Numbered from the stretch's first letter, positions 1 through 64,000 are shown. The stretch is DNA of 64,000 nucleotides from an uncultured Campylobacterales bacterium (GCA_947503785.1 CANNFB010000003.1:124001-188000), one strand, 5' to 3'. A program made the numbers and translations. Notes: generated by a model from the letters alone, not told the origin.

Positions 1-1
1 T

Positions 2-2644
2 AGAGTATTAGTTTATAATAACATCTGGTATGAAACAATATTAGTATTAACTACTATAAACTTAACAGGTATTATTTTTAAATATAAAATGTGGAAAAAT
101 ACTCCTAGATTTATATTTCACTCTTCATTTGTGATTATACTAATAGGTGCTGGTGTTACTAGATATGTAGGATATGAAGGTATCATGCAAATTAAAGAAG
201 GAACTACAGAAAACAGAATGATTTCTTTAGAGCCATACTTACAAGTAACTATTGTAGAGGGTGAAAAAACGTACTTTAAAGAGTACCAAATGGAATTTAC
301 TACATTACTTAAATCAATAAATGAATTTAAGCATACTATTTCATATGAGGATAAAAACCTTAACATTGATTACAAAAACTATATGCTTGCTAAAAAAGGC
401 GATGCAAAGATGGGTATGTTAACTGTTGATGTTACAGTTAATGGTGAAACTCAAGAACTTAAATTACCAGGAAGAAGAAGTCAAAAAGGTCTTAAAAGAG
501 AATTGAAATTTGGTGATACTTCGGTGTTTTTAGAGTATGGTTCTAAAGTACTTACATTACCTTTTGCAATTAAACTAAATGATTTTCAACTTGATAGATA
601 TCCAGGAAGTATGTCTCCTTCTTCATATGCATCTGAAGTAACTGTTATTAAGGAAGATGGAAATACTTACGATTATAGGATTTTTATGAATAAAACAATG
701 CACGAAGGTAACTTCTTATTTTTCCAAAGTTCATATTTTCCTGATGAAACAGGTACTGTGTTATCTGTAAATAATGACCCTGGAAAATGGCCAACATACT
801 TAGGTTATTTCCTTTTAACTTTAGGACTTTGTCTAAACTTTTTTGATAAAAAATCAAGATTCAGAAAGCTTACGAAATTTGTGGATTCTAAAAGTATTGC
901 TTCAATAGCAGCTGCATGTATTTTTGTTTTTAGTGCAACATCACTTGAGGCAAATGAAGATGATACAAACTTTAAAATAAAAGCACAGCAAACTGTTGAA
1001 TATTTAAAAACTTTTAAAGAAGAATCAGCGCAAACTGCAAATAATTTTGCAAGATTAGTTACTCAAAGTTCTTCAGGAAGAATGAAACCAATTTCATCTT
1101 TAAACAGAGAAATTGTTTTAAAATTAAGTGGAAAAACTGAGTTTCTTGGAATGAATGCAGATCAAGTTGTTCTTGGTATTTTATCTCGTCCAGAAATTTG
1201 GAGAGATATTAAATTAATAAAAATTAAAACACCAAAACTTAAAAATTTTCTAGGTGTTGATACATCAAGAAAGCATATAGCCTTTTCTGAAGTATTTAAA
1301 GATGGTAAATATCTTTTAGCAAAAGAATCTGAAAAAGCGTCTTTATCAAAGCCGAATGAAAGAGGAACTTACGAAAGAGATATTATTAAAATAGATGAAA
1401 GATTAAATATTATATATGCAGTATTTAATGGAAACTTATTTAATATCTATCCAGAAGTTGAAACTTCAAAAAAGACTACAAATACAAAAGTTAGCAATAA
1501 ATGGTTTACTCCAATGGACGCTATGAATGATTTTGAAGGTAGAAATAAAACAGCAGTTGAAGCCATGACTAGAGGTTTAATAAACTCTATTATTCAGAAT
1601 AAATGGACTGAGGCTGACAACTTTATTTCAATGATAAATACATATCAACAAAAAGTTGGTTCAAAAGTTGTATTAAGTCAATCAGAAATTGATAATGAAA
1701 TTACGTTTAATGAAATTGATATCTTTCCTAAAGTTATGTTGGCATATATTTTCTTAGGAATTATTATATTAATTGCTGCATTCTTTGTAGTATTTAATCC
1801 TAGTATTAAACCTAAAAAGACTACATTTGTATTCTTTGTACTACTTTCATTAATATTTGCAGTTCATACTTATGGTATGGGATTCAGATGGATTATTTCA
1901 GGGCATGCTCCATGGTCTGATACCTATGAAACTTTACTATACATTTCATGGTCAGCAGTATTTGCAGGTATTATGTTCTTTAGAAAATCTTTACTAGCAC
2001 TTAGTGCTGCTGTTATTGTTGCAGGTATTTTTATGTTTACTGCACACTTAACAGGTATTGATCCACAAATTACAAATTTAGTTCCTGTATTAAAATCATA
2101 CTGGTTAACTATTCATGTATCAATCTTAACAGCATCTTATGGATTCTTTGCACTTGCTGCAATTTTAGGATATATGACATTAATTATGTTTATCTTTAGA
2201 AATAACAGACCTCATATTGATGAAACTATTAAACATGTTACGGCAATTATTGAAATTGCATTAATAGTGGGACTTGCTGCTATTACTATAGGAAACTTCC
2301 TTGGTGGTATTTGGGCAAATGAGTCTTGGGGTAGATATTGGGGATGGGATCCTAAAGAAACTTGGGCTTATGTATCAATTGTGATGTATGTAATTGTTGT
2401 ACACTTAAGATTTGTTAAACCTCTTTCAACTCCTTTTGTATTTGCAACAGCATCAGTACTTTCGTTCTCTTCAATTTTGATGACATATTTTGGAGTTAAC
2501 TTCTATCTAGCTGGAATGCACTCGTATGCAACAGGTGACCCTATTCCTATTCCTACATGGGTTTATTATGTTCTTACAATGGTAATTATTACAATTGCAT
2601 TAGCTTACAGAAATAGACATTTAAAACCACTAGTTAAAAACTAA
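2..2644 (+). CDS. ccsBA: CcsBA-type cytochrome c synthase (ResB-CcsA fusion), 5' end outside window
   Basis: The reading frame is open from base 2 through the first in-window ATG (base 89) with no stop, so the gene begins upstream of the window and the ATG at 89 is internal. The product is a fused System II cytochrome c synthase, which carries heme across the inner membrane and attaches it to CxxCH motifs of periplasmic cytochromes. Visible are ResB-type membrane segments with a conserved His (HSSF, bases 119-130), a large periplasmic loop, and a C-terminal CcsA part. The CcsA part has GHAPWSDTYETLLY, the tryptophan-rich heme-handling motif WGRYWGWDPKETW (from base 2327) and MHSYA. It may serve the cytochromes encoded just downstream. 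In Wolinella several CcsBA isoforms with different heme-motif preferences exist; which isoform this resembles cannot be told here. Confidence 0.95.
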   Translation, partial: RVLVYNNIWYETILVLTTINLTGIIFKYKMWKNTPRFIFHSSFVIILIGAGVTRYVGYEGIMQIKEGTTENRMISLEPYLQVTIVEGEKTYFKEYQMEFTTLLKSINEFKHTISYEDKNLNIDYKNYMLAKKGDAKMGMLTVDVTVNGETQELKLPGRRSQKGLKRELKFGDTSVFLEYGSKVLTLPFAIKLNDFQLDRYPGSMSPSSYASEVTVIKEDGNTYDYRIFMNKTMHEGNFLFFQSSYFPDETGTVLSVNNDPGKWPTYLGYFLLTLGLCLNFFDKKSRFRKLTKFVDSKSIASIAAACIFVFSATSLEANEDDTNFKIKAQQTVEYLKTFKEESAQTANNFARLVTQSSSGRMKPISSLNREIVLKLSGKTEFLGMNADQVVLGILSRPEIWRDIKLIKIKTPKLKNFLGVDTSRKHIAFSEVFKDGKYLLAKESEKASLSKPNERGTYERDIIKIDERLNIIYAVFNGNLFNIYPEVETSKKTTNTKVSNKWFTPMDAMNDFEGRNKTAVEAMTRGLINSIIQNKWTEADNFISMINTYQQKVGSKVVLSQSEIDNEITFNEIDIFPKVMLAYIFLGIIILIAAFFVVFNPSIKPKKTTFVFFVLLSLIFAVHTYGMGFRWIISGHAPWSDTYETLLYISWSAVFAGIMFFRKSLLALSAAVIVAGIFMFTAHLTGIDPQITNLVPVLKSYWLTIHVSILTASYGFFALAAILGYMTLIMFIFRNNRPHIDETIKHVTAIIEIALIVGLAAITIGNFLGGIWANESWGRYWGWDPKETWAYVSIVMYVIVVHLRFVKPLSTPFVFATASVLSFSSILMTYFGVNFYLAGMHSYATGDPIPIPTWVYYVLTMVIITIALAYRNRHLKPLVKN

Positions 2645-2663
2645 GAAGAAATTCTTAGTTTTT
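2636..2663. terminator. Bidirectional intrinsic terminator between ccsBA and the convergent operon
   Basis: A 7-bp stem (CTAAGAA at 2641-2647 pairing with TTCTTAG at 2652-2658, GAAA loop) is flanked by an A-run before and a T-run after. It overlaps the ccsBA stop codon and sits just beyond the end of the minus-strand gene at 2670, so it can end transcription from both sides. Confidence 0.7.
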
Positions 2664-2669
2664 ATAAAT

Positions 2670-3260
2670 CTACTTTTTACGAATACACTCTTTATATATT
2701 TTTACTTCTTTTGAATAATCTTTAAACCAATATTTTATGCTTGTACATTTTAAGTTTGTTCCATCATTTTTAACACCATATATAAAAACAGAAAAAGTAA
2801 AATATTTATCTTTATACTTAAATAGAACTTGTTCGGGAACGAGTTTCATTTCATAAGCATCTTCAATCCAATCTGACCAAAACTCTTCAAAATTATAATT
2901 AATTTCATTTGCAATTTCTAAATCTGAATATTTATATAATTCTATCTTTGCAATTGATAATTCATCAACGAATTTATTTCTTATTTTATAGTCGTATAGA
3001 CCATTCTCAGTTGGGTATTTATACTGATTTAACTGTATGTGTTTATTTATAAAAGAGTTATCGTTTTGTTTAAAATCAAGTTTAGTATAGCTTTTAGAAC
3101 TGCCAAATAAAACTAAGCCCTTTTCTTCTATATTTTCATAAATTAATTCATTCAAATATTCTGGAGCCTCGTAAAACATATCTGGATTAAAATAAGGACT
3201 ACACTCATTAGAATATAAATTATAAGTTAGTAATACAGTATATAATAAACTTTTTTTCAT
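2670..3260 (-). CDS. Secreted protein of unknown function, last gene of the two-component operon
   Basis: This 196-residue protein has a short N-terminal signal-like stretch (MKKSLLYTVLLTYNLYS) followed by a polar, aromatic-rich chain, so export to the periplasm is likely. I do not recognise a family. Two cysteines in the mature part (in NECSP and LKCTS) and a C-terminal KECIRKK could form disulfides. Its ATG shares one base with the stop codon of the sensor kinase gene (TAATG), which indicates translational coupling. The coupling suggests a role tied to the kinase, perhaps a periplasmic sensing accessory; that role is inference only. Confidence 0.7.
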   Translation of the reverse strand: MKKSLLYTVLLTYNLYSNECSPYFNPDMFYEAPEYLNELIYENIEEKGLVLFGSSKSYTKLDFKQNDNSFINKHIQLNQYKYPTENGLYDYKIRNKFVDELSIAKIELYKYSDLEIANEINYNFEEFWSDWIEDAYEMKLVPEQVLFKYKDKYFTFSVFIYGVKNDGTNLKCTSIKYWFKDYSKEVKIYKECIRKK

Positions 3261-5062
3261 TAATTACTACCATTTAATTTTATAGTGAAGACTGCACCAA
3301 TATCACTATTTTTAACACTTAAAGTTCCATTCATTTTATCTTCAATTATTGCTTTTGATAAATATAAACCTATTCCTGTTCCTTTATCTTCTTTTGTTGT
3401 AAAATATGGGTCGAATATTTCTTCAATTAAACAAGAAGGGACACCTCCTGCATTATCACAAACTTCAATTAATACATTATTCTTTTCATCATTAGATATA
3501 TTAATATTTATTTTCCCTTTTTCAATTTTTTTATCATCAATTGCATCTTTAGCATTTATAATAAGATTCATTAATACTTGTGAAAACTCGTTTTTATTTC
3601 CATATAAATTCGTTTTGTTCTTACAATTTATTTCTAAACTAATATTACTATGGTCAAGTACAGTTCCTATAATATTTAAAACATTTTCCAATCCATCTTT
3701 AATAGAAAACTCAGATTTCTTTTCATCTTTTTTATAGAAATTCTTAAAATTATCAATTGTATTAGACATAAATTCAATTTGATGTAAAGAGTTTTCCATA
3801 GCATCAAAAAATTGTTTATCATCCATTTTATTTTTTCTTTTATAAGCACTTAAATTTTGCAAGGTTAAAGAAAGTCTAGTTAAAGGATGTCTCCACTGAT
3901 GTGCTATATTACCAATCATATCACCTAATTCAGCAAGTTTGCTTTGATTTTGTAAAAGCCTATCTTTCTTTGCATTTTCTAAAGTTTTTAGAATAACTAT
4001 ATTGTCTAAATTTGTTGCTAAATCATGTAATTTATCAGCTTGCGAAACAACTAATTCAAAAAGTCTTTTGATAGCTTTTGTAAATATTAAAGTAAATACT
4101 AAAGACATTAATAGTGCAAATATTAATATTGCAACAATCATTTTATTATTGTTATTTTCAACAGTTTTAATAGACTCTTCTTTTTCAACCATAATCATAT
4201 TTATTTTTTGATTATCTATAAATAAAGATTGAACAAAAGTATTATCTTTGTATATTATATTTTGGTAATTTGTATTTTGAATTTTATTAATAAAATCTTT
4301 ATCAAAATCTTTATTAATAGTATGCTTAGAATCGTATAAAGACCAATTATGATTAGTGTTTTTGTGTTTAATATAATATCCAGAATCATCAACTAAATAT
4401 ATATCATATAAAGCTGATTTTGTAATATCTTCCAATAACTCTTTCATAAAAATATTTATAATTAAAATTCCTTTAAATTCTTTATTAATAAATAATGGAG
4501 TTCCAAGCCTAACCACGGATTTATTAGGTTTTTCTATATGCCCATGTTCTATATTTAAATCTATATCTGAAAACCAAATTTGATTTGGTTTCATTTTTGA
4601 TACTTCTGTAAAATAGTATCTATTTGCTTTATTTTGTAATTTTATTGATTTGTAAGGTTCCAAAGAGTGTTTTTCTCTATCAAATCTTAAAGTTTCATAT
4701 CCATTTTCATCTATATAACGAATTTGCATGTAGTCTTTATTAGATTCCATTATTGTAAGAAGAAGTAAATCAATGTAATACTTGTAACTCCCCTCTTTTA
4801 CAAACTTTATAAAGTATTCATTTTTTGAAATCGCTTGGAGAGCATCTCTTTTTGTTTGAAAATATTTATCGAAATTATCTTTTTTTTCACTACTTTGTAA
4901 TCTAACTTCTCTTTCAAACTTATTAGCAACCAAATCTTGAGAAAAATAAATATGAATTACAGTAATAGAGACTAATAATAGTAAAGTAAAAGCCATATAA
5001 GATAGAAATAATTTAAATCCGAAGTTTCTATTTTCTTTTGATAACTTATCAATCTCAAGCAT
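3260..5062 (-). CDS. Membrane sensor histidine kinase with periplasmic Cache-type domain
   Basis: This 600-residue inner-membrane kinase has a membrane helix near residues 18-40, a periplasmic sensor of about 260 residues that looks like a double Cache domain, and a second helix near 310-330. The cytoplasmic transmitter follows: H-box GNIAHQWRHPL with the phospho-accepting His at residue 388, N-box MNLIINAKDAID, G-box DNAGGVP, and IFDPYFTTKEDKGTGIGLYLS. Its start overlaps the response-regulator stop by 8 bases, so the two are a cognate pair. The pair lies in an operon with a thioredoxin-like protein and a cytochrome c, and divergent from a 12-heme cytochrome, so it probably senses a substrate or redox state relevant to that respiratory module. 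The ligand is unknown. Confidence 0.92.
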   Translation of the reverse strand: MLEIDKLSKENRNFGFKLFLSYMAFTLLLLVSITVIHIYFSQDLVANKFEREVRLQSSEKKDNFDKYFQTKRDALQAISKNEYFIKFVKEGSYKYYIDLLLLTIMESNKDYMQIRYIDENGYETLRFDREKHSLEPYKSIKLQNKANRYYFTEVSKMKPNQIWFSDIDLNIEHGHIEKPNKSVVRLGTPLFINKEFKGILIINIFMKELLEDITKSALYDIYLVDDSGYYIKHKNTNHNWSLYDSKHTINKDFDKDFINKIQNTNYQNIIYKDNTFVQSLFIDNQKINMIMVEKEESIKTVENNNNKMIVAILIFALLMSLVFTLIFTKAIKRLFELVVSQADKLHDLATNLDNIVILKTLENAKKDRLLQNQSKLAELGDMIGNIAHQWRHPLTRLSLTLQNLSAYKRKNKMDDKQFFDAMENSLHQIEFMSNTIDNFKNFYKKDEKKSEFSIKDGLENVLNIIGTVLDHSNISLEINCKNKTNLYGNKNEFSQVLMNLIINAKDAIDDKKIEKGKININISNDEKNNVLIEVCDNAGGVPSCLIEEIFDPYFTTKEDKGTGIGLYLSKAIIEDKMNGTLSVKNSDIGAVFTIKLNGSN

Positions 5063-5711
5063 ATTTATCTATCTTGTATCCAGAGTTTCTAATATTAATT
5101 ATAAAATTTTCTTCTAGTTTAGCTCTAATTTTTTTTATTTGAGTACGAAGTGTATTATCACAAACATTTTGTTCATCCCAAACATAATCTTTAATAATAC
5201 TAGGACTTAGAACAGTTCCTATGTTTTTAACTAATATATATAATAAATTTTTTTCATGTTTTTTCAAATCTATACTTTTATCTTTATATAAAAGTTGCAT
5301 AGATGACAAGTCAAATTTATAGTTATCACTAACTTGTACATAATCTAGATTTATATTCTTATGTAAAATTTGATTTATTCTTAATTCAAGCTCATCAAAA
5401 ATAAAAGGTTTTCTAATATAATCACTACAACCAATAGAATAACCTTCTTTTACGTGTTCTATGTCATTTTGTGCTGTTAAGTAAATAGCTGGAGTATTAA
5501 TTCCTTGTTTCCGTATTTCTTTTAATGTTTCAAAACCATTTTTCTTAGGTGTATTTATATCAAATAATAAAATATCATAATTATTTAAAATTGCATTATC
5601 TAGTAATTCTTCTCCATCATTAAAATAATCAACTTTATGACCATCTAATTGAAAATAACTTTGAATCGATTCGCAAATAAAATTATCATCTTCAAGTAGT
5701 AAAATTTTCAT
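5055..5711 (-). CDS. OmpR-family response regulator
   Basis: This is a 218-residue transcriptional regulator. The receiver domain (about residues 1-115) has the acidic pocket E7-D8-D9, phospho-acceptor D51, T79 and K101-P102. The C-terminal winged helix (about 125-218) has the usual OmpR/PhoB pattern ending in LRTQIKKIRAKLEE and an RNSGYKID wing. It is preceded by a good AAGGAAG ribosome binding site. It lies 20 bases after the monoheme cytochrome gene and overlaps the kinase gene by 8 bases. A palindrome in the divergent promoter region (6674-6691) is a candidate target. Control of both divergent operons is inferred from position, by analogy with other cytochrome clusters that carry their own two-component pair. 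Confidence 0.92.
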   Translation of the reverse strand: MKILLLEDDNFICESIQSYFQLDGHKVDYFNDGEELLDNAILNNYDILLFDINTPKKNGFETLKEIRKQGINTPAIYLTAQNDIEHVKEGYSIGCSDYIRKPFIFDELELRINQILHKNINLDYVQVSDNYKFDLSSMQLLYKDKSIDLKKHEKNLLYILVKNIGTVLSPSIIKDYVWDEQNVCDNTLRTQIKKIRAKLEENFIINIRNSGYKIDKYA

Positions 5712-5731
5712 AAACTTCCTTATATATTTTG

Positions 5732-6109
5732 TTAGTTACATGTGGGAATATTTTCAGAATCGTATGCAAACTCTTGTAAAAAAGAAAGTATTTGTTTTGA
5801 TTCCTTTTTAAATTCCTTACTTTTAATATACTCTAAAAGACCATGTGTTTGATCATCGTCAAAATGAATTTCACTCAATTCTATAGCATCTTTTGAGAAT
5901 ATAGTCTGCCATTCTCTAATAGATGCCATATTACCTCCTCTGCTACCCTCACCGTGACATGAAGAACATCTATTCATATAATATTCTTGACCAATTAAGT
6001 TTTTTGTAGCATATACTCCTCTTTTTTTAGCAGCATATAAATTTGTATTATACAAATAGAATACAACAAAAACAATTAATATAGAAGTAAGTTTATTTTT
6101 TAAATTCAT
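5732..6109 (-). CDS. Small periplasmic monoheme cytochrome c
   Basis: The product has a signal peptide (MNLKNK, hydrophobic run, cleavage near LYA/AKK) and one heme-binding motif, CSSCH, within the sequence YYMNRCSSCHGEGSRGG, typical of small class I cytochromes. I place the start at the ATG ending at 6109, which has a GGTGA ribosome binding site five bases upstream; a longer reading to 6133 is possible but would give a poorer signal peptide. With this start the gene overlaps the 3' end of the thioredoxin-like gene by 17 bases. It likely shuttles electrons in the periplasm, possibly to or from the divergently encoded 12-heme cytochrome. It also ends in PTCN, giving a third, non-heme cysteine. 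Confidence 0.85.
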   Translation of the reverse strand: MNLKNKLTSILIVFVVFYLYNTNLYAAKKRGVYATKNLIGQEYYMNRCSSCHGEGSRGGNMASIREWQTIFSKDAIELSEIHFDDDQTHGLLEYIKSKEFKKESKQILSFLQEFAYDSENIPTCN

Positions 6110-6584
6110 ATTTTTCACCATATAATTTCTCAAATTTTAATATTGAATCATCCATCCAAGCTAACATTTGTTTTAATGTCCACATACCATAAATAATCAT
6201 ATGTTTTTTGCCTTTTCTTGATAATTTTTCTTCATTTGGTCCTAAAAAATAAATTGCAGGTGTCATTGATACAGTAAGTCTAGGAGGACATTGACCTGTA
6301 TTTTCTACATCAGAATCTGCATCTAAAGAATTATCTAAAATCAAAGGAATAAAGTATTTTTTAATTTTTTCTTGAAATTCTGCTTTTGTAAATATTTCTT
6401 CCTTTAATTTTGGACAATAAAAACAAGTTCTTGACTCTAAAAACATAAAAATTGGTTTTTTATGATAATTTGCTAACTGTTTTGCTTCTTCTAACTCATG
6501 TTGCCAAGGTAAACCTTTTTCCCATGCATAATCAGCTTGAAGAAACGATATAATAGTAAATATAAGAATAAATACTTTTTTCAT
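6093..6584 (-). CDS. Periplasmic thioredoxin-fold protein with CFYC active site
   Basis: This 163-residue exported protein has a signal peptide ending near LQA/DYA, then a thioredoxin-like domain of the kind found in SoxW/thioredoxin_7 proteins. The active-site motif is RTCFYCPKLK, and a cis-proline region (VSMTPAIYFL) follows. A further cysteine in TGQCPPR is unusual. It is first in the minus-strand operon, with an AGGTGA ribosome binding site, and precedes a cytochrome c gene. It may keep apocytochrome cysteines reduced or handle sulfur-bound intermediates. Two related thioredoxin-fold proteins are encoded in the divergent operon, so one gene neighbourhood has three. Confidence 0.85.
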   Translation of the reverse strand: MKKVFILIFTIISFLQADYAWEKGLPWQHELEEAKQLANYHKKPIFMFLESRTCFYCPKLKEEIFTKAEFQEKIKKYFIPLILDNSLDADSDVENTGQCPPRLTVSMTPAIYFLGPNEEKLSRKGKKHMIIYGMWTLKQMLAWMDDSILKFEKLYGEKYEFKK

Positions 6585-6673
6585 TTATCTCACCTTTTTT
6601 CTTTAAAATCATTAAATCTTATTTTAAGTCATCTTTTTTAAACTCTATAATTTTTTATATTAAAAGCAATTGA

Positions 6674-6691
6674 TATGAATCAAGATTCATA
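6674..6691. promoter_or_regulatory. Perfect 18-bp palindrome in the divergent promoter region (candidate operator)
   Basis: TATGAATC, two bases, GATTCATA: 8-bp arms match perfectly. It lies about midway between the divergent starts at 6584 and 6793. The site is a good candidate for the OmpR-type regulator encoded in the minus-strand operon, although OmpR-type sites are more often direct repeats. Confidence 0.5.
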
Positions 6692-6714
6692 AAATTTTTA
6701 ATTTTTTTATGTTT

Positions 6715-6730
6715 TGGCACTTTATCAGCA
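6715..6730 (+). promoter_or_regulatory. Possible sigma-54-like promoter upstream of the 12-heme cytochrome gene
   Basis: TGGCAC at 6715-6720 is followed by a GC at 6728-6729, giving the GG-N10-GC spacing of a -24/-12 promoter; the -12 element reads CAGCA rather than TTGCA. No sigma-54 activator is encoded nearby, so this is weak. A TAGAAT at 6742-6747 could instead serve as a sigma-70 -10 box. Confidence 0.25.
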
Positions 6731-6792
6731 CTTTGCTTTGTTAGAATTTTAAATAATTGAGATTTAACTCAATAATTTTAAAAGGAGAAAAG

Positions 6793-9165
6793 ATGAAAAA
6801 CTTAGTATCTAAAATTGCTAAAGTTGTTGTATTCGTTTCATTGTTATCTTTTTCTTCACTTTTTGGTGCAGAGCATTCAAAAGGTGAGATGATAATGGCT
6901 GATGTAGCTGGTGGTGATTCGTGTATAAAATGTCATAAAGGCATTGAATCTATCAGAGATACAAAGTCTGAAATGATGCTGCAAATTCTTGCAATGGGCG
7001 AAAGCCTAGGAGATAGTGCTGGTTGTGTAGTTTGTCATGGTGGTAATCCAGAAAAAGGTTCTTTTGCAGAAGCTCATAAAGGTGCTCCAGTTGGACATGC
7101 AGGTGGATTAGCTGAATTCGTTAGAGATCCAGGTTCTATGTGGGTTGCTGATAAAACTTGTGGAATTTGTCATGCTCAAACAGTTGAAAATACGATGAAA
7201 TCGTTAATGATGACTGAAGCTGGTAAAATTCAAGGGAATATGCACACATGGGGAACATATAATACAAAAAAAGTTCAGTTTGCAAACTATGATGTGAAAG
7301 ATGATGATGGTAAAGAACCAGCATGGGGAACAAAAGTATATAAAGACTATATGGTTAAGATGATAGATAAATATCCTGATCAATTTCCAACTGAGCTAAA
7401 ACAATTACCTTTACCTCCAAGTGGACCAGAAGATTTTGCTGGTAAAACAGAGGAAGAAATTGGAGCAATGGCATCTGTTACTTACCAAAGATCTGATTGT
7501 CAAAGATGTCATATTGGAGTAAGAGGCAGAAAAGGTAGAGGTGACTGGAGAGGTATGGGATGTTCAGCATGTCATATGCCATACGGAAACGAAGGTATTT
7601 ACGAAGGTAATGATCCAACTGTAGATAAAAAAGAACATGGACATATGTTAGTACATATGATGCAAGGTACTAGAAAAGCAAAAGTTAAAACTCCATCTGG
7701 AATGGAATTCTCTGGTATTCATCCTGAAACTTGTAACTCATGTCATAATAGAGGAAAAAGAATCGGTGTTTCTTATGTTGGTTTAATGGAACAACCTTAT
7801 GGTTCGCCATTACAAGAAGGTGGTAAATCACAATCTAAACATCATGGTAAAAGATATAAACACATCAAAGAAGACTTACACTTTGAAGCTGGTATGACTT
7901 GTCAAGATTGTCACACTTCAGTTGATATGCATGGTGATGGTACATTATTTGGTACTACATTAGCTCAAGTTGAAATTGAATGTTCGGATTGTCATGGTAC
8001 AAATGATAAATATCCATGGGAATTAAATATTGGACATGGTGAAAACTTCAAAATTGACAAACCTGAAGGTCCAAGAGGAATGGCTCAAGAATTACCATAC
8101 TTTATGACTCAAGGTACTGTTTATCCTAAGCAAGATGGATATTTATTATCTACAAGAGGTAATCCACTTGGAAATGTTGTTAAACATAAAGATGCTAAAA
8201 AGGTAACTGTTCATTTAGCTTCTGGTAAAGATTTAGATGTTCCTTTATTAAAATATAAAGCTGAAACTAATACATATAAATCAAAAGCTGCTCATGTTGC
8301 TATGGGTGAAATTAGTGCACATATGGAAAATTTAGAATGTTATTCTTGTCACTCTGACTGGGCACCACAATGTTATGGATGTCATGTAAAAGTTGATTAT
8401 ACTCCAGGTAAATCAAGTACTGACTGGATTGCATCTGGTTCTACAAACTTTAAAAATGGTGAAACATCTGAGTCTGTATTAGGTACAAAAGGTAAAAAGT
8501 TATTTGGAAAACCAAGTGAAACTAGATCTTACTTAAGATGGGAAGACCCAATCTTAGGAATTAATGGAGAAGGACTTGTTACTCCTGTAATTCCAGGTTG
8601 TCAAGTTACATTTACTGTAATTGGACCTGATGGAAAAACTTTAATTTTAAATAAACAAGCTAGAGTTTCTGATAATGGTTCAACAGTTGCTGGTACTGAT
8701 ATGTCACCAGTTCAACCACACACATCTGGTAGAAAAGCTAGAACTTGTGAATCTTGTCACTCTAATCCTAAAACTTTAGGTTATGGTATTCAAGATGGTC
8801 AATTCTTGAAAAAACAAGGTGAAGATTTATATATGGATCTTCAAGATCTTAAAACTGGTAAATTTATACCAAAAAATAAAACTGTTCAAATGAAAGGTAT
8901 TCCAGGTATGGATTATGATTGGTCACAAATCGTAACTAGAGATGGAAAACAACTTCAAACTGTTGGTTCTCACTGGCCTGATTCAAGACCTCTTGATCAA
9001 GACCAAAGGGAAAGAATGGAAAAAACAGGTTTATGTATGGGTTGTCATCAAAATATGTCAAATAAAGATGTATGGGATAAACTAAATAGTGATAAAAAAC
9101 TAAATGTTGATGAACACATCAAAAAAATGCATGAAATGGCTAATAAAGCTGCTTCGGTAAAATAA
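6793..9165 (+). CDS. Periplasmic dodecaheme cytochrome c
   Basis: A 790-residue protein starts at the ATG at 6793, with an AAGGAGA ribosome binding site six bases upstream; a longer frame from a TTG at 6757 would spoil the signal peptide. The signal sequence ends near LFGA/EHS. Twelve CxxCH motifs begin at residues 44, 78, 123, 236, 257, 314, 370, 397, 516, 527, 652 and 748. Motifs 9 and 10 are packed tightly (CYSCH, six residues, CYGCH). The heme-rich halves are separated by stretches without motifs (about 402-515 and 532-651). The length and layout recall the multiheme reductase/oxidase superfamily (MccA, octaheme tetrathionate reductase), but I cannot assign a substrate. The adjacent operon genes suggest sulfur or thiol chemistry. 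It is probably the terminal enzyme or an electron hub of this module. Confidence 0.9.
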   Translation: MKNLVSKIAKVVVFVSLLSFSSLFGAEHSKGEMIMADVAGGDSCIKCHKGIESIRDTKSEMMLQILAMGESLGDSAGCVVCHGGNPEKGSFAEAHKGAPVGHAGGLAEFVRDPGSMWVADKTCGICHAQTVENTMKSLMMTEAGKIQGNMHTWGTYNTKKVQFANYDVKDDDGKEPAWGTKVYKDYMVKMIDKYPDQFPTELKQLPLPPSGPEDFAGKTEEEIGAMASVTYQRSDCQRCHIGVRGRKGRGDWRGMGCSACHMPYGNEGIYEGNDPTVDKKEHGHMLVHMMQGTRKAKVKTPSGMEFSGIHPETCNSCHNRGKRIGVSYVGLMEQPYGSPLQEGGKSQSKHHGKRYKHIKEDLHFEAGMTCQDCHTSVDMHGDGTLFGTTLAQVEIECSDCHGTNDKYPWELNIGHGENFKIDKPEGPRGMAQELPYFMTQGTVYPKQDGYLLSTRGNPLGNVVKHKDAKKVTVHLASGKDLDVPLLKYKAETNTYKSKAAHVAMGEISAHMENLECYSCHSDWAPQCYGCHVKVDYTPGKSSTDWIASGSTNFKNGETSESVLGTKGKKLFGKPSETRSYLRWEDPILGINGEGLVTPVIPGCQVTFTVIGPDGKTLILNKQARVSDNGSTVAGTDMSPVQPHTSGRKARTCESCHSNPKTLGYGIQDGQFLKKQGEDLYMDLQDLKTGKFIPKNKTVQMKGIPGMDYDWSQIVTRDGKQLQTVGSHWPDSRPLDQDQRERMEKTGLCMGCHQNMSNKDVWDKLNSDKKLNVDEHIKKMHEMANKAASVK

Positions 9166-9166
9166 A

Positions 9167-9194
9167 GAAAGAGAGGAATTCCTTCCTCTCTTTC
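9167..9194 (+). terminator. Strong hairpin after the dodecaheme cytochrome gene, no T-tract
   Basis: GAAAGAGAGGAA (9167-9178) pairs perfectly with TTCCTCTCTTTC (9183-9194) around a 4-base loop. No T-run follows, so it is more likely a 3' stabilising or partial-termination element that gives the cytochrome message a higher level than the downstream genes. Confidence 0.55.
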
Positions 9195-9264
9195 CTAATA
9201 ATTAAACTTATGATAATTAACTTATAGTTATTATAATTTTGACTATTAAAAAAAAGGTATATAA

Positions 9265-9915
9265 ATGAAAGAGTTATTTTTTAAAAAAACAATTATAAGT
9301 TCAATTGTAGCATCTACAATTTTACTAACAGGATGTAATGAAACAACAACTAAAGCTGAAGTGGTTGAAGTAAAAAAAGAAGTGGCTACAGTTACAAAGA
9401 AAGAAGAAGTAGCTAAAGTAACATATACTAAATATGATAACGTTGTAAATGAAACATTTAAAGACCCAGCTAAAATTGGTCCAGATGGAAAAATTATGTT
9501 AATAATTTTTGGTACAAATACTGATCCTTACACAGATAGATTAAAAGCTGATATTAAAAATTCAGAAGAATTAACTAATAAAATTAAAAATGATTTAACA
9601 TCATATTATTTAAAAGCACATGAAAATTTAAGACATAAATTATTTCATGAAAATGAATTTATGGATGTTGATACTAAAACGATGATTTCTATTTATGGAA
9701 TTGAATCTACTCCAACTTTAATTTTTGCAGATAAACAAGGAAAAGCTGTTATTGTGGTACCAGGTTACATGGAAACAAAACAATTTATTGAAACTATCAA
9801 ATTTATGAAAAGCAATAAATGGGAAGGTAAAGATAGAAAAAATGGAGAAGTTTATGAAGCTTTAAGAACTCACTATATTGAAAATGGTATTGATGTAAAG
9901 AAAAAGGATAAATAA
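9265..9915 (+). CDS. Thioredoxin-fold lipoprotein lacking the active-site cysteines
   Basis: This 216-residue protein has a lipoprotein signal with lipobox LLTGC (Cys24), a charged linker rich in Lys/Glu/Val, and a thioredoxin-like domain from about residue 70. Aligning it with the next gene product shows the same fold landmarks (FG-TNTDPYTDRL against FESITCAYCDLL, and a shared PTLIF..., VPGY segment). The CxxC position reads DPYT, and the lipobox cysteine is the only cysteine in the protein, so it cannot do dithiol chemistry. It may act as a membrane-anchored binding partner or scaffold. Its stop overlaps the next start by one base (TAATG), which implies coupled translation with the CxxC relative. 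Confidence 0.85.
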   Translation: MKELFFKKTIISSIVASTILLTGCNETTTKAEVVEVKKEVATVTKKEEVAKVTYTKYDNVVNETFKDPAKIGPDGKIMLIIFGTNTDPYTDRLKADIKNSEELTNKIKNDLTSYYLKAHENLRHKLFHENEFMDVDTKTMISIYGIESTPTLIFADKQGKAVIVVPGYMETKQFIETIKFMKSNKWEGKDRKNGEVYEALRTHYIENGIDVKKKDK

Positions 9916-10388
9916 TGAAAAAAATAGTTTTAATACTTGCACTTTTTCTTACATCTATTTTTGCACAAGCTGAGCTTAAAACTGATACAAATTTAGTAGC
10001 AGATGGTAAAGGTGTTATGTTTATTTTTGAAAGTATTACTTGTGCTTATTGTGATTTATTAAAAAAAGATTTTAAAGAAAATAAAGAAATGATTGAACTT
10101 GCAGAAGAGTTCAATATTTATTTAATAGATAGAGATAAAGAAATAGATTTTTTAGTTGGAAAAACAAAGAAAAAAGAGACTACTACTACTTTAAGGATGG
10201 CTTTTGCATCTAAATCTACTCCTAGTATTGTAATATTCGATAAAGATTGGAATAAAATATTCCAAGTTCCTGGATATGCTCATCCTTTACAAATGATTAC
10301 TTTTATGAAATTTGTAAAAGGTTTACATGAGAAGAAGTATGAAACAAAAGATTGGCAAAAGTTCTTAAAAGATAATGGTGTCTCTTAA
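9915..10388 (+). CDS. Periplasmic thioredoxin-fold protein with CAYC motif (SoxW-like)
   Basis: This 157-residue exported protein has a signal peptide ending near FAQA/ELK and a thioredoxin-like domain with active site ITCAYCDLL (Cys43 and Cys46) and cis-Pro segment STPSIVIF. It resembles SoxW/DsbE-like thiol proteins. It is translationally coupled to the cysteine-free lipoprotein before it and is directly followed (no spacer) by the flavoprotein gene. A likely role is reducing a disulfide or a cysteine-bound sulfur adduct on a partner in the same cluster; the partner is not evident from the sequence. Confidence 0.85.
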   Translation: MKKIVLILALFLTSIFAQAELKTDTNLVADGKGVMFIFESITCAYCDLLKKDFKENKEMIELAEEFNIYLIDRDKEIDFLVGKTKKKETTTTLRMAFASKSTPSIVIFDKDWNKIFQVPGYAHPLQMITFMKFVKGLHEKKYETKDWQKFLKDNGVS

Positions 10389-11696
10389 ATGTTAAGAAGA
10401 GAGTTTTTTAAAGTTTCAATTTTTGCAGCAGCACTTTTAACTACTGTCAGAATTGAAGCTAAAACTATTAAATCCACAAATAGTAGGAATAAGAAAACTA
10501 CTATAGCAATTTTAGGTGCAGGATTTGCTGGACTTTCTGCTGCAAAATATCTAAAAGATTTAAATCCATTACTCGATATTACAGTTATTGAAAAAAGAAA
10601 TAGTTTTATGTCTTGTCCTCTTAGTAATGCATGGTTAGGTGGAATTGAAGGTATTACTTATGAAAGTTTAAATTTTGATTATAATAGTGCAATAGAAAAG
10701 TATAATTTTAACTTCTTAAACGAAACTATAATAGATATAAATAGAGATAAAAAACAAATCATTACAAATGAAAATATTCTTCAATATGATTATATGATTA
10801 TGGCTTTAGGCATTGATTATAATTACAAAAAATTATTCAAACGTGACAAAGAAAAAATTAAACAAGCAAAAATTCAAGCACCTGCTGCATTAAAACCTGG
10901 AAGTGAGTCATTAAAACTTAAAAGAATGATTACAAACTTTAAAGGTGGTAATTTTATAATCACATTACCTTCTTCTTCATACAAATGTCCTCCTGCTCCG
11001 TATGAAAGAGCTTGTATGATTGCACACTACTTTAAAGAAAATGATATAAAAGGTAAGGTAGTTATCCTTGACCCTAGAGTTAAACCTGCATCTAAGGCAA
11101 AGCAATTTATCGAAGCTTATAATACAATTTATAAAGATTTTATTGAATACAAAAATCTTTCTAAGTTCAAAGATGTAGACTTTGATAAAAAAGTAGCATA
11201 TTTTAAAAAGTTTGATGAAAAACAAAATAAAGATATTATTGAAGAACTTAAATACGAAGAGATCTCAATAATCCCACCAAATAAAGCAAATAAATTATAT
11301 AAAAAAGCTGGTATTAAAACTTATGCACAAGGTTGGGTTAAATTAAAACAACCTACTTTTAGAACAGTAAGTGATGATGATATTTATGTAATCGGTGATG
11401 CACAAGGAGAATATCCTTATCCAAAAAGTGGACAAATGGCTAATTCATGTGCCTATATAGTTGCAAATGATTTAATAAGCAGAATAAATAACAAAGTATT
11501 TGATTATAAAAAAAATCTTCCAGGAAATGTTTGTTATTCGATTGTTGCACCAAATAAAGCTATATCAGTTACTCACTCATACATATTTGATGGAAAAATA
11601 ATTGCAAATGCAAAAACATCTGAGATCTCAAAAGATTCATATGATGCTGCAAAAATTTGGTATAAAGGAATTACAGATGATATGTTTGGATTATAA
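10389..11696 (+). CDS. Flavocytochrome c sulfide dehydrogenase-like FAD subunit (FccB/SoxF-like)
   Basis: This 435-residue protein opens with a twin-arginine-like signal (LRREFFKVS, then a hydrophobic run), consistent with Tat export of a folded FAD enzyme. The Rossmann motif ILGAGFAGLSAA (about residues 41-52) binds FAD. The family motif CPPAPYERA (Cys200) and Cys354 in ANSCAYIV match the two redox-active cysteines of sulfide dehydrogenases, and the C-terminal part resembles the FCSD flavin-binding domain. Family enzymes oxidise sulfide or persulfides and pass electrons to a cytochrome c subunit. No FccA-type diheme partner is adjacent, so the dodecaheme or monoheme cytochrome could be the acceptor (inference). 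It starts directly at the preceding stop codon and overlaps the next gene by 20 bases. Confidence 0.88.
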   Translation: MLRREFFKVSIFAAALLTTVRIEAKTIKSTNSRNKKTTIAILGAGFAGLSAAKYLKDLNPLLDITVIEKRNSFMSCPLSNAWLGGIEGITYESLNFDYNSAIEKYNFNFLNETIIDINRDKKQIITNENILQYDYMIMALGIDYNYKKLFKRDKEKIKQAKIQAPAALKPGSESLKLKRMITNFKGGNFIITLPSSSYKCPPAPYERACMIAHYFKENDIKGKVVILDPRVKPASKAKQFIEAYNTIYKDFIEYKNLSKFKDVDFDKKVAYFKKFDEKQNKDIIEELKYEEISIIPPNKANKLYKKAGIKTYAQGWVKLKQPTFRTVSDDDIYVIGDAQGEYPYPKSGQMANSCAYIVANDLISRINNKVFDYKKNLPGNVCYSIVAPNKAISVTHSYIFDGKIIANAKTSEISKDSYDAAKIWYKGITDDMFGL

Positions 11697-12036
11697 AAAG
11701 ATTTTTATTGCATCAATTTTATGTGTTAATACTCTATTTGCACAAGAAATTTGGTTAAAAGAAGCAGATAAAAGAATGAATTGGAAAGATGCAATACAGT
11801 ATTGTAAAGACCAAAATGCTATATTACCTTCAAGAGCTGTTTTTAAAAAAATATGGATGGATAATGGTAAAGCATCAGATATAAAAGGTTTTGATTTATC
11901 AGTATCTTTTTGGACAAGTGATGAAGTTAAAGATAATGTTTATGCTGCTTACCCTTTTTATTTTGGAGAAGGCAGAGACACTTGGTATTATAAAGCTGAT
12001 CATTATGGGGTTAGATGTATTAAAATTTCAAAATAG
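11677..12036 (+). CDS. Small secreted DUF1566-like (Lcl C-terminal-like) protein
   Basis: I place the start at the ATG at 11677, because AAAGGA lies seven bases upstream and the resulting 119-residue protein begins with a signal peptide ending near LFAQ/EIW. The mature part has the DUF1566 pattern: a W followed by MNWKDAIQYC, an ILPSR segment, SFWTSDEV, and a closing GVRCIKI. Two cysteines (in IQYCKD and VRCIK) may form a disulfide. It overlaps the flavoprotein gene by 20 bases and so is the last gene of the redox operon. The family is common but its function is unknown; here it may be a binding or structural accessory. Confidence 0.75.
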   Translation: MICLDYKKIFIASILCVNTLFAQEIWLKEADKRMNWKDAIQYCKDQNAILPSRAVFKKIWMDNGKASDIKGFDLSVSFWTSDEVKDNVYAAYPFYFGEGRDTWYYKADHYGVRCIKISK

Positions 12037-12081
12037 TTTTACATAGTTTCGATATAATCTTTAAAAATTAAAAGGATTATA

Positions 12082-13371
12082 TTGAGCTCTGTTATAGATA
12101 TATTTAAAAAAATTACTTCAATCCCTAGATGTTCAGGAACTCACACACCATTTATTACTTATATGCAAAACTTATCACAAAAAGCTGGATTTTTATGTAT
12201 TGTTGATGAATACAATAATATCTTGATAAAAAAAGAAAAATCAAATGCAAAACTAGTTTTCCAATCTCACTATGATATTGTTTGTTTAAGTGATAACTGT
12301 GTTCCAGTTATTGTACAAAATGGCGATATTTTAAGTGCACAAAACTCAACATTAGGAAGCGATAATGGAATTGGATGTGCTTATATGATTCAACTAATTC
12401 TTGATGAAGTTGATGCTGAGTATTTATTTACTTCTGATGAAGAAATAGGCTTAATTGGTGCAAATAATTTAAAGCTAGAATTAAAAGCTCCATATATGTT
12501 AAATCTTGATAGTGAAGAAGAAGCTGGAATTTGTATAGGTTGTGCAGGTGGAGTTGATATCTTTGCAATAAATTCAAATAAAAAAATTATACCAAATGAT
12601 GAAAACCTTGATCTTTATGAAATAAGTATTTCAAAACTTCAAGGTGGACACTCTGGAGTTGATATTGATAAAAATATCCCAAATGGTATAAAACTACTTG
12701 CTCAAACTATAAAAGAAGCAAAGGCTAAACTTTTAGACATAAATGGAGGGGAGAGAATAAACTCAATCCCAGTTAATGTAAAAGCAATCATTGCATCAAA
12801 AAAACTTCCAATAGCAAGTCATGAAAATATGACAATTACAAAAATAGATACAAAAAGCGAACATTTAAATATCTATGATGATGAAATTATTGATTTTATA
12901 GCAAGCTTCGAAAATGGTGTAAGAAGTCTAAACAAAGATTTAGGAGTAGTTCAAAACTCTATAAATCTTGCCATTATTAAAACAGGTTTAGATGAGATTA
13001 AAATCGAATTAAGTGCTAGGTCTATGGCAAATGAAGAATTAGCACAATTAAAAAATGAAACAATAAAAATGCTAGAAGAACATAATTTTACTGTTACAAC
13101 AGATGGAAAATATCCAGCATGGAAACCAGATATAAATGAGTTTACAAATAAAGTACTAGAAATATATAAAGAAGTAAATCCAAAAGCCTCACTAGAAGCG
13201 ATTCACGCAGGACTTGAATGTGCGATATTTAAAGATAAATACCCTCATATAAAAGTAGCTTCAATAGGTCCAAGTATTGAGTTTCCACACTCTAAAAAAG
13301 AAAGAGTTTCTATACAGTCAGTTGAAAATGTGTTTAAAGTAGTTCAACAAATCGTAAAAGAGATCAATTAA
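12082..13371 (+). CDS. pepD: Xaa-His dipeptidase (aminoacyl-histidine dipeptidase), M20 family
   Basis: This 429-residue cytosolic metallopeptidase starts at TTG 12082, supported by AAAGGA five bases upstream. Visible M20 features are SHYDIVC (metal His/Asp), STLGSDNGIGCA, TSDEEIGLIGA, NLDSEEEAG, and a C-terminal HAGLECAIF. The lid/dimerisation domain lies in the middle (GGHSGVDID). The enzyme hydrolyses dipeptides such as carnosine-type Xaa-His. It is somewhat shorter than the E. coli enzyme (485 residues). Its end almost touches the convergent gene at 13373. Confidence 0.9.
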   Translation: MSSVIDIFKKITSIPRCSGTHTPFITYMQNLSQKAGFLCIVDEYNNILIKKEKSNAKLVFQSHYDIVCLSDNCVPVIVQNGDILSAQNSTLGSDNGIGCAYMIQLILDEVDAEYLFTSDEEIGLIGANNLKLELKAPYMLNLDSEEEAGICIGCAGGVDIFAINSNKKIIPNDENLDLYEISISKLQGGHSGVDIDKNIPNGIKLLAQTIKEAKAKLLDINGGERINSIPVNVKAIIASKKLPIASHENMTITKIDTKSEHLNIYDDEIIDFIASFENGVRSLNKDLGVVQNSINLAIIKTGLDEIKIELSARSMANEELAQLKNETIKMLEEHNFTVTTDGKYPAWKPDINEFTNKVLEIYKEVNPKASLEAIHAGLECAIFKDKYPHIKVASIGPSIEFPHSKKERVSIQSVENVFKVVQQIVKEIN

Positions 13372-13372
13372 A

Positions 13373-14188
13373 CTACCACCAAGTTACAAAAAATCTTTCT
13401 ATAATTGTTTTACCATCTTGTATTTTTTTAGACCATACAAGTGGTGAAGCATTTATCTTTATAAAAAAATCTAAATCCTCTTTAGCCTTTGTATAGCTTT
13501 CCCATTTTTTATTTGATTTAGGATCACTTAACCAATCAAAACGATGTGGAACGAAAAACTGCATTTCTTTAAAAGAAGTATCTTGAGTAAACTCTTTAAA
13601 ACTTATATAATAACCATGAATACAATCATTATTAATCAAATCAAAATCTTTTTCTTTTAAATACCTTGGTAGAAAAACATTCCCTTTAAAGAGTATTTTT
13701 TGCTCGATATTTCCTAAATCAATACCTTCTAAATAAGCTTTTGTATCTTTATTAAAAAGTAAAGGGAATTGTTTGTTTTTAAGTTTTTCTAGTTTTAAAA
13801 GTAAAGTATCACTTCTATTTGGTCCTACATATCTATCTATCTCATTTTCAAAACTATCGTCATATACATAAAACTTATACTGCATTTCTACATGGATATA
13901 TTTCTTTCTTTTTTTGTCAAAAAGAATAAAATCTATCTCACCTAAAGTTTCTTTATTGTGAATTATTTGTTTGTTTTTTATGATTTTTTCATATCTAGAA
14001 GAATTCTCAATTATAGCTTCAAAAAAATACTCTACCCTCTTACCTAAAGGTAGTTGCTGAAGAATTTCAATATTACTTATATCAAAGTTCTCAATATCAA
14101 TATCTTCAATATCAAATAAATTTAAACCATAAAAACTATCGTTAAATAAAGAAGGAGTATTATAAAACCCTTTAAATTGTTCTTTCAA
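13373..14188 (-). CDS. DUF1853 family protein
   Basis: The product has 271 residues. The segment GEIDFILFDKKRKKYIHVEMQYKFYV matches the DUF1853 core, which looks like a PD-(D/E)xK nuclease-type fold, although activity has not been shown for the family. The C-terminal pattern VPHRFDWLSDP ... FFVTWW is also typical. The start is a TTG two bases after the stop of the upstream gene, with no clear ribosome binding site, suggesting translational coupling. There is no in-frame ATG until well inside the domain. Confidence 0.75.
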   Translation of the reverse strand: MKEQFKGFYNTPSLFNDSFYGLNLFDIEDIDIENFDISNIEILQQLPLGKRVEYFFEAIIENSSRYEKIIKNKQIIHNKETLGEIDFILFDKKRKKYIHVEMQYKFYVYDDSFENEIDRYVGPNRSDTLLLKLEKLKNKQFPLLFNKDTKAYLEGIDLGNIEQKILFKGNVFLPRYLKEKDFDLINNDCIHGYYISFKEFTQDTSFKEMQFFVPHRFDWLSDPKSNKKWESYTKAKEDLDFFIKINASPLVWSKKIQDGKTIIERFFVTWW

Positions 14189-14190
14189 AA

Positions 14191-14673
14191 CTATAAAACT
14201 ACATACTTACAATTATAAAAGTCATCCATTAGTATTTCAATTGCAGATTTATCTAAAGCATCTTTATTAGCTATTATATATCTAAACTCTACACTTTTTA
14301 TTTCTAATTGATTATCTTTTACATATTTAATTGCTTTTTTATAGAACGCTTTAATATCATCATTTATAATTGATTTCTTGTCAATTGAATTATTACACAG
14401 AACTAAAAATATTTTATCTACTTTAGTACAGATTAAATCTATTCCATCTTCATTTTCTAAGCTTTCTACTTTATATCCTATATCTTCATACTTCTTTACT
14501 GTACGAACTTCTAAAGTTAAACCATTCTTTTCATTTTCTTCATTTTTGTTTTTTCTATGTTTTTTATCTTTATGATCAATATATTTTTTAAATAAGACAA
14601 TTATTATAATTATTGGTAGTAAATGCCATAGTTGATATACTGCATTGATTGCTATATCACTTAAACTACCCAT
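14191..14673 (-). CDS. Membrane-anchored Mrr-like (restriction endonuclease-fold) protein
   Basis: This 160-residue protein has one N-terminal membrane helix (LWHLLPIIIIIVLF), a very basic/acidic linker (about residues 32-50), and a cytoplasmic domain with the Mrr_cat pattern. The visible catalytic-type residues are Asp in EDGIDLI; the usual Gln-x-Lys position reads VLCNN, so the metal site looks degraded. It is co-transcribed with the DUF1853 gene. Membrane-tethered Mrr-like proteins are often uncharacterised; DNA cleavage is doubtful here because of the missing lysine. Confidence 0.65.
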   Translation of the reverse strand: MGSLSDIAINAVYQLWHLLPIIIIIVLFKKYIDHKDKKHRKNKNEENEKNGLTLEVRTVKKYEDIGYKVESLENEDGIDLICTKVDKIFLVLCNNSIDKKSIINDDIKAFYKKAIKYVKDNQLEIKSVEFRYIIANKDALDKSAIEILMDDFYNCKYVVL

Positions 14674-14724
14674 TTTTGTTTTTCATTTGATTCATTTTTG
14701 CTGCCCTATTTATAATATAACAGT

Positions 14725-14753
14725 TATTTTTCCCTGATTATTAAGGAAAAATA
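14725..14753. promoter_or_regulatory. Inverted repeat between divergent genes
   Basis: TATTTTTCC and GGAAAAATA form perfect 9-bp arms around an 11-base spacer, about 50 bases upstream of the Mrr-like gene and 150 bases upstream of the histidine kinase gene. It could be an operator or a stable hairpin. The rest of the 14674-14900 gap holds two TTAAATTAA copies (14850-14858, 14868-14876) and nothing else I recognise. Confidence 0.35.
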
Positions 14754-14900
14754 CTACTTTGTTTTGGATTATATGATAATTTAGATTTTAAAGATATTTA
14801 GGCTTATTATTATTTATTGAGAATTTTTATTCCTAATATAAATTTTAGCTTAAATTAATTTATTAAGTTAAATTAAGGTAAAATTGTTTAAGGAAATAAA

Positions 14901-17582
14901 ATGGTTTCAACTGATGAAAAAAAACTATTAATATTCATAAAATACGCACCAGTTATATTTATTCTAATTATTTCTTTACTACTTACTCTCATGATAACAA
15001 AATATTCAGATGATGAATCTAAACATGATATCACAAAAATAAAAAATCTATATATTAATTCTCATAATGAAAAAATCAAAGAAAAAGTTAATAATATGTA
15101 TAAGTACATATTAAATAAAGAAACTAATGCCTTAGATAATCTAAAGAAAAATATAAAAGAAAAAGTTTATGAAGCTCATGATATTGCAACAAAAATATAT
15201 AATCAAAATAAAGATAAAAAATCAAAAGAAGAAATTATTCAATTAATCAAGTTTTATCTTAAGGATATTAGATTTAACAAAGGTAGAGGATATATCTTCA
15301 TTGAAGATATTAATGGAATAAAAATACTTCAACCTATTAATGAAAAAATAGAAGGACAGAATTTACTTAATTTTAAAGATGTTAATGGTTATCAATTTGT
15401 AAAAACTATTGTAGAAACTATTAAAAATAAAACAGAAAAGTTTGATGTATATTATTGGAATAAAGATGAAGATACTACAAAAGCATATAAAAAAATAGCA
15501 TTTTATAAATACTTTGAACCTTATGATTTTGCAATAGGTACGGGTGAATATATTGAAGATTTTAAAGATAATTTAAAAAATCAAATTTTATCTTTTAACA
15601 ATAGTTTAGACTCACTTAATTATGATTATTTATACATTTTAGATTATGATGGCACGATTTTATCTCATAAAGATGTATATTATATTGGTAAAAATATTTT
15701 TGATTTTAAAGATAAAAAAAGTTTAGAATTTTTTAAAAAATTTAAACTAATAAAAGATTATCGAGAATCTTATGTTCACTATCATTTCCCATTTAAAGGT
15801 AAAAATTCTAAATTAAAAACATCCTATATAAAGAAAATTCCTGAATGGAAATGGATTATTGGTTCAGGGTATAATAATGAAGAGTTAGAACTACTTATAT
15901 TAAAAGAGAAAAATACTGTTAACGAAATTAAAACTAATAGATATTATTTTATATTAACTAGTAGTATTTTAATTACAATCTTACTTATGTTAATCTCTTT
16001 ATATATAACTAACATGTTAAAAAATAGGTTTATAACCTATAAAAAAACTATAAAAAAGACAGAAGAAGAAAAAACAAAAGAATTAACCAAAAATGCAAAA
16101 ATTTATGAAGACCTTTTTGAAGGAAATAAATCAATAATCTTATTAGTAAATCCAAAAGATGGACAAATAATAAATGCAAATAAAAGTGCAGTTAACTTTT
16201 ATGGTTATGCAAAACCTAAACTTCTATCTATGAATATATCAGATATAAATATGCTAAATGTAGAAGAAGTCAAAGTAGAAATTGATCATGCATTAAAAGA
16301 TAAAAGAGAATATTTCAACTTTATTCATAAGCTTGCTAATAATGAAAAAAGACATGTCGAAGTTTTAACATCACCCTCAGTTTTCAATGGTATCAAGGTA
16401 CTGTTTTCTATTATTTATGATTGCACATATAAATATGAAATGAAAAATGAGCTATTAAAAACAGAATGTGAATTTAAATCACTTTTTGAATTTAGTAATA
16501 TTGGATTATCAATTACTGACACAAAAGGTAATATTATTCAAATCAATAAAAAACTCATTGATATGTTAGGTTACAGCGAAAATGAACTTTTAAACAAACC
16601 TAATACCTTATTGTCTCTAAAAGGAAATAATGAAGAAGAAAAAAATATGTTTTTAAAACTTACAAAAAAAGAAATAGATAATTACAGTATAGAAAAAACA
16701 TATAAAAGAAAAGATGGAACTACTTTTGAAACTCTACTAAATGTAGCATCGTTTATAAATTTAAATGGAGAAACAACGCATGTTTTATCTTCTGTAGTTG
16801 ATATTACTGAAATGAAAAGAAAAGACAATCTATTATTTCAGCAATCTAAAATGGCAGCAATGGGAGAAATGATTGGAAATATAGCTCATCAATGGAGGCA
16901 GCCACTAAGTACAATCAGTGTAATATCAAGTGGAATAAAGATGCAATTAGAATATGGACTACTAGAAGAAGGCTCTCTTATCTCTTCAATGGATAATATT
17001 CAAAATTCAGTTGGGCATTTATCAAATACAATAGATGATTTTAGAGATTTTTTTAAACCAAATAAATCAAAATCTTCTTTTAATATTAATGATTTAATAA
17101 ATCGAACATTAAAATTAATTTCGGCTAAATTAAAAGCAGAAGAAGTAAAAATTGTTTTAGAAGTTTCACCTTTAAAAATAAGAACTCTTGAAAATGAATT
17201 GATACAAGTCGTAATGAATATACTTAAAAATTCAATAGATGCTTTTAAAAATCAAAATCCTAAATTAATTTTTATTAAAACTATACAAAAAGAGAATGAT
17301 TTAATCATACATATAAAAGATAATGCAGGGGGAATCCCTAAAAATATATTAGATAGGATTTTTGAGCCTTATTTTACTACAAAGGATAAATCACAAGGTA
17401 CAGGAATTGGCTTGTATATGACTGAAGAAATGATTGTTAAGCATATGCACGGCTCTATTATTGCTTCCAATTCTAAATATACTTATGAAGGACATGATTA
17501 TATCGGTGCTGAGTTTGTTATAACATTGCCAATTAAACTTAATGAAGATTTAGATTTTAAAGATGGAAATTTATTAAAATAA
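14901..17582 (+). CDS. Orphan hybrid-sensor histidine kinase with Cache and PAS domains
   Basis: This 893-residue kinase has a first membrane helix near residues 17-37, a periplasmic region with two Cache-like units (the first with NKGRGYIFI and an NGIKILQP segment; the second with YLYILDYDGTILSH and WKWIIGSGYN), and a second helix near 350-370. Two PAS domains follow (about 405-515 and 525-640). The transmitter has H-box GNIAHQWRQPL with His663, then NSIDAF, DNAGGIP and IFEPYFTTKDKSQGTGIGLY. No receiver domain or adjacent response regulator is present, so its partner is elsewhere. Small organic acids are common Cache ligands, but the ligand here is unknown. Confidence 0.9.
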   Translation: MVSTDEKKLLIFIKYAPVIFILIISLLLTLMITKYSDDESKHDITKIKNLYINSHNEKIKEKVNNMYKYILNKETNALDNLKKNIKEKVYEAHDIATKIYNQNKDKKSKEEIIQLIKFYLKDIRFNKGRGYIFIEDINGIKILQPINEKIEGQNLLNFKDVNGYQFVKTIVETIKNKTEKFDVYYWNKDEDTTKAYKKIAFYKYFEPYDFAIGTGEYIEDFKDNLKNQILSFNNSLDSLNYDYLYILDYDGTILSHKDVYYIGKNIFDFKDKKSLEFFKKFKLIKDYRESYVHYHFPFKGKNSKLKTSYIKKIPEWKWIIGSGYNNEELELLILKEKNTVNEIKTNRYYFILTSSILITILLMLISLYITNMLKNRFITYKKTIKKTEEEKTKELTKNAKIYEDLFEGNKSIILLVNPKDGQIINANKSAVNFYGYAKPKLLSMNISDINMLNVEEVKVEIDHALKDKREYFNFIHKLANNEKRHVEVLTSPSVFNGIKVLFSIIYDCTYKYEMKNELLKTECEFKSLFEFSNIGLSITDTKGNIIQINKKLIDMLGYSENELLNKPNTLLSLKGNNEEEKNMFLKLTKKEIDNYSIEKTYKRKDGTTFETLLNVASFINLNGETTHVLSSVVDITEMKRKDNLLFQQSKMAAMGEMIGNIAHQWRQPLSTISVISSGIKMQLEYGLLEEGSLISSMDNIQNSVGHLSNTIDDFRDFFKPNKSKSSFNINDLINRTLKLISAKLKAEEVKIVLEVSPLKIRTLENELIQVVMNILKNSIDAFKNQNPKLIFIKTIQKENDLIIHIKDNAGGIPKNILDRIFEPYFTTKDKSQGTGIGLYMTEEMIVKHMHGSIIASNSKYTYEGHDYIGAEFVITLPIKLNEDLDFKDGNLLK

Positions 17583-17586
17583 ATCT

Positions 17587-17934
17587 CTATCTTTTATTAT
17601 TTTTAACCTTGTTTATTTCTGTTTGATATTTGAAAACCATAAAATCGAACATTCTTGTATTTTCATTTTTTTGAAAGAAAAAAACCATTTCTATTAGTCT
17701 AAATGACATTCTAAAGAATCCTGCAAAAGGAACTAAGTATGTAATCATTGTAGAGTAAGTTCTATATGGATAGTAATTATCAAGCTCGTCTTTTAACTCT
17801 TTTAATACTATACTTTCTTTTTGTAGTGTATCTCTATCTTGTGTTGAGATTGTTCTAATTGCTAGAAGGAAGTTTATTACGAACATCAAAGCATTTAAAT
17901 TCCAACCAATTATACATATATCTAAGTAGCTCAT
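17587..17934 (-). CDS. Small membrane protein of unknown function
   Basis: This 115-residue protein starts at the ATG ending at 17934, with GGAGA about five bases upstream; the frame stays open further 5' but that part lies under the divergent DUF2461 gene and is not coding. It has a hydrophobic N-terminal segment (IGWNLNALMFVINFLLAI), a charged middle (DTLQKESIVLKELKDELD) and a second hydrophobic segment around MITYLVPFAGFFRM. No family recognised. It is convergent with the histidine kinase gene, ending five bases after it. Confidence 0.6.
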   Translation of the reverse strand: MSYLDICIIGWNLNALMFVINFLLAIRTISTQDRDTLQKESIVLKELKDELDNYYPYRTYSTMITYLVPFAGFFRMSFRLIEMVFFFQKNENTRMFDFMVFKYQTEINKVKNNKR

Positions 17935-18013
17935 ATATTCTCCATTTTTTATTAAAAGAATTATATCTAATTGTTTTTGATATAATTTGAAAAAATAATA
18001 AAAATGAGAAATT

Positions 18014-18706
18014 ATGACTTTTAATGGATTTAAAAAAGAAGGTGTAGAGTTTTTAAAACAATTAGAACTAAATAATACAAAAGTTTGGTTTGAAAACAAT
18101 AGACATATTTGGGAAGAAAATATCTTAAGACCAAATGTAGCTTTTGTTGAAGAAATGGGAGAAACACTAGAAATACTTGTACCCACAATCAAAGCAAAAC
18201 CTAAAGTATCTGGTTCACTATTTAAAATATATAGAGATGTTAGATTTTCAAAAGATAAAACACCTATGAAAGATAAAATTGGAATAATCTTTTGGCAAGG
18301 CCAAGCTCACAGAATGCAAAGTGCTAGTTACTATATCTTTTACAATACTCAAGAGTATTTTATAGCAACTGGTATTAGGATTTTTAAACCACCTTTATTA
18401 AAAGCCTATAGAAAATATATCCAAAATAAAACAAATGCTATGAATTTACACAATATATTAGAAGATATAAAGCAAAAAGGCTATAAATTACCAGAGCCTA
18501 AATACAAAAGATTACCACAAGGCTTTAAAGAAGAAGATGTGCATTCTTATCTTTCAAAATATAATGCAATTTTTGGCTTTCAAACTTACGAACTTGATGA
18601 TATTTTTTATAGTGAAGAAATTGTCGATAAAGCTTTTAAAGTTTATCAAGATATGGATGATTTAAGACAATGGTTATATGAGTTGACTCTTACTGTTGAG
18701 GATTAA
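18014..18706 (+). CDS. DUF2461 family protein
   Basis: This 230-residue protein has the DUF2461 (TIGR02453) signature: FNGFKKEGVEFLKQL at the start, NNTKVWFENNR, then FKIYRDVRFSKDKTPMKD in the first half and a conserved YKRLPQGF later. It is cytosolic with no signal. Function in the family is unknown. It stands as a single gene before a methyltransferase gene, divergent from a small membrane protein. Confidence 0.88.
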   Translation: MTFNGFKKEGVEFLKQLELNNTKVWFENNRHIWEENILRPNVAFVEEMGETLEILVPTIKAKPKVSGSLFKIYRDVRFSKDKTPMKDKIGIIFWQGQAHRMQSASYYIFYNTQEYFIATGIRIFKPPLLKAYRKYIQNKTNAMNLHNILEDIKQKGYKLPEPKYKRLPQGFKEEDVHSYLSKYNAIFGFQTYELDDIFYSEEIVDKAFKVYQDMDDLRQWLYELTLTVED

Positions 18707-18764
18707 TTAACTATATTAAATGATTTTAGTATAATCACTTTTAAAATATATAGAATGGAAAATA

Positions 18765-19466
18765 ATGAAATTAATTGAAGATAATATTACACAAACTTTA
18801 GATGAAATTTATTTAGTAGAAACATTAAACTTAGATAATAAAACAATTTTAGAATTAGGATGTGGAAATGCATCTATGACAAAGATGATTGCTCAAAATG
18901 GTTCAAATAGAAAAGTAATCGCTTGTGAAGTAGATGTTGTACAACATCAAAAGAATCTATCCCTAGATATTCCAAATATTGAGTTTAAACTAAATGGCGC
19001 AGAAGATATTGCTCTTGAAGATGAAAGTGTTGATGCTATTTTTATGTTTAAATCTTTTCACCATATTCCTTATGATTTAATGAAAAAAGCCTTAAAAGAG
19101 ATTAAAAGAGTTTTAAAACCTAATGCTCTTGCATATATTTCTGAGCCTTTATTTAAAGGCGGACAAAATGAACTTATTGCAATGTTTCATAACGAAGAAC
19201 AAGTACGTATTGACGCCTTTGAGCATATCAAAGAAGCAGTTCTTAATGAAGAGTTTAAACTTTTTAGAGAAATATTTTTTCAAACAGAGATTACATATAA
19301 AAACTTTGAAGATTTCAAAACTAAACAAATGAACTTATCTTACAATAACAATAGTATCACAAAAGAATTAGAAGAAAAAATAGAAAATAAATTTAACAGC
19401 TTTAATGATGGAAAAGAAACTTCTTTTATGAAACCATTTAGAGTTGATATTCTACAAAAAATATAA
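18765..19466 (+). CDS. Class I SAM-dependent methyltransferase
   Basis: This 233-residue cytosolic enzyme has motif I ILELGCGNASMT (about residues 30-41), an acidic motif II ending (ACEVD), motif for adenine binding around LNGAEDIALED, and a post-motif FKSFHHIPYDLM typical of Methyltransf_11. Substrate cannot be predicted. It lies between DUF2461 and ligA on the same strand, 18 bases upstream of ligA, and may share its transcript. Confidence 0.85.
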   Translation: MKLIEDNITQTLDEIYLVETLNLDNKTILELGCGNASMTKMIAQNGSNRKVIACEVDVVQHQKNLSLDIPNIEFKLNGAEDIALEDESVDAIFMFKSFHHIPYDLMKKALKEIKRVLKPNALAYISEPLFKGGQNELIAMFHNEEQVRIDAFEHIKEAVLNEEFKLFREIFFQTEITYKNFEDFKTKQMNLSYNNNSITKELEEKIENKFNSFNDGKETSFMKPFRVDILQKI

Positions 19467-19478
19467 AAATAAGAGTAA

Positions 19479-21434
<1,956 letters not shown>

Positions 21435-21559
21435 AATATGTTACTTTTTTATATACTTACATAAAGAATATAAATAAAATGCAAAATTGCTATACTTATA
21501 CCATGTTTTTATTTTATAATGAGTCAAAATTTAAATATATATATAATAAGGCTACGTAA

Positions 21560-22024
21560 ATGAGTGAAGAAATAAAAAGAGAAAAATCATTAACTATGAC
21601 AATGCTAATGACACCTGATAAAGCAAACTTTTCAGGAAAAAATGTTCATGGTGGTGAGATCTTAAAAATGTTAGACCATGTTGCCTATGCTTGTGCAGCA
21701 AGATATACAGGAATGTATGCAGTTACATTATCTGTTGATATGGTATTATTTGAAAACCCTATTAAAATAGGTTCATTAGTTACTTTCCATGCATCAGTAA
21801 ACTATACAGGTAGAACTTCAATGGAAATTGGTATTAAAGTTATTTCTGAAGATATTAAAGACCATACAATTAAAAATACAAATGTATGTTACTTTACAAT
21901 GATTGCTGTTGATGAAGCAGGAAAACCAACACCTGTTCCTAAATTAAACTTAATTACGGAAGATGATAAAAGAAGATATGAAGATGCTATTAGAAGAAAA
22001 GAATCGAGAATGTCTAGAAAGTAA
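21560..22024 (+). CDS. Acyl-CoA thioesterase, hotdog fold (YciA/BFIT-like)
   Basis: This 154-residue cytosolic enzyme has the pattern ANFSGKNVHGGEILKMLDHVAYACA, with the HGG turn and conserved Asp of the YciA/acyl-CoA hydrolase group, followed by SVDMVLFENPIKIG. It probably hydrolyses acyl-CoA thioesters. It is a single gene ending at a strong terminator. Confidence 0.88.
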   Translation: MSEEIKREKSLTMTMLMTPDKANFSGKNVHGGEILKMLDHVAYACAARYTGMYAVTLSVDMVLFENPIKIGSLVTFHASVNYTGRTSMEIGIKVISEDIKDHTIKNTNVCYFTMIAVDEAGKPTPVPKLNLITEDDKRRYEDAIRRKESRMSRK

Positions 22025-22043
22025 TTAGTTTAATTACTTTACT

Positions 22044-22081
22044 AAAAAAAAGGGGGATGATTTAATCATCCCCCTTTTTTT
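22044..22081. terminator. Bidirectional intrinsic terminator
   Basis: GGGGGATGA (22052-22060) pairs with TCATCCCCC (22066-22074), flanked by an A-run on the left and a T-run on the right. It sits between the thioesterase gene and the convergent ABC-F gene and can serve both. Confidence 0.9.
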
Positions 22082-22100
22082 ATGTCTAATATAAAACATA

Positions 22101-23687
22101 TTAAGCTTTTTGCTCAATATATTCCTCATAAGAACCTTTGAAATCTACAATAGATCCATCTTCTTGAATTTCAATAATTCTATTTGCATAAACATCAAGT
22201 AATTCCCTATCATGTGAAACACATACAACAGAACCAGGATATGCAAGTAATCCTTCGCCTAAAGCAATAATAGCTTCTAAGTCAAGGTGATTCGTAGGCT
22301 CATCTAAAACCATAAAGTTTGGTTGTTCTAACATGATTTTTGAAAGCATCATTCTATGTTTTTCTCCACCTGAACATGATTTAACTTTCTTCTCTTGTTC
22401 TGTTCCATTAAATAACATTCGTCCAAGACAATTTCTAATTTCAGATAAATCAGCATTTCTATCAAAATCTCTTAACCAATCATATAGTGTAATATCACCA
22501 TCGATTAAATCAGTTGCATTTTGTGGAAAGTAACCATTTTGAATAGTTGCACCCCAGTGAATTATCCCCTCATCTGCTTTCATATTTTCAACAATAATTT
22601 CACATAAAGTTGTTTTACCTGCACCATTTGGCCCGATTAATGCAATCTTATCATCTTTTTCAACAGAAAAAGAAATATCATTTAATACAACTTCTCCATC
22701 AAAAGATTTAGATATATTTTTAACAGTAAGTAATTCTTTACCTACTTCTCTTTTTTGTTTAAAGATAATAGAAGGATCACGTCTTGAAGAAACTTTGATT
22801 TCACCAACATTTAATTTATCTAATTGTTTTTGTCTTGATGTTGCTTGTTTTGCTTTAGAAGCATTAGCACTAAATCTAGTAATAAATTTTTCAAGCTCTT
22901 CTTTTTCTTTAAGTTTTTTATTTACATCTGTTTCATTTTGCTTAGTAATTAACATAGAAGCAATATACCAATCATCATAGTTACCTGAGAATTCTCTAAT
23001 TTGCTTATAATCAACATCTAAGATATTTGTACAAACAGCATTTAAGAAGTGTCTATCATGTGAAATAACTACCATAGTACCGTCATGATGTTGTAATTGA
23101 TTTTCTAACCAACCAATAGTTGTAATGTCAAGGTTATTCGTAGGCTCATCTAAAAATAATACATCAGGTTTTGGATATAAAACTTGTGCAAGTAAAACTT
23201 TAAATTTATCTCCACCAGAAATTGTAGACATTAAATCTGTTTGTTGAGCTGCTGGAAAACCTAAATCTTCTAATATCTTAGTAATCTTTACATCATATTC
23301 ATAAGTTGGATCTTCTTCACAACAAACAATTTCTAATTCACCTAATCTATCACCAACTTCATCAGTGTATTCTTCTAGGTATAATTTTTCTTTTTCTTTA
23401 ATTGCATCAAACAGTCTTTTGTTTCCTAAAAGTACTGTATCAAAGATTGAATAGTTTTCATAAGCAAATTGATTTTGTCCTAAAGTTCCAACTTTTTTAC
23501 CATTTTGAACTTGAACTTCACCCTCGGTTGCATCTTCTTTTCCTGATAGGATATTTAAAAATGTAGTCTTTCCAGCACCATTAGCACCAATTAAACCATA
23601 TCTTTTACCACCATCTAATTTTACATTTATCTCTTGAAATAAAACTCTTGCACCAAAAGCTTTTTTAAGGTTTACCGTTTGAACCAT
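22101..23687 (-). CDS. ybiT: ABC-F family ATPase (YbiT-like)
   Basis: This 528-residue soluble protein has two ABC domains and no membrane part. Domain 1: Walker A GANGAGKTT, signature ISGGDKFKV, Walker B VLFLDEPTNNLD. Domain 2: Walker A GPNGAGKTT (about residue 350), signature CSGGEKHRM, Walker B FMVLDEPTNHLD. The linker between them is lysine-rich. ABC-F proteins act on the ribosome; the length and overall layout match YbiT rather than EttA or Uup. The assignment to YbiT is by resemblance. Confidence 0.88.
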   Translation of the reverse strand: MVQTVNLKKAFGARVLFQEINVKLDGGKRYGLIGANGAGKTTFLNILSGKEDATEGEVQVQNGKKVGTLGQNQFAYENYSIFDTVLLGNKRLFDAIKEKEKLYLEEYTDEVGDRLGELEIVCCEEDPTYEYDVKITKILEDLGFPAAQQTDLMSTISGGDKFKVLLAQVLYPKPDVLFLDEPTNNLDITTIGWLENQLQHHDGTMVVISHDRHFLNAVCTNILDVDYKQIREFSGNYDDWYIASMLITKQNETDVNKKLKEKEELEKFITRFSANASKAKQATSRQKQLDKLNVGEIKVSSRRDPSIIFKQKREVGKELLTVKNISKSFDGEVVLNDISFSVEKDDKIALIGPNGAGKTTLCEIIVENMKADEGIIHWGATIQNGYFPQNATDLIDGDITLYDWLRDFDRNADLSEIRNCLGRMLFNGTEQEKKVKSCSGGEKHRMMLSKIMLEQPNFMVLDEPTNHLDLEAIIALGEGLLAYPGSVVCVSHDRELLDVYANRIIEIQEDGSIVDFKGSYEEYIEQKA

Positions 23688-23762
23688 ATTATATTCTTCT
23701 CCATATTTTAGTATTCTTGTCTAGTTATATCGCGATTATATCTAAAGTTTTTTATTCTAAAG

Positions 23763-25259
23763 TTAAAGCTCACTATCAAAAGCTAATGCAAGAACATCTT
23801 CTTCAGTTAATTCTGCTTTTTTCTTTTCAACAGGAGGATTTTTAATTTTTAAAACTTTTTCTTTTAATTCATTTAAATTGTATTTTGATAAATTTAAAAT
23901 TAATGTATCAGTAATTTTTTCTTTTGTTAAAGAGCCATCTTTTACCATTTTACCAATTGCATTATTTAAATTGTTTCTTGTAGCTTCATGTTTTTTTTCT
24001 TCATCAGTTAATGAAATATACGCCTTATCTAGATAAGACATAACTCCAACACCTGGATACTTATATGTAACAACAGATTTATAGACATATTTATGATTCT
24101 TAACTTTATCTAATTTTACACCAGTAAAAACTGCACCATGAACTGTTTTCAAGCCTTCTAAGTCTTTTAAAGGGTTGTGAGAACATACATAATCTTCTTT
24201 TACAATTGACGGTGAATACTTTAAAGATGAAATATTGTTTTTTAAAACAATAAAACTACCTCCAACTTCTTTAGGAGATCCTTTTAAAGATGAGATTTCA
24301 TTTTTAAAACAGTGAAAATTACCTGTAACTTTTGAGGGACAGCCTTCAAGAGATACAAGTTCATTATCACTAATATCAAAGTTACCGTCAACAATATTAA
24401 ACTTTAAAGGTAGTTTTATTAAGTTTGATAATTTATCAGCTAAGCGAACATCTCCGTTTACATCTACTGAATTATCTTTTAAAATATGAAAATTATGAAT
24501 ATCATGTTTTTTTAGCCATCTATTAATATCATCAATATTTGATAATTCTACTAAAGGTTTATAAATATGAGCAACTACCTCACTACCTTTGTATCTCCAA
24601 ATATCTTGTTCTTCATCATGAGAACTTGTAACATGATTTAATCTAATATCTGTAATTAAATCCCATCCAATTTCATCTGCTATATTTTCTAAATCAGCTA
24701 ATCTATTGCCATTACAAATGTAATCATGTCCTACAGTAATTGGACCACCTGTTAATTCTTCTAAAAAGTTATTGGAGCAATCAAAGTATGTATCAACATA
24801 TTTTGCTCCACCTTTTAATGAACCTATTTTGTTATTTGAACATTTAAAATGCCCCTTAACAGTTCTAGGTGCTCCTTTGATTGATATGATTTTATTCTCA
24901 CTACAATCAAAAAAACCATCAATTTCTTTTGGACAATAAGATAAAGACGTAAGATTATTATTAGAACAATCAAAATCACCAACTTTATAAGGAGCTCCAA
25001 ATAGTGAATCTAATTTATTATTAGAACAGTTAAAATCTTTTAATACACTATCAGGACATCCTTCAAGTGCTTTTAGTTCATTATTACTAATATCAAAATA
25101 CCCATCTACTGATTTGAACTTAATAGGTAATTTTTTACCTATTAGTTTTGCATTTAAATTAACATTTCCAAATACACTTACTTGTAAATCTTCTGTTATA
25201 ATATAATTACTTATTGAAAACTTATTTAGCCATTCCTCTATTTCTGGAACACTTTTCAT
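23763..25259 (-). CDS. Internally duplicated cysteine-containing leucine-rich-like repeat protein
   Basis: This 498-residue protein has no signal peptide. It contains two copies of a module. Each opens with a W-L segment (IEEWLNKF; INRWLKKH) and a GNV/GDV ... LPIKF/LPLKF stretch. Both are followed by about 20-21-residue repeats of the type V-x-G-x-F-x-C-S-N-N-x-L-x-S-L-x-G-x-P; I count seven in the first copy and four in the second. A charged C-terminal tail (about 390-498) is repeat-free. Similar repeats occur in proteins of large phages and scattered bacteria, from memory; no function is known. It is a single gene between an ABC-F gene and the molybdate operon. Confidence 0.8.
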   Translation of the reverse strand: MKSVPEIEEWLNKFSISNYIITEDLQVSVFGNVNLNAKLIGKKLPIKFKSVDGYFDISNNELKALEGCPDSVLKDFNCSNNKLDSLFGAPYKVGDFDCSNNNLTSLSYCPKEIDGFFDCSENKIISIKGAPRTVKGHFKCSNNKIGSLKGGAKYVDTYFDCSNNFLEELTGGPITVGHDYICNGNRLADLENIADEIGWDLITDIRLNHVTSSHDEEQDIWRYKGSEVVAHIYKPLVELSNIDDINRWLKKHDIHNFHILKDNSVDVNGDVRLADKLSNLIKLPLKFNIVDGNFDISDNELVSLEGCPSKVTGNFHCFKNEISSLKGSPKEVGGSFIVLKNNISSLKYSPSIVKEDYVCSHNPLKDLEGLKTVHGAVFTGVKLDKVKNHKYVYKSVVTYKYPGVGVMSYLDKAYISLTDEEKKHEATRNNLNNAIGKMVKDGSLTKEKITDTLILNLSKYNLNELKEKVLKIKNPPVEKKKAELTEEDVLALAFDSEL

Positions 25260-25390
25260 TTATTACCTTTTATTTATATAAAATTATTATTTATTGTATT
25301 TTAGCATCTTCTATCTAATTGAGTCTGAAATTAGTTAAAAATAGTATTGATTTACTAAAATTTAAGTATTCTATTGATAATATTTAATCG

Positions 25391-25410
25391 TTATATACTC
25401 AAGTATACAA
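25391..25410. promoter_or_regulatory. Probable ModE operator before modE
   Basis: TTATATAC, TCAA, GTATACAA: an imperfect palindrome with one mismatch in 8-bp arms, preceded by CG to give CGTTATATA. This resembles the CGTTATATA half-site described for E. coli ModE. It abuts the ribosome binding site of modE, so bound ModE would block its own operon. Confidence 0.65.
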
Positions 25411-25419
25411 GGAAAGAAA

Positions 25420-26202
25420 TTGGAGTTTTCATCATCATTAACACTTCTAAACTCTAAAACACCATTTTTGTTAGAGAAAAGAATACTTTTATTAGAAGCT
25501 ATTTTAGAGCATGGTTCTATAAGCAAAGCTGCAAAAGCTGTGCCTATGAGTTATAAAAGTGCATGGGATGCTATAAATAGCATAAATAATCTCTGTGAGA
25601 AAACTGTTGTATTAAGAGAAACAGGTGGTGTTGGTGGCGGAGGTGCTACAGTAACTAAATATGGTAAAAACCTAATAAAAAGTTATACAACATTACAAAA
25701 AGAGCATGAAAAATTTCTAGAGAGACTTACAACGTTAACAGATTTTAATTCAGGTAATTTAAAATCCTTACAAAGGTTCACAATGCAAATTAGCGCAAGA
25801 AATCAAATACTAGCAAAAATAGAAGATATAAATATTGATAAAGTTAATGCAAATATTTTTTTAAAAACAAAAAGTAATCAAAGTTTAGTTTCATCAATTT
25901 CTAAGAGTTCTATAGAAAATTTAACACTTGAAAAAGATAAAGAAGTACTAGCAATTTTTAAATCAAATAGTGTCATGATATCAACAAATAATTTAAAAGG
26001 CTTTAGTGCAAGAAACAAAATAAAAGGTCTTATAAGCAAACTAGTTTTTACAGAAGTTAACTGTGAAGTAAATCTTTTAATAAATGATACAGACGTAATA
26101 ACTTCCGTTATAACAGCCCAAGCAGCAAAAGAGCTAGAACTAGAAATAAACCAAGAAGCCTATGCAATCATAAAATCATCTGATATTATGATTGGAAACT
26201 AA
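25420..26202 (+). CDS. modE: Molybdate-responsive transcriptional regulator ModE
   Basis: This 260-residue regulator starts at a TTG at 25420 with AAGGAAAG directly upstream. An N-terminal winged helix-turn-helix (about residues 15-110; SISKAAKAVPMSYKSAWDAI and a GGVGGGGATVT wing) is followed by two Mop/TOBE domains (about 123-190 and 195-260; SARNQILAKI and SARNKIKGLI at their starts). ModE binds molybdate and represses uptake genes when molybdate is plentiful. It heads the mod operon and has a fitting palindrome over its ribosome binding site. Confidence 0.93.
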   Translation: MEFSSSLTLLNSKTPFLLEKRILLLEAILEHGSISKAAKAVPMSYKSAWDAINSINNLCEKTVVLRETGGVGGGGATVTKYGKNLIKSYTTLQKEHEKFLERLTTLTDFNSGNLKSLQRFTMQISARNQILAKIEDINIDKVNANIFLKTKSNQSLVSSISKSSIENLTLEKDKEVLAIFKSNSVMISTNNLKGFSARNKIKGLISKLVFTEVNCEVNLLINDTDVITSVITAQAAKELELEINQEAYAIIKSSDIMIGN

Positions 26203-26216
26203 ATAAAGGGTGTTAA

Positions 26217-26972
26217 ATGATAAACAAAATAGTTTTTGTATCCATATTACTAATATTAAACCTTAACGCAAAAGATATTACTATTGCTGTTGCGGCAAAC
26301 GTTTCTTATGCTATTGATGACCTAATTGCAGAGTTTAATATAAAGAACCCAAATACAAAAGTAAATGTAACTTTAGGAAGTAGCGGAAAACTAAGTGCTC
26401 AAATATCACATGGTGCTCCGTATGATTTATTTTTATCTGCAAATATGAAATACCCTACTGATTTATATAAAAATAATTATGCAAGTACTATTCCAAAAGT
26501 TTATGCAAAAGGTTCTTTAGCATATTTTACTAGTAAAAAATTAGATTTCAAAAAAAGTTTAAATGACTTATTAAAAGATAAAAACATCAAGCAAATTGCC
26601 ATTGCAAATCCGAAAACTGCACCTTATGGAATTGCAAGCTTTGAGGCACTTAAAAATGCAAAAGTTTTTGATAAAGTTAAATCAAAATTTGTATATGGTG
26701 AATCAATTTCACAAACTATTATGTATAGTGTAAGTGCAACTGATATTGGAATAATTGCAAAGTCTTCTTTGTTTTCAAAAAATATGAGCCAATATAAAGA
26801 AAATATACACTGGAAAGAAATAGATACAAAGCTTTATACTCCTATAAAACAAGGTATTGTAATACTTAAAAATGCAAAAAACATAAATGAAACAAAAGCC
26901 TTTTATAATTTTATTTTTACAAAAGAAGCAAAAGATATATTTGTAAGATATGGGTATTTAATAAATGAATAA
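26217..26972 (+). CDS. modA: Molybdate ABC transporter periplasmic binding protein
   Basis: This 251-residue protein has a signal peptide (ending near LNAK/DIT) and the ModA fold: AVAANVSYAIDDL at the ligand site, GSSGKLSAQISHGAPYDLFLSAN, NPKTAPYGIAS. It captures molybdate (or tungstate) in the periplasm for ModBC. It follows modE by 14 bases and overlaps the next gene by 8 bases. Confidence 0.95.
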   Translation: MINKIVFVSILLILNLNAKDITIAVAANVSYAIDDLIAEFNIKNPNTKVNVTLGSSGKLSAQISHGAPYDLFLSANMKYPTDLYKNNYASTIPKVYAKGSLAYFTSKKLDFKKSLNDLLKDKNIKQIAIANPKTAPYGIASFEALKNAKVFDKVKSKFVYGESISQTIMYSVSATDIGIIAKSSLFSKNMSQYKENIHWKEIDTKLYTPIKQGIVILKNAKNINETKAFYNFIFTKEAKDIFVRYGYLINE

Positions 26973-27360
26973 TTTTCAAGCAGAAGTAATAAATATAGAT
27001 AGTTTAGAAAACCTTACAATTGTTCAATTTAATTATAAAAATACAGTCCTTTCAATGATGAGTTTAGGACTTACGAATATAAAAATAGGAACAAAAGTAA
27101 TCTTGAGCATAAATGCCTCTCATATAGCTATTGCAAAGGACTTCTCAGGTGATATTAGTCTTTCAAATAGATTAGATTGTATAATAAAAAAACTAATTAA
27201 AGGTAAACTATTAAGCTCACTTAGTTTAGATTTTCAAGGTACAATTTTTACAAGTATTATTACCACAAATTCAGTAAATAGAATGAATTTAAAAGAAAAT
27301 GACAAAGTCACAGCTTTAATAAAAGCAAGTGAATTATCAATACAAAAGGTTATAACGTAA
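26965..27360 (+). CDS. Di-Mop (TOBE) molybdate-binding protein
   Basis: This 131-residue cytosolic protein consists of two Mop-type domains (about residues 3-65 and 68-131), similar to the C-terminal half of ModE without the DNA-binding part. Such molbindins store molybdate or buffer its level. The start overlaps modA by 8 bases and the stop overlaps modB by one base (TAATG), so it is tightly coupled within the operon. A regulatory role as a molybdate buffer for ModE is inference. Confidence 0.85.
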
Positions 27361-28046
27361 TGAACTACTTCAGTAATTTGGAACTTGAACCATTTATTTT
27401 ATCTTTTAAATTAGCACTTATAACTACTATTATTTTATTTATCATTGCTTTACCACTTGCTTGGTATTTATCACAAACAAAGTCTAAGTTTAAACCTGTT
27501 TTTGAAGCAATAACAGCACTTCCTATTGTATTACCACCTTCAGTTTTAGGTTTTTATTTGCTTTATACTTTGTCACTAAATTCTCCTCTTGGAAGTTTTT
27601 TTAATGAATACTTAGGAATAAAACTAGTCTTTAACTTTACAGGGCTTGTAGTAGCTTCTTGTTTTTATAGTCTTCCTTTTATGGTGCAGCCACTTCAAAG
27701 TGGTTTTGAAAGTTTAAATAAAAACATGCTTGAAGCTAGTTATATAAGTGGAAAAAGTAAGCTTATTACAATCTTTAAGGTTGCCCTACCAAATATCAAA
27801 CCAGCACTTCTAACTGCTATTATCATTACTTTTGCTCATACAGTTGGTGAGTTTGGAGTTGTTTTAATGATTGGAGGAAGTATTCCAGGTGAGACAAAAG
27901 TAGCTTCTGTTGCTATTTATGAATATGTAGAAATTCTTGACTATGCAAATGCCCATATATATAGTGCCATTATGTTAATCATGAGTTTTATTGTGCTATT
28001 TAGTGTCTATGTGTTTAATGCTAAACAGAAAAAAACGTTTATTTAG
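27360..28046 (+). CDS. modB: Molybdate ABC transporter permease
   Basis: This 228-residue inner-membrane protein has about five to six membrane helices and the ABC permease EAA-type loop ([20 protein letters not shown]). [14 protein letters not shown] and [13 protein letters not shown] are typical of ModB. It forms the channel for ModA/ModC. Its start overlaps the di-Mop gene by one base. Confidence 0.95.
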
Positions 28047-28054
28047 GAGTTATG

Positions 28055-28402
28055 ATGAAAAAAGAAAATTTACTTATAGTTATCTCAACAGAAAATATTG
28101 ACAGTATTTTAAAGTTCCCCCTACTTTATGGAGGTGTTTCAATCCCTAGAGGATATTGGAAAAGAGTACATATTATGTTTTGGGGTGCTTCAATAAAGTC
28201 AGTTATTAAAAGTAAAAAGATTAGAAAAAAAGTAAAAAAGATTCAAAAAGATGGTGTTGAATTTAGCGCATGTATAGTTTGTGCACAAGAGTATAAAGCA
28301 GTTAAGAAGTTAGAAAAGAACTCAATCATTTGTAATCATACTGGTGAACTGTTAAATAAAGCTTTACAAAATGATAAAAAATGGTCAACACTAACAGTAT
28401 GA
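28055..28402 (+). CDS. DsrE-like small cytosolic protein within the mod operon
   Basis: This 115-residue protein looks like a DsrE/F-type fold: an N-terminal beta strand NLLIVISTE, a VHIMFWGASIKSV strand-turn, and FSACIVCAQEYKA with two cysteines spaced CxxC-like. I chose the second of two adjacent ATGs because AGGAG lies five bases before it. Its stop overlaps the modC ATG (ATGA). DsrE-family proteins often carry sulfur on a cysteine; a link to the sulfur ligands of molybdenum cofactor is attractive but unproven. Confidence 0.7.
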   Translation: MKKENLLIVISTENIDSILKFPLLYGGVSIPRGYWKRVHIMFWGASIKSVIKSKKIRKKVKKIQKDGVEFSACIVCAQEYKAVKKLEKNSIICNHTGELLNKALQNDKKWSTLTV

Positions 28403-29253
28403 TAAAAATAGATATAGCCAAACAACTACACGGTTCAAATGGTTCTATGGATTTAGATATAAACCTTGATATACAAAAAGGTGATTTCTTAGCATTATCT
28501 GGATTAAGTGGAAGTGGAAAGACTACCCTGCTTCGTGTCTTAGCTGGTTTAGAAGAAGCTAGAGGAAAAATAAGTGTTGATAATGATATCTGGCTTGATG
28601 AAAAAGAGAGTTTAAGTATTCAAAAAAGACAGATAGGTTTTGTTTTTCAAAACTATGCTCTATTTGACAACATGAGTGTTGAAGAAAACCTTTTATATGT
28701 AAAAAAAGACAAAAACCTTGCTTCAAAGCTTTTAGATATTACAGAGTTATCTGCATTATCCAAAAGGTCTACAAACACTTTAAGTGGTGGGCAAAAACAA
28801 AGGGTTAGTTTATGTAGGGCTTTAATGAATAATCCAAAACTATTACTTATGGATGAGCCACTTTCAGCACTTGATCCAAGTATGAGATTAAAACTTCAAA
28901 ACGAAATACTTAAGTTACATAAAGAGTTTAAGACTACTACTATTATGGTAAGTCACGAACCTAGTGAGATTTATAGATTAGCAAATCGTGTTTTAGTAAT
29001 GGAACAAGGTAAAATCATAAAAGATGGAAATCCTACTGATGTACTATTAAAAACATCAGGTTCACAAAAGTTTTCTTTTGAAGGTGAAATATTAGATATT
29101 ATAAAAACAGATGTAATTTATATAGCTATTATATCAATTGGTCAACAGTTAGTAGAAGTTGTATTATGTGAGGATGAAGCAAAGCAGTTTAAAACAGGTG
29201 AGAAAGTAAGAGTAGGAACAAAAGCCTTTTCTCCTACTCTTTCGAAGGTTTAG
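28399..29253 (+). CDS. modC: Molybdate ABC transporter ATPase
   Basis: The product has Walker A SGLSGSGKTT, Q-loop GFVFQNYALF, signature LSGGQKQRV, Walker B LLLMDEPLSALD and H-loop MVSHEPSE, then a C-terminal Mop/TOBE domain (about residues 225-284). I start it at ATG 28399, whose ATGA overlap with the preceding stop is typical of coupled genes; an ATG at 28381 would add six residues. It powers ModB. Confidence 0.93.
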   Translation: MIKIDIAKQLHGSNGSMDLDINLDIQKGDFLALSGLSGSGKTTLLRVLAGLEEARGKISVDNDIWLDEKESLSIQKRQIGFVFQNYALFDNMSVEENLLYVKKDKNLASKLLDITELSALSKRSTNTLSGGQKQRVSLCRALMNNPKLLLMDEPLSALDPSMRLKLQNEILKLHKEFKTTTIMVSHEPSEIYRLANRVLVMEQGKIIKDGNPTDVLLKTSGSQKFSFEGEILDIIKTDVIYIAIISIGQQLVEVVLCEDEAKQFKTGEKVRVGTKAFSPTLSKV

Positions 29254-29272
29254 TTATCTAATTATAAAAAAT

Positions 29273-29902
29273 CTATTTTATAAACTCAACTACGTCTTCT
29301 AATTTTTCTCTTAGTTGTGAAGATTGCTCATTTAATCTATATCCAAATGGAATAACTACAGATAATTGGTATTTTGTAGTATCTAAACCTAATATTTCTT
29401 CAACTTTTTCTTTTTCATAACCTTCAATAGGACAAGAATCAATACCTTTGATTCCAGCAGCTGTCATCATATTTGCAGCAGCTAAATAAGTTTGTTTTGA
29501 AGTCCATGAATAAACGTTTTCATCATTTGATAAAGTCTTTTCTAAATGACTTGCATATAAACCTAAATACATATCAAGTTTTTCTTGAGGCATAGTTCTT
29601 CTTTTAAACTTTCGCGCTACTATTCCAGATTCTGGTTTTACAGCATCAATTGCAGCTAAAACTAGAACTAAATGAGAACAAGAAGTAACTTGAACTTGAT
29701 CCCAACAAGCAGGTCTTATCTTGGCTTTTAATTCTTCATTTGTAATCACTAAAAACTTCCAAGGTTCCATACCAAAAGATGAAGGAGATTTTCTTCCAGC
29801 TTCTAAAATAAAATTTAAATCTTCATCAGATATTTTTTTTGTATCATCAAAAACTTTACATGCATGTCTAAACTCCATTGCTTCTTCAAACGTTTTATTC
29901 AT
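29273..29902 (-). CDS. NfsB-like nitroreductase family flavoenzyme
   Basis: This 209-residue cytosolic FMN enzyme has FRHACKVFDD near the start (FMN phosphate binding), SPSSFGMEPWKFLVI, and GIDSCPIEGY later, all typical of NfsB/oxygen-insensitive NAD(P)H nitroreductases. It probably reduces nitroaromatics or quinones. It is divergent from an HxlR-type regulator, a common pairing that suggests regulation by it. Confidence 0.88.
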   Translation of the reverse strand: MNKTFEEAMEFRHACKVFDDTKKISDEDLNFILEAGRKSPSSFGMEPWKFLVITNEELKAKIRPACWDQVQVTSCSHLVLVLAAIDAVKPESGIVARKFKRRTMPQEKLDMYLGLYASHLEKTLSNDENVYSWTSKQTYLAAANMMTAAGIKGIDSCPIEGYEKEKVEEILGLDTTKYQLSVVIPFGYRLNEQSSQLREKLEDVVEFIK

Positions 29903-30046
29903 TAATTATCCTTTTTTATTTTTACAAATACTTTTTATTTAAGAAGTATATTCATAATAAACTTAAATATCTCTTACAGTACTTTAGGTAAGTAATGATA
30001 AATAATAAATATTCTGCTATAATTATTTCAATTAAAAGGATTATGA

Positions 30047-30424
30047 ATGTATGAAATAAATGAAAAAGAGTTTAAATGCCCTATCTCTGTAACTTTAGAT
30101 ATTTTTAACGATAGATGGAAGCTATCTATTATTTGGCATTTATTAGATAAAGATTTAAGATTTAAAGACTTACATTCAGTAATCGATGAAATAACACAAA
30201 AAACTCTTACTGTAAAATTAAAAGAGTTAGAACAAAAAAACATAATCCATAGAGAAGTATTCGCACAAGTTCCACCTAAAGTTGTTTACTCTTTAACAAA
30301 TGCAGGGAAAAGATTAAAACCCGTTCTTGATGAGATGTTTGATTGGGGTGTTGGATATGTAGAAGAGTTTGGAAATATTACACCTGGGACAAAGTGTAAA
30401 ACAAAAGAAGATAAAAAAAGTTAG
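30047..30424 (+). CDS. HxlR-type winged-helix transcriptional regulator
   Basis: This 125-residue regulator has the HxlR signature: an N-terminal CPISVTLDIFNDRWKLSIIWHL, then FKDLHSVIDEITQKTLTVKLKELEQ and a YSLTNAGKRL wing. The cysteine at the start is a candidate redox or electrophile sensor, as in several relatives. It is divergent from the nitroreductase gene and three bases upstream of an AEC transporter gene, so it may control both. Confidence 0.9.
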   Translation: MYEINEKEFKCPISVTLDIFNDRWKLSIIWHLLDKDLRFKDLHSVIDEITQKTLTVKLKELEQKNIIHREVFAQVPPKVVYSLTNAGKRLKPVLDEMFDWGVGYVEEFGNITPGTKCKTKEDKKS

Positions 30425-30427
30425 TAA

Positions 30428-31327
30428 ATGGAAAATTTTTTTTTAATAGGCTTTGCCATAGTAATAGGATATACGCTACAAAAACTAAAAATTTTTCCTA
30501 GTGAAACTCCAAATATTTTAAATAAATTTATAATATATATTTCATTACCTGCAATAATTTTATTACAAGTTCCAAAACTACAGTTTTCCTTTGATATTTT
30601 AATACCTGCTATTATTGCATGGATTGTTATGGGATTATCAGCACTTTTAGTAATCTTTTGCTCAAAAATTTTACATTGGTCAAAAGATGTAACAGGTGGA
30701 TTATTATTAGTAGCTATTTTAACAAATAGTTCAATTATGGGAATTCCTATAATCAACGCATATTTAGGTGAAGTTGCCCTTCCCTATGTTTTGATATACG
30801 ATCAACTAGGTACTTTTATTGCACTTGCTGTTTATGGAGCTTTTATCACAGCTTATTATTCATCAAACTCCAATCTAAGTTTTAAGCTTATTGTTCAAAA
30901 AATTATAACTTTTCCATCGTTTTTAGCTTTATTATTTGCTCTTTTATTTTTAGGACAAACTTTTCATCCTATGATTACAGGTATTCTTACAACATTTGCA
31001 AATACTCTAATTCCTGTTGCTCTTGTAGCAGTTGGTTTGCAATTACAGTTTAAACTGCCAAAAGATGATATAAAACCTTTAAGTATTGCACTTATTATAA
31101 AACTTATACTTGCTCCAATAATTGCTTATCTTACAATAATATTATTTGGTTGGAATAATCTTGCAGGACAAGTATCTGTTTTTGAAGCAGGAATGGCTCC
31201 AATGATAACAGCTGGTGCAATGGCTTCAATGGCAGGACTAGCTCCTAGACTAAGTATTGCTATTGTTGGTTATGGGATTTTATTCTCATTTATTACAACT
31301 GCAATATTATCTGAACTTATAATTTAA
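30428..31327 (+). CDS. AEC family transporter (auxin efflux carrier-like permease)
   Basis: This 299-residue inner-membrane protein has about ten membrane segments in two halves (FPSETPNILNKFIIYISLPA in the first; AGMAPMITAGAMASMAGLAP in the second), typical of the AEC family that moves organic acids or other small anions. It follows the HxlR gene with a three-base gap and is likely co-transcribed with it. Substrate unknown. Confidence 0.88.
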   Translation: MENFFLIGFAIVIGYTLQKLKIFPSETPNILNKFIIYISLPAIILLQVPKLQFSFDILIPAIIAWIVMGLSALLVIFCSKILHWSKDVTGGLLLVAILTNSSIMGIPIINAYLGEVALPYVLIYDQLGTFIALAVYGAFITAYYSSNSNLSFKLIVQKIITFPSFLALLFALLFLGQTFHPMITGILTTFANTLIPVALVAVGLQLQFKLPKDDIKPLSIALIIKLILAPIIAYLTIILFGWNNLAGQVSVFEAGMAPMITAGAMASMAGLAPRLSIAIVGYGILFSFITTAILSELII

Positions 31328-31396
31328 TAGTTTTCTTTAACTATTTGTTAACACTAAAATAGTAATATATTCTACAAATTTAAAATAGGAATATAA

Positions 31397-32122
31397 ATGA
31401 TTCAAATAGCAAAGAAACTATTGCTAGCATTATTAATAGGCACAAGCTTAAACGCAGCAACACAGTTATCACAAAATGAGATTAAACAATTAGAAGAGTT
31501 AGAACTTTTTAAAAGAGTTCCCATAACTGTAAAAAAAGCATATGATGTAGAAAACTTTTATTTATTAAAAGTAATTATTCAGGGAAATCCGGATGAAGTA
31601 TATTTAACTAAAGATAAAAAACATTTAATTGCAGGCGATGTAATAAATACTCAAACTGGTGCAAAATTAGAAATTCCAGCTGATGTATCAAATCTTGCTG
31701 GAAAAGAAGCTTTAACTTTTGGAAGTGGTAGTGATGAGTATTTCTTATTTACAGATCCTGAGTGTCCATATTGTAAAAAGTTTGAATCATATTTTCCTCA
31801 AATTGAAAAAAATGTAAAAATTAGAGTTTTTTATTATCCTTTAGATTTTCATAAAAATGCTAAAGACATGTCTATGTATGTTATGAGTAAAAAAACAAAT
31901 GATGAAAAAATCAAAGCGATGTTAAATATTGATCTTAATGACGAAGGTTATAAGAATAGAAAGTATTCAAAAAAACAATTAGCACAACTTGAAGCTAGTT
32001 TAGAAGCACAAATAGCTATGGCTCAAGAGTTAGATGTAAGAGGTACTCCAGCTGTATTTGACAAAGAAGGAAATAAAGTTTCTTGGCCAAATATGCTTAC
32101 AAAGTACAATGTTAAACAATAA
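31397..32122 (+). CDS. Periplasmic DsbC/DsbG-like thiol:disulfide protein
   Basis: This 241-residue exported protein has a signal peptide (ending near LNAA), an N-terminal dimerisation-type region and a thioredoxin-fold domain with active site ECPYCKKFE (Cys123, Cys126) and cis-Pro RGTPAVF. It resembles DsbC/G isomerases. It may assist disulfide shuffling or keep cytochrome apoproteins competent. It is a single gene closed by a perfect terminator. Confidence 0.87.
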   Translation: MIQIAKKLLLALLIGTSLNAATQLSQNEIKQLEELELFKRVPITVKKAYDVENFYLLKVIIQGNPDEVYLTKDKKHLIAGDVINTQTGAKLEIPADVSNLAGKEALTFGSGSDEYFLFTDPECPYCKKFESYFPQIEKNVKIRVFYYPLDFHKNAKDMSMYVMSKKTNDEKIKAMLNIDLNDEGYKNRKYSKKQLAQLEASLEAQIAMAQELDVRGTPAVFDKEGNKVSWPNMLTKYNVKQ

Positions 32123-32141
32123 GTATTTATACTTATTGTTT
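32114..32141. terminator. Bidirectional intrinsic terminator
   Basis: AAACAATAAGTAT (32114-32126) pairs perfectly with ATACTTATTGTTT (32129-32141) across a two-base loop, ending in T residues. It overlaps the stop codon of the DsbC/G-like gene and lies next to the convergent gene at 32145. Confidence 0.8.
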
Positions 32142-32144
32142 TAA

Positions 32145-32591
32145 CTATTTTTCAATAGAAATATAAATTTCTATTTCATCTTCTTTTGAATAATGTTCAA
32201 AATCTATTGAATATTTTCTTTTATATTCATCATTGTTTTCAAAATAATCCCAAATTTCTTTCCAAGTATCAATTACAATTTGAGGTAATTCACCCTCTTT
32301 TTTAAATACTAAGTATTTTTCATCTTCAATTACGATAGCTTTTTTATTTTTAGTAACTTCAACACCAACAGTAACATCATAATCACCATTTACATCTGAT
32401 GTGTAGTTTGAATAAACTCCATACATTGAGCTATTGTTTGCTTTGTCATGAGTTCCGCTATATACACTATTCTCAGCATAATCATCCCATAAACCTGCAA
32501 TTTTAGCAGTTTCTTCGTTCATTTCATTTTTATTATTAGTAGTTACACTAATTCCACTAATCATTAATTTTTTAATTCTTGTTGTTTTCAA
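32145..32591 (-). CDS. GyrI/AraC effector-binding-like protein
   Basis: This 148-residue cytosolic protein matches the GyrI-like small-molecule-binding fold (the effector domain seen in Rob and BmrR-type regulators) but has no DNA-binding part. Visible are a central YDVTVGVEV strand, LVFKKEGELPQIVIDTWKEIWDYF, a DFEHY segment and a closing EIEIYISI strand. Such stand-alone proteins may bind or hydrolyse small compounds. It is a single gene. Confidence 0.72.
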   Translation of the reverse strand: MKTTRIKKLMISGISVTTNNKNEMNEETAKIAGLWDDYAENSVYSGTHDKANNSSMYGVYSNYTSDVNGDYDVTVGVEVTKNKKAIVIEDEKYLVFKKEGELPQIVIDTWKEIWDYFENNDEYKRKYSIDFEHYSKEDEIEIYISIEK

Positions 32592-32648
32592 TTTATATGC
32601 TCTTTTCTTTTTTGGATTTTTGATTGTATTAGATATATGCTAGTTATA

Positions 32649-33452
32649 TCATAAAAGATTTGAAATAGAATCAACTTCAAAAGATTCTAAAGAAAAACTT
32701 CTAATATCTAGGTCTTCTAGCATATGTGTTTGTGATTTAGTTCCATTAAGTGGAGTTACATCAATTTGGTTTAAAAATTTATAAAAAATTTGTTCTACAG
32801 TTTTTTTGTATTTTTTTGATAATTCTTGAATCTCATTACTATTTAAAAGATTCGGATTAGCCGTAAGCGACCAAAAACTTTGATAAGTTATATTTTTTTG
32901 TTTACAAAAACTTCTTATTTCTTTATCATAAGAAGACTCACTGTAAAATCTATTCTGAACAACTTTTGGTTTTACTTTAGCAATATCGTATAAATAGCTA
33001 AGTAACTTAAAATCATAACAATTAGAAATTCCAATTTGACCTACTTCACCACTTTGCACAAACTCTTCCATTGTTCTATACACTTTTACTAAATCTTCCA
33101 TAGGTCCAAAAGGAGAATGTATTAAATAAGAATCAATAAAATCAATATTTAAATTCTTTTTAGAGGTATAAAATGACTTTTCAAGTTGAGTTAAAATATC
33201 ATCAGATGATAAATAAGGCATGTTATTTACATCTTGACCTGAAATTGGTGTGAACTTTGTTTGAATAAACAAATCATCTCTTTTAATACCTTTTTTAAAG
33301 GCATTAGTTAATGCAACTCCAACTAAATCTTCTCTATAGTGTTTTGGTTGACAAGCGGTATCAATTGCTTTGAAACCAGAAGAAATAGCAAGTTCTACAA
33401 GTCTTGCAGTCTCTTCTTTTTTCCAAGCAGTTCCATAAATCATATTTGGCAT
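32649..33452 (-). CDS. Aldo/keto reductase
   Basis: This 267-residue NAD(P)H oxidoreductase has the catalytic tetrad in view: Asp in KAIDTA, Tyr in KHYRED, Lys in IQTKFTP and His in YLIHSPFGP. The TIM-barrel order is intact, although the N-terminal hairpin is short. It starts five bases after the stop of the PhnA-like gene, so the two form an operon. Substrate unknown. Confidence 0.88.
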   Translation of the reverse strand: MPNMIYGTAWKKEETARLVELAISSGFKAIDTACQPKHYREDLVGVALTNAFKKGIKRDDLFIQTKFTPISGQDVNNMPYLSSDDILTQLEKSFYTSKKNLNIDFIDSYLIHSPFGPMEDLVKVYRTMEEFVQSGEVGQIGISNCYDFKLLSYLYDIAKVKPKVVQNRFYSESSYDKEIRSFCKQKNITYQSFWSLTANPNLLNSNEIQELSKKYKKTVEQIFYKFLNQIDVTPLNGTKSQTHMLEDLDIRSFSLESFEVDSISNLL

Positions 33453-33457
33453 TAGAC

Positions 33458-33796
33458 TTATGATTTCTTTACGTACATAGGAGTGATTTTTAAAGCTCCA
33501 ACCCCAGGAATTTTACAATCAATATTATGATCAATTGCACTTTCAACTAATCTAATATTTTTGATTTTAGTACCAACTTTAACAACAAAAGAACTACCTT
33601 TTACTTTTAAATCTTTTATAATAGTAACATCATCACCACTTCTTAAAGTTGCTCCATTTGCATCTTTTACAGTAAACTCAGCATCTTCTTCAGCACTTGC
33701 AGTCCATTCATGTGCGCACTCAGGGCAGATAAGTAAACTTCCATCTTCATAAGTATATTCGCTATTACATTTTGGGCAATTTGGTAGTTGTTCCAT
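33458..33796 (-). CDS. yjdM: PhnA/YjdM-type zinc-ribbon protein
   Basis: This 112-residue cytosolic protein has an N-terminal zinc ribbon (CPKC ... CPEC, about residues 7-30) and a C-terminal SH3-like KOW barrel ([25 protein letters not shown]), matching the PhnA/YjdM family. The family name comes from phosphonate operons, but no phosphonate role is established. It is co-transcribed with an aldo/keto reductase. Confidence 0.9.
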
Positions 33797-33867
33797 TTTT
33801 TTCCTTTTTTATTATATATTTTGCATGATATCTAAACTCTTGTTATGCTTTGGTAAAATAATTTTAT

Positions 33868-34749
33868 TTATCTATTTTTTAAAAGTATTATAGTTGCAAT
33901 TGCTGAAATTATAATACCTATAATTGTAAAAAAGTTCATTGTTACTTTATCAATAATAAAAGCAATTATACCAACAAACGCAGGATTTAAATATACATAA
34001 GCCATAACCTTTTTAGGTCCTAAAACAACATTTGCACTTTGATATAAAAATACAGTAAATAGTGTCGTAAAAATAGTCAAGTAGCCAATATTTAAAAAGT
34101 TTGCAGTATTTAATTTCGTCCACTCTAAAGGCACATCAAAAAGAACTAAAGCAAGAGTCATCCAAATACAACCACCAATTAAAGTCATAAAAACTACAAC
34201 TAAAAGTTCATCATCTTTTTTATAAAAATACTTAGAAGTAATAGAATATAATGTCATTAGTATAATTGAAAATAAAAATATTAAATCTCCATTATTTAAA
34301 GAAAAGTTTAAAAACAACTCTAAATTACCTTTAAAAACAACCATACAAGTACCTATTATTCCAAATAGATAAACCATATATTGTTTAGAAGAAATATATT
34401 GTTTAAAAACAAAAATTGAAACAATACCTGTAAGAAGAGGAATCAAAGTATAAATAGCTCCTGTATTTAAAGCAGTAGTTGATTCTAAGGCTTTGAACAT
34501 CCCTATAAAATATGATGAATAAAAGAAACTCATTATCATCGTTCTTTTAAAAGTAGTAAAAATCTTAATTCGATATTTTTTAATAAGTAAAATAAAAGGA
34601 GCTAAAATAAGTGAAGCTAAAATAAATCTTAGCAATGTGATAGAAATAGGATCAATAGTCCCTGTTAATTTATCTGTAACAATAAAAGAACCCCCAACTA
34701 AAAAACTTGCTAGGATTACAAAGATATGGGCTTTAATATTTTGTGGCAT
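33868..34749 (-). CDS. DMT superfamily (EamA) transporter
   Basis: This 293-residue inner-membrane protein has ten predicted membrane segments and two EamA repeats (GGSFIVTDKLTGTIDPISITLLRF in the first; YVYLNPAFVGIIAF in the second). Members export amino acids, metabolites or drugs. It is a single gene between PhnA and the SMP-30-like gene. Confidence 0.87.
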   Translation of the reverse strand: MPQNIKAHIFVILASFLVGGSFIVTDKLTGTIDPISITLLRFILASLILAPFILLIKKYRIKIFTTFKRTMIMSFFYSSYFIGMFKALESTTALNTGAIYTLIPLLTGIVSIFVFKQYISSKQYMVYLFGIIGTCMVVFKGNLELFLNFSLNNGDLIFLFSIILMTLYSITSKYFYKKDDELLVVVFMTLIGGCIWMTLALVLFDVPLEWTKLNTANFLNIGYLTIFTTLFTVFLYQSANVVLGPKKVMAYVYLNPAFVGIIAFIIDKVTMNFFTIIGIIISAIATIILLKNR

Positions 34750-34845
34750 TTAATCTCCTAAAAAATGAATTTTAGCAGAAGTTTTATGTTTTATCCTTTA
34801 GTATTTGTAGATATAAAGATAAGAGTACCTTTATATCCCCTTGCC

Positions 34846-35697
34846 CTATTTTTCTAAATCTATAATCGTAATTTTTCCACCAATCATTTGAGGTAAATAT
34901 AGTTTATTTGTTTTTTCATCAATCCAAAAATCAGCTGAACCCATAAATGCTTCTAGTTTTAAAATTGATTCTTTTTTTGTTTTTAAATCATAAACTCTAA
35001 CTATTCCAGTTTTCTTAGAATTTCCCCAATCACTTACGTAAACTTTATCTCCAAGTTTATAAACACCATCTAAAACACCTTCAAATGAGCCAAGTCTTAT
35101 TAACTTATTTTTGTTTTCTAAATCTATTTTATACAACTTACCTTTTCCATCAAACATACTTTTAGGATTACTTCCAAGTTTAGCTGCATAAAGAATTCCA
35201 TCTTCGTAAAAAAGCCCATTTGCAGTAGTGAAATCCATAAGTTTTTCATAGCTTTTATTTGAAATATTTACTTCGTAAATAGCTCCTACATCACTTGCAC
35301 CTACAAATAATGTATTTGAATCTTTAACTGTAATATCATTTAAAAAATTTACACCTTCAAAAACTAAAGAAAAAACTTCTTTTTTTGTTTCTAAATCAAA
35401 ACCTTTTAAAGTATCAATATCTGCTATATATAAAGTATTTCCAACTATTCCCACGCCTTTGGGTGCATTTAATCCATCAATAAAATGCATATCTTTTATA
35501 CTGCCATCTAAAGATAGTTTTGATATAAAACCATCACCATCTTTTACTGTTGGTTTTAACTCTTTCCCAACATTTGTTACATACAAATCACTCTTATTTA
35601 CTATCATACTTTCAGGAGAACTAAATCCATCTATTGTAATTGTGTTTGAAAAACCTAAAATTGCTGTTGCAATTAATGATAATGCTATTTTTTTCAT
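34846..35697 (-). CDS. Exported SMP-30/gluconolactonase-like beta-propeller protein
   Basis: This 283-residue protein has a signal peptide (MKKIALSLIATAILGFS) and repeating propeller blades (SPESMIVNKSDLYVTNVG; APKGVGIVGNTLYIADID; VLDGVYKLGDKVYVSDWG). This resembles SMP-30/NHL-type propellers that bind a metal ion and act on lactones or other ligands. Substrate unknown. A short inverted repeat (34810-34818 with 34829-34837) lies just after it but has no T-run. Confidence 0.75.
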   Translation of the reverse strand: MKKIALSLIATAILGFSNTITIDGFSSPESMIVNKSDLYVTNVGKELKPTVKDGDGFISKLSLDGSIKDMHFIDGLNAPKGVGIVGNTLYIADIDTLKGFDLETKKEVFSLVFEGVNFLNDITVKDSNTLFVGASDVGAIYEVNISNKSYEKLMDFTTANGLFYEDGILYAAKLGSNPKSMFDGKGKLYKIDLENKNKLIRLGSFEGVLDGVYKLGDKVYVSDWGNSKKTGIVRVYDLKTKKESILKLEAFMGSADFWIDEKTNKLYLPQMIGGKITIIDLEK

Positions 35698-35767
35698 AAA
35701 ATTCCTTTTTTTGTTATAAGAAAAGTATATCTATTTATTCTGAGTTTAGTTTATCTGTAAGGTTTAA

Positions 35768-36613
35768 CTATTTATCTTTCAAGCTAAGATTTGTATTAAA
35801 TTGTTTTTTATATACTCGTGAGAAATGGGCATGAGTTTTAAAACCTACACTCAAAGCTGCTGTCCCTACATCATAACCTAATTCATGGATTAAAAACTTT
35901 CCTTTTTCAACTCTTTTTTTTAGAATCCATTGCATTGGAGTTTCATTAAAGATTGATTTGAATTCACTTTTAAACCCACTTAGACTTCTACCACTAAGTT
36001 TTGCAAACTCATCAATACTCAAATCTTTTTCAAAGTTACTTTCCATAAAACTCTTTAAATCACTTTTATCTAAAGTCAAGTTTTGACAAAAACTAATAAA
36101 GTTGTCTTTGGATTTACTTCCTAAAATCAATAATATTAATTCTTTTAGTTTTAAACTAATCAATTCATCTGAAAATTTTGGTTTATCTTCCAAATAAAGT
36201 TTTAAAGTATCAGCTGTATTTTGGAAAAAGGAATCAACTTCAAATTTAAATAGGTTTTTTGTATCTGTATATTTGTTAAACTTAAGTTTAAAAGGAAGCT
36301 CCGAAATAAGTTTTTGAGTTAGATGATGATCAAAGAATACAAGTAAACACTCATAATCTTCATCTCCAATCACTTCACTCATAATATATTCACCTTTAGT
36401 AATAAAAAAAGCCTCTCCAGCTTTAATCTTAATATCACCATCAATAGTATGTAAAATTTTTGTACCACGATATACAATATTTAAAAGATTTGATGAGATG
36501 ACAGAAGAATGTTTATAATTATTTTCAGCCGTACAAAACTTTGCTAATACAATATCTTTTGTAATAATGCTATCTTTACTATGATGTTCTTTTATATATT
36601 CTATTGTATTCAT
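35768..36613 (-). CDS. AraC family transcriptional regulator
   Basis: This 281-residue regulator has an N-terminal cupin-like sensing part (about residues 1-160) and a C-terminal double helix-turn-helix (about 185-281): LSIDEFAKLSGRSLSGFKSEFK and DVGTAALSVGFKTHAHFSRVYKKQF. Likely targets are the downstream SMP-30-like gene and the divergent CBS gene, both by position only. Confidence 0.9.
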   Translation of the reverse strand: MNTIEYIKEHHSKDSIITKDIVLAKFCTAENNYKHSSVISSNLLNIVYRGTKILHTIDGDIKIKAGEAFFITKGEYIMSEVIGDEDYECLLVFFDHHLTQKLISELPFKLKFNKYTDTKNLFKFEVDSFFQNTADTLKLYLEDKPKFSDELISLKLKELILLILGSKSKDNFISFCQNLTLDKSDLKSFMESNFEKDLSIDEFAKLSGRSLSGFKSEFKSIFNETPMQWILKKRVEKGKFLIHELGYDVGTAALSVGFKTHAHFSRVYKKQFNTNLSLKDK

Positions 36614-36650
36614 ATATTCCTCTGATTAAAACTTAAAATTATTATATCGA

Positions 36651-36684
36651 ATAGTTTATTTCTTACATAGAAATCATAAACTAT
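36651..36684. promoter_or_regulatory. Inverted repeat between the divergent AraC and CBS genes
   Basis: ATAGTTTAT (36651-36659) and ATAAACTAT (36676-36684) are perfect 9-bp arms, 16 bases apart. It is a candidate operator for the AraC regulator encoded next to it, although AraC-type sites are usually direct repeats. Confidence 0.4.
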
Positions 36685-36764
36685 AACCTTATCATTTATC
36701 ATTAACAATTCATTATATAATTTATCCTATGATTAATTAACGAAAAATTTTAAAGGAGTTCTAA

Positions 36765-37397
36765 ATGTTTGCAATATACAATAATGGAAGTGTAGGATTT
36801 AGAAGTACTGCTGATAATTTATATAATCTTAAAAATGTTGATAAACCATCTGAAATAGTTTTAAAACCCGAAGAAGGTTTTATTCAAGATTTTACAAATG
36901 CACAAAAAGAGCAAAAAGGAAATATTAACCAATCTGCAATTAATAAATATAAAAAGATGGCTAATATTGATACATCTGAACCTGTTTATCATGTAAAAGA
37001 TATTATGACAAGAGATTGTGTAATAGTTGATAAGAATGCGAGTATTTTAGATGCTTATAATCTTTTAAAAGAAAATAAAGTTTCCCAATTACCAGTGGTT
37101 AGTTTTGGTAAAAAAATTGTCGGTTTAATAGATAAAAAGATAATATTGAATCTTATGATGGAAGATGTTGTAAATTCTGAAAATATTGTTCTTAAAGAAA
37201 TTGATGATATTTATTTACCGGAACTTATTACAGTTGATCCTGTATCTGATATAAGAAGAGTTGCAAAAGTTATGATTGATTTTAAACTAGACGCAATTCC
37301 TGTAGTAGATGAAGAAGATATTTTATTAGGAATCGTTTCAAAAACTGACATTATAAAAGCTATTTCATCACTACCTAGATTACAACTTTGGTCATAA
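36765..37397 (+). CDS. CBS-domain pair protein
   Basis: This 210-residue cytosolic protein has a low-complexity N-terminal part (about 1-75) and two CBS motifs: VKDIMTRDCVIVDKNASILDAYNLL with KVSQLPVV (about 77-130), and LITVDPVSDIRRVAKVMIDFKLDAIPVVDEEDILLGIVSKTDII (about 150-205). CBS pairs bind adenosine nucleotides and regulate partners. The start follows a strong AAAGGAG ribosome binding site. Partner unknown. Its stop overlaps the convergent gene by six bases. Confidence 0.88.
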   Translation: MFAIYNNGSVGFRSTADNLYNLKNVDKPSEIVLKPEEGFIQDFTNAQKEQKGNINQSAINKYKKMANIDTSEPVYHVKDIMTRDCVIVDKNASILDAYNLLKENKVSQLPVVSFGKKIVGLIDKKIILNLMMEDVVNSENIVLKEIDDIYLPELITVDPVSDIRRVAKVMIDFKLDAIPVVDEEDILLGIVSKTDIIKAISSLPRLQLWS

Positions 37398-38027
37398 ATC
37401 TATTTCATAGCTTTCAATAGCAACTTTTAGAAAAGCTGTAAAACCTACATTATCAGGGCTTAGGGATTTATCAATACTTGATTTCATAATATCAAGTGCT
37501 TTTGAATAATTATCATAAAACTCAAAACTAGGTTTTGGTTTATAAATACAATCTTCTAAATCAAAAGTTTTTATAATATTTTTTGTAGTTGTAGGTTTTA
37601 TAAAATAGTCATCATGTCTATTTATACAATAAGGAACTACAGATATAATCGTCCATTTTGCTAGTTTGTATTCACTTAAAAACTCAACTAACCCTTCAAA
37701 CCCTACTTTTTTATCTCCATATAAAAGCTCATAAATTTCAATACTTAGCATATCTTTTTCATAAGAATTTAGTGTTGCTATCATATCTTTTAATTTTAGT
37801 TTATCAAATAGGGATACAAATACTGACTTTTGGACTACTTTAAAAAAGCCATCTACTACTAAACTAGGGTTTTGAAAGTTCTCTTTCTTTAGAACCTCTT
37901 TAGCAAACTCTTCTAGCTTTAAAGGATTAAAGGTTTTCATGGTAGGGAAAAAATTCTTATCATCAAAACCATTCGGGTATTCTTCTAAAAATTCTGCTTC
38001 GTACTCTTTTAGTTTTTCTATGTTCAT
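37392..38027 (-). CDS. Hypothetical cytosolic protein
   Basis: A 211-residue protein with no signal or membrane segment. It is rich in Lys, Glu and aromatic residues and looks helical (KLKEYEAEFLEEYPNGF; LKLEEFAKEVLKKENF). Two cysteines (in VPYCINRH and LEDCIYK). I recognise no family. It is convergent with the CBS gene (six-base overlap) and divergent from the repeat-bearing region before 38158. Similar proteins may be confined to Arcobacter-like genomes, which I cannot test here. Confidence 0.65.
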   Translation of the reverse strand: MNIEKLKEYEAEFLEEYPNGFDDKNFFPTMKTFNPLKLEEFAKEVLKKENFQNPSLVVDGFFKVVQKSVFVSLFDKLKLKDMIATLNSYEKDMLSIEIYELLYGDKKVGFEGLVEFLSEYKLAKWTIISVVPYCINRHDDYFIKPTTTKNIIKTFDLEDCIYKPKPSFEFYDNYSKALDIMKSSIDKSLSPDNVGFTAFLKVAIESYEIDL

Positions 38028-38046
38028 ATTATTCTTTTCTTTTTAT

Positions 38047-38071
38047 AAATGATAAAGATACTTTATCATTT
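38047..38071. promoter_or_regulatory. Perfect 25-bp palindrome between divergent genes
   Basis: AAATGATAAAG (38047-38057), ATA, CTTTATCATTT (38061-38071): perfect 11-bp arms. It lies 20 bases upstream of the minus-strand gene starting at 38027 and about 90 bases before the plus-strand gene, so it is placed like an operator. The core AATGATAA/TTATCATT also occurs upstream of hipA (42775-42796). Confidence 0.5.
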
Positions 38072-38114
38072 TATACTTATTTCTAAATGATATTTTTGGA
38101 TATAATCAATTTTA

Positions 38115-38160
38115 AATACCAATTAAGGAAAATACCAATTAAGGAAAATACTAATAAATG
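38115..38160 (+). repeat. 16-bp tandem repeat carrying the ribosome binding site
   Basis: AATACCAATTAAGGAA occurs twice without a gap (38115-38130, 38131-38146), followed by a degraded third copy (38147-38160) that runs into the ATG at 38158. Each full copy carries an AAGGA, so the next gene has a duplicated ribosome binding site. Copy number variation would change the spacing to the start. Confidence 0.7.
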
Positions 38161-40212
38161 AGAAAAATCTCCTTGTTTAACATAATAATCACTTGCTTAA
38201 TAATAAGCTGTTCTGCACTTCAGGCTAAGGAAAATAATATTAAAACAATTCAAAGTATAAATCAAATTAACTTTATTTTAAAGTTGCAATTTCCAAATAA
38301 TACTTATGTATTAAATAGTGCAGATAAAACTTTAAATGAAAAATTAGAAAGATTAGAAAATGAAGATTTTACTAAGCTTGAAACTCGTATATTAAGTGCC
38401 CAAGCACCTGTTATAAAAAACTTTTTAACTATCATCCCAGAATCAAAGATTAACAATATAAGAGGTGCACTTAATACTCTTTTATCTGCATCAACTGTAT
38501 TTTACCAAGGAAGTAGAGTTTTAGAGATAGATTCAAAAAGTAAACTAATCATCTCTCATCAAACTAATTCAACAATTTTGTTATCACCTTTCATATCAAA
38601 TAATACAGCTATTGGCTATCAAATCCGTAGTGATATTTTTTTTGAAAACTTAGTGTCTTTTATGGAAAAACTTAATCAAGTATTATCATATGAAACTATT
38701 GACTATTCTGTTTTTTCGCAAACTATAACAAAAGAGTTACAAGTAGTAAGTAATTTTTTAAATAAACAAAGTTGTTTAATTTTAAAACAGTGTGCAGAGG
38801 CTAGCGTGATGGAAAGTATGAGACAACAACTTCTATTTACAAAACTTAAAGAAGAGAATTTAGCTAAGTTATTCTTAGGTTTAAACTTTGAAGCATACAC
38901 TTATACTTACCCAGTTAACGACTTATCTTCTTTATACTATTTGTATTTTTTAAAAGCTACGAATACAGATAATATTAATAAAATTCTATTACGATTTGAA
39001 AGTTATATTAATCACAGTAGCCAAGATCCTTACAAGTCACTCGAACAATTAAATTACTTATTGACTAATTTTAAAGCTAAACCTTTCATCTATAATAAAC
39101 TGCTAAAAATAAATAAAGAATTTCGATTAAAACCAGTTTTTTCTTCAGATATCTCTAATATGCTAGAAAAAATAGAAAGAACAAAAGACCTACTTAAAAA
39201 ATTGATTAGTACAAATGATTCGTATTTACCTTACTCCACACGTTTTAAAGTTGATGTATTAAGAAGTGAAGATACTTTTCCTATTGATCATAGGCTTATT
39301 GATTACCAACTCTTTTATCAACTTTATAAACGATCACTATTAGAATATGATGTTGATGGTACCACATATTACAACTCTGTTTATAGAGTTCAACTCTTCA
39401 TGTTTTTAAGTGACAACTATGAAAAGGAGTTTATTAAAAGCCTAATTTTAGATATGAAAACCTCTGATGAATTTATAACTGCACTTAAGTCTAATTTTGC
39501 AGATTACTGGGGTATTGGTGACCAATATAGAGAGTTTAAGTGGATGTTTATGTTAAAAGTTGAAGAAGGTTATAATCACACCTCCCCTGAAAAATTTGAA
39601 ACTGCAATAAATAATCGATTGATAACACTAAGACAAAATAGAAAAGATAAAACAATTAAAAAAGAGAAAAGTACACTTCGTTGGTGGCAAGCTAGATATA
39701 AAGATAAAAAACGAAGCAACGAAGAATTTTACAAAGCTATATATCGTAATTTAAAAGAAAGTTATTATCCTAAAGATCATGCTTTAACTGTAGCAGACGT
39801 CTTTACAAAGTCAATTATGATAGACCTAAGAAATAGAAATTTCAAAGAAGCAAAACTTCTTATAATGTATTACATTGATAAGCTATTACCTTTGGTTGGA
39901 ACTCATGAAAAAACTACTGATATTAGTAGTAATGCTTTAGTTCTTAGTATTCATAGTAAAGATAATGATTTAGCGAAGACTGTTTTCACTAAACTGTTAG
40001 GTGAAGACTTTAAAATAAACGAAGTAAATAATGAGGTTTTAGTATACAATCTAGCTTGTTATTACGCTATTCATCAACAAAAAGAGCCAATGTTATCAAC
40101 AATTAATCGTGCTCTAACTCTTGGTAAAAAAGCGCAACAGTTTTTAGATGATACCGATTTCAAAGCTTACTTAGAAGATAGTGATTTTATATCTTTATTG
40201 AAAGATAAGTAA
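38158..40212 (+). CDS. Large exported protein of unknown function, possible lipoprotein
   Basis: This 684-residue protein has an N-terminal export signal ending either in a lipobox (LIISC, Cys18) or at ALQA/KEN. The rest has no membrane segment and is mostly helical, with a C-terminal TPR-like stretch (YNLACYYAIHQQKEPMLSTINRAL, ending in ALTLGKKAQQFLDDTDF). I recognise no enzymatic motif. A structural or binding role at the cell envelope is likely. The gene stands alone, and its leader carries a 16-bp tandem repeat that duplicates the ribosome binding site. Confidence 0.72.
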   Translation: MRKISLFNIIITCLIISCSALQAKENNIKTIQSINQINFILKLQFPNNTYVLNSADKTLNEKLERLENEDFTKLETRILSAQAPVIKNFLTIIPESKINNIRGALNTLLSASTVFYQGSRVLEIDSKSKLIISHQTNSTILLSPFISNNTAIGYQIRSDIFFENLVSFMEKLNQVLSYETIDYSVFSQTITKELQVVSNFLNKQSCLILKQCAEASVMESMRQQLLFTKLKEENLAKLFLGLNFEAYTYTYPVNDLSSLYYLYFLKATNTDNINKILLRFESYINHSSQDPYKSLEQLNYLLTNFKAKPFIYNKLLKINKEFRLKPVFSSDISNMLEKIERTKDLLKKLISTNDSYLPYSTRFKVDVLRSEDTFPIDHRLIDYQLFYQLYKRSLLEYDVDGTTYYNSVYRVQLFMFLSDNYEKEFIKSLILDMKTSDEFITALKSNFADYWGIGDQYREFKWMFMLKVEEGYNHTSPEKFETAINNRLITLRQNRKDKTIKKEKSTLRWWQARYKDKKRSNEEFYKAIYRNLKESYYPKDHALTVADVFTKSIMIDLRNRNFKEAKLLIMYYIDKLLPLVGTHEKTTDISSNALVLSIHSKDNDLAKTVFTKLLGEDFKINEVNNEVLVYNLACYYAIHQQKEPMLSTINRALTLGKKAQQFLDDTDFKAYLEDSDFISLLKDK

Positions 40213-40234
40213 ATAAGCTTTGAGTTGTATTTAT

Positions 40235-41323
40235 CTAAAAGTCGCCCATTAATTTATCACCATTACTAAAATAATCAGTCATATATTCATTTTTTATTTC
40301 TGATAAATTTGCAGGGTTATGAATGGCATTTTCATTTGATGTAATAATAGTCTGAATACCAATTCTGTTTAACTGATGTATGGCAAAATAGATACCATCT
40401 TCATAAGTATTATTATCTCCATCAAAAGGGCTATCAAAAGCAACAAACTTGATAAGTCTTTTTTGTACATATATTTCAGCTAATGCAGATGAAAAGATAA
40501 AACATAAAAGTTTTTTTATAATAGGCTCTTCATTTAAATTAGTAGAAGACTCTTCATCATTTTTAACTTTTATACCAAACTCTATATCATTTGAAGTATT
40601 GTAATCAATTGAAAATGTCACCTCTTTATCTAATACTATGCTTCCATATTTAGCAACACTGTCTTTTAATCTATCTATAAAATGACTAGTAATTAATGTT
40701 TTATTCTCTTCAATAACTTTTTCTAACTCATCTTGAACAGTTTTTAAAGTGCTTGGGTCTATATCCTCTTTTTTAATTATCTCATCTAATTCATATTTTT
40801 TTCTAATCTTTCGTCCATCAATACCCACAAGATTTGATACAAGAGTTTTATATTCTATTTCATGTAAAGATGTGTACTTGTTTAATATAAAGGCATCATT
40901 TTGGTTGGCTTCATCTCTTAAAAAATATGTTATATATGTCCTAAATTTATTTATAGAATAATTAACTTTATTTTCAAAAAAAGATTTTGCAATACCTAGA
41001 CTACCCTTTTTATTAAAATCTTTTTCATCTAGAAGTATGCACTTTTGTTTTGTAATTTTTAATTCTATATTTTTACCACTTTTTGTAGGTCTCTTAATCG
41101 TGATATATCTATTTGAAGAAATTTGAAGTTCTATATAAAAAATATAATCTTTAAAGTGCTCATTCCCAAGAAAGTGTTTATCGCCTAAGAGACAAAAGTC
41201 TATTAGTTTAAAAAGACTACTTTTCCCCACACCATTTGTATCTGAAAGGATAAAGTTTATCCCTTTATCAAATACTATGGTTTTAAAATTGTCATTGTTT
41301 GCATATATTTTTGATATTTTCAT
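40235..41323 (-). CDS. Compact SMC-like ATPase resembling the DUF2326 family
   Basis: This 362-residue protein has an N-terminal P-loop (SDTNGVGKSSLFKLIDFCLLG, about residues 27-47) and a C-terminal Walker B reading VAFDSPFDGD, where Ser replaces the usual catalytic Glu, followed by a TSNEN H-loop-like segment. This is the pattern of DUF2326 ATPases, some of which belong to ABC three-component conflict systems. The coiled-coil middle is very short compared with the usual 550-600 residues. It starts 20 bases after hipB and is probably co-transcribed with hipA-hipB. It may be a remnant or a minimal form; both ends of the ATPase core are intact. Confidence 0.7.
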   Translation of the reverse strand: MKISKIYANNDNFKTIVFDKGINFILSDTNGVGKSSLFKLIDFCLLGDKHFLGNEHFKDYIFYIELQISSNRYITIKRPTKSGKNIELKITKQKCILLDEKDFNKKGSLGIAKSFFENKVNYSINKFRTYITYFLRDEANQNDAFILNKYTSLHEIEYKTLVSNLVGIDGRKIRKKYELDEIIKKEDIDPSTLKTVQDELEKVIEENKTLITSHFIDRLKDSVAKYGSIVLDKEVTFSIDYNTSNDIEFGIKVKNDEESSTNLNEEPIIKKLLCFIFSSALAEIYVQKRLIKFVAFDSPFDGDNNTYEDGIYFAIHQLNRIGIQTIITSNENAIHNPANLSEIKNEYMTDYFSNGDKLMGDF

Positions 41324-41343
41324 TTATATTTCCTTACTCTACT

Positions 41344-41580
41344 TTATAATTCATCTAGACTTGGTAATCCAAAGTTATTTATTGTTTTAAACTCTAACTC
41401 TAATCCTAGTTTTGCTAAAACTAAATCTAATGTTTTAACAGAAGTATTCCCAAGTTTTCCTTGCTCAATCTTCCCTAATGTAACTCTACTTATTCCACAT
41501 GTGTTGGCTAAATCTTCTTGTGTTAACTTTTTTTCTTCTCTTAATTTTTTAATTTTTTGGCCAATTTCGAATAACTTCAA
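41344..41580 (-). CDS. hipB: HipB-like XRE antitoxin/regulator
   Basis: A 78-residue helix-turn-helix protein (QKIKKLREEKKLTQEDLANTCGISRVTLGKIEQG). I start it at the TTG ending at 41580 because AAGGAGAT lies about seven bases upstream, inside the hipA 3' end; an ATG further upstream (41607) would put the start outside that site. The gene overlaps hipA by 32 bases and lies downstream of it, the reverse of the E. coli hipBA order. It likely binds the inverted repeat before hipA (42775-42796) and neutralises HipA. Family membership rests on the helix-turn-helix and the HipA neighbour. Confidence 0.85.
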   Translation of the reverse strand: MKLFEIGQKIKKLREEKKLTQEDLANTCGISRVTLGKIEQGKLGNTSVKTLDLVLAKLGLELEFKTINNFGLPSLDEL

Positions 41581-42763
41581 GTGGTATCTCCTTACTTGTT
41601 TCTTCACTCAGAGATAATTGCCATGTATCTAGCATTTTATTTCCAATATCTTCAAAGTCTCTATTTGTTTTAATATATTCTTTTAATTCAACAATTGAAT
41701 CAGTCAAAACAAAAATACACTCATCATAAATACTATTTGCCTCTACTTTTGATAAATAACAATCATTTATCCCAAACTTAACAAGCTCTTTTTTTCCAAT
41801 CCATAGCTTTTTACCTTGCATTGTAAGAGCTGGTTTATCTTTATAAAAATATACTTGTGTATTTATAACATCATAAGCTGGAGAAAACCATATTTTTGAT
41901 AAATCTTTAGAATATAGGATTCCAAAATTTTTAAGGTGGGCATCACCATTTTTTAATAAATAATTCATTATCATTAATTTATATAAACTCATCATTGATT
42001 CAAGTTTATTTGTAGTTATACTATATATGACCTTTGCTATTTGTTCATAACTTCCACTATATTTTTCATCTTTATTTTTACCAAGTAAGGTTATTAATTC
42101 TTCAAAGCCTAAAAAATCATCATTTTCTCTATCATAATTAAATCTCTCAACTAATAGAAATTTATTATTTTTAGAAAGTTTTAGATTTGGTATTTTTACA
42201 CCCGTTTTCGCTATTGCTTTTAAACAAAAATATTCATTTAATGCCAATTGAGGATATTCTTCTCCCCATGTTTTGATAATATACTCTTTGGAGGATAAGC
42301 TTTCTTTGTCTTTTAAGATAGCTAAGGTTTTTGGTTGAACCCCACTAATAGCATTTTTATCTAAAAAAGCACTTACTATCTTTGTAAAATTATCTTGTGA
42401 GTCATTTTCTAAAACATCATCTATATCAAAGGCAAAAAAATCTTTCTTTTCTATAAAACTTTTATAAGAAAGCCTACCTTGAATATTTGAACAAAGATGT
42501 GAAAAAATCAGAAAATCGTCAATATATTCATATTCTTTAGTTAAATATTTTTTAAATATTTCAAAAAGATAACCTTCAGGAATATTCATATCAAAGATTG
42601 GATGAAGTTTGTATTTCCAGATATAAGAAGAGTTTTTGTAAGACATGATTAAAGATATAGGTTTATCATCGTGAGTATAGTTAAAACCATACTGATTTTT
42701 ATCTTTCTCAAAAAAAAGATTCCCTACTTTTTTATTATCAATTTTAACTTCTATATCTTTCAT
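41549..42763 (-). CDS. hipA: HipA-like serine/threonine kinase toxin
   Basis: This 404-residue protein has the HipA layout: an N-terminal subdomain, the loop ISGVQPKTLAIL with Ser140 at the site of the regulatory autophosphorylated serine, catalytic NGDAHLKNFG (Asp273), and the metal-binding Asp298 in SPAYDVINT. HipA kinases phosphorylate aminoacyl-tRNA synthetases and induce growth arrest; the target here is unknown. It heads a three-gene operon with hipB and a DUF2326-like ATPase. The catalytic residues look intact. Confidence 0.88.
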   Translation of the reverse strand: MKDIEVKIDNKKVGNLFFEKDKNQYGFNYTHDDKPISLIMSYKNSSYIWKYKLHPIFDMNIPEGYLFEIFKKYLTKEYEYIDDFLIFSHLCSNIQGRLSYKSFIEKKDFFAFDIDDVLENDSQDNFTKIVSAFLDKNAISGVQPKTLAILKDKESLSSKEYIIKTWGEEYPQLALNEYFCLKAIAKTGVKIPNLKLSKNNKFLLVERFNYDRENDDFLGFEELITLLGKNKDEKYSGSYEQIAKVIYSITTNKLESMMSLYKLMIMNYLLKNGDAHLKNFGILYSKDLSKIWFSPAYDVINTQVYFYKDKPALTMQGKKLWIGKKELVKFGINDCYLSKVEANSIYDECIFVLTDSIVELKEYIKTNRDFEDIGNKMLDTWQLSLSEETSKEIPLEVIRNWPKN

Positions 42764-42774
42764 ATTTAACCTTA

Positions 42775-42796
42775 AATGATAAACTTACTTATCATT
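42775..42796. promoter_or_regulatory. Inverted repeat upstream of hipA (candidate HipB operator)
   Basis: AATGATAA (42775-42782), ACTTAC, TTATCATT (42789-42796): perfect 8-bp arms, starting 12 bases before the hipA start. Antitoxins of this type usually repress their own operon from such sites. The same core appears at 38047-38071. Confidence 0.6.
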
Positions 42797-42876
42797 ATAT
42801 AGTTTTATTGTCAAAATGTAAAGCAATTTTATCATCATTAATACCCATTATGAAAAATAAAGATACCTTTTGTTTA

Positions 42877-44181
42877 TTACATATCAATTAGACTTAGTCC
42901 TTTGTATTCAATATTATAAGACTTTAAAACTTTTTCTAACTTTTTTGCTTTATCTTTTAAAATATCGATATCTATTTTTTTAGGATTAATTTTTACTTCA
43001 CAAATAAAAGCTTTTTTATCAAGCTCATTTATAGCAACTATATCAATTTCATTTTGATTAGCTTTTTCCCAATATGTACCTATTTTAGAATATTGTTTTT
43101 CAAGTTTTATTTTTTCTAAAAAATATTTTTCTAAAAATCTACCGCTATAAACTGAGAAATCTCTTTTAACAATATCTTTAACAAATTCATAATTTTCTAT
43201 TTCAATTGCACTTCTATATTTATAAATAAACCTGAACCAAAAATTAAAATAGTTATCAATGATTTCATATTTAACAGTACGGCTTCCCTCTTTTGCAAAA
43301 ATTGGTTTTACTTTTCTTATTAAAGTATAGTCTTTTTCTAACTTTTCTAAATATCCACCAATATTTTTTTCTAATACTGACTCTATTTCTGTTCTTGCAG
43401 TTTTTGAACTGGCTATTAATGAAAGTATTGAAAAATATGTAGTGTACTCTTTTCCAAATTCTTCTATTAATAAGTTTTTACCTTCTTCTAAAAAAAGAGA
43501 AAAATCATCAAAGATGATATCAAGCTGTTGTTCAAATGAAAAGGCTTTTTTCTCAACAAAAATTTCTACATATTTTGCAACTCCACCTGTTAATATATAA
43601 AAAGATAATAAGTCTTTATTTTCATACATAGGGTAGTTTTCTTTTAAAATCTTTTTTAAAGTATCAACTGTGAAGCTTTTTAGATGAATTTTATTGTTAG
43701 CTCGACCAAATAAAGGTTCTTTTTTATCTTCAAAGATCTTTTTCATTAGTGAATAAATTGAACCACTTAAAACTAAGTTCATCTTAGATTTATCTTTGTA
43801 TTCATCCCAAATATTTTGCATATCACTATAAACCGAGCTATTTATTTGTAAAAACTCTTGAAATTCATCTATTACAAGTGTAAAAGGTGTAGTGATTGAT
43901 AAGTTCATAAGGTATTCAAAAAGGTTTTTAAAACTTTTAAATTCACCAAATACTTTTACTTCTAAAGTAGCTTCAATAATATCTACAAACTCTGCACATA
44001 ATAAGGTTTCATTTTTTTTAGATACAAATAAATAAACCTTTTCTTTATACGCTTCTTTGATAAGTTTTGTTTTTCCTATTCTTCTTCGTCCAACTATTAC
44101 AGTCATTTTTGATGACTCCAAAGAAGATATTTGAATATCTTTTAGGTTTTGTAATTCTTTTTCTCTATTATAAAATTTCAT
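42877..44181 (-). CDS. ATP-binding protein of the DUF234/archaeal ATPase type
   Basis: This 434-residue protein has an N-terminal AAA-type ATPase: FYNREKELQNL, Walker A VGRRRIGKTKLI (about residues 30-41), Walker B LVIDEFQEFL (about 120-129), and LSGSIYSLM. The C-terminal part, with YFNFWFRFIYKYR and a nuclease-like KAFICEVKINPKKID end, matches the DUF234 region, which has a PD-(D/E)xK look. Members are common in accessory DNA. Directly upstream lie three 15-bp iterated units (44191-44235). No partner gene is obvious. Confidence 0.83.
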   Translation of the reverse strand: MKFYNREKELQNLKDIQISSLESSKMTVIVGRRRIGKTKLIKEAYKEKVYLFVSKKNETLLCAEFVDIIEATLEVKVFGEFKSFKNLFEYLMNLSITTPFTLVIDEFQEFLQINSSVYSDMQNIWDEYKDKSKMNLVLSGSIYSLMKKIFEDKKEPLFGRANNKIHLKSFTVDTLKKILKENYPMYENKDLLSFYILTGGVAKYVEIFVEKKAFSFEQQLDIIFDDFSLFLEEGKNLLIEEFGKEYTTYFSILSLIASSKTARTEIESVLEKNIGGYLEKLEKDYTLIRKVKPIFAKEGSRTVKYEIIDNYFNFWFRFIYKYRSAIEIENYEFVKDIVKRDFSVYSGRFLEKYFLEKIKLEKQYSKIGTYWEKANQNEIDIVAINELDKKAFICEVKINPKKIDIDILKDKAKKLEKVLKSYNIEYKGLSLIDM

Positions 44182-44190
44182 ACTAACTCT

Positions 44191-44235
44191 TTATAGTAAT
44201 ATAGGTTACGGTAATACATGTTACTGTAATTAGAT
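44191..44235. repeat. Three 15-bp iterated palindromic units upstream of the ATPase gene
   Basis: TTATAGTAA (44191), TTACGGTAA (44206) and TTACTGTAA (44221) are short near-palindromes of the form TTAyNGTAA, placed exactly 15 bases apart. The array begins 10 bases before the ATPase start codon and so is likely a cooperative operator for an unknown regulator, possibly the ATPase itself. Confidence 0.55.
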
Positions 44236-44341
44236 TTAAAAGTTAATTTAATTTTTTGATTTGAGTATATAAGTCTTTAGTCATTTTTGACAATGGTTAT
44301 TTATTAAAATCTTTTTCATCATGATGATTTCTGGATAATTT

Positions 44342-44394
44342 AGTATCGTGTCTACGTTATTTATAAAATAATTAAGTACCATGTCCCCGGAGTT
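44342..44394. repeat. Pair of imperfect 20-bp direct repeats
   Basis: AGTATCGTGTCTACGTTATT (44342-44361) and AGTACCATGTCCCCGGAGTT (44375-44394) match at 13 of 20 positions, 33 bases apart. The second copy is locally GC-rich in an AT-rich gap. From memory such phrases occur beside REP-associated transposase genes, so a mobile-element scar is possible. No transposase is here. Confidence 0.3.
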
Positions 44395-44395
44395 T

Positions 44396-46261
44396 CTATA
44401 GAAAACTTTCATTTGAATAATTCTTGTTTTTTTCAATAAAAATAGTTTCTTCACCAAATCCCCACAAATCTTTTAAATTTATTGTAAAAGTTTGAGTAGT
44501 AATATTTACATCACTTATACATAAGATTCGTTGATAAGAACTCCATTCTTTACCTATAAATGAAGGTAAACTTGATTCCGTTTTTATTTTTTCTTCTGAT
44601 ATTCCTTTTTGAATTTTATGTATTAAATCTTTTAAATTACTTTCTATTACTTCTTTATAATTAATTTCATTTCCAGATGGTAATTCTTTCATAATACTAT
44701 ATAGTTTTCCATATCTATCTTGTAAATCTTCATTTGATTGACAGTCATTTATCATCCAATCAATTTCACTATTTAAACATTCTCTTTTTTTATTATCATC
44801 TATGTTGAATTTATTACCATCATAACTAGGAAAATAATTTTCCATAGCACCACCTTCTAAAACATAAATTCCTATTTCTTCGAAAGCTTTTATTACATTT
44901 TCTAGTTGTCTTAATAATAAATCAATTTTAGAATCTATTGATACTAATTTTTTTGCTTCTTCCTTATAATATTTACAGAAAATCAATAAACAATAACTCT
45001 CTTTTTTTGCTTTTTTATTGTCATTTGTAATTTTATCTATATGTAATTTATAAGGGGAATCTTTAACTTTTAATTCTTCTTTTAAATTTGATAATGTTTT
45101 GTTAAATTGTCCCCATATATCTTGAAAACTACTTCCTAATCCTAATTGAACCAAAAATTGATTTATCTCTTCACTGTCTTCGGCATTCACTCTTAATTGT
45201 GAAGAGAAAAAAATACTATCTAAATCATAAATGAAAAGTGATTCTTTACCAAGTAGTTTTGAAAGTAAATAATAAGAGGATACTTGTTCATTTCCACCAA
45301 CATCAATAACTGTACTTCCACTCCCTTCTAAAGATACTCCTCTTTTTTCTTGAATTGCTTTTATAAATTGTGAATCAAATATTCCCTCTACAAAAATAGG
45401 TGTCTTTGCAAAAAATAGTTGTTTATGATGTACATTTAGTTTTGGAATAATTAATTTGATTTTCTCTTCATCAGTTAGGTTTAGATTATCTATAAATGAT
45501 GGCTTTCTAAAATCACTATGAAAACAAATCACTGATTTTAAATCATCAATTGTTTGAAAATCTAAAATAAAAGGTGAGTGGGAAATAAGGTATACGATTT
45601 TTTTACCTTCATGTGGGTTACCACTCACCTTTCTTATGTGTTCTAGTAAAAATGCTTGATATTGTGGATGAAGGTTTAATTCTGGTTCATCAATTATCAG
45701 CACTTTATGAGAATCATCATAAAGATGAGTTAATAAAACAAGTAACTCCTTTATTCCATGAGATTCTTTTTTAAGTTCATATTCTGTTTCTTGTTGGATA
45801 TTATAAGTCATAGGAACTAATTTCCCACTATCCCACTCGAGTCGAATATCTCTATGGAGTACTTGAGATAAAATTGCTTCAATCTTTATTTTTAAATCCA
45901 ATTTTTCTTCAAGTAACACAAAAGCATCTGCACCTGTATCTAAGTATTCTGAACCTTGCTTATATTTAGAAAAATCTGCTTTGTTATAACCTTCACTAAA
46001 GCTAGATTTGTTAGCAACATAATGCCCATTATCACGACCTATCTCTTTAGAACTAAAACCAAATCCATTTAATCTATCCGCTGATAAAACTCTACATTTC
46101 AATTGTTTACTATTAAAAAAAGCTTTTAATTGTTCAGAAAACTGTGATTTACCAGTACCATTTGCACCTACAAGATAATTTATGTATCCTATTTGTAACA
46201 TCTCAAAGTTTTCATCTTTCCATGGTACTTGCAAATTTATTTTTAAATCTATTTCATACAT
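44396..46261 (-). CDS. OLD-like ATPase/TOPRIM nuclease family protein
   Basis: This 621-residue protein combines an ABC-type ATPase (Walker A GANGTGKS at residues 32-39; a signature-like SHGIKELLVLL near 167; Walker B VLIIDEPELNLHP with Asp191/Glu192; H-loop SHSP) with a TOPRIM domain (Glu292 in IFVEGIFDSQF; Asp346 and Asp348 in FIYDLDSI). The C-terminal third is uncharacterised. OLD-family proteins act in phage defence, alone (class 1) or with a helicase (class 2, Gabija). No UvrD-like helicase is adjacent, so a stand-alone class 1-type role fits best. It sits between an accessory ATPase and dapE. Confidence 0.82.
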   Translation of the reverse strand: MYEIDLKINLQVPWKDENFEMLQIGYINYLVGANGTGKSQFSEQLKAFFNSKQLKCRVLSADRLNGFGFSSKEIGRDNGHYVANKSSFSEGYNKADFSKYKQGSEYLDTGADAFVLLEEKLDLKIKIEAILSQVLHRDIRLEWDSGKLVPMTYNIQQETEYELKKESHGIKELLVLLTHLYDDSHKVLIIDEPELNLHPQYQAFLLEHIRKVSGNPHEGKKIVYLISHSPFILDFQTIDDLKSVICFHSDFRKPSFIDNLNLTDEEKIKLIIPKLNVHHKQLFFAKTPIFVEGIFDSQFIKAIQEKRGVSLEGSGSTVIDVGGNEQVSSYYLLSKLLGKESLFIYDLDSIFFSSQLRVNAEDSEEINQFLVQLGLGSSFQDIWGQFNKTLSNLKEELKVKDSPYKLHIDKITNDNKKAKKESYCLLIFCKYYKEEAKKLVSIDSKIDLLLRQLENVIKAFEEIGIYVLEGGAMENYFPSYDGNKFNIDDNKKRECLNSEIDWMINDCQSNEDLQDRYGKLYSIMKELPSGNEINYKEVIESNLKDLIHKIQKGISEEKIKTESSLPSFIGKEWSSYQRILCISDVNITTQTFTINLKDLWGFGEETIFIEKNKNYSNESFL

Positions 46262-46377
46262 AAATAATACTCTTTCTAAAAAATTTAATTAATTATAGTA
46301 GAAAATAATTTTATTTAAGATTTTAGTAACAATTTGTAAGTTTTATTTTTTGTAGTCGAGAATATCACTACAAATTA

Positions 46378-47478
46378 TTAAAACTTCGCAATCAAATCCA
46401 CATAAACTTCAGTCAATCCCTCAACCTCTTTAACAGTAGTTCTCTCACCAATACTATGAATCGTATCATTAATCACACCAAACTCAATAGCTTCAATTCC
46501 AAAGGCTCCAAAGTATCTAGCATCCGATGTTCCACCAGCAGTACTATGTTTTGTTGTAACGCCTAAGATATTCTTGATTGAATCTTCCATAGCTTTTACA
46601 ACTTTTGATTCTTTGTTTGTTACAAAAGGGAAAGAGCCTTGAGTAGTTCGTAAAGAATAATCTAAATGACCAAATACTTTCTCTACATAAGCTTCTACAT
46701 CTTCTCTTTTTGTATTTGTTGAGTTTCTTACATTAAACATCAAGTCTAATTTATTTGGTGTTACATTTGTAACTTGCATACCAGATCTTATATCTGTTAA
46801 TACCATTTTTGAAGGTGCAAAATACTCATCACCATTATCTAAATCATGTGCTGCAATTTCATTTAATATTGGTGCTATTTGATGTATTGGGTTTATACCT
46901 TTTTCTGGATAGGCAGCATGTCCTTGTCTTCCTTGGATATTTAAATATCCATTTATACTTCCTCTACGCCCTACTTTTATTGCATCACCAAAAACTTCTT
47001 CACAAGTAGGCTCTGCTACAACTGCAAAATCAGGAATAAAGTCTATTTCTTTTAAATGCTCTAAAGCTTTAATAGTTCCATATGTACCCTCACCTTCTTC
47101 ATCAGAAGTCATTAAAATTGAAAGTGTTCCATTAAAGTTTTCTGCATGTTTACAAGCATACAAATAAGCAGCAACACCACTTTTCATATCTTGAGTTCCA
47201 CGTGCAGTAATAACGCCATCCATAATATCAGCAGCAAAAGGATCAACATCCCAACCCTCACCAGGAGGAACCACATCTATATGTCCTGCAAAACACAGAT
47301 GTTGTGCTTTGTCATTAAATTTTTTATAATAAAATCTATTTTTTGTATCTTCTCTATCTACATTTATACAAGTCCAATCAGACCCTAAGTATTCTGCTAT
47401 AAAATCAAAACCACCTGCATCATCAGGAGTTACTGATTTAAATCTTAATAATTTTTGAAAAAGTTCTATAACTGTCAT
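46378..47478 (-). CDS. dapE: Succinyl-diaminopimelate desuccinylase
   Basis: This 366-residue M20 metallohydrolase makes LL-diaminopimelate for lysine and peptidoglycan. Metal ligands: His66 and Asp68 in FAGHIDVVPPG, Asp97 in ARGTQDMKSG, then TSDEEGEGTYG, and a C-terminal TAGGTSDARYF and EFGVINDTIHSIGE. The dimerisation domain (GRRGSINGYLNIQGRQGHAAYPE) is present. Length is normal. It is a single gene transcribed toward the OLD-like gene. Confidence 0.95.
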   Translation of the reverse strand: MTVIELFQKLLRFKSVTPDDAGGFDFIAEYLGSDWTCINVDREDTKNRFYYKKFNDKAQHLCFAGHIDVVPPGEGWDVDPFAADIMDGVITARGTQDMKSGVAAYLYACKHAENFNGTLSILMTSDEEGEGTYGTIKALEHLKEIDFIPDFAVVAEPTCEEVFGDAIKVGRRGSINGYLNIQGRQGHAAYPEKGINPIHQIAPILNEIAAHDLDNGDEYFAPSKMVLTDIRSGMQVTNVTPNKLDLMFNVRNSTNTKREDVEAYVEKVFGHLDYSLRTTQGSFPFVTNKESKVVKAMEDSIKNILGVTTKHSTAGGTSDARYFGAFGIEAIEFGVINDTIHSIGERTTVKEVEGLTEVYVDLIAKF

Positions 47479-47570
47479 TTGTTTCCTTTTAAGTATGTGA
47501 TTGTATCAAAATTGAGATTATATTCGTTATAATTAATTAGATAATTATTTTACAATAAATAGGTTGACTT

Positions 47571-48062
47571 ATGATAAACATCAAAAAAAATATTATAAAA
47601 GCTATTACTCCAAAAGCTATATTACTTCCTTTGACTAAAGAAGCTACAAATGCAATAGTAAAAGGTCAATGTCAAAATGACTTAATTCCAATGATGAATT
47701 TTCCTTTTAAAATTGGAAGAGAATCAAGACTTGATACAAATGACAATGGTTTGTTTGTAAAACTAAGATTAGTAAAAAACAATGTAAGACCAAACAATGA
47801 TATTTATCTTGTAAATGACGGAAGAGACTTACAAATATCAAAAGAACACTTGCAAATAGAAAGAATAAATTCACATTATATTTTAAAAGATAGAGGTAGT
47901 ACAAATGGAACTACTATAAATGGCATTACTTATGGTGGAGAACAAAAAGTATTTGAAGAAGTATTAAATGATGGTGATATAATCATAATTGGTAATAATC
48001 AATCAAAATTTAAATATCAATTTTTAATATTAGAGAATTTTGTAGAAAATGAAAAGGATTAA
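47571..48062 (+). CDS. FHA-domain protein
   Basis: This 163-residue cytosolic protein has a forkhead-associated domain (about residues 45-150): FKIGRES, DLQISKEHLQIE, and LKDRGSTNGTTING, which matches the phosphothreonine-binding core. The N-terminal 40 residues are basic with no recognised domain. No serine/threonine kinase is encoded nearby, so its phosphoprotein ligand is unknown. It starts an operon with the DUF748 gene, two bases before it. Confidence 0.87.
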   Translation: MINIKKNIIKAITPKAILLPLTKEATNAIVKGQCQNDLIPMMNFPFKIGRESRLDTNDNGLFVKLRLVKNNVRPNNDIYLVNDGRDLQISKEHLQIERINSHYILKDRGSTNGTTINGITYGGEQKVFEEVLNDGDIIIIGNNQSKFKYQFLILENFVENEKD

Positions 48063-48064
48063 TA

Positions 48065-51000
48065 ATGGGTAAGATTGAAAAATATTTTTATTGGCTATGT
48101 TTTTTTCTAGCAATTTACATAACAATTGGATTTAAACTAGTTCCTTATGTAATTCAAGATCAATTAGTAAAAAACTTAGATGAAAATTTAACTTTAAAAA
48201 CATCAGTAGAAAAAGTAGAATTTAATCCTTTTATCTTTGAGGCAAAGATACATAATCTAGCACTTACAGATGAGAAAGGAAACAAAACAATTTCTTTTTC
48301 ACAATTTAAGTTAAATATTGCAGTTTTACGTTCTATTCTTGAAGCACATGTTAGTTTAAAAGAAATTCTACTTCAAGATACAACTGTAAATGTGATTGAA
48401 AATTTAGATGGAAGTATTAACTTAACAAAAATACTAAAAGTTAAAGATGAGAAAGAAGAAGAGCCTATAAAAGATGAAGAAGCTTCAGACATTAAGTTTT
48501 TAGTGTCAAAAATCTCTTTACTTAATTTTAATATAAACTATACAAAACAAAAAAAAGATAAACCATATAAACTATCTATCAAAAATGTAAACTATATTTT
48601 ACATGATGTTGGGACTTATAAAAATAGTCTAGCTTCAAATGATTTACAATTCAGTATAAATGAGCATACAAAAGTATCACTAAGTGGTGCTTTTAATACT
48701 CTTCCATTTAAAATGTATGGAAAAGCTAAGATAATTGACTTAAGGCTAAAAGAAGTTCTTGAGCAACAAAAAGAGATACTAAACTTTGATATAAATGATG
48801 ATGCTAGATTTGATTTAGCATTAAATTATAATATTAATACAGAAAATGATTTTGACTTAAAACTAGAAACTCAAAAGCTTGAACTTTCGAATATAGATAT
48901 TAGTCAAAACAAAAATAGTATTGTAAAGCTTAATAAACTTATGATTGAAAAATTAAATCTTGATTTATTAAAACAAGATATTAAAATAAATAATATAAAT
49001 ATAAAAGACTTATATACAAATGTAATAAGCGAAAAAAATGGCTTAAACTTAAGCAAACTAATAAAAGAATCAAGTCCTAAAACACAGGAAAAAGTAGAAG
49101 TAGAGAAAACTACTACAAGTGAGTCAAAACCTTGGAATATTTTAGTATCAAATATCAAACAAGCTAACTTGGATTTAACTTTTAGTGATAAAGTAAATAA
49201 TACAAGTGTTAAAACAAAAAAACTTAATACAGATATTTCTAGTATAAAAGTTATAGGTTCAGATATCTTACTTAATAAACTTAAGATTACAAACCCTAGT
49301 ATAGTTTATTCTGATAATAAAAATGATATGAATGTAAGTTTAAATAACAACTTGATTTCATTAGATAAATTATCAATTTTAAACAATAATATTGATATTA
49401 ATAATATAGATATCTCTCAAAGTGAAGTTTCTTTTAAAGATAAAAAAGCTTCTTTAAATATCAATTTAAATAAACCAAAAATAAATATTAATAGTCTAAA
49501 AATAAAAGATTCTAATATTTATATTTCCAATGTAAAATTAAACACGCCAAAACTTCATTTTAAAGATAGTAAAAATAAATTAGATATTCAAAGTAAAAGT
49601 ACAAGTCTTACAACTAATGATTTAAATATCATTAAATCTATTATTTCAATAAATAAAATCACACTGGACACACCAGATTTAAAGTTTAGTGACATAAAAT
49701 CTAAATTAGATGTAGATACAAAAGGTACAAATTTAATAGCAAATAAATTAAATATTAATGGCTCAAAGATATCTATGTCATCAATTGCCCTTGTAAACCC
49801 AAAACTTAATATCAATGACAAAACAAATAAATTGCAAATTGATATTAATAAAATAAAAGCAAATGTAGACTCATTTTTACTAAATAAAAGTGATATTTTA
49901 ATCAAAACAGCGAAAATATCAAAAGGTTCATTAACTTTTAAAGATATTAAAAATAAAACAGATATTTATTCAAAAGAAATGAAAATAAATATAAATAAAT
50001 TCAAACAAAGTAAAAATACTTTGAGTTTGTCATCAATTAGTTTATTTGACCCTAGTTTATCTATTCTAAATAAAAAAGATAAAACAAATATTCTTGCAAA
50101 AAATATTGATGTAAGTATTACTGGAATTACAAATGGTAAAAATGGTTTAAAGATTCTAAAAACAAATATATCAAAACCAAATATATCTGTAGTTTTAGAA
50201 AAAAACAATACAAAAGCAAATGAAAAAGTAGCCACAAAAACTAAAGCTACAAAAACAAAAGAAGAAAAATCATCTTCAAAGTTAGATATTGGTCCTATAA
50301 ATATTAATAATGCAGTATTAAGTTTTGAAGATAAAAACTTACCAATTCCTTTTAAAACTATTATTAGTAAATTAAGTGGAAATGTTTCAAGACTTGATAC
50401 TACAAAAAGTACAACTTCAAAACTTAAAGTAAATGGAGTTGTTGATAAATATGGGACAACTCAAATTACAGGAATTGTTAATCCCCAAAGTTTAAAAATC
50501 TTAACAGATATTAATATGTTGTTTAAAAATATCTCAATGGAAAACTTCACGCCTTATACAGGGAAGTTTATTGGAAAAGAATTAGAAAGTGGAAAGTTAG
50601 ATTTAGATTTAAAATATAATGTTCAAAAATCAAACCTTGATGCTAAAAATAATATTGTAATCACAAAATTAAAACTTGGGAAGAAAGTAGAAAGTAAAGA
50701 TGCGGTTTCCCTACCCTTAGACTTAGCAATAGCACTACTAGAAGACTCAAATGGAGTTATAGATCTTAGTATTCCAATTACTGGTAATATGGATGATCCA
50801 CAGTTTGCAATTGCTCCTATTTTATGGAAAGCCTTTGTTAATTTAATTACTAAGGCAATTACTGCACCATTTTCACTTCTAGGAGCTATATTTGGCTTTG
50901 AAGCAAATGAAATCAATAGTGTGAATTTTAATTATGGGCAAGATGAAATAACTCCAATTCAAAAAGAAACATTAGATAAGATTACTAAAATATTGCAAAA

Positions 51001-51436
51001 ACGTCCAAATTTAGTTTTAGAGTTTAATCCTTCTTATGTAAAAAATAAAGATTTAACTGCACTAAAAAAATCAATCTTTGATAAGTTTGTTTCTAATGAA
51101 CTTAAAAATGTAAAACAAAAAGATTATAAAGAAGAGTATACAGAGCTATTAGAAGATTTATATGAAGACTTTGATCAAAAGCTTAAACCTTTAAAAGAAC
51201 AATATACTAAAGATATAAAAGCATATATAACTAGCCTAGAAACATATATTATCTCAAAACAAAAAGTTGACAAATCAGCTTTATCAAAACTTGCACTAAA
51301 TAGAGTAATAAATATTAAAAACTATTTATTAAACGATAAAAAGATAAATGCTAAGCAAGTAAAAACTTCTAAGAAAATCGAAGTAAAAGTAAATTCTGAT
51401 AAAACTTCTAATATCGATTTAAAACTATCTAAATAA
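48065..51436 (+). CDS. Giant DUF748/AsmA-like envelope protein with 42-residue repeats
   Basis: This 1123-residue protein has one N-terminal membrane helix (about residues 6-27), a DUF748/AsmA-like region, a long repeat region, a second DUF748 core (about 745-935, with LKVNGVVDKYGTTQITG and LDLDLKYNVQKS) and a helical C-terminal part starting at FNYGQDEITPIQKETLDKI, which resembles an OmpA-like tail. The repeats (residues 379-715, bases 49199-50209) are eight units of 42 residues (the first 43), each with a strand-turn-strand pattern ending in a polar turn such as FKDSKNK. Related AsmA-family proteins form hydrophobic grooves that carry lipids between membranes; the repeats could lengthen such a groove (inference). 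Confidence 0.85.
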   Translation: MGKIEKYFYWLCFFLAIYITIGFKLVPYVIQDQLVKNLDENLTLKTSVEKVEFNPFIFEAKIHNLALTDEKGNKTISFSQFKLNIAVLRSILEAHVSLKEILLQDTTVNVIENLDGSINLTKILKVKDEKEEEPIKDEEASDIKFLVSKISLLNFNINYTKQKKDKPYKLSIKNVNYILHDVGTYKNSLASNDLQFSINEHTKVSLSGAFNTLPFKMYGKAKIIDLRLKEVLEQQKEILNFDINDDARFDLALNYNINTENDFDLKLETQKLELSNIDISQNKNSIVKLNKLMIEKLNLDLLKQDIKINNINIKDLYTNVISEKNGLNLSKLIKESSPKTQEKVEVEKTTTSESKPWNILVSNIKQANLDLTFSDKVNNTSVKTKKLNTDISSIKVIGSDILLNKLKITNPSIVYSDNKNDMNVSLNNNLISLDKLSILNNNIDINNIDISQSEVSFKDKKASLNINLNKPKININSLKIKDSNIYISNVKLNTPKLHFKDSKNKLDIQSKSTSLTTNDLNIIKSIISINKITLDTPDLKFSDIKSKLDVDTKGTNLIANKLNINGSKISMSSIALVNPKLNINDKTNKLQIDINKIKANVDSFLLNKSDILIKTAKISKGSLTFKDIKNKTDIYSKEMKININKFKQSKNTLSLSSISLFDPSLSILNKKDKTNILAKNIDVSITGITNGKNGLKILKTNISKPNISVVLEKNNTKANEKVATKTKATKTKEEKSSSKLDIGPININNAVLSFEDKNLPIPFKTIISKLSGNVSRLDTTKSTTSKLKVNGVVDKYGTTQITGIVNPQSLKILTDINMLFKNISMENFTPYTGKFIGKELESGKLDLDLKYNVQKSNLDAKNNIVITKLKLGKKVESKDAVSLPLDLAIALLEDSNGVIDLSIPITGNMDDPQFAIAPILWKAFVNLITKAITAPFSLLGAIFGFEANEINSVNFNYGQDEITPIQKETLDKITKILQKRPNLVLEFNPSYVKNKDLTALKKSIFDKFVSNELKNVKQKDYKEEYTELLEDLYEDFDQKLKPLKEQYTKDIKAYITSLETYIISKQKVDKSALSKLALNRVINIKNYLLNDKKINAKQVKTSKKIEVKVNSDKTSNIDLKLSK
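49199..50209 (+). repeat. Eight tandem 42-residue (126-bp) coding repeats in the DUF748 gene
   Basis: From base 49328 the protein keeps an exact 42-residue period for seven units, with conserved positions such as a Ser/Lys-rich centre, a Thr/Asn-Pro (TPKL, TPDL, NPKL, DPSL) near residue 31 and a turn near 37-42 (FKDSKNK, FSDIKSK, FKDIKNK). A 43-residue unit precedes them. Nucleotide similarity between units is modest, so the duplication is old or the code has drifted. Confidence 0.75.
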
Positions 51437-51464
51437 AAGAGTAAAGATTTATCTTTACTCTTTT
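51435..51464 (+). terminator. Intrinsic terminator after the DUF748 gene
   Basis: AAAAGAGTAAAGAT (51435-51448) and ATCTTTACTCTTTT (51451-51464) form a perfect 14-bp stem with a two-base loop; the right arm ends in T residues. It begins at the stop codon. Confidence 0.75.
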
Positions 51465-51573
51465 CTTTAAGTATAACTATTATTTATAATAATTATTCAT
51501 TGACTTCTAATATTATATTTGATATGATTCAATATTATCACAATTAATTATATTATAATAATAAGGAAAACTT

Positions 51574-52119
51574 ATGAAAAAGTACATACTGCCAGGAATC
51601 TTAATTTTTATTATACTATTTGTTACTTTCGCAGTTTTTGAAGAAATTAATAAATTCGATCCAAAGCAAAAAAGATTAGTATGTCAAGAAAAAACAACTA
51701 CCTTTGAGAAAATAGACTTTGAAAACCCTATATGGGAAACTAACAACCTAATAGAATCTAACAACTTTATTATTAAGTCAGATATCCAATACTCAAAGTT
51801 TATGGATAGTCACCTTGTGAATATTTTAACGGTTAAACAAGCAGACGAGATTTTAAATACAATTTTAAAAAAATATATTACATCTAATACTCCAAGTGAA
51901 AAGAAGCTTTTAATTGATTATTATATATATGAGAATGATAAAAAAGACAAAGGTAAAAAAGGTTCTAAATCAAAACTTTATGCAGGATATATTTTATTTG
52001 AATTTAAATTAGATAATAAATTAGTTTATAAAATACAAACTGATTATATGGATATAGATGCAAATGACATAGAAGAGAGAATGACTTGTGCAATAGAATC
52101 TTTCTTAACAATTAAATAA
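51574..52119 (+). CDS. Small membrane-anchored protein of unknown function
   Basis: This 181-residue protein has an N-terminal membrane helix (LPGILIFIILFVTFAVF) and a periplasmic remainder that is rich in Lys, Ile and Asn, with two cysteines (in RLVCQEK and MTCAIES) that could pair. No family recognised. It is followed by another small conserved gene at 52129 with a nine-base gap, so the two are probably co-transcribed. Confidence 0.65.
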   Translation: MKKYILPGILIFIILFVTFAVFEEINKFDPKQKRLVCQEKTTTFEKIDFENPIWETNNLIESNNFIIKSDIQYSKFMDSHLVNILTVKQADEILNTILKKYITSNTPSEKKLLIDYYIYENDKKDKGKKGSKSKLYAGYILFEFKLDNKLVYKIQTDYMDIDANDIEERMTCAIESFLTIK

Positions 52120-52128
52120 AGGATAGAA

Positions 52129-52518
52129 ATGAAACAAAAAATATTTAAAGACAAATACTCTATTTTTGAAATTGAGTATAAAAAAAATGAATTAAAATTT
52201 AAAAGTGTTGATGAAATAATAAGTGCCTTACAAGTAAAAATTGATGCTCATCCAGTTATTGCATTTATTGCAATTTTTGATCAATATGCTCACACTTCAT
52301 CTTTACAAAGTGGTGAAATTAATGAGAAAATTATAGCTGCAAAAAATATAATATTTTGTTTTGGTAAAGAGTTACCAACTCCAGAAGTTTTAGCAGTTAG
52401 ACCTAGAAGTATTGGAGTTTGTGAATTAGAAGATTCTTATGTAATAAACTATCTTGAAGCGCCAAATGAAGCTGCGAATGAAACTATGGAGAATTTTATT
52501 AAGTCCTTAAAAGCCTAA
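52129..52518 (+). CDS. Small conserved cytosolic protein of unknown function
   Basis: A 129-residue protein with no signal. The motif VIAFIAIFDQYAHTSSL and the segment NIIFCFGKELPTPEVLAVRPRSIGVCEL look like a conserved family I associate with Campylobacterota (possibly DUF6858). It may bind a ligand through AIFDQYAHT; no enzyme motif is evident. Its 3' end lies at a strong hairpin shared with mutS2. Confidence 0.72.
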   Translation: MKQKIFKDKYSIFEIEYKKNELKFKSVDEIISALQVKIDAHPVIAFIAIFDQYAHTSSLQSGEINEKIIAAKNIIFCFGKELPTPEVLAVRPRSIGVCELEDSYVINYLEAPNEAANETMENFIKSLKA

Positions 52519-52534
52519 TAACAATCTATATTAA

Positions 52535-52569
52535 AAAAGTAATAAAGCTTTTATAGCTTTATTACTTTT
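52535..52569. terminator. Bidirectional terminator that overlaps the end of mutS2
   Basis: AAAAGTAATAAAGCT (52535-52549) pairs perfectly with AGCTTTATTACTTTT (52555-52569) around TTTAT. Its right arm lies inside the mutS2 coding end (stop at 52551-52553), so the final mutS2 codons encode half of the terminator. Confidence 0.75.
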
Positions 52570-54755
52570 GCTCCAAAACCACCTTGAGATGGATGGGCAT
52601 CTGTATATCCTCGTACACAAGGATGAGAATCTAAAAATTGTTTAACTGCATACGATAACTTTCCAGTTCCTATTCCATGATAAACTAAAACTTCATCAAA
52701 ACTAGCTATTAGAGCATCTGATAAAAACTTATCAAGATTAATTACAGCTTCTTCGCTTCTTTGTCCATGCAAATCTAACTTAACATGTCCTGATGATGGT
52801 TTTTCAACAGTTACTGTAGCTTTTATAGGTTTCTTCTTTAATTTTGGAGGATTTCCTGATTTTGTTAAATCAGCTAATTTAACTTGAACTTTCATTCCCA
52901 TATCGTTTTCAATATAAGCTTTTGTTCCCTTTATAGAAACTAAAGTTCCTTTAGTAGATCTATATTTTACTCGATCACCTACTTTTAACTCTACAAGATC
53001 TTGAATTTTTTCAGTTTTTATTACACTGGCTTTTTTATGTGCTACATTTAAATGCTGGTGTGATTCTGTACTCAGTTTTGCTTTGATGGCTTTTTTAGCT
53101 TCATCTCTTGCATCATTGTATTCTTTATGAAGTTTAGATTTTTCTGAATAAATATGGTCATCTAAAGTCTCTTTTTGCTCTTTTAAATTTCTTGATAATC
53201 TTTCCATAGTATCAATCTCACTATTTAATTTTGCAATTTTAAGTTTATACTCTTTTTCCAACTCACTACTTCGCTCAATTAGTTCATTTAACTTATCTTT
53301 ATCATCACCATAAACTTCTTTTGCTTTTTTTACTACATTATTTGGAATTCCATATCTTGAAGCTGTTTCAAATGCATAAGACTTTCCAATAGTTCCTTGT
53401 AGAAACTCATAAGTTGGTACTCTATTAGCCTCATCGTAAAGTGCAGCTATTAACTCAACTTCATCATTTGAAGCCATTAATGCTGCTAATCTTTTATGGT
53501 GAGTTGTAATGATTATTTTAATATCTTTTGTTATAAGCTCTTCTACAATTACTTTAAACAATGAAGCTGCTTCATCTGAATCAGTTCCCAATTCAATCTC
53601 ATCAACACCAACAATTGCATTTCTAGTTGTAAAAAGTCTAGAGAATTCTTGCATTCTTCCTGCAAATGTTGAAATATCATTTTTAACACTTTGAGGATCA
53701 TCTAAAACTGCATTTATTGATTTAAAGTTACCTATTTTTGTATCTTTATGTGCTTTGTATGGAATTAAGTATTTTGATAATAAAACAGCAGATAAAATTG
53801 ATTTTAACATCATAGTTTTACCCCCTGCATTTACTCCTGTGATCATTACAACTGATTTTGAAAAATCAATACTTATAGGTTTTGGATCATGAAGTGCGGG
53901 ATGTGAAAAGTCTACAAGTTTATTTATATTTTTCTTTGTTGGAATAATAAAGTTCTTATCATTTATCTTGGCAAAAAATAGTCTTGCTTGATAATGATCA
54001 AATCTATCAAACTCTTTATTTATAAATTTTAAGAACATTAAGTTTTTTTCAAATAAAGAAGTGATTTGCCTACATATTTTTAATAGAATTTCTTCTTGCT
54101 TATTTTTTAAGTCATTTTGCTTTTGTTTTAATGAACTTACACTATGAGGAAGTACATAAAAGAATCCAGAGTTTGATCTATCAATTACTGAAGCTTTTAA
54201 TACATGATTAAATCCACCACGAACTAGTAGTGATTCTTCACCATTTATATAATGAACTTGAGAATCAACAAGATATGATCTTACTTTTTGATTATTAATA
54301 ATCTTGTATAAATTTTGTTTAATCTCTTCTTTATTCTTAGAAATTGAGTATTTAATAGAGTCAAATTCTTCATCAACTCCATCTTTAAGATTTGCTCTAT
54401 CATCAAAATAATCACATACTTTTTCTACATCAGCTGGTATTATGATTTTATCAATCCACTCTTGAAGTTTTCCATCAAAATTAAATCTTTTTAAATATAA
54501 AAAGTACTTTAATATTTTAACAAACTCAACAATATCATCAACTTTTAAAACACCTTGTTTTTGTATATGTTGTAAAGCTCTATCTAGATTTTGTATCTCA
54601 TTTGGAGCTTTTATATCAAATTTTGATAACTCATTTATAAGTTTAAAATGAAGATTTATATCACCTTCTAAAATAATAGATTTTTCTCTAGCCATAAGCT
54701 TTGAAAAACTATCAATATAATCAATTAAGTCTAATTTTTTTAATATATTTTGCAT
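52551..54755 (-). CDS. mutS2: Endonuclease MutS2
   Basis: This 734-residue protein lacks the mismatch-recognition domain of MutS and has the MutS2 order: core/lever domain (about 1-280), ATPase (Walker A TGVNAGGKTMM; VDEIELGTDSDEAA; TTHHKRLA), a coiled-coil region (about 490-570), a KOW-like part (VGDRVKYRSTKGTLVSIKG) and a C-terminal Smr nuclease domain (LDLHGQRSEEAV, YHGIGTGKLS). It resolves recombination intermediates or acts on collided ribosomes, depending on species. Its end is embedded in a terminator hairpin. Confidence 0.95.
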   Translation of the reverse strand: MQNILKKLDLIDYIDSFSKLMAREKSIILEGDINLHFKLINELSKFDIKAPNEIQNLDRALQHIQKQGVLKVDDIVEFVKILKYFLYLKRFNFDGKLQEWIDKIIIPADVEKVCDYFDDRANLKDGVDEEFDSIKYSISKNKEEIKQNLYKIINNQKVRSYLVDSQVHYINGEESLLVRGGFNHVLKASVIDRSNSGFFYVLPHSVSSLKQKQNDLKNKQEEILLKICRQITSLFEKNLMFLKFINKEFDRFDHYQARLFFAKINDKNFIIPTKKNINKLVDFSHPALHDPKPISIDFSKSVVMITGVNAGGKTMMLKSILSAVLLSKYLIPYKAHKDTKIGNFKSINAVLDDPQSVKNDISTFAGRMQEFSRLFTTRNAIVGVDEIELGTDSDEAASLFKVIVEELITKDIKIIITTHHKRLAALMASNDEVELIAALYDEANRVPTYEFLQGTIGKSYAFETASRYGIPNNVVKKAKEVYGDDKDKLNELIERSSELEKEYKLKIAKLNSEIDTMERLSRNLKEQKETLDDHIYSEKSKLHKEYNDARDEAKKAIKAKLSTESHQHLNVAHKKASVIKTEKIQDLVELKVGDRVKYRSTKGTLVSIKGTKAYIENDMGMKVQVKLADLTKSGNPPKLKKKPIKATVTVEKPSSGHVKLDLHGQRSEEAVINLDKFLSDALIASFDEVLVYHGIGTGKLSYAVKQFLDSHPCVRGYTDAHPSQGGFGAKVIKL

Positions 54756-54787
54756 GGCCGAATTATAGCCAAAAGGCTATAATACTT

Positions 54788-56122
54788 TTATAAATAATAC
54801 TGCCAATAAACTAATGCAATAGTAGTAATTGCAATAATTCCTAAAATATTAAACACAAATCCAAATCTTGCCATATCTTTTACTCTTACTACACCACTAC
54901 TCATAGCTATTGCATTAGGAGGAGTTGCAATAGGAAGCATAAATGCATAAGAAGCACAAATGGTTGCTATAAATAAAATTAAGGTAGTATCTATATTTGC
55001 TGCTTGACTTAAAGAGTAAATAATAGGAAGAGCAATAGAGATTAATGCCGTATTAGATGTAACTTCAGTTGTAAAAGTAATTAATGAAGCTACTATTAAA
55101 ATTAAGAATATTGTTGGTAAATTTGTTAATTCTAATAAATATGTTGCAATTTCATTTGCTAATCCTGTTGAAGAAAAAGCACTTGCAATTGAGAAACCAG
55201 CTCCAAATAAGAATATAATCTCATAAGGAATCTTTTTAGTATCTTCCCAAGTTAAGAAACCAATTTTTGGCAAGAACATTAAAAGTCCATAACCTAATAA
55301 AATACCTTTTTCATTTAATCCAAGTCCAGAATAATAAGGCTCTATTTTAGAATTAACTAATAATAAAATTACCAGTGAACCTAAAATATAAAGTAATCTT
55401 CTTTGCTCACTTGATAAATGTTCTCTATCTTCAAGCTTTGTATCAAACTTTAAATCATTTACTCCAAGTGACAAAACAAATGGAATAATCAATAACATAA
55501 CTAAAGCTAAAGGACCTGTTAATAAAATCCATTTAACAAAAGCAATTGCTTCAATTGAGTTCTGTTCCATAAAACCTAATAAAATTAAATTTGGTGGAGT
55601 TCCAATAGGAGTAACAATTCCTCCAATACTTGCCCCATAAGCAATTACAAGTACAAGTCTTAATTTTAATTTCACATTATCTGTTAAGTACATCGCAATT
55701 GGAATTAAAAGTAATGCCGTAGTAGTATTAGAGATTAATGAACTTAAAAATGCAGAAGTAATTGCAAGTGAAAATAGTACACCTCTAGGAGTATTAGGGA
55801 AAAGTGTTAATAGTTTATTTGATACATACTTATGCAAATTAGTTTTTTGAGTTGCAATTGCAATCATAAAACCACCTAAAAATAGGAAGATTATTGATTT
55901 AGAGTAATTAACAGAAGTTGCATTAGTACTCATAATATCAAAGGCTGGAAAAAGTAGTATTGGAAGTAATGATACAACTCCCAAAGGTAAAGCCTCATTT
56001 GTCCACATAACAACTAATAATACTATCATTGCTAATAATGTGGCATGTTGTGTATTGAATGCTAAACTTGCTATGAAAAATGTAGCAAGAGACATAATTA
56101 ATGCTAAGAGTATTTTATTCAA
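54788..56122 (-). CDS. DASS/SLC13-type anion:Na+ symporter
   Basis: This 444-residue inner-membrane protein has about eleven membrane segments with the paired SNTTTALLLIPIAMYL / TSNTALISIALP Na+/substrate hairpin motifs and PIGTPPNLILLG / IATPPNAIAMSSG tips. It imports dicarboxylates, sulfate or related anions. I start it at the TTG ending at 56122 (product begins MNKILLALIMS), because AAAGGA lies six bases upstream; an ATG at 56170 would add 16 polar residues. Confidence 0.9.
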   Translation of the reverse strand: MNKILLALIMSLATFFIASLAFNTQHATLLAMIVLLVVMWTNEALPLGVVSLLPILLFPAFDIMSTNATSVNYSKSIIFLFLGGFMIAIATQKTNLHKYVSNKLLTLFPNTPRGVLFSLAITSAFLSSLISNTTTALLLIPIAMYLTDNVKLKLRLVLVIAYGASIGGIVTPIGTPPNLILLGFMEQNSIEAIAFVKWILLTGPLALVMLLIIPFVLSLGVNDLKFDTKLEDREHLSSEQRRLLYILGSLVILLLVNSKIEPYYSGLGLNEKGILLGYGLLMFLPKIGFLTWEDTKKIPYEIIFLFGAGFSIASAFSSTGLANEIATYLLELTNLPTIFLILIVASLITFTTEVTSNTALISIALPIIYSLSQAANIDTTLILFIATICASYAFMLPIATPPNAIAMSSGVVRVKDMARFGFVFNILGIIAITTIALVYWQYYL

Positions 56123-56191
56123 TTTATATCCTTTATTTTTAATTTCTAATTCTATTGTAATAATAAACAACTAACTAAACAAGCAAAAAAG

Positions 56192-56229
56192 CAAAAAAAA
56201 TGGGTAATTTAGTCACCTAAATTACCCAT
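56192..56229 (-). terminator. Terminator of the aroB-to-mog operon
   Basis: ATGGGTAATTTAG (56200-56212) and CTAAATTACCCAT (56217-56229) form a perfect 13-bp stem with a TCAC loop. On the minus strand it is followed by eight T residues. It lies 100 bases past the mog stop. Confidence 0.88.
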
Positions 56230-56328
56230 CGTAACATAAAAAAATAGCTTACATTTTAGCTACATATTAAGTACATTAAACCTACATTTCTAGGACATTC
56301 TTTGTACATAATTTTGCAAAAATTGAAC

Positions 56329-56868
56329 TTATTTTGCCTTTGGTCTAAATGGCTTTATAACATCTTCATTACAAACTAAAAATGGACCTTCCATTAAATC
56401 AATACAATATGGAATAGCAGGAAATACTGCATCTAAACATTCTCTAATTGATTTAGGTTTTCCAGGAAGATTTACTATTAAAGAACTTCCTCTTAATCCT
56501 GCTGTTTGACGCGAAAGAATAGCAGTTGGAACAAACTTTAAAGACTCAGCTCTCATTAGCTCTCCAAAGCCTGGCATCATTCTATCACATACAGCTTCAG
56601 TAGCTTCTGGAGTAACATCCCTAGCAGCCGGTCCTGTTCCACCTGTAGTAACTACTAGACAACAACCTTCATTATCTACTAAGTCTTTCATTGTTTCTTC
56701 TAAAGTTTTTTGATCATCTTCAATACATCTATAAACTTCTTCCCAAGGTGAAGTTAAATAATCATTCAAGGTATCAATAATTGCTTTACCTGATAAATCT
56801 TCGTAAATTCCCTTACTTGCTCTATCACTAGCTGTTATTATTCCGATTTTTGCTTTTTTTTCATTCAT
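56329..56868 (-). CDS. mog: Molybdopterin adenylyltransferase
   Basis: This 179-residue MogA-type protein has IGIITASDRASKGIYEDLSG at the start, VVTTGGTGPAARDVTPEAT (nucleotide-binding loop) and NLPGKPKSIRECLDAV, all typical of MogA. It adenylates molybdopterin for molybdate insertion. It is the last gene of the aroB-mscS-mtaB-ftsH-like-bioV-mog string and links functionally to the mod operon at 25.4-29.3 kb. Confidence 0.93.
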   Translation of the reverse strand: MNEKKAKIGIITASDRASKGIYEDLSGKAIIDTLNDYLTSPWEEVYRCIEDDQKTLEETMKDLVDNEGCCLVVTTGGTGPAARDVTPEATEAVCDRMMPGFGELMRAESLKFVPTAILSRQTAGLRGSSLIVNLPGKPKSIRECLDAVFPAIPYCIDLMEGPFLVCNEDVIKPFRPKAK

Positions 56869-56907
56869 TATAATTCCTTCATATTTATTGCATTTTTATT
56901 TAAAGTT

Positions 56908-57429
56908 CTATCTATTTAGTATATGTCCAACATCTTTTATATAATACACTGTTGCATAATTTCTAAAGAAGTCTTTTGCTTTTTGTGCTTCGATTATCTT
57001 ATCTTCTTCACCCAAAAAAACTTCTATTTCTACGCCTTTATTTACTAAAGTTTGAAGTTTTTCTTCATCCCATTCATAAGTCAACAACTCTTCTAATTCA
57101 GAATATATGCCTTGTGTAAAATACTTACTACAGTCAATATTACTTGGATATGAAATGTTTTCTAAAAAATTATTACAATATGCATTTTCATCTTTTTTAT
57201 AAAACATTAACTGCATTCTTTTAAACTTTTTATCTTTTGTCTGAAAAAATGCAGGTGAAAAAAGTTGAAGTTTATCAACTCTTAGTTTTGAGTTTAAAAC
57301 TTCTTCAAAAGCTTTGATAGCTCCATAGGAAAATGCAGAAACGCTAAAGTCATTTTTTGTAATAAACTCAGAGAAAAGTTCTGATTCATTTTTTAGACAA
57401 AATCCTGAATAATAATTTTTAGATATCAT
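56908..57429 (-). CDS. bioV: BioV-type pimelyl-ACP methyl ester esterase
   Basis: This 173-residue alpha/beta-hydrolase-like protein has the nucleophile elbow FSYGA (Ser in SAFSYGAIKA), a downstream GEEDKII Asp and a C-terminal VGHIL His, which gives a complete triad. Size and neighbours match BioV, the esterase that ends pimelate synthesis for biotin in Helicobacter and relatives. It overlaps the FtsH-like gene by 11 bases. Confidence 0.82.
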   Translation of the reverse strand: MISKNYYSGFCLKNESELFSEFITKNDFSVSAFSYGAIKAFEEVLNSKLRVDKLQLFSPAFFQTKDKKFKRMQLMFYKKDENAYCNNFLENISYPSNIDCSKYFTQGIYSELEELLTYEWDEEKLQTLVNKGVEIEVFLGEEDKIIEAQKAKDFFRNYATVYYIKDVGHILNR

Positions 57430-58885
57430 TTATAGTAATAACCTCATTTTTAATCATAATTTCTTTTAATCTATTTATTTCTTCAGCATTATGAGATAAT
57501 TCAGCTCTTAATTCATTTTTAACATTGCTCAGTAACTCTTCAACAGAACTTGCCATTTTATATTTATTTACAATATTATTAGCAGTTGCATCTGCACTTT
57601 CTAAGTCTTTATGATTAATTGCATATTTTTCTTTTTTTATAACTTCAACACCAATCACACCTGCTAAATCTCTTTTTATATTTTCAATAAGTTCATGATA
57701 AGAAGGATAAGTTGCATTTAATTTCTCTACACTTTCATCAAATAAAGCTACTTTACTTTTAGAAATAAATGCTTTAGATGCTTGATAAATAGATAAAATT
57801 TCTTTTTGTTTTTCATCTAAAATTTTAATTTGTTTTTTACCAAATTCAAGTTTATTTTTTGCAATTTCAATATCATCTGAATCTAATACTTTAGAATCTC
57901 TTTTTATCATATTTAATAAAGCTTCATTAATTAATGTTGCAAGGGCTGCTGAGCTAAAACCTGCTGTATCTATAGATATCTGTCTAGTATTTATTTCATG
58001 ATTTTTTCCATCTAAATATAGTTCTAAGATTTTTTCTCTATCTTCAATATTAGGAAGTCCAACATGAAGTCGTCTGTCAAATCTTCCAGCTCTTAAAAGT
58101 GCTTCATCTAATACTTCAACTTTATTAGTTGCTGCAATTACCATAACACCACTATCACCTTCAAATCCATCCATTTGAGTTAATAACTCATTTAAAGTTG
58201 ATTCTCTCTCATCATTTGAAGTTCCACTTCTTTTTTTACCAACTGCATCGATTTCATCAATAAATATAATAGCAGGTGCACTTTGTTTTGCTTTTGCAAA
58301 TAATTCTCGTACTTTTTTAGCACCCATTCCCACATAAATTTGTACAAATGACGCACCACTTTGATAAAAGAATGGTACATCAGCTTCACCAGCAACTGCA
58401 CGTGCAATTAATGTCTTACCAACTCCTGGAGGTCCCACTAAAAGAACACCTTTTGGTAGTTTTACTCCATATTTTAAGTACTTGTTAGGCTCATTTAAAA
58501 AATCTACTACTTCTTCAAGCTCTTCCTTTATTTCAGAAATTCCTGCAATATCTTTAAATGTTACATTTGAATTTACTGCTTGAATATTTGTATTTAAATC
58601 TTCATTTGTAGCACTTGCTTTTACTTTATTTAATTCTGTTCCAAAAGCAGATTTATTTTTATTTCTATTAAAATATGTTTTTAATTTATCTTGTTTAAGT
58701 TTTACAACTAAGGCAACAATTAGTAATAAAAATAAAAATCCTATCCCTAAGTAATATGTTCCACCTTGTATATGTGACCCACCTTTGTAAAGTGTATATA
58801 CAAAAAGTATAAGTAAAACTATGGCAGAGATTGCCATAAGTTTAAAGTTTTTATCTAGTGCTTTGTTATCTGAATCTTGCGACAT
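57419..58885 (-). CDS. FtsH-like AAA+ ATPase lacking the protease motif
   Basis: This 488-residue inner-membrane protein has two N-terminal helices (about 17-33 and 43-62) and a full AAA+ domain: Walker A GPPGVGKT (151-158), the pore loop FVQIYVG, Walker B IIFIDEID (207-214), and the second region [10 protein letters not shown] (264-272). Where FtsH has HEAGH the sequence reads QASKA (368-372), so the zinc protease is dead. The C-terminal third keeps a helical shape. It is a conserved pseudo-protease in this lineage rather than a frameshift, because the frame is intact. It overlaps mtaB by 20 bases and bioV by 11. Confidence 0.9.
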
Positions 58886-60134
58886 TGTTTTTAGCCTTTA
58901 CTTCATAATCATCAATAAATATCCAATCTCCAACTAAATCAACAGATGATTCAACTTCTATTTGATTAAAGTGTTGATCTAAACCTATGTATTTTCCATT
59001 TTTTTCTTGTTCTATTAAAATTTCTAAAGTTTTATTATTTTCTTTTCTAAAATTAATATTTTTTTCTTCAATAATTTTAGTTAATTCGTTATAACGTAAT
59101 TTAGCAATATCACCACGAACTTCTGGTTTCATAAGTGCACTTGGTGTTCCATCTCTTTTAGAATAAGTAAATGCATGGATATGTGTTAATGGAAATTTAT
59201 GAAGATTTTCCATAGCTTCTTTCCAAAGTACATCAGTTTCACCAGGATGTCCTACAATAAAATCTGTTCCTAAAGCATAACCATTCTCTTTTAAGAACTC
59301 AAAAAGTTCTAAATCTGATAAAACTTTATTTCGTCTATTCATTAGTTTCAACATATCTTTTGAAGTATGCTGTAAAGCAATATGAAGATGTTTTGCCATA
59401 AAAGGTTCATTTACTAACTCTTTAAACTCATCATCAATTTGAATAGGTTCAATACTTCCCATTCTAATTCGTCTAACACCTTTTATTCTTGACATTTTTT
59501 TTAAAAGTTTTGCTAAAGAAGTATGTTGTTTTTTACCATAAGAGCCAACATTTGTTCCAGTTAAAATAAACTCTCCAAAACCATTTGAAGCTAAAGTTTC
59601 AACTTGTTCTAGTATTTTATCTTCACTATAAGACCTTGCATCTCCACGTACATGAGGAATAATACAATAAGAACATCTAAAGTCACAACCCTCTTGTACT
59701 TTAATAAAAGCCCTACTTTTACCAATAAATTCTTCAACAATAGTACTATCAAGGTGCTCTAAATCACCTGCTTGAAAAAATCTTTCTTCTTGTTGTAAAA
59801 GGTCATTTATTTTTTCTTTTTCAGAGTGTCCAAATAAAGCATCAACTTTTTCTTCTTTAAATAAGCTCTCACCTTTAGTCCAAACACCACAACCAGTAAA
59901 TACAACTCTTGGGTTATTACCTAATTTTTTTAAACCATTTATATAACCACGAGCTGTACTATCAGCACCATTTGTAACAGTACATGAGTTAATAACAACT
60001 ACATCTGCTTGTTTTTCATCTTGAGTAACATCGAAATCTTTTAAATTACTCATCATTACTTGTGTATCAAATACATTTGTTCTGCATCCAAATGTTTTAA
60101 AATATACTTTTTGTTTATCTTTTGTAAAATTCAT
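58866..60134 (-). CDS. mtaB: tRNA t6A37 methylthiotransferase MtaB
   Basis: This 422-residue radical-SAM enzyme has the N-terminal UPF0004 cluster cysteines (TFGCRTN; NSCTVTN; TGCGV), the radical-SAM motif CDFRCSYC, and a C-terminal TRAM-like part (about 365-422). It converts t6A37 to ms2t6A37 in tRNAs that read ANN codons. Distinguished from MiaB and RimO by FKTFGCRTN and overall size. It overlaps the FtsH-like gene by 20 bases. Confidence 0.9.
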   Translation of the reverse strand: MNFTKDKQKVYFKTFGCRTNVFDTQVMMSNLKDFDVTQDEKQADVVVINSCTVTNGADSTARGYINGLKKLGNNPRVVFTGCGVWTKGESLFKEEKVDALFGHSEKEKINDLLQQEERFFQAGDLEHLDSTIVEEFIGKSRAFIKVQEGCDFRCSYCIIPHVRGDARSYSEDKILEQVETLASNGFGEFILTGTNVGSYGKKQHTSLAKLLKKMSRIKGVRRIRMGSIEPIQIDDEFKELVNEPFMAKHLHIALQHTSKDMLKLMNRRNKVLSDLELFEFLKENGYALGTDFIVGHPGETDVLWKEAMENLHKFPLTHIHAFTYSKRDGTPSALMKPEVRGDIAKLRYNELTKIIEEKNINFRKENNKTLEILIEQEKNGKYIGLDQHFNQIEVESSVDLVGDWIFIDDYEVKAKNNVARFR

Positions 60135-60151
60135 ATACTTTCATTAACCTT

Positions 60152-61879
60152 CTATTCTATATCGTTTAATTCGTCTGGTTTAGGTCTAGGCGCTCGTGAT
60201 GGACCATAATGATTATCTGTATTATTCATATTTATTTGTTGCGTTGGGTATGCAATATGAATATCATCTTCTGCCATAAAAGCATTTAATATCTCTGGAC
60301 TCATAGTACTTCTTAATTGTAGTGCTGCATAAGAGTTTGTAAGATACCATCCTGATATTACAATTCCGTATGGTTCAACAAAAGTAAATACTCTAGGTTC
60401 TACTCCTGTTGCTCTTAATTGATATTTACTTCTCATTTTACTTAATTGTTTTCTAGTTATATCTGTATAACCTTTTGAATAATGCTTTAAAATATCTCTA
60501 GAAATTTTTTGTGCTTTTTTATGGTTTGAATCAAAAGTAATCGTAATATCAATACCATCCCATACTGTTCTAAGTCCTGAGTGAGTATAGTTTGCAATCA
60601 TTTCAGAGAAAATATAGTTATTTGGAATAAAGAAAATTCTTCCTGTTCTTCTATTTGTTGTGTATGATGTATAAGTAATATCTTCTCTAATAGTAATTTT
60701 GAATAGTGAAATATCTAATACATCTCCTACTGCTTGTACATTATTTCTATTAACTTTAATTCTATCTCCAACTTGAATAGAACCAGATGTTACAATAACC
60801 ATCCAACCAAAAATAGACATAAACCAATCTTTTAAAGCAATCGCAATACCAGCTGATGCAAATCCAAGAATTGTTACTAAATAGGAAACATTATCAATAT
60901 ATGAGAACATTAAAACCATAACAATTAAGAATACAACTGTAAAGTTGATAATTTTATTTGTCATGTAATAACTCTCATTTTGTGAGAAATACTTTTTAAG
61001 AGCTAATTTTACTAAAAAAGCAAAAAATGATAAAACAACAATAATAATAAAAATTACTAAACTTTTTTGTATTTGTTGTGATATTTGATTTTTGATTTCT
61101 AGAATCACTTGTTCTATTTTTCTTGTATAAACCTCTTCAGTTGTTGATACAATTTCTAAAACCATGTTAAAATCTTTTTTCTGTTTATCTAAAAAAGTGA
61201 TTCTTTCTTTATAATCTGATTTTTGTTCAAGATTAAAAAGTTCTAAATATACAAATAGTTCATCAGCTAATTTAATAGTCAAATCACTAATATCTTTTTC
61301 TAAATTGTTAAATACTTTTTTATTATCTTCTAGCTTTTTAATTTGAGAAAGTGCATTTATAATTCCAAAGGGATTTGTTATTTGATCATATTTTTCAATC
61401 TCTGGTGGATTAATAAAGCCACCAATAGGAGAACCCTTATATTCAGCAATTAATTCAAGCTCATTTTCTTTTACTCTAATCTTATTGTGAAGTTGATATA
61501 TTTGTTCTTCATCAGCATCTTTCTTTTTTTCAATACTTTTATTTAAAGCATTAAGTTCAGTAGAAATTTTTCTATAAGATAAATAATTTGAGTATCTTTT
61601 TAAAAGAATATTATCTTTTAAAGAAGCATCAATAACTTCTATCTTTTTAAGAAGATCATTTATAAGTGCTAGATTTTGCATATTAATCTCTTTTGATTTC
61701 TGCTCTTCTAACTCTCTTTCTTGTTGCTCTTTTAACTCTTTTTGAGCTTCATCAAATTTTTCTTTTATAATTTCTTGTTCAATTTGTTTAACTTCAGCTT
61801 TATCTTTAGTGTCAATTAAAACAACATCCGCAAAAGCAAGTGTTGTAAAAGAAAGTGCTATTAAGAATTTTTTAATCAC
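60152..61879 (-). CDS. MscS-family mechanosensitive channel with long periplasmic coiled coil
   Basis: This 575-residue protein has a signal peptide (MIKKFLIALSFTTLAFA), a long charged coiled-coil region (about residues 25-265), then membrane helices (about 270-370) and an MscS core (TILGFASAGIAIALKDWFMSIFGWMVI, GDRIKVN, and a C-terminal beta/vestibule domain). The tail ends with a Pro-rich SRAPRPKPDELNDIE. It probably releases solutes under osmotic shock. It overlaps aroB by 8 bases. Confidence 0.88.
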   Translation of the reverse strand: MIKKFLIALSFTTLAFADVVLIDTKDKAEVKQIEQEIIKEKFDEAQKELKEQQERELEEQKSKEINMQNLALINDLLKKIEVIDASLKDNILLKRYSNYLSYRKISTELNALNKSIEKKKDADEEQIYQLHNKIRVKENELELIAEYKGSPIGGFINPPEIEKYDQITNPFGIINALSQIKKLEDNKKVFNNLEKDISDLTIKLADELFVYLELFNLEQKSDYKERITFLDKQKKDFNMVLEIVSTTEEVYTRKIEQVILEIKNQISQQIQKSLVIFIIIVVLSFFAFLVKLALKKYFSQNESYYMTNKIINFTVVFLIVMVLMFSYIDNVSYLVTILGFASAGIAIALKDWFMSIFGWMVIVTSGSIQVGDRIKVNRNNVQAVGDVLDISLFKITIREDITYTSYTTNRRTGRIFFIPNNYIFSEMIANYTHSGLRTVWDGIDITITFDSNHKKAQKISRDILKHYSKGYTDITRKQLSKMRSKYQLRATGVEPRVFTFVEPYGIVISGWYLTNSYAALQLRSTMSPEILNAFMAEDDIHIAYPTQQINMNNTDNHYGPSRAPRPKPDELNDIE

Positions 61880-62915
61880 AAGAAAAACCTTTTAAAACTT
61901 CAATAACATCTTCTTTTTTTGCTTCATTTGTAATTAAACAATCCCCAATACCACGTGCTAAAATAAATTTTATTTTATTATCTAAAGATTTTTTATCTAA
62001 AAAGAAATGCTCATAGAAATCTTCAACATCTTTAATCTTATAAGTTGTAGGAATATCATATTTTTCAAGTAATTTCTTAACTCTTAAAGCATCATCATTA
62101 CTCATAAGTCCTAGTTTTACAGAAACTGCATTTGCCATCATCATACCAATTCCTACGGCTTCACCGTGCAAGTAAGTGTTATAATTAGTTTCATTTTCAA
62201 TAACATGACCAAAAGTATGTCCATAATTTAAAGCGGCTCTAATCCCATGTTCTTTTTCATCTTGGGAAACAACATTAGCTTTTGTTTCAACTGATTTAGA
62301 AATTGCAATTTTTAGATTGTTTTCTTCAGTAATATCATTTTGTTCTAACCATTCAAAAAATTCTTTATTAAAAGTAACTGCCATTTTTACAATTTCAGCA
62401 ACTCCTGCACCAAATTCTCTTTTTGGGAGTGTTTTTAGCATTGAAGGGTCTATATGAACTGCAATTGGCTGATGAAACGCTCCAACTAAGTTTTTACCAA
62501 ACTTGTTATTGATTCCTGTTTTTCCACCAACACTTGCATCAACTTGAGATAACAAAGTTGTGGGAATTTGAACAAAATCAATTCCTCTTTGATAAATAGA
62601 AGCTGCAAAACCTGTCATATCACCAATAACACCGCCACCAAAAGCAACAAGTAAGGACTTTCTATCAAGTCTTTTTTCAAAACAATGTTCTAAAATAGAT
62701 TCAATAGTTTCCATATGTTTGTACTTTTCACCATCAGGAATTGTAACAACACTAAGTTCTTTTGCACTTAGTTTAGTTTTTAAATACTCTAAGTGAAAAC
62801 CACTTACAGTTGGGTTAGTAACAATTACAACTTTTGTATCAAAGTAAAGTTCGTTTAGTTTATCTATAAAGATTTCATAAGAATTATCGTGGGGTAAATT
62901 AATTTTAACAGTCAT
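61872..62915 (-). CDS. aroB: 3-dehydroquinate synthase
   Basis: This enzyme catalyses the second step of the shikimate pathway. NAD-binding and active-site motifs: TIPDGEKYKHMET, AFGGGVIGDMTGFAASIYQRG, QIPTTLLSQVDASVGGKTGIN, EIVKMA and GEAVGIGM with the metal-binding ALNYGHTFGHVIE. I start at ATG 62915 (MTVKINLP), which matches family lengths; an ATG at 62930 would add five residues and neither has a clear ribosome binding site. The product is 347 residues. Confidence 0.93.
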   Translation of the reverse strand: MTVKINLPHDNSYEIFIDKLNELYFDTKVVIVTNPTVSGFHLEYLKTKLSAKELSVVTIPDGEKYKHMETIESILEHCFEKRLDRKSLLVAFGGGVIGDMTGFAASIYQRGIDFVQIPTTLLSQVDASVGGKTGINNKFGKNLVGAFHQPIAVHIDPSMLKTLPKREFGAGVAEIVKMAVTFNKEFFEWLEQNDITEENNLKIAISKSVETKANVVSQDEKEHGIRAALNYGHTFGHVIENETNYNTYLHGEAVGIGMMMANAVSVKLGLMSNDDALRVKKLLEKYDIPTTYKIKDVEDFYEHFFLDKKSLDNKIKFILARGIGDCLITNEAKKEDVIEVLKGFSCD

Positions 62916-63039
62916 TTTGAATATATCCATATTATTTAGTATAAGTGTATTAATTATATCTAAATTTTACTAAATAATTAATCTTAAATATCATACAAAA
63001 TAAATAAGCTTTATTGTATTTGATTTTAAATATAAATAT

Positions 63040-63068
63040 TTGTATTTTTTGAATACTTAGTGTATAAT
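63040..63068 (+). promoter_or_regulatory. Sigma-70-like promoter before the right-edge ATPase gene
   Basis: TTGTAT (63040-63045) and a perfect TATAAT (63063-63068) are separated by 17 bases, about 37 bases before the start codon at 63105. The ribosome binding site AAGGA lies at 63095-63099. Confidence 0.5.
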
Positions 63069-63104
63069 ACAACATGATATTTAATATTGAATACAAGGAT
63101 AATT

Positions 63105-64000
63105 ATGAACACACCATTTCCTTATGAGTATATTGCTGAAGATAAAAGCTTTTATGGTAGAGAAAAAGAAGTTTTACAAATAAAAGAGCATATTGAAAAC
63201 TCAACAAATATACTACTTTTTTCAAAAAGAAGAATGGGTAAAAGCACTCTAATTAAGAATGTTTTTTCAAAAATAGAAAAAGATTTTACTGTTATATATA
63301 TAGATATTTTTAATATTATAACAGCAAAAGACTTTGCCGAAATATTATTAAAAGGTATTACAAATGCTCAAAAAGGTGATATTACAAAGACTATTAAACA
63401 AGTTACTAAAATATTAAAAAAGACTAGAATTGAGCCTAGTTTTGATATGAGAAGTGGGAAAATGAGTATCTCTCCTGTTGTTTTAAACTCAACTTTTGAA
63501 GAGATAATAGAAGATGCTTTTGCTTTGTTATTTGAACTGGCAAAGAAAACTAATGTAGTTTTAGCAATTGATGAGTTTCAGCAAATATCAACTATAAAAG
63601 AGAAAAAAATAGATGCCCTACTTCGTAAATATATACAAGAAGCTCATAATATCTCATATATTTTCTTAGGTTCAAAAAGAAATATATTAAATAGCTTATT
63701 TCAGTATAAAGCACCTTTATACGAAATGGCAACACCTATGCTTTTAAAAAGTATAAGCATCGAAGATATATATAACTACTCAAAAAAACATATAAGTATC
63801 TCAAAAGATACAGCTGAGTATATCTATAGTTTATCTGATGGTGAAACAAAACTGATACAAATGATTTTACATAAAGCTTATATTTTAAATGCAAAGAAGA
63901 AAGAAACTACTATTGAAATAATTGATGACTTATTAGATGAAATTCTAATTACAAAAAATGATCACTATAAAAGTTTATTTGAAATTTTTAGTACTAATCA
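63105..64000 (+). CDS. AAA ATPase (ATPase_2-type), 3' end outside window
   Basis: The frame is open from the ATG at 63105 to the window edge without a stop, giving 298 residues. It begins MNTPFPYEYIAEDKSFYGRE, with a P-loop reading SKRRMGKSTLI (about residues 39-49) and Walker B VLAIDEFQQI (about 150-159), then FLGSKRNIL. This is the archaeal-type ATPase_2 family, often found in mobile or defence-related settings. Its partner or C-terminal domain lies beyond the window. It is divergent from aroB. Confidence 0.85.
   Translation, partial: MNTPFPYEYIAEDKSFYGREKEVLQIKEHIENSTNILLFSKRRMGKSTLIKNVFSKIEKDFTVIYIDIFNIITAKDFAEILLKGITNAQKGDITKTIKQVTKILKKTRIEPSFDMRSGKMSISPVVLNSTFEEIIEDAFALLFELAKKTNVVLAIDEFQQISTIKEKKIDALLRKYIQEAHNISYIFLGSKRNILNSLFQYKAPLYEMATPMLLKSISIEDIYNYSKKHISISKDTAEYIYSLSDGETKLIQMILHKAYILNAKKKETTIEIIDDLLDEILITKNDHYKSLFEIFSTN

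What the first reader, a model, noticed from the sequence alone, without database searches (positions are those of the whole stretch)
2670..12036. Divergent redox island: dodecaheme cytochrome, thioredoxin-fold set, FccB-like flavoprotein, and own two-component system
Two divergent operons share a promoter region. Together they encode a 12-heme cytochrome, a monoheme cytochrome, three thioredoxin-fold proteins (one without cysteines), an FccB/SoxF-like flavoprotein, a DUF1566-like protein, a regulator/kinase pair and a secreted unknown. A ccsBA gene ends just beside them. I know related single parts (MccA, octaheme tetrathionate reductase, SoxF) but not this combination, and no FccA-type or quinol-oxidising partner is present. 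The substrate is likely a sulfur compound (inference). Best candidate for an undescribed respiratory system in this window.
Basis: partly seen in the sequence, partly recalled or inferred. Interest (0 to 1): 0.75.

Follow-up and report, generated by a model that had tools for sequence, protein, structure and literature searches.

The report
Twelve-heme enzyme with cysteine/selenocysteine site
A mobile block of respiratory genes in an Arcobacter-like bacterium encodes an uncharacterised twelve-heme cytochrome whose one spare cysteine never varies and is replaced by selenocysteine in distant relatives, which suggests a widespread, undescribed redox enzyme that comes with its own assembly helpers.

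Summary
The gene content is confirmed. The block (2645-12081) is an accessory island: five same-genus genomes have ccsBA directly followed by the peptidase gene, with nothing between. Its core is a dodecaheme cytochrome of a broad, uncharacterised family (459 relatives in one scan; 50 of 397 genomes of the phylum). The nearest named family is Geobacter ExtM, from the selenite/tellurite operon, but the score is far below cut-off and both occur in one genome. All 103 homologs share 12 hemes plus one non-heme cysteine, C603 (PGCQ). ExtM shares it. In 19 Desulfobacterota relatives it is an in-frame TGA, hence probably selenocysteine, and all 19 genomes carry selB. I read C603 as part of the active site. 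Two thioredoxin-fold proteins (9265-10388) belong to the HP0377 family of apocytochrome-c reductants, so they are best read as assembly factors; they follow the cytochrome in 31/33 and 29/32 testable loci. The cysteine-free lipoprotein is a degenerate CPYC protein. The FccB-like gene (3/19 loci, Arcobacteraceae only) is an add-on, so the sulfur inference drawn from it is weak. Substrate and direction are not shown; a sulfur or selenium species is most plausible.

The parts
89..2644 (+). ccsBA cytochrome c synthase (coding frame opens at the window edge); left border of the island, not part of it
   Evidence: only copy in the genome; directly followed by the peptidase gene in 5 same-genus genomes
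2670..3260 (-). secreted 196-aa protein of unknown function, with an N-terminal Cys conserved in all 7 aligned homologs
   Evidence: homologs sit in the same place in L013, L015, L016, L023, L034, L094
3260..5062 (-). sensor histidine kinase (HK_sensor_dom_bact, HisKA, HATPase_c)
   Evidence: a kinase of this family found in 8 of 8 loci with enough flank
5055..5711 (-). OmpR-type response regulator
5732..6115 (-). monoheme c-type cytochrome with a conserved C-terminal Cys (IPTC); longest ORF starts at 6133
   Evidence: 19/27 testable loci; top-scoring homologs only in type-A genomes
6093..6584 (-). periplasmic thioredoxin-fold protein TrxA, CFYC motif (Thioredoxin_7 / DsbH-like)
   Evidence: 19/29 testable loci
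6585..6792 (.). 208-bp divergent spacer between the two operons
   Evidence: no sigma-70 match above chance
6793..9165 (+). dodecaheme cytochrome c CYT12 (790 aa, 12 CXXCH, signal peptide)
   Evidence: 459 relatives
8599..8601 (+). codon TGT of the invariant non-heme cysteine C603 (PGCQ)
   Evidence: 103/103 homologs; TGA at this place in 19 relatives
9265..9915 (+). lipoprotein TrxB, HP0377-family thioredoxin fold, active-site cysteines lost (DPYT)
   Evidence: PDB 4FYB E 8.7e-43; 31/33 testable loci
9915..10388 (+). thioredoxin-fold protein TrxC, CAYC motif, HP0377 family
   Evidence: PDB 4FYB E 9.5e-16; 29/32 testable loci
10389..11696 (+). FccB/SoxF-like flavoprotein with both FCSD redox cysteines; Arcobacteraceae add-on
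   Evidence: 3/19 testable loci
11671..12036 (+). small secreted Lcl_C/DUF1566-like protein (sub-threshold), Arcobacteraceae add-on
   Evidence: 4/18 testable loci
12082..13371 (+). peptidase gene, right border of the island, not part of it
   Evidence: directly downstream of ccsBA in same-genus genomes without the island

Best explanation
The island is a self-contained periplasmic oxidoreductase module, inserted between ccsBA and a peptidase gene. The dodecaheme cytochrome is the enzyme. Eleven hemes form an electron wire; the invariant cysteine C603, in a beta-rich segment between hemes 10 and 11, lies at or next to the remaining heme and binds or attacks the substrate (Cys here, Sec in some relatives). 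TrxB and TrxC (HP0377 type), perhaps with TrxA, work with the housekeeping CcsBA: they keep the 24 heme cysteines, and C603, reduced so that hemes attach correctly. The monoheme cytochrome carries electrons between the enzyme and the respiratory chain, and the kinase/regulator pair switches the divergent operons on. In Arcobacteraceae an FccB-like flavoprotein was added later. The substrate is most probably a sulfur or selenium species (for example sulfite, polysulfide, tetrathionate, selenite), more likely reduced than oxidised. Shown: gene content, island border, family conservation, Cys/TGA exchange, HP0377 homology. Inferred: position of C603 near a heme, catalysis, electron route, substrate and direction.
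For: C603 is invariant in 103/103 homologs across phyla and present in true ExtM. In 19 of 19 TGA-bearing relatives the TGA is exactly at this position, is the only stop between first and last heme, and the reading frame goes on through hemes 11 and 12; all 19 genomes have selB above cut-off. Cys-to-Sec exchange is the usual mark of a redox-active or catalytic residue (established knowledge). There are 11 other invariant non-proximal histidines for 12 hemes, which leaves one heme without a His partner. TrxB/TrxC match HP0377 (PDB 4FYB: E 8.7e-43 and 9.5e-16), a lipoprotein that reduces apocytochrome c in vitro and is co-transcribed with ccsBA (PMC4460558); distant homologs lie beside ccsBA. 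TrxB top-tier homologs occur in 11 of 397 genomes, all with the type-A cytochrome. Relatives sit beside quinol modules: 4-heme/Fe-S/NrfD and Rieske/cytochrome b, which suits a respiratory enzyme.
Against: No biochemical data for any member. The coordinates of the predicted model could not be read, so the C603-heme distance is untested. ExtM lacks several of the non-proximal histidines, so the 11+1 count is not general. The Sec sequences form one clade, i.e. a single exchange. A SECIS element was not demonstrated (mean z -1.1; no RNAalifold consensus). TrxB here has no redox cysteines. Solitary family members in other Campylobacterota lack the Trx genes. The wire-only reading fits many of the same facts.
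Confidence: 0.48

Rival explanations
1. CYT12 is only an electron-transfer wire or capacitor in the periplasm, like other large multiheme cytochromes of metal reducers; C603 has a structural role.
For: Family kinship with ExtM, whose cluster encodes a porin and cytochromes and is thought to serve electron conduits (PMC5877670). 11 candidate distal histidines suggest mostly six-coordinate hemes. No known catalytic family matched by sequence.
Against: No porin, beta-barrel or outer-surface cytochrome in the island. A purely structural Cys would not be expected to be exchanged for Sec in a whole clade.
Confidence: 0.27
2. The island serves sulfide or polysulfide oxidation: FccB oxidises sulfide, the monoheme cytochrome acts as FccA, and CYT12 takes the electrons.
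For: FccB-like protein with both FCSD redox cysteines; a rhodanese-like gene follows TrxC in L034.
Against: FccB is in 3/19 testable loci and only in Arcobacteraceae, whereas the cytochrome and TrxB/TrxC are nearly always together.
Confidence: 0.1
3. It is the Campylobacterota version of the ExtM selenite/tellurite system, i.e. a chalcogen oxyanion reductase or detoxification system.
For: Best named family is ExtM (225 bits), same 12-heme layout and PGCQ cysteine.
Against: Far below the 800-bit cut-off; ExtM and CYT12 coexist as separate genes in genome G431; no ExtKL/N/O/P/Q/S or ExtI neighbours here. The published phenotype is for extI, not extM (PMC5877670).
Confidence: 0.13

Closest known systems
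ExtM, dodecaheme cytochrome of the Geobacter extHIJKLMNOPQS cluster (NCBIfam NF040943)
   Same: 12 hemes in the same order, PGCQ cysteine, CHxPY motif after heme 5, partial set of the same extra histidines
   Different: 225 bits against a cut-off of 800; CYT12 is about 170 residues longer and has more conserved histidines; different neighbours; both present in one genome
HP0377 (CcmG/CcsX-type lipoprotein of Helicobacter pylori, PDB 4FYB)
   Same: TrxB and TrxC are clear homologs; lipoprotein, link to ccsBA
   Different: TrxB of the window has lost both active-site cysteines; TrxC is not a lipoprotein by sequence; they accompany one particular cytochrome
MccA/SirA multiheme sulfite reductase
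   Same: Periplasmic multiheme enzyme; in one Campylobacterota genome an MccA-like cytochrome lies beside an HP0377 homolog and ccsBA
   Different: No CX15CH-type heme motif in CYT12, 12 hemes instead of 8, no sequence match, no NrfD partner in the island
Octaheme tetrathionate reductase OTR (PDB 1SP3)
   Same: Only solved structure returned by the structural comparison, spanning model residues 58-748; Sec forms of this family are also annotated (PMC13188914)
   Different: Z 5.4 over 292 residues at rmsd 5.4, below the level that shows kinship; no sequence match
Flavocytochrome c sulfide dehydrogenase / SoxF (FccB)
   Same: FCSD domains and both redox cysteines
   Different: No FccA beside it; accessory gene in few loci
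ExtKL selenoprotein cytochrome
   Same: A multiheme c-type cytochrome with Sec in the same Geobacter cluster as ExtM (PMC1914089, PMC13188914)
   Different: 5 hemes and a different protein; the reviews read here list no dodecaheme selenoprotein

Membership tests
ExtM (NF040943) | Score above curated cut-off of 800 bits | tested here: not met
   225.3 bits
ExtM (NF040943) | 12 CXXCH hemes in conserved order with PGCQ cysteine | tested here: met
ExtM (NF040943) | Operon with ExtKL, ExtN, Rieske ExtO, cytochrome b ExtP | tested here: not met
   gene list of the island
MccA/SirA sulfite reductase | Eight hemes, one with an extended CX15CH-type motif | tested here: not met
   12 CXXCH, no CX15CH
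MccA/SirA sulfite reductase | Fe-S and NrfD-type quinol partner | tested here: not met
   none in the island; only in Desulfobacterota relatives
OTR (tetrathionate reductase family octaheme cytochrome) | Sequence match to the family model (TIGR04315) | tested here: not met
   not among NCBIfam matches at E 0.1
OTR (tetrathionate reductase family octaheme cytochrome) | Common fold of the octaheme core | tested here: inconclusive
   1SP3 Z 5.4, rmsd 5.4, 292 aligned
FCSD flavoprotein (FccB/SoxF) | FCSD central and flavin-binding domains, two redox cysteines | tested here: met
FCSD (complete enzyme) | FccA-type cytochrome subunit encoded with FccB | tested here: inconclusive
   no FccA match, but a monoheme cytochrome lies in the divergent operon
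HP0377 / CcmG-CcsX apocytochrome reductant | Sequence homology to HP0377 | tested here: met
   TrxB profile E 8.7e-43, TrxC E 9.5e-16
HP0377 / CcmG-CcsX apocytochrome reductant | Active CXXC motif | tested here: inconclusive
   TrxC CAYC met in 36/36; TrxB lost it in Arcobacteraceae, CPYC in other clades
HP0377 / CcmG-CcsX apocytochrome reductant | Reduces apocytochrome c | not testable with these tools
   needs an assay
Selenoprotein (distant relatives, not the window gene) | In-frame TGA aligned to Cys of homologs, in genomes with selB | tested here: met
   19/19
Selenoprotein (distant relatives, not the window gene) | SECIS element downstream of the TGA | tested here: inconclusive

The most novel reading that the evidence does not exclude
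The ExtM/CYT12 superfamily is a new class of heme enzyme: a dodecaheme oxidoreductase whose active site is a heme with a conserved Cys or selenocysteine, spread through Campylobacterota, Desulfobacterota, Gamma- and Alphaproteobacteria, Thermaceae, Nitrospirota and Bacteroidota. It would respire a sulfur or selenium species and use dedicated HP0377-type maturation proteins in Campylobacterota.
Probability: 0.38. Interest if true: 0.8.

Novelty: new variant of a known kind. Interest (0 to 1): 0.62.

Why it matters
The cytochrome is present in about one in eight Campylobacterota genomes sampled (50/397) and in many other phyla, mostly of sulfidic or low-oxygen habitats by their record titles, yet no member has a known function. 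An invariant cysteine exchanged for selenocysteine gives a single residue on which a hypothesis can be tested, and links three open matters: what ExtM does in Geobacter, why these bacteria keep 12-heme proteins, and how such large cytochromes are assembled by the minimal CcsBA system. If the Sec forms hold, they add a multiheme cytochrome family to the selenoproteome that the recent review (PMC13188914) does not list.

Tried and rejected
Dedicated second ccsBA for an unusual heme motif: rejected, only one ccsBA in the genome and no unusual motif. MccA or NrfA membership: rejected; a weak NrfA-like CHMPY stretch (E 0.8 for that stretch) was kept only as a hint. Structural neighbours: Foldseek gave no match with E below 0.001 for the whole model or for the C-terminal part with C603 (no chain with Z 2 or more). 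This does not show a new fold. Measuring the C603-heme distance: not possible, model coordinates are not released to the script box. OTR family in Arcobacteraceae by PF11783: nothing rang anywhere, so not informative. SECIS consensus: not found. Plasmid records: only weak partial matches in sphingomonads. Literature: no paper found on this cytochrome clade. Cable-bacteria ExtM homologs are mentioned without function.

Full report
What is there. The window lies in a 2.76-Mb Arcobacteraceae-type genome (contig C3 124001-188000). The ORFs of the finding are confirmed. On the minus strand, reading away from the spacer 6585-6792, are a CFYC thioredoxin-fold protein, a monoheme cytochrome, an OmpR-type regulator, a sensor kinase and a secreted 196-aa protein. 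On the plus strand are the dodecaheme cytochrome (called CYT12 here, ATG at 6793), a lipoprotein with a thioredoxin fold (TrxB), a second thioredoxin-fold protein with CAYC (TrxC), an FccB-like flavoprotein and a small Lcl_C-like protein.

The block is an island. In five genomes of the same genus (L228-L232) ccsBA is followed directly by the peptidase gene that in the window lies at 12082-13371, with gaps of about 30-80 bp; in a sixth (G405, L233) the island is present near ccsBA. The window genome has one ccsBA only. Sequence 2645-12081 is therefore accessory DNA next to the housekeeping cytochrome c synthase. In several vent Campylobacterota ccsBA also lies just downstream of TrxC (L017, L019, L023, L034, L035).

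The cytochrome family. A scan of GTDB contigs found 459 relatives; 50 of 397 sampled genomes of the phylum have one. The 80 loci returned come from Campylobacterota, Alpha- and Gammaproteobacteria, Desulfobacterota, Nitrospirota/Nitrospinota, Bacteroidales, Thermaceae and others. Three kinds of neighbourhood recur. Type A of Campylobacterota (59-90% identity) has TrxB and TrxC. Gamma-/Alphaproteobacteria and Thermaceae have a TPR protein and a 197-aa protein. Desulfobacterota have a 4-heme cytochrome, an Fe-S protein and NrfD. A further Campylobacterota clade (43-50% identity) carries the gene alone among unrelated genes.

Kinship with ExtM. The only named family with full-length similarity is ExtM of the Geobacter selenite/tellurite cluster: 225 bits, cut-off 800. 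Genome G431 has both a true ExtM (1103 bits) and a CYT12, so they are separate families. Aligned, ExtM keeps the 12 hemes, the CHxPY motif and the PGCQ cysteine but lacks several extra histidines.

The cysteine. Among 103 homologs all heme cysteines and histidines are conserved; the first heme is CX4-5CH in many Desulfobacterota/Nitrospirota members and the third is CX4CH in Gammaproteobacteria. Beyond the heme motifs one cysteine, C603 in PGCQ, is present in 103 of 103. Eleven further histidines that are not part of a heme motif are conserved at 97% or more. If they are the distal ligands, one heme is left over. That is an inference from counting.

Selenocysteine at the same place. A relative in genome G437 carries TGA where the cysteine is expected. 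A search of 297 genomes of its phylum with the ExtM model gave many matches with exactly one TGA inside. In all 19 examined, the TGA falls at PG[TGA]QD, with 10 hemes before it and 2 after it, and no other stop between first and last heme. All 19 genomes have SelB above the curated cut-off; so do the six comparison genomes with cysteine forms, so SelB permits but does not prove Sec. The Sec forms make one clade, sister to cysteine forms. A SECIS hairpin was not established. A 2026 review of prokaryotic selenoproteins lists ExtKL and an octaheme cytochrome but no dodecaheme one, and the 2007 stop-codon survey reports the ExtKL cluster only among cytochromes. Cys/Sec exchange at an otherwise invariant position is what catalytic residues do (established knowledge). 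This is the main reason to read CYT12 as an enzyme and not just a wire.

The thioredoxin-fold set. The TrxB profile matches H. pylori HP0377 (PDB 4FYB) at E 8.7e-43 and TrxC matches it at 9.5e-16. HP0377 is a lipoprotein that reduces apocytochrome c in vitro and is co-transcribed with ccsBA (PMC4460558). Distant homologs in other Campylobacterota lie directly beside ccsBA (L213, L214, L216, L217), in L217 also beside an MccA-like cytochrome. TrxB top-tier homologs (280 bits or more) occur in 11 of 397 genomes, every one a type-A genome; the twelfth type-A genome has a truncated contig. The active site is CPYC in several vent clades and DPYT or similar in Arcobacteraceae and others: the cysteine-free state is a loss. 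TrxA matches only general thioredoxin families.

Co-occurrence, counted only where the contig is long enough (window excluded): TrxB 31/33, TrxC 29/32, TrxA 19/29, monoheme cytochrome 19/27, kinase 8/8, FccB 3/19, Lcl 4/18. The core is thus cytochrome + TrxB + TrxC + two-component system, usually with TrxA and the monoheme cytochrome. FccB and Lcl are add-ons.

Structure. The AlphaFold model is good overall (pLDDT 82.5, pTM 0.83) but weak around residues 317-357. No PDB chain reached E 0.001. The second look gave only 1SP3 (OTR), Z 5.4, rmsd 5.4, 292 aligned, which may mean only a common heme arrangement. The C-terminal part with C603 alone (pLDDT 81.1, pTM 0.65) gave nothing.

How it most likely works. 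Shown: a conserved operon with a 12-heme exported protein, an invariant Cys replaced by TGA in relatives, and two HP0377-type proteins. Inferred: C603 acts at a heme, electrons pass between the hemes, the monoheme cytochrome and the chain, and the HP0377-type proteins and CcsBA assemble the enzyme. Direction: relatives next to quinol modules suit a reductase, but such modules can run either way. Substrate: a sulfur or selenium species fits a reactive Cys/Sec; nothing here excludes others.

Verdict. Its most telling feature is the Cys/Sec centre of the cytochrome, not the FccB-like protein. It is a new variant of the multiheme oxidoreductases rather than a new category, unless the Cys/Sec-heme site is confirmed.

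Noticed in passing
L217 (G097:C1:813000-822000), 383-7805: MccA-like cytochrome (7 CXXCH and an extended CX17CH-type motif), a rhodanese/hexaheme/cytochrome b fusion protein, an HP0377-like lipoprotein and ccsBA in one cluster.
   Followed up: partly
window 9165-9196: A 14-pair hairpin directly after the cytochrome stop codon and before trxB, without a clear T run on the plus strand; possibly an mRNA-stabilising or attenuating element that keeps the cytochrome transcript in excess.
   Followed up: no
window 5732-6115 (minus strand): The monoheme cytochrome has a C-terminal Cys (IPTC) conserved in 96% of 24 aligned homologs; function unknown.
   Followed up: no
cytochrome residue 151 (window 7243-7245): His in type-A, gamma/alpha and many delta members, Trp in most members of the solitary Campylobacterota clade, Bacteroidales and Nitrospirota; may mark two functional subtypes.
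   Followed up: no
L111, L112, L113, L115: The solitary dodecaheme clade lies in a conserved place beside nusB, ribH and a CofH/MqnC-type radical SAM gene, with no Trx genes.
   Followed up: partly
L083, 9705-10736: In a Nitrospirota relative the cytochrome is followed by an AhpC/TSA-TPR fusion protein, another thioredoxin-fold neighbour outside Campylobacterota.
   Followed up: no
L034, 13603-14004: A small secreted protein that reads as rhodanese-like stands between trxC and ccsBA in an Arcobacteraceae relative; judged by eye, not scanned.
   Followed up: no
L205, 940-5900: A 304-aa ORF with 12 heme motifs and an 1188-aa ORF with 7 heme motifs lie about 2 kb downstream of the TGA-type cytochrome in G541.
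   Followed up: no
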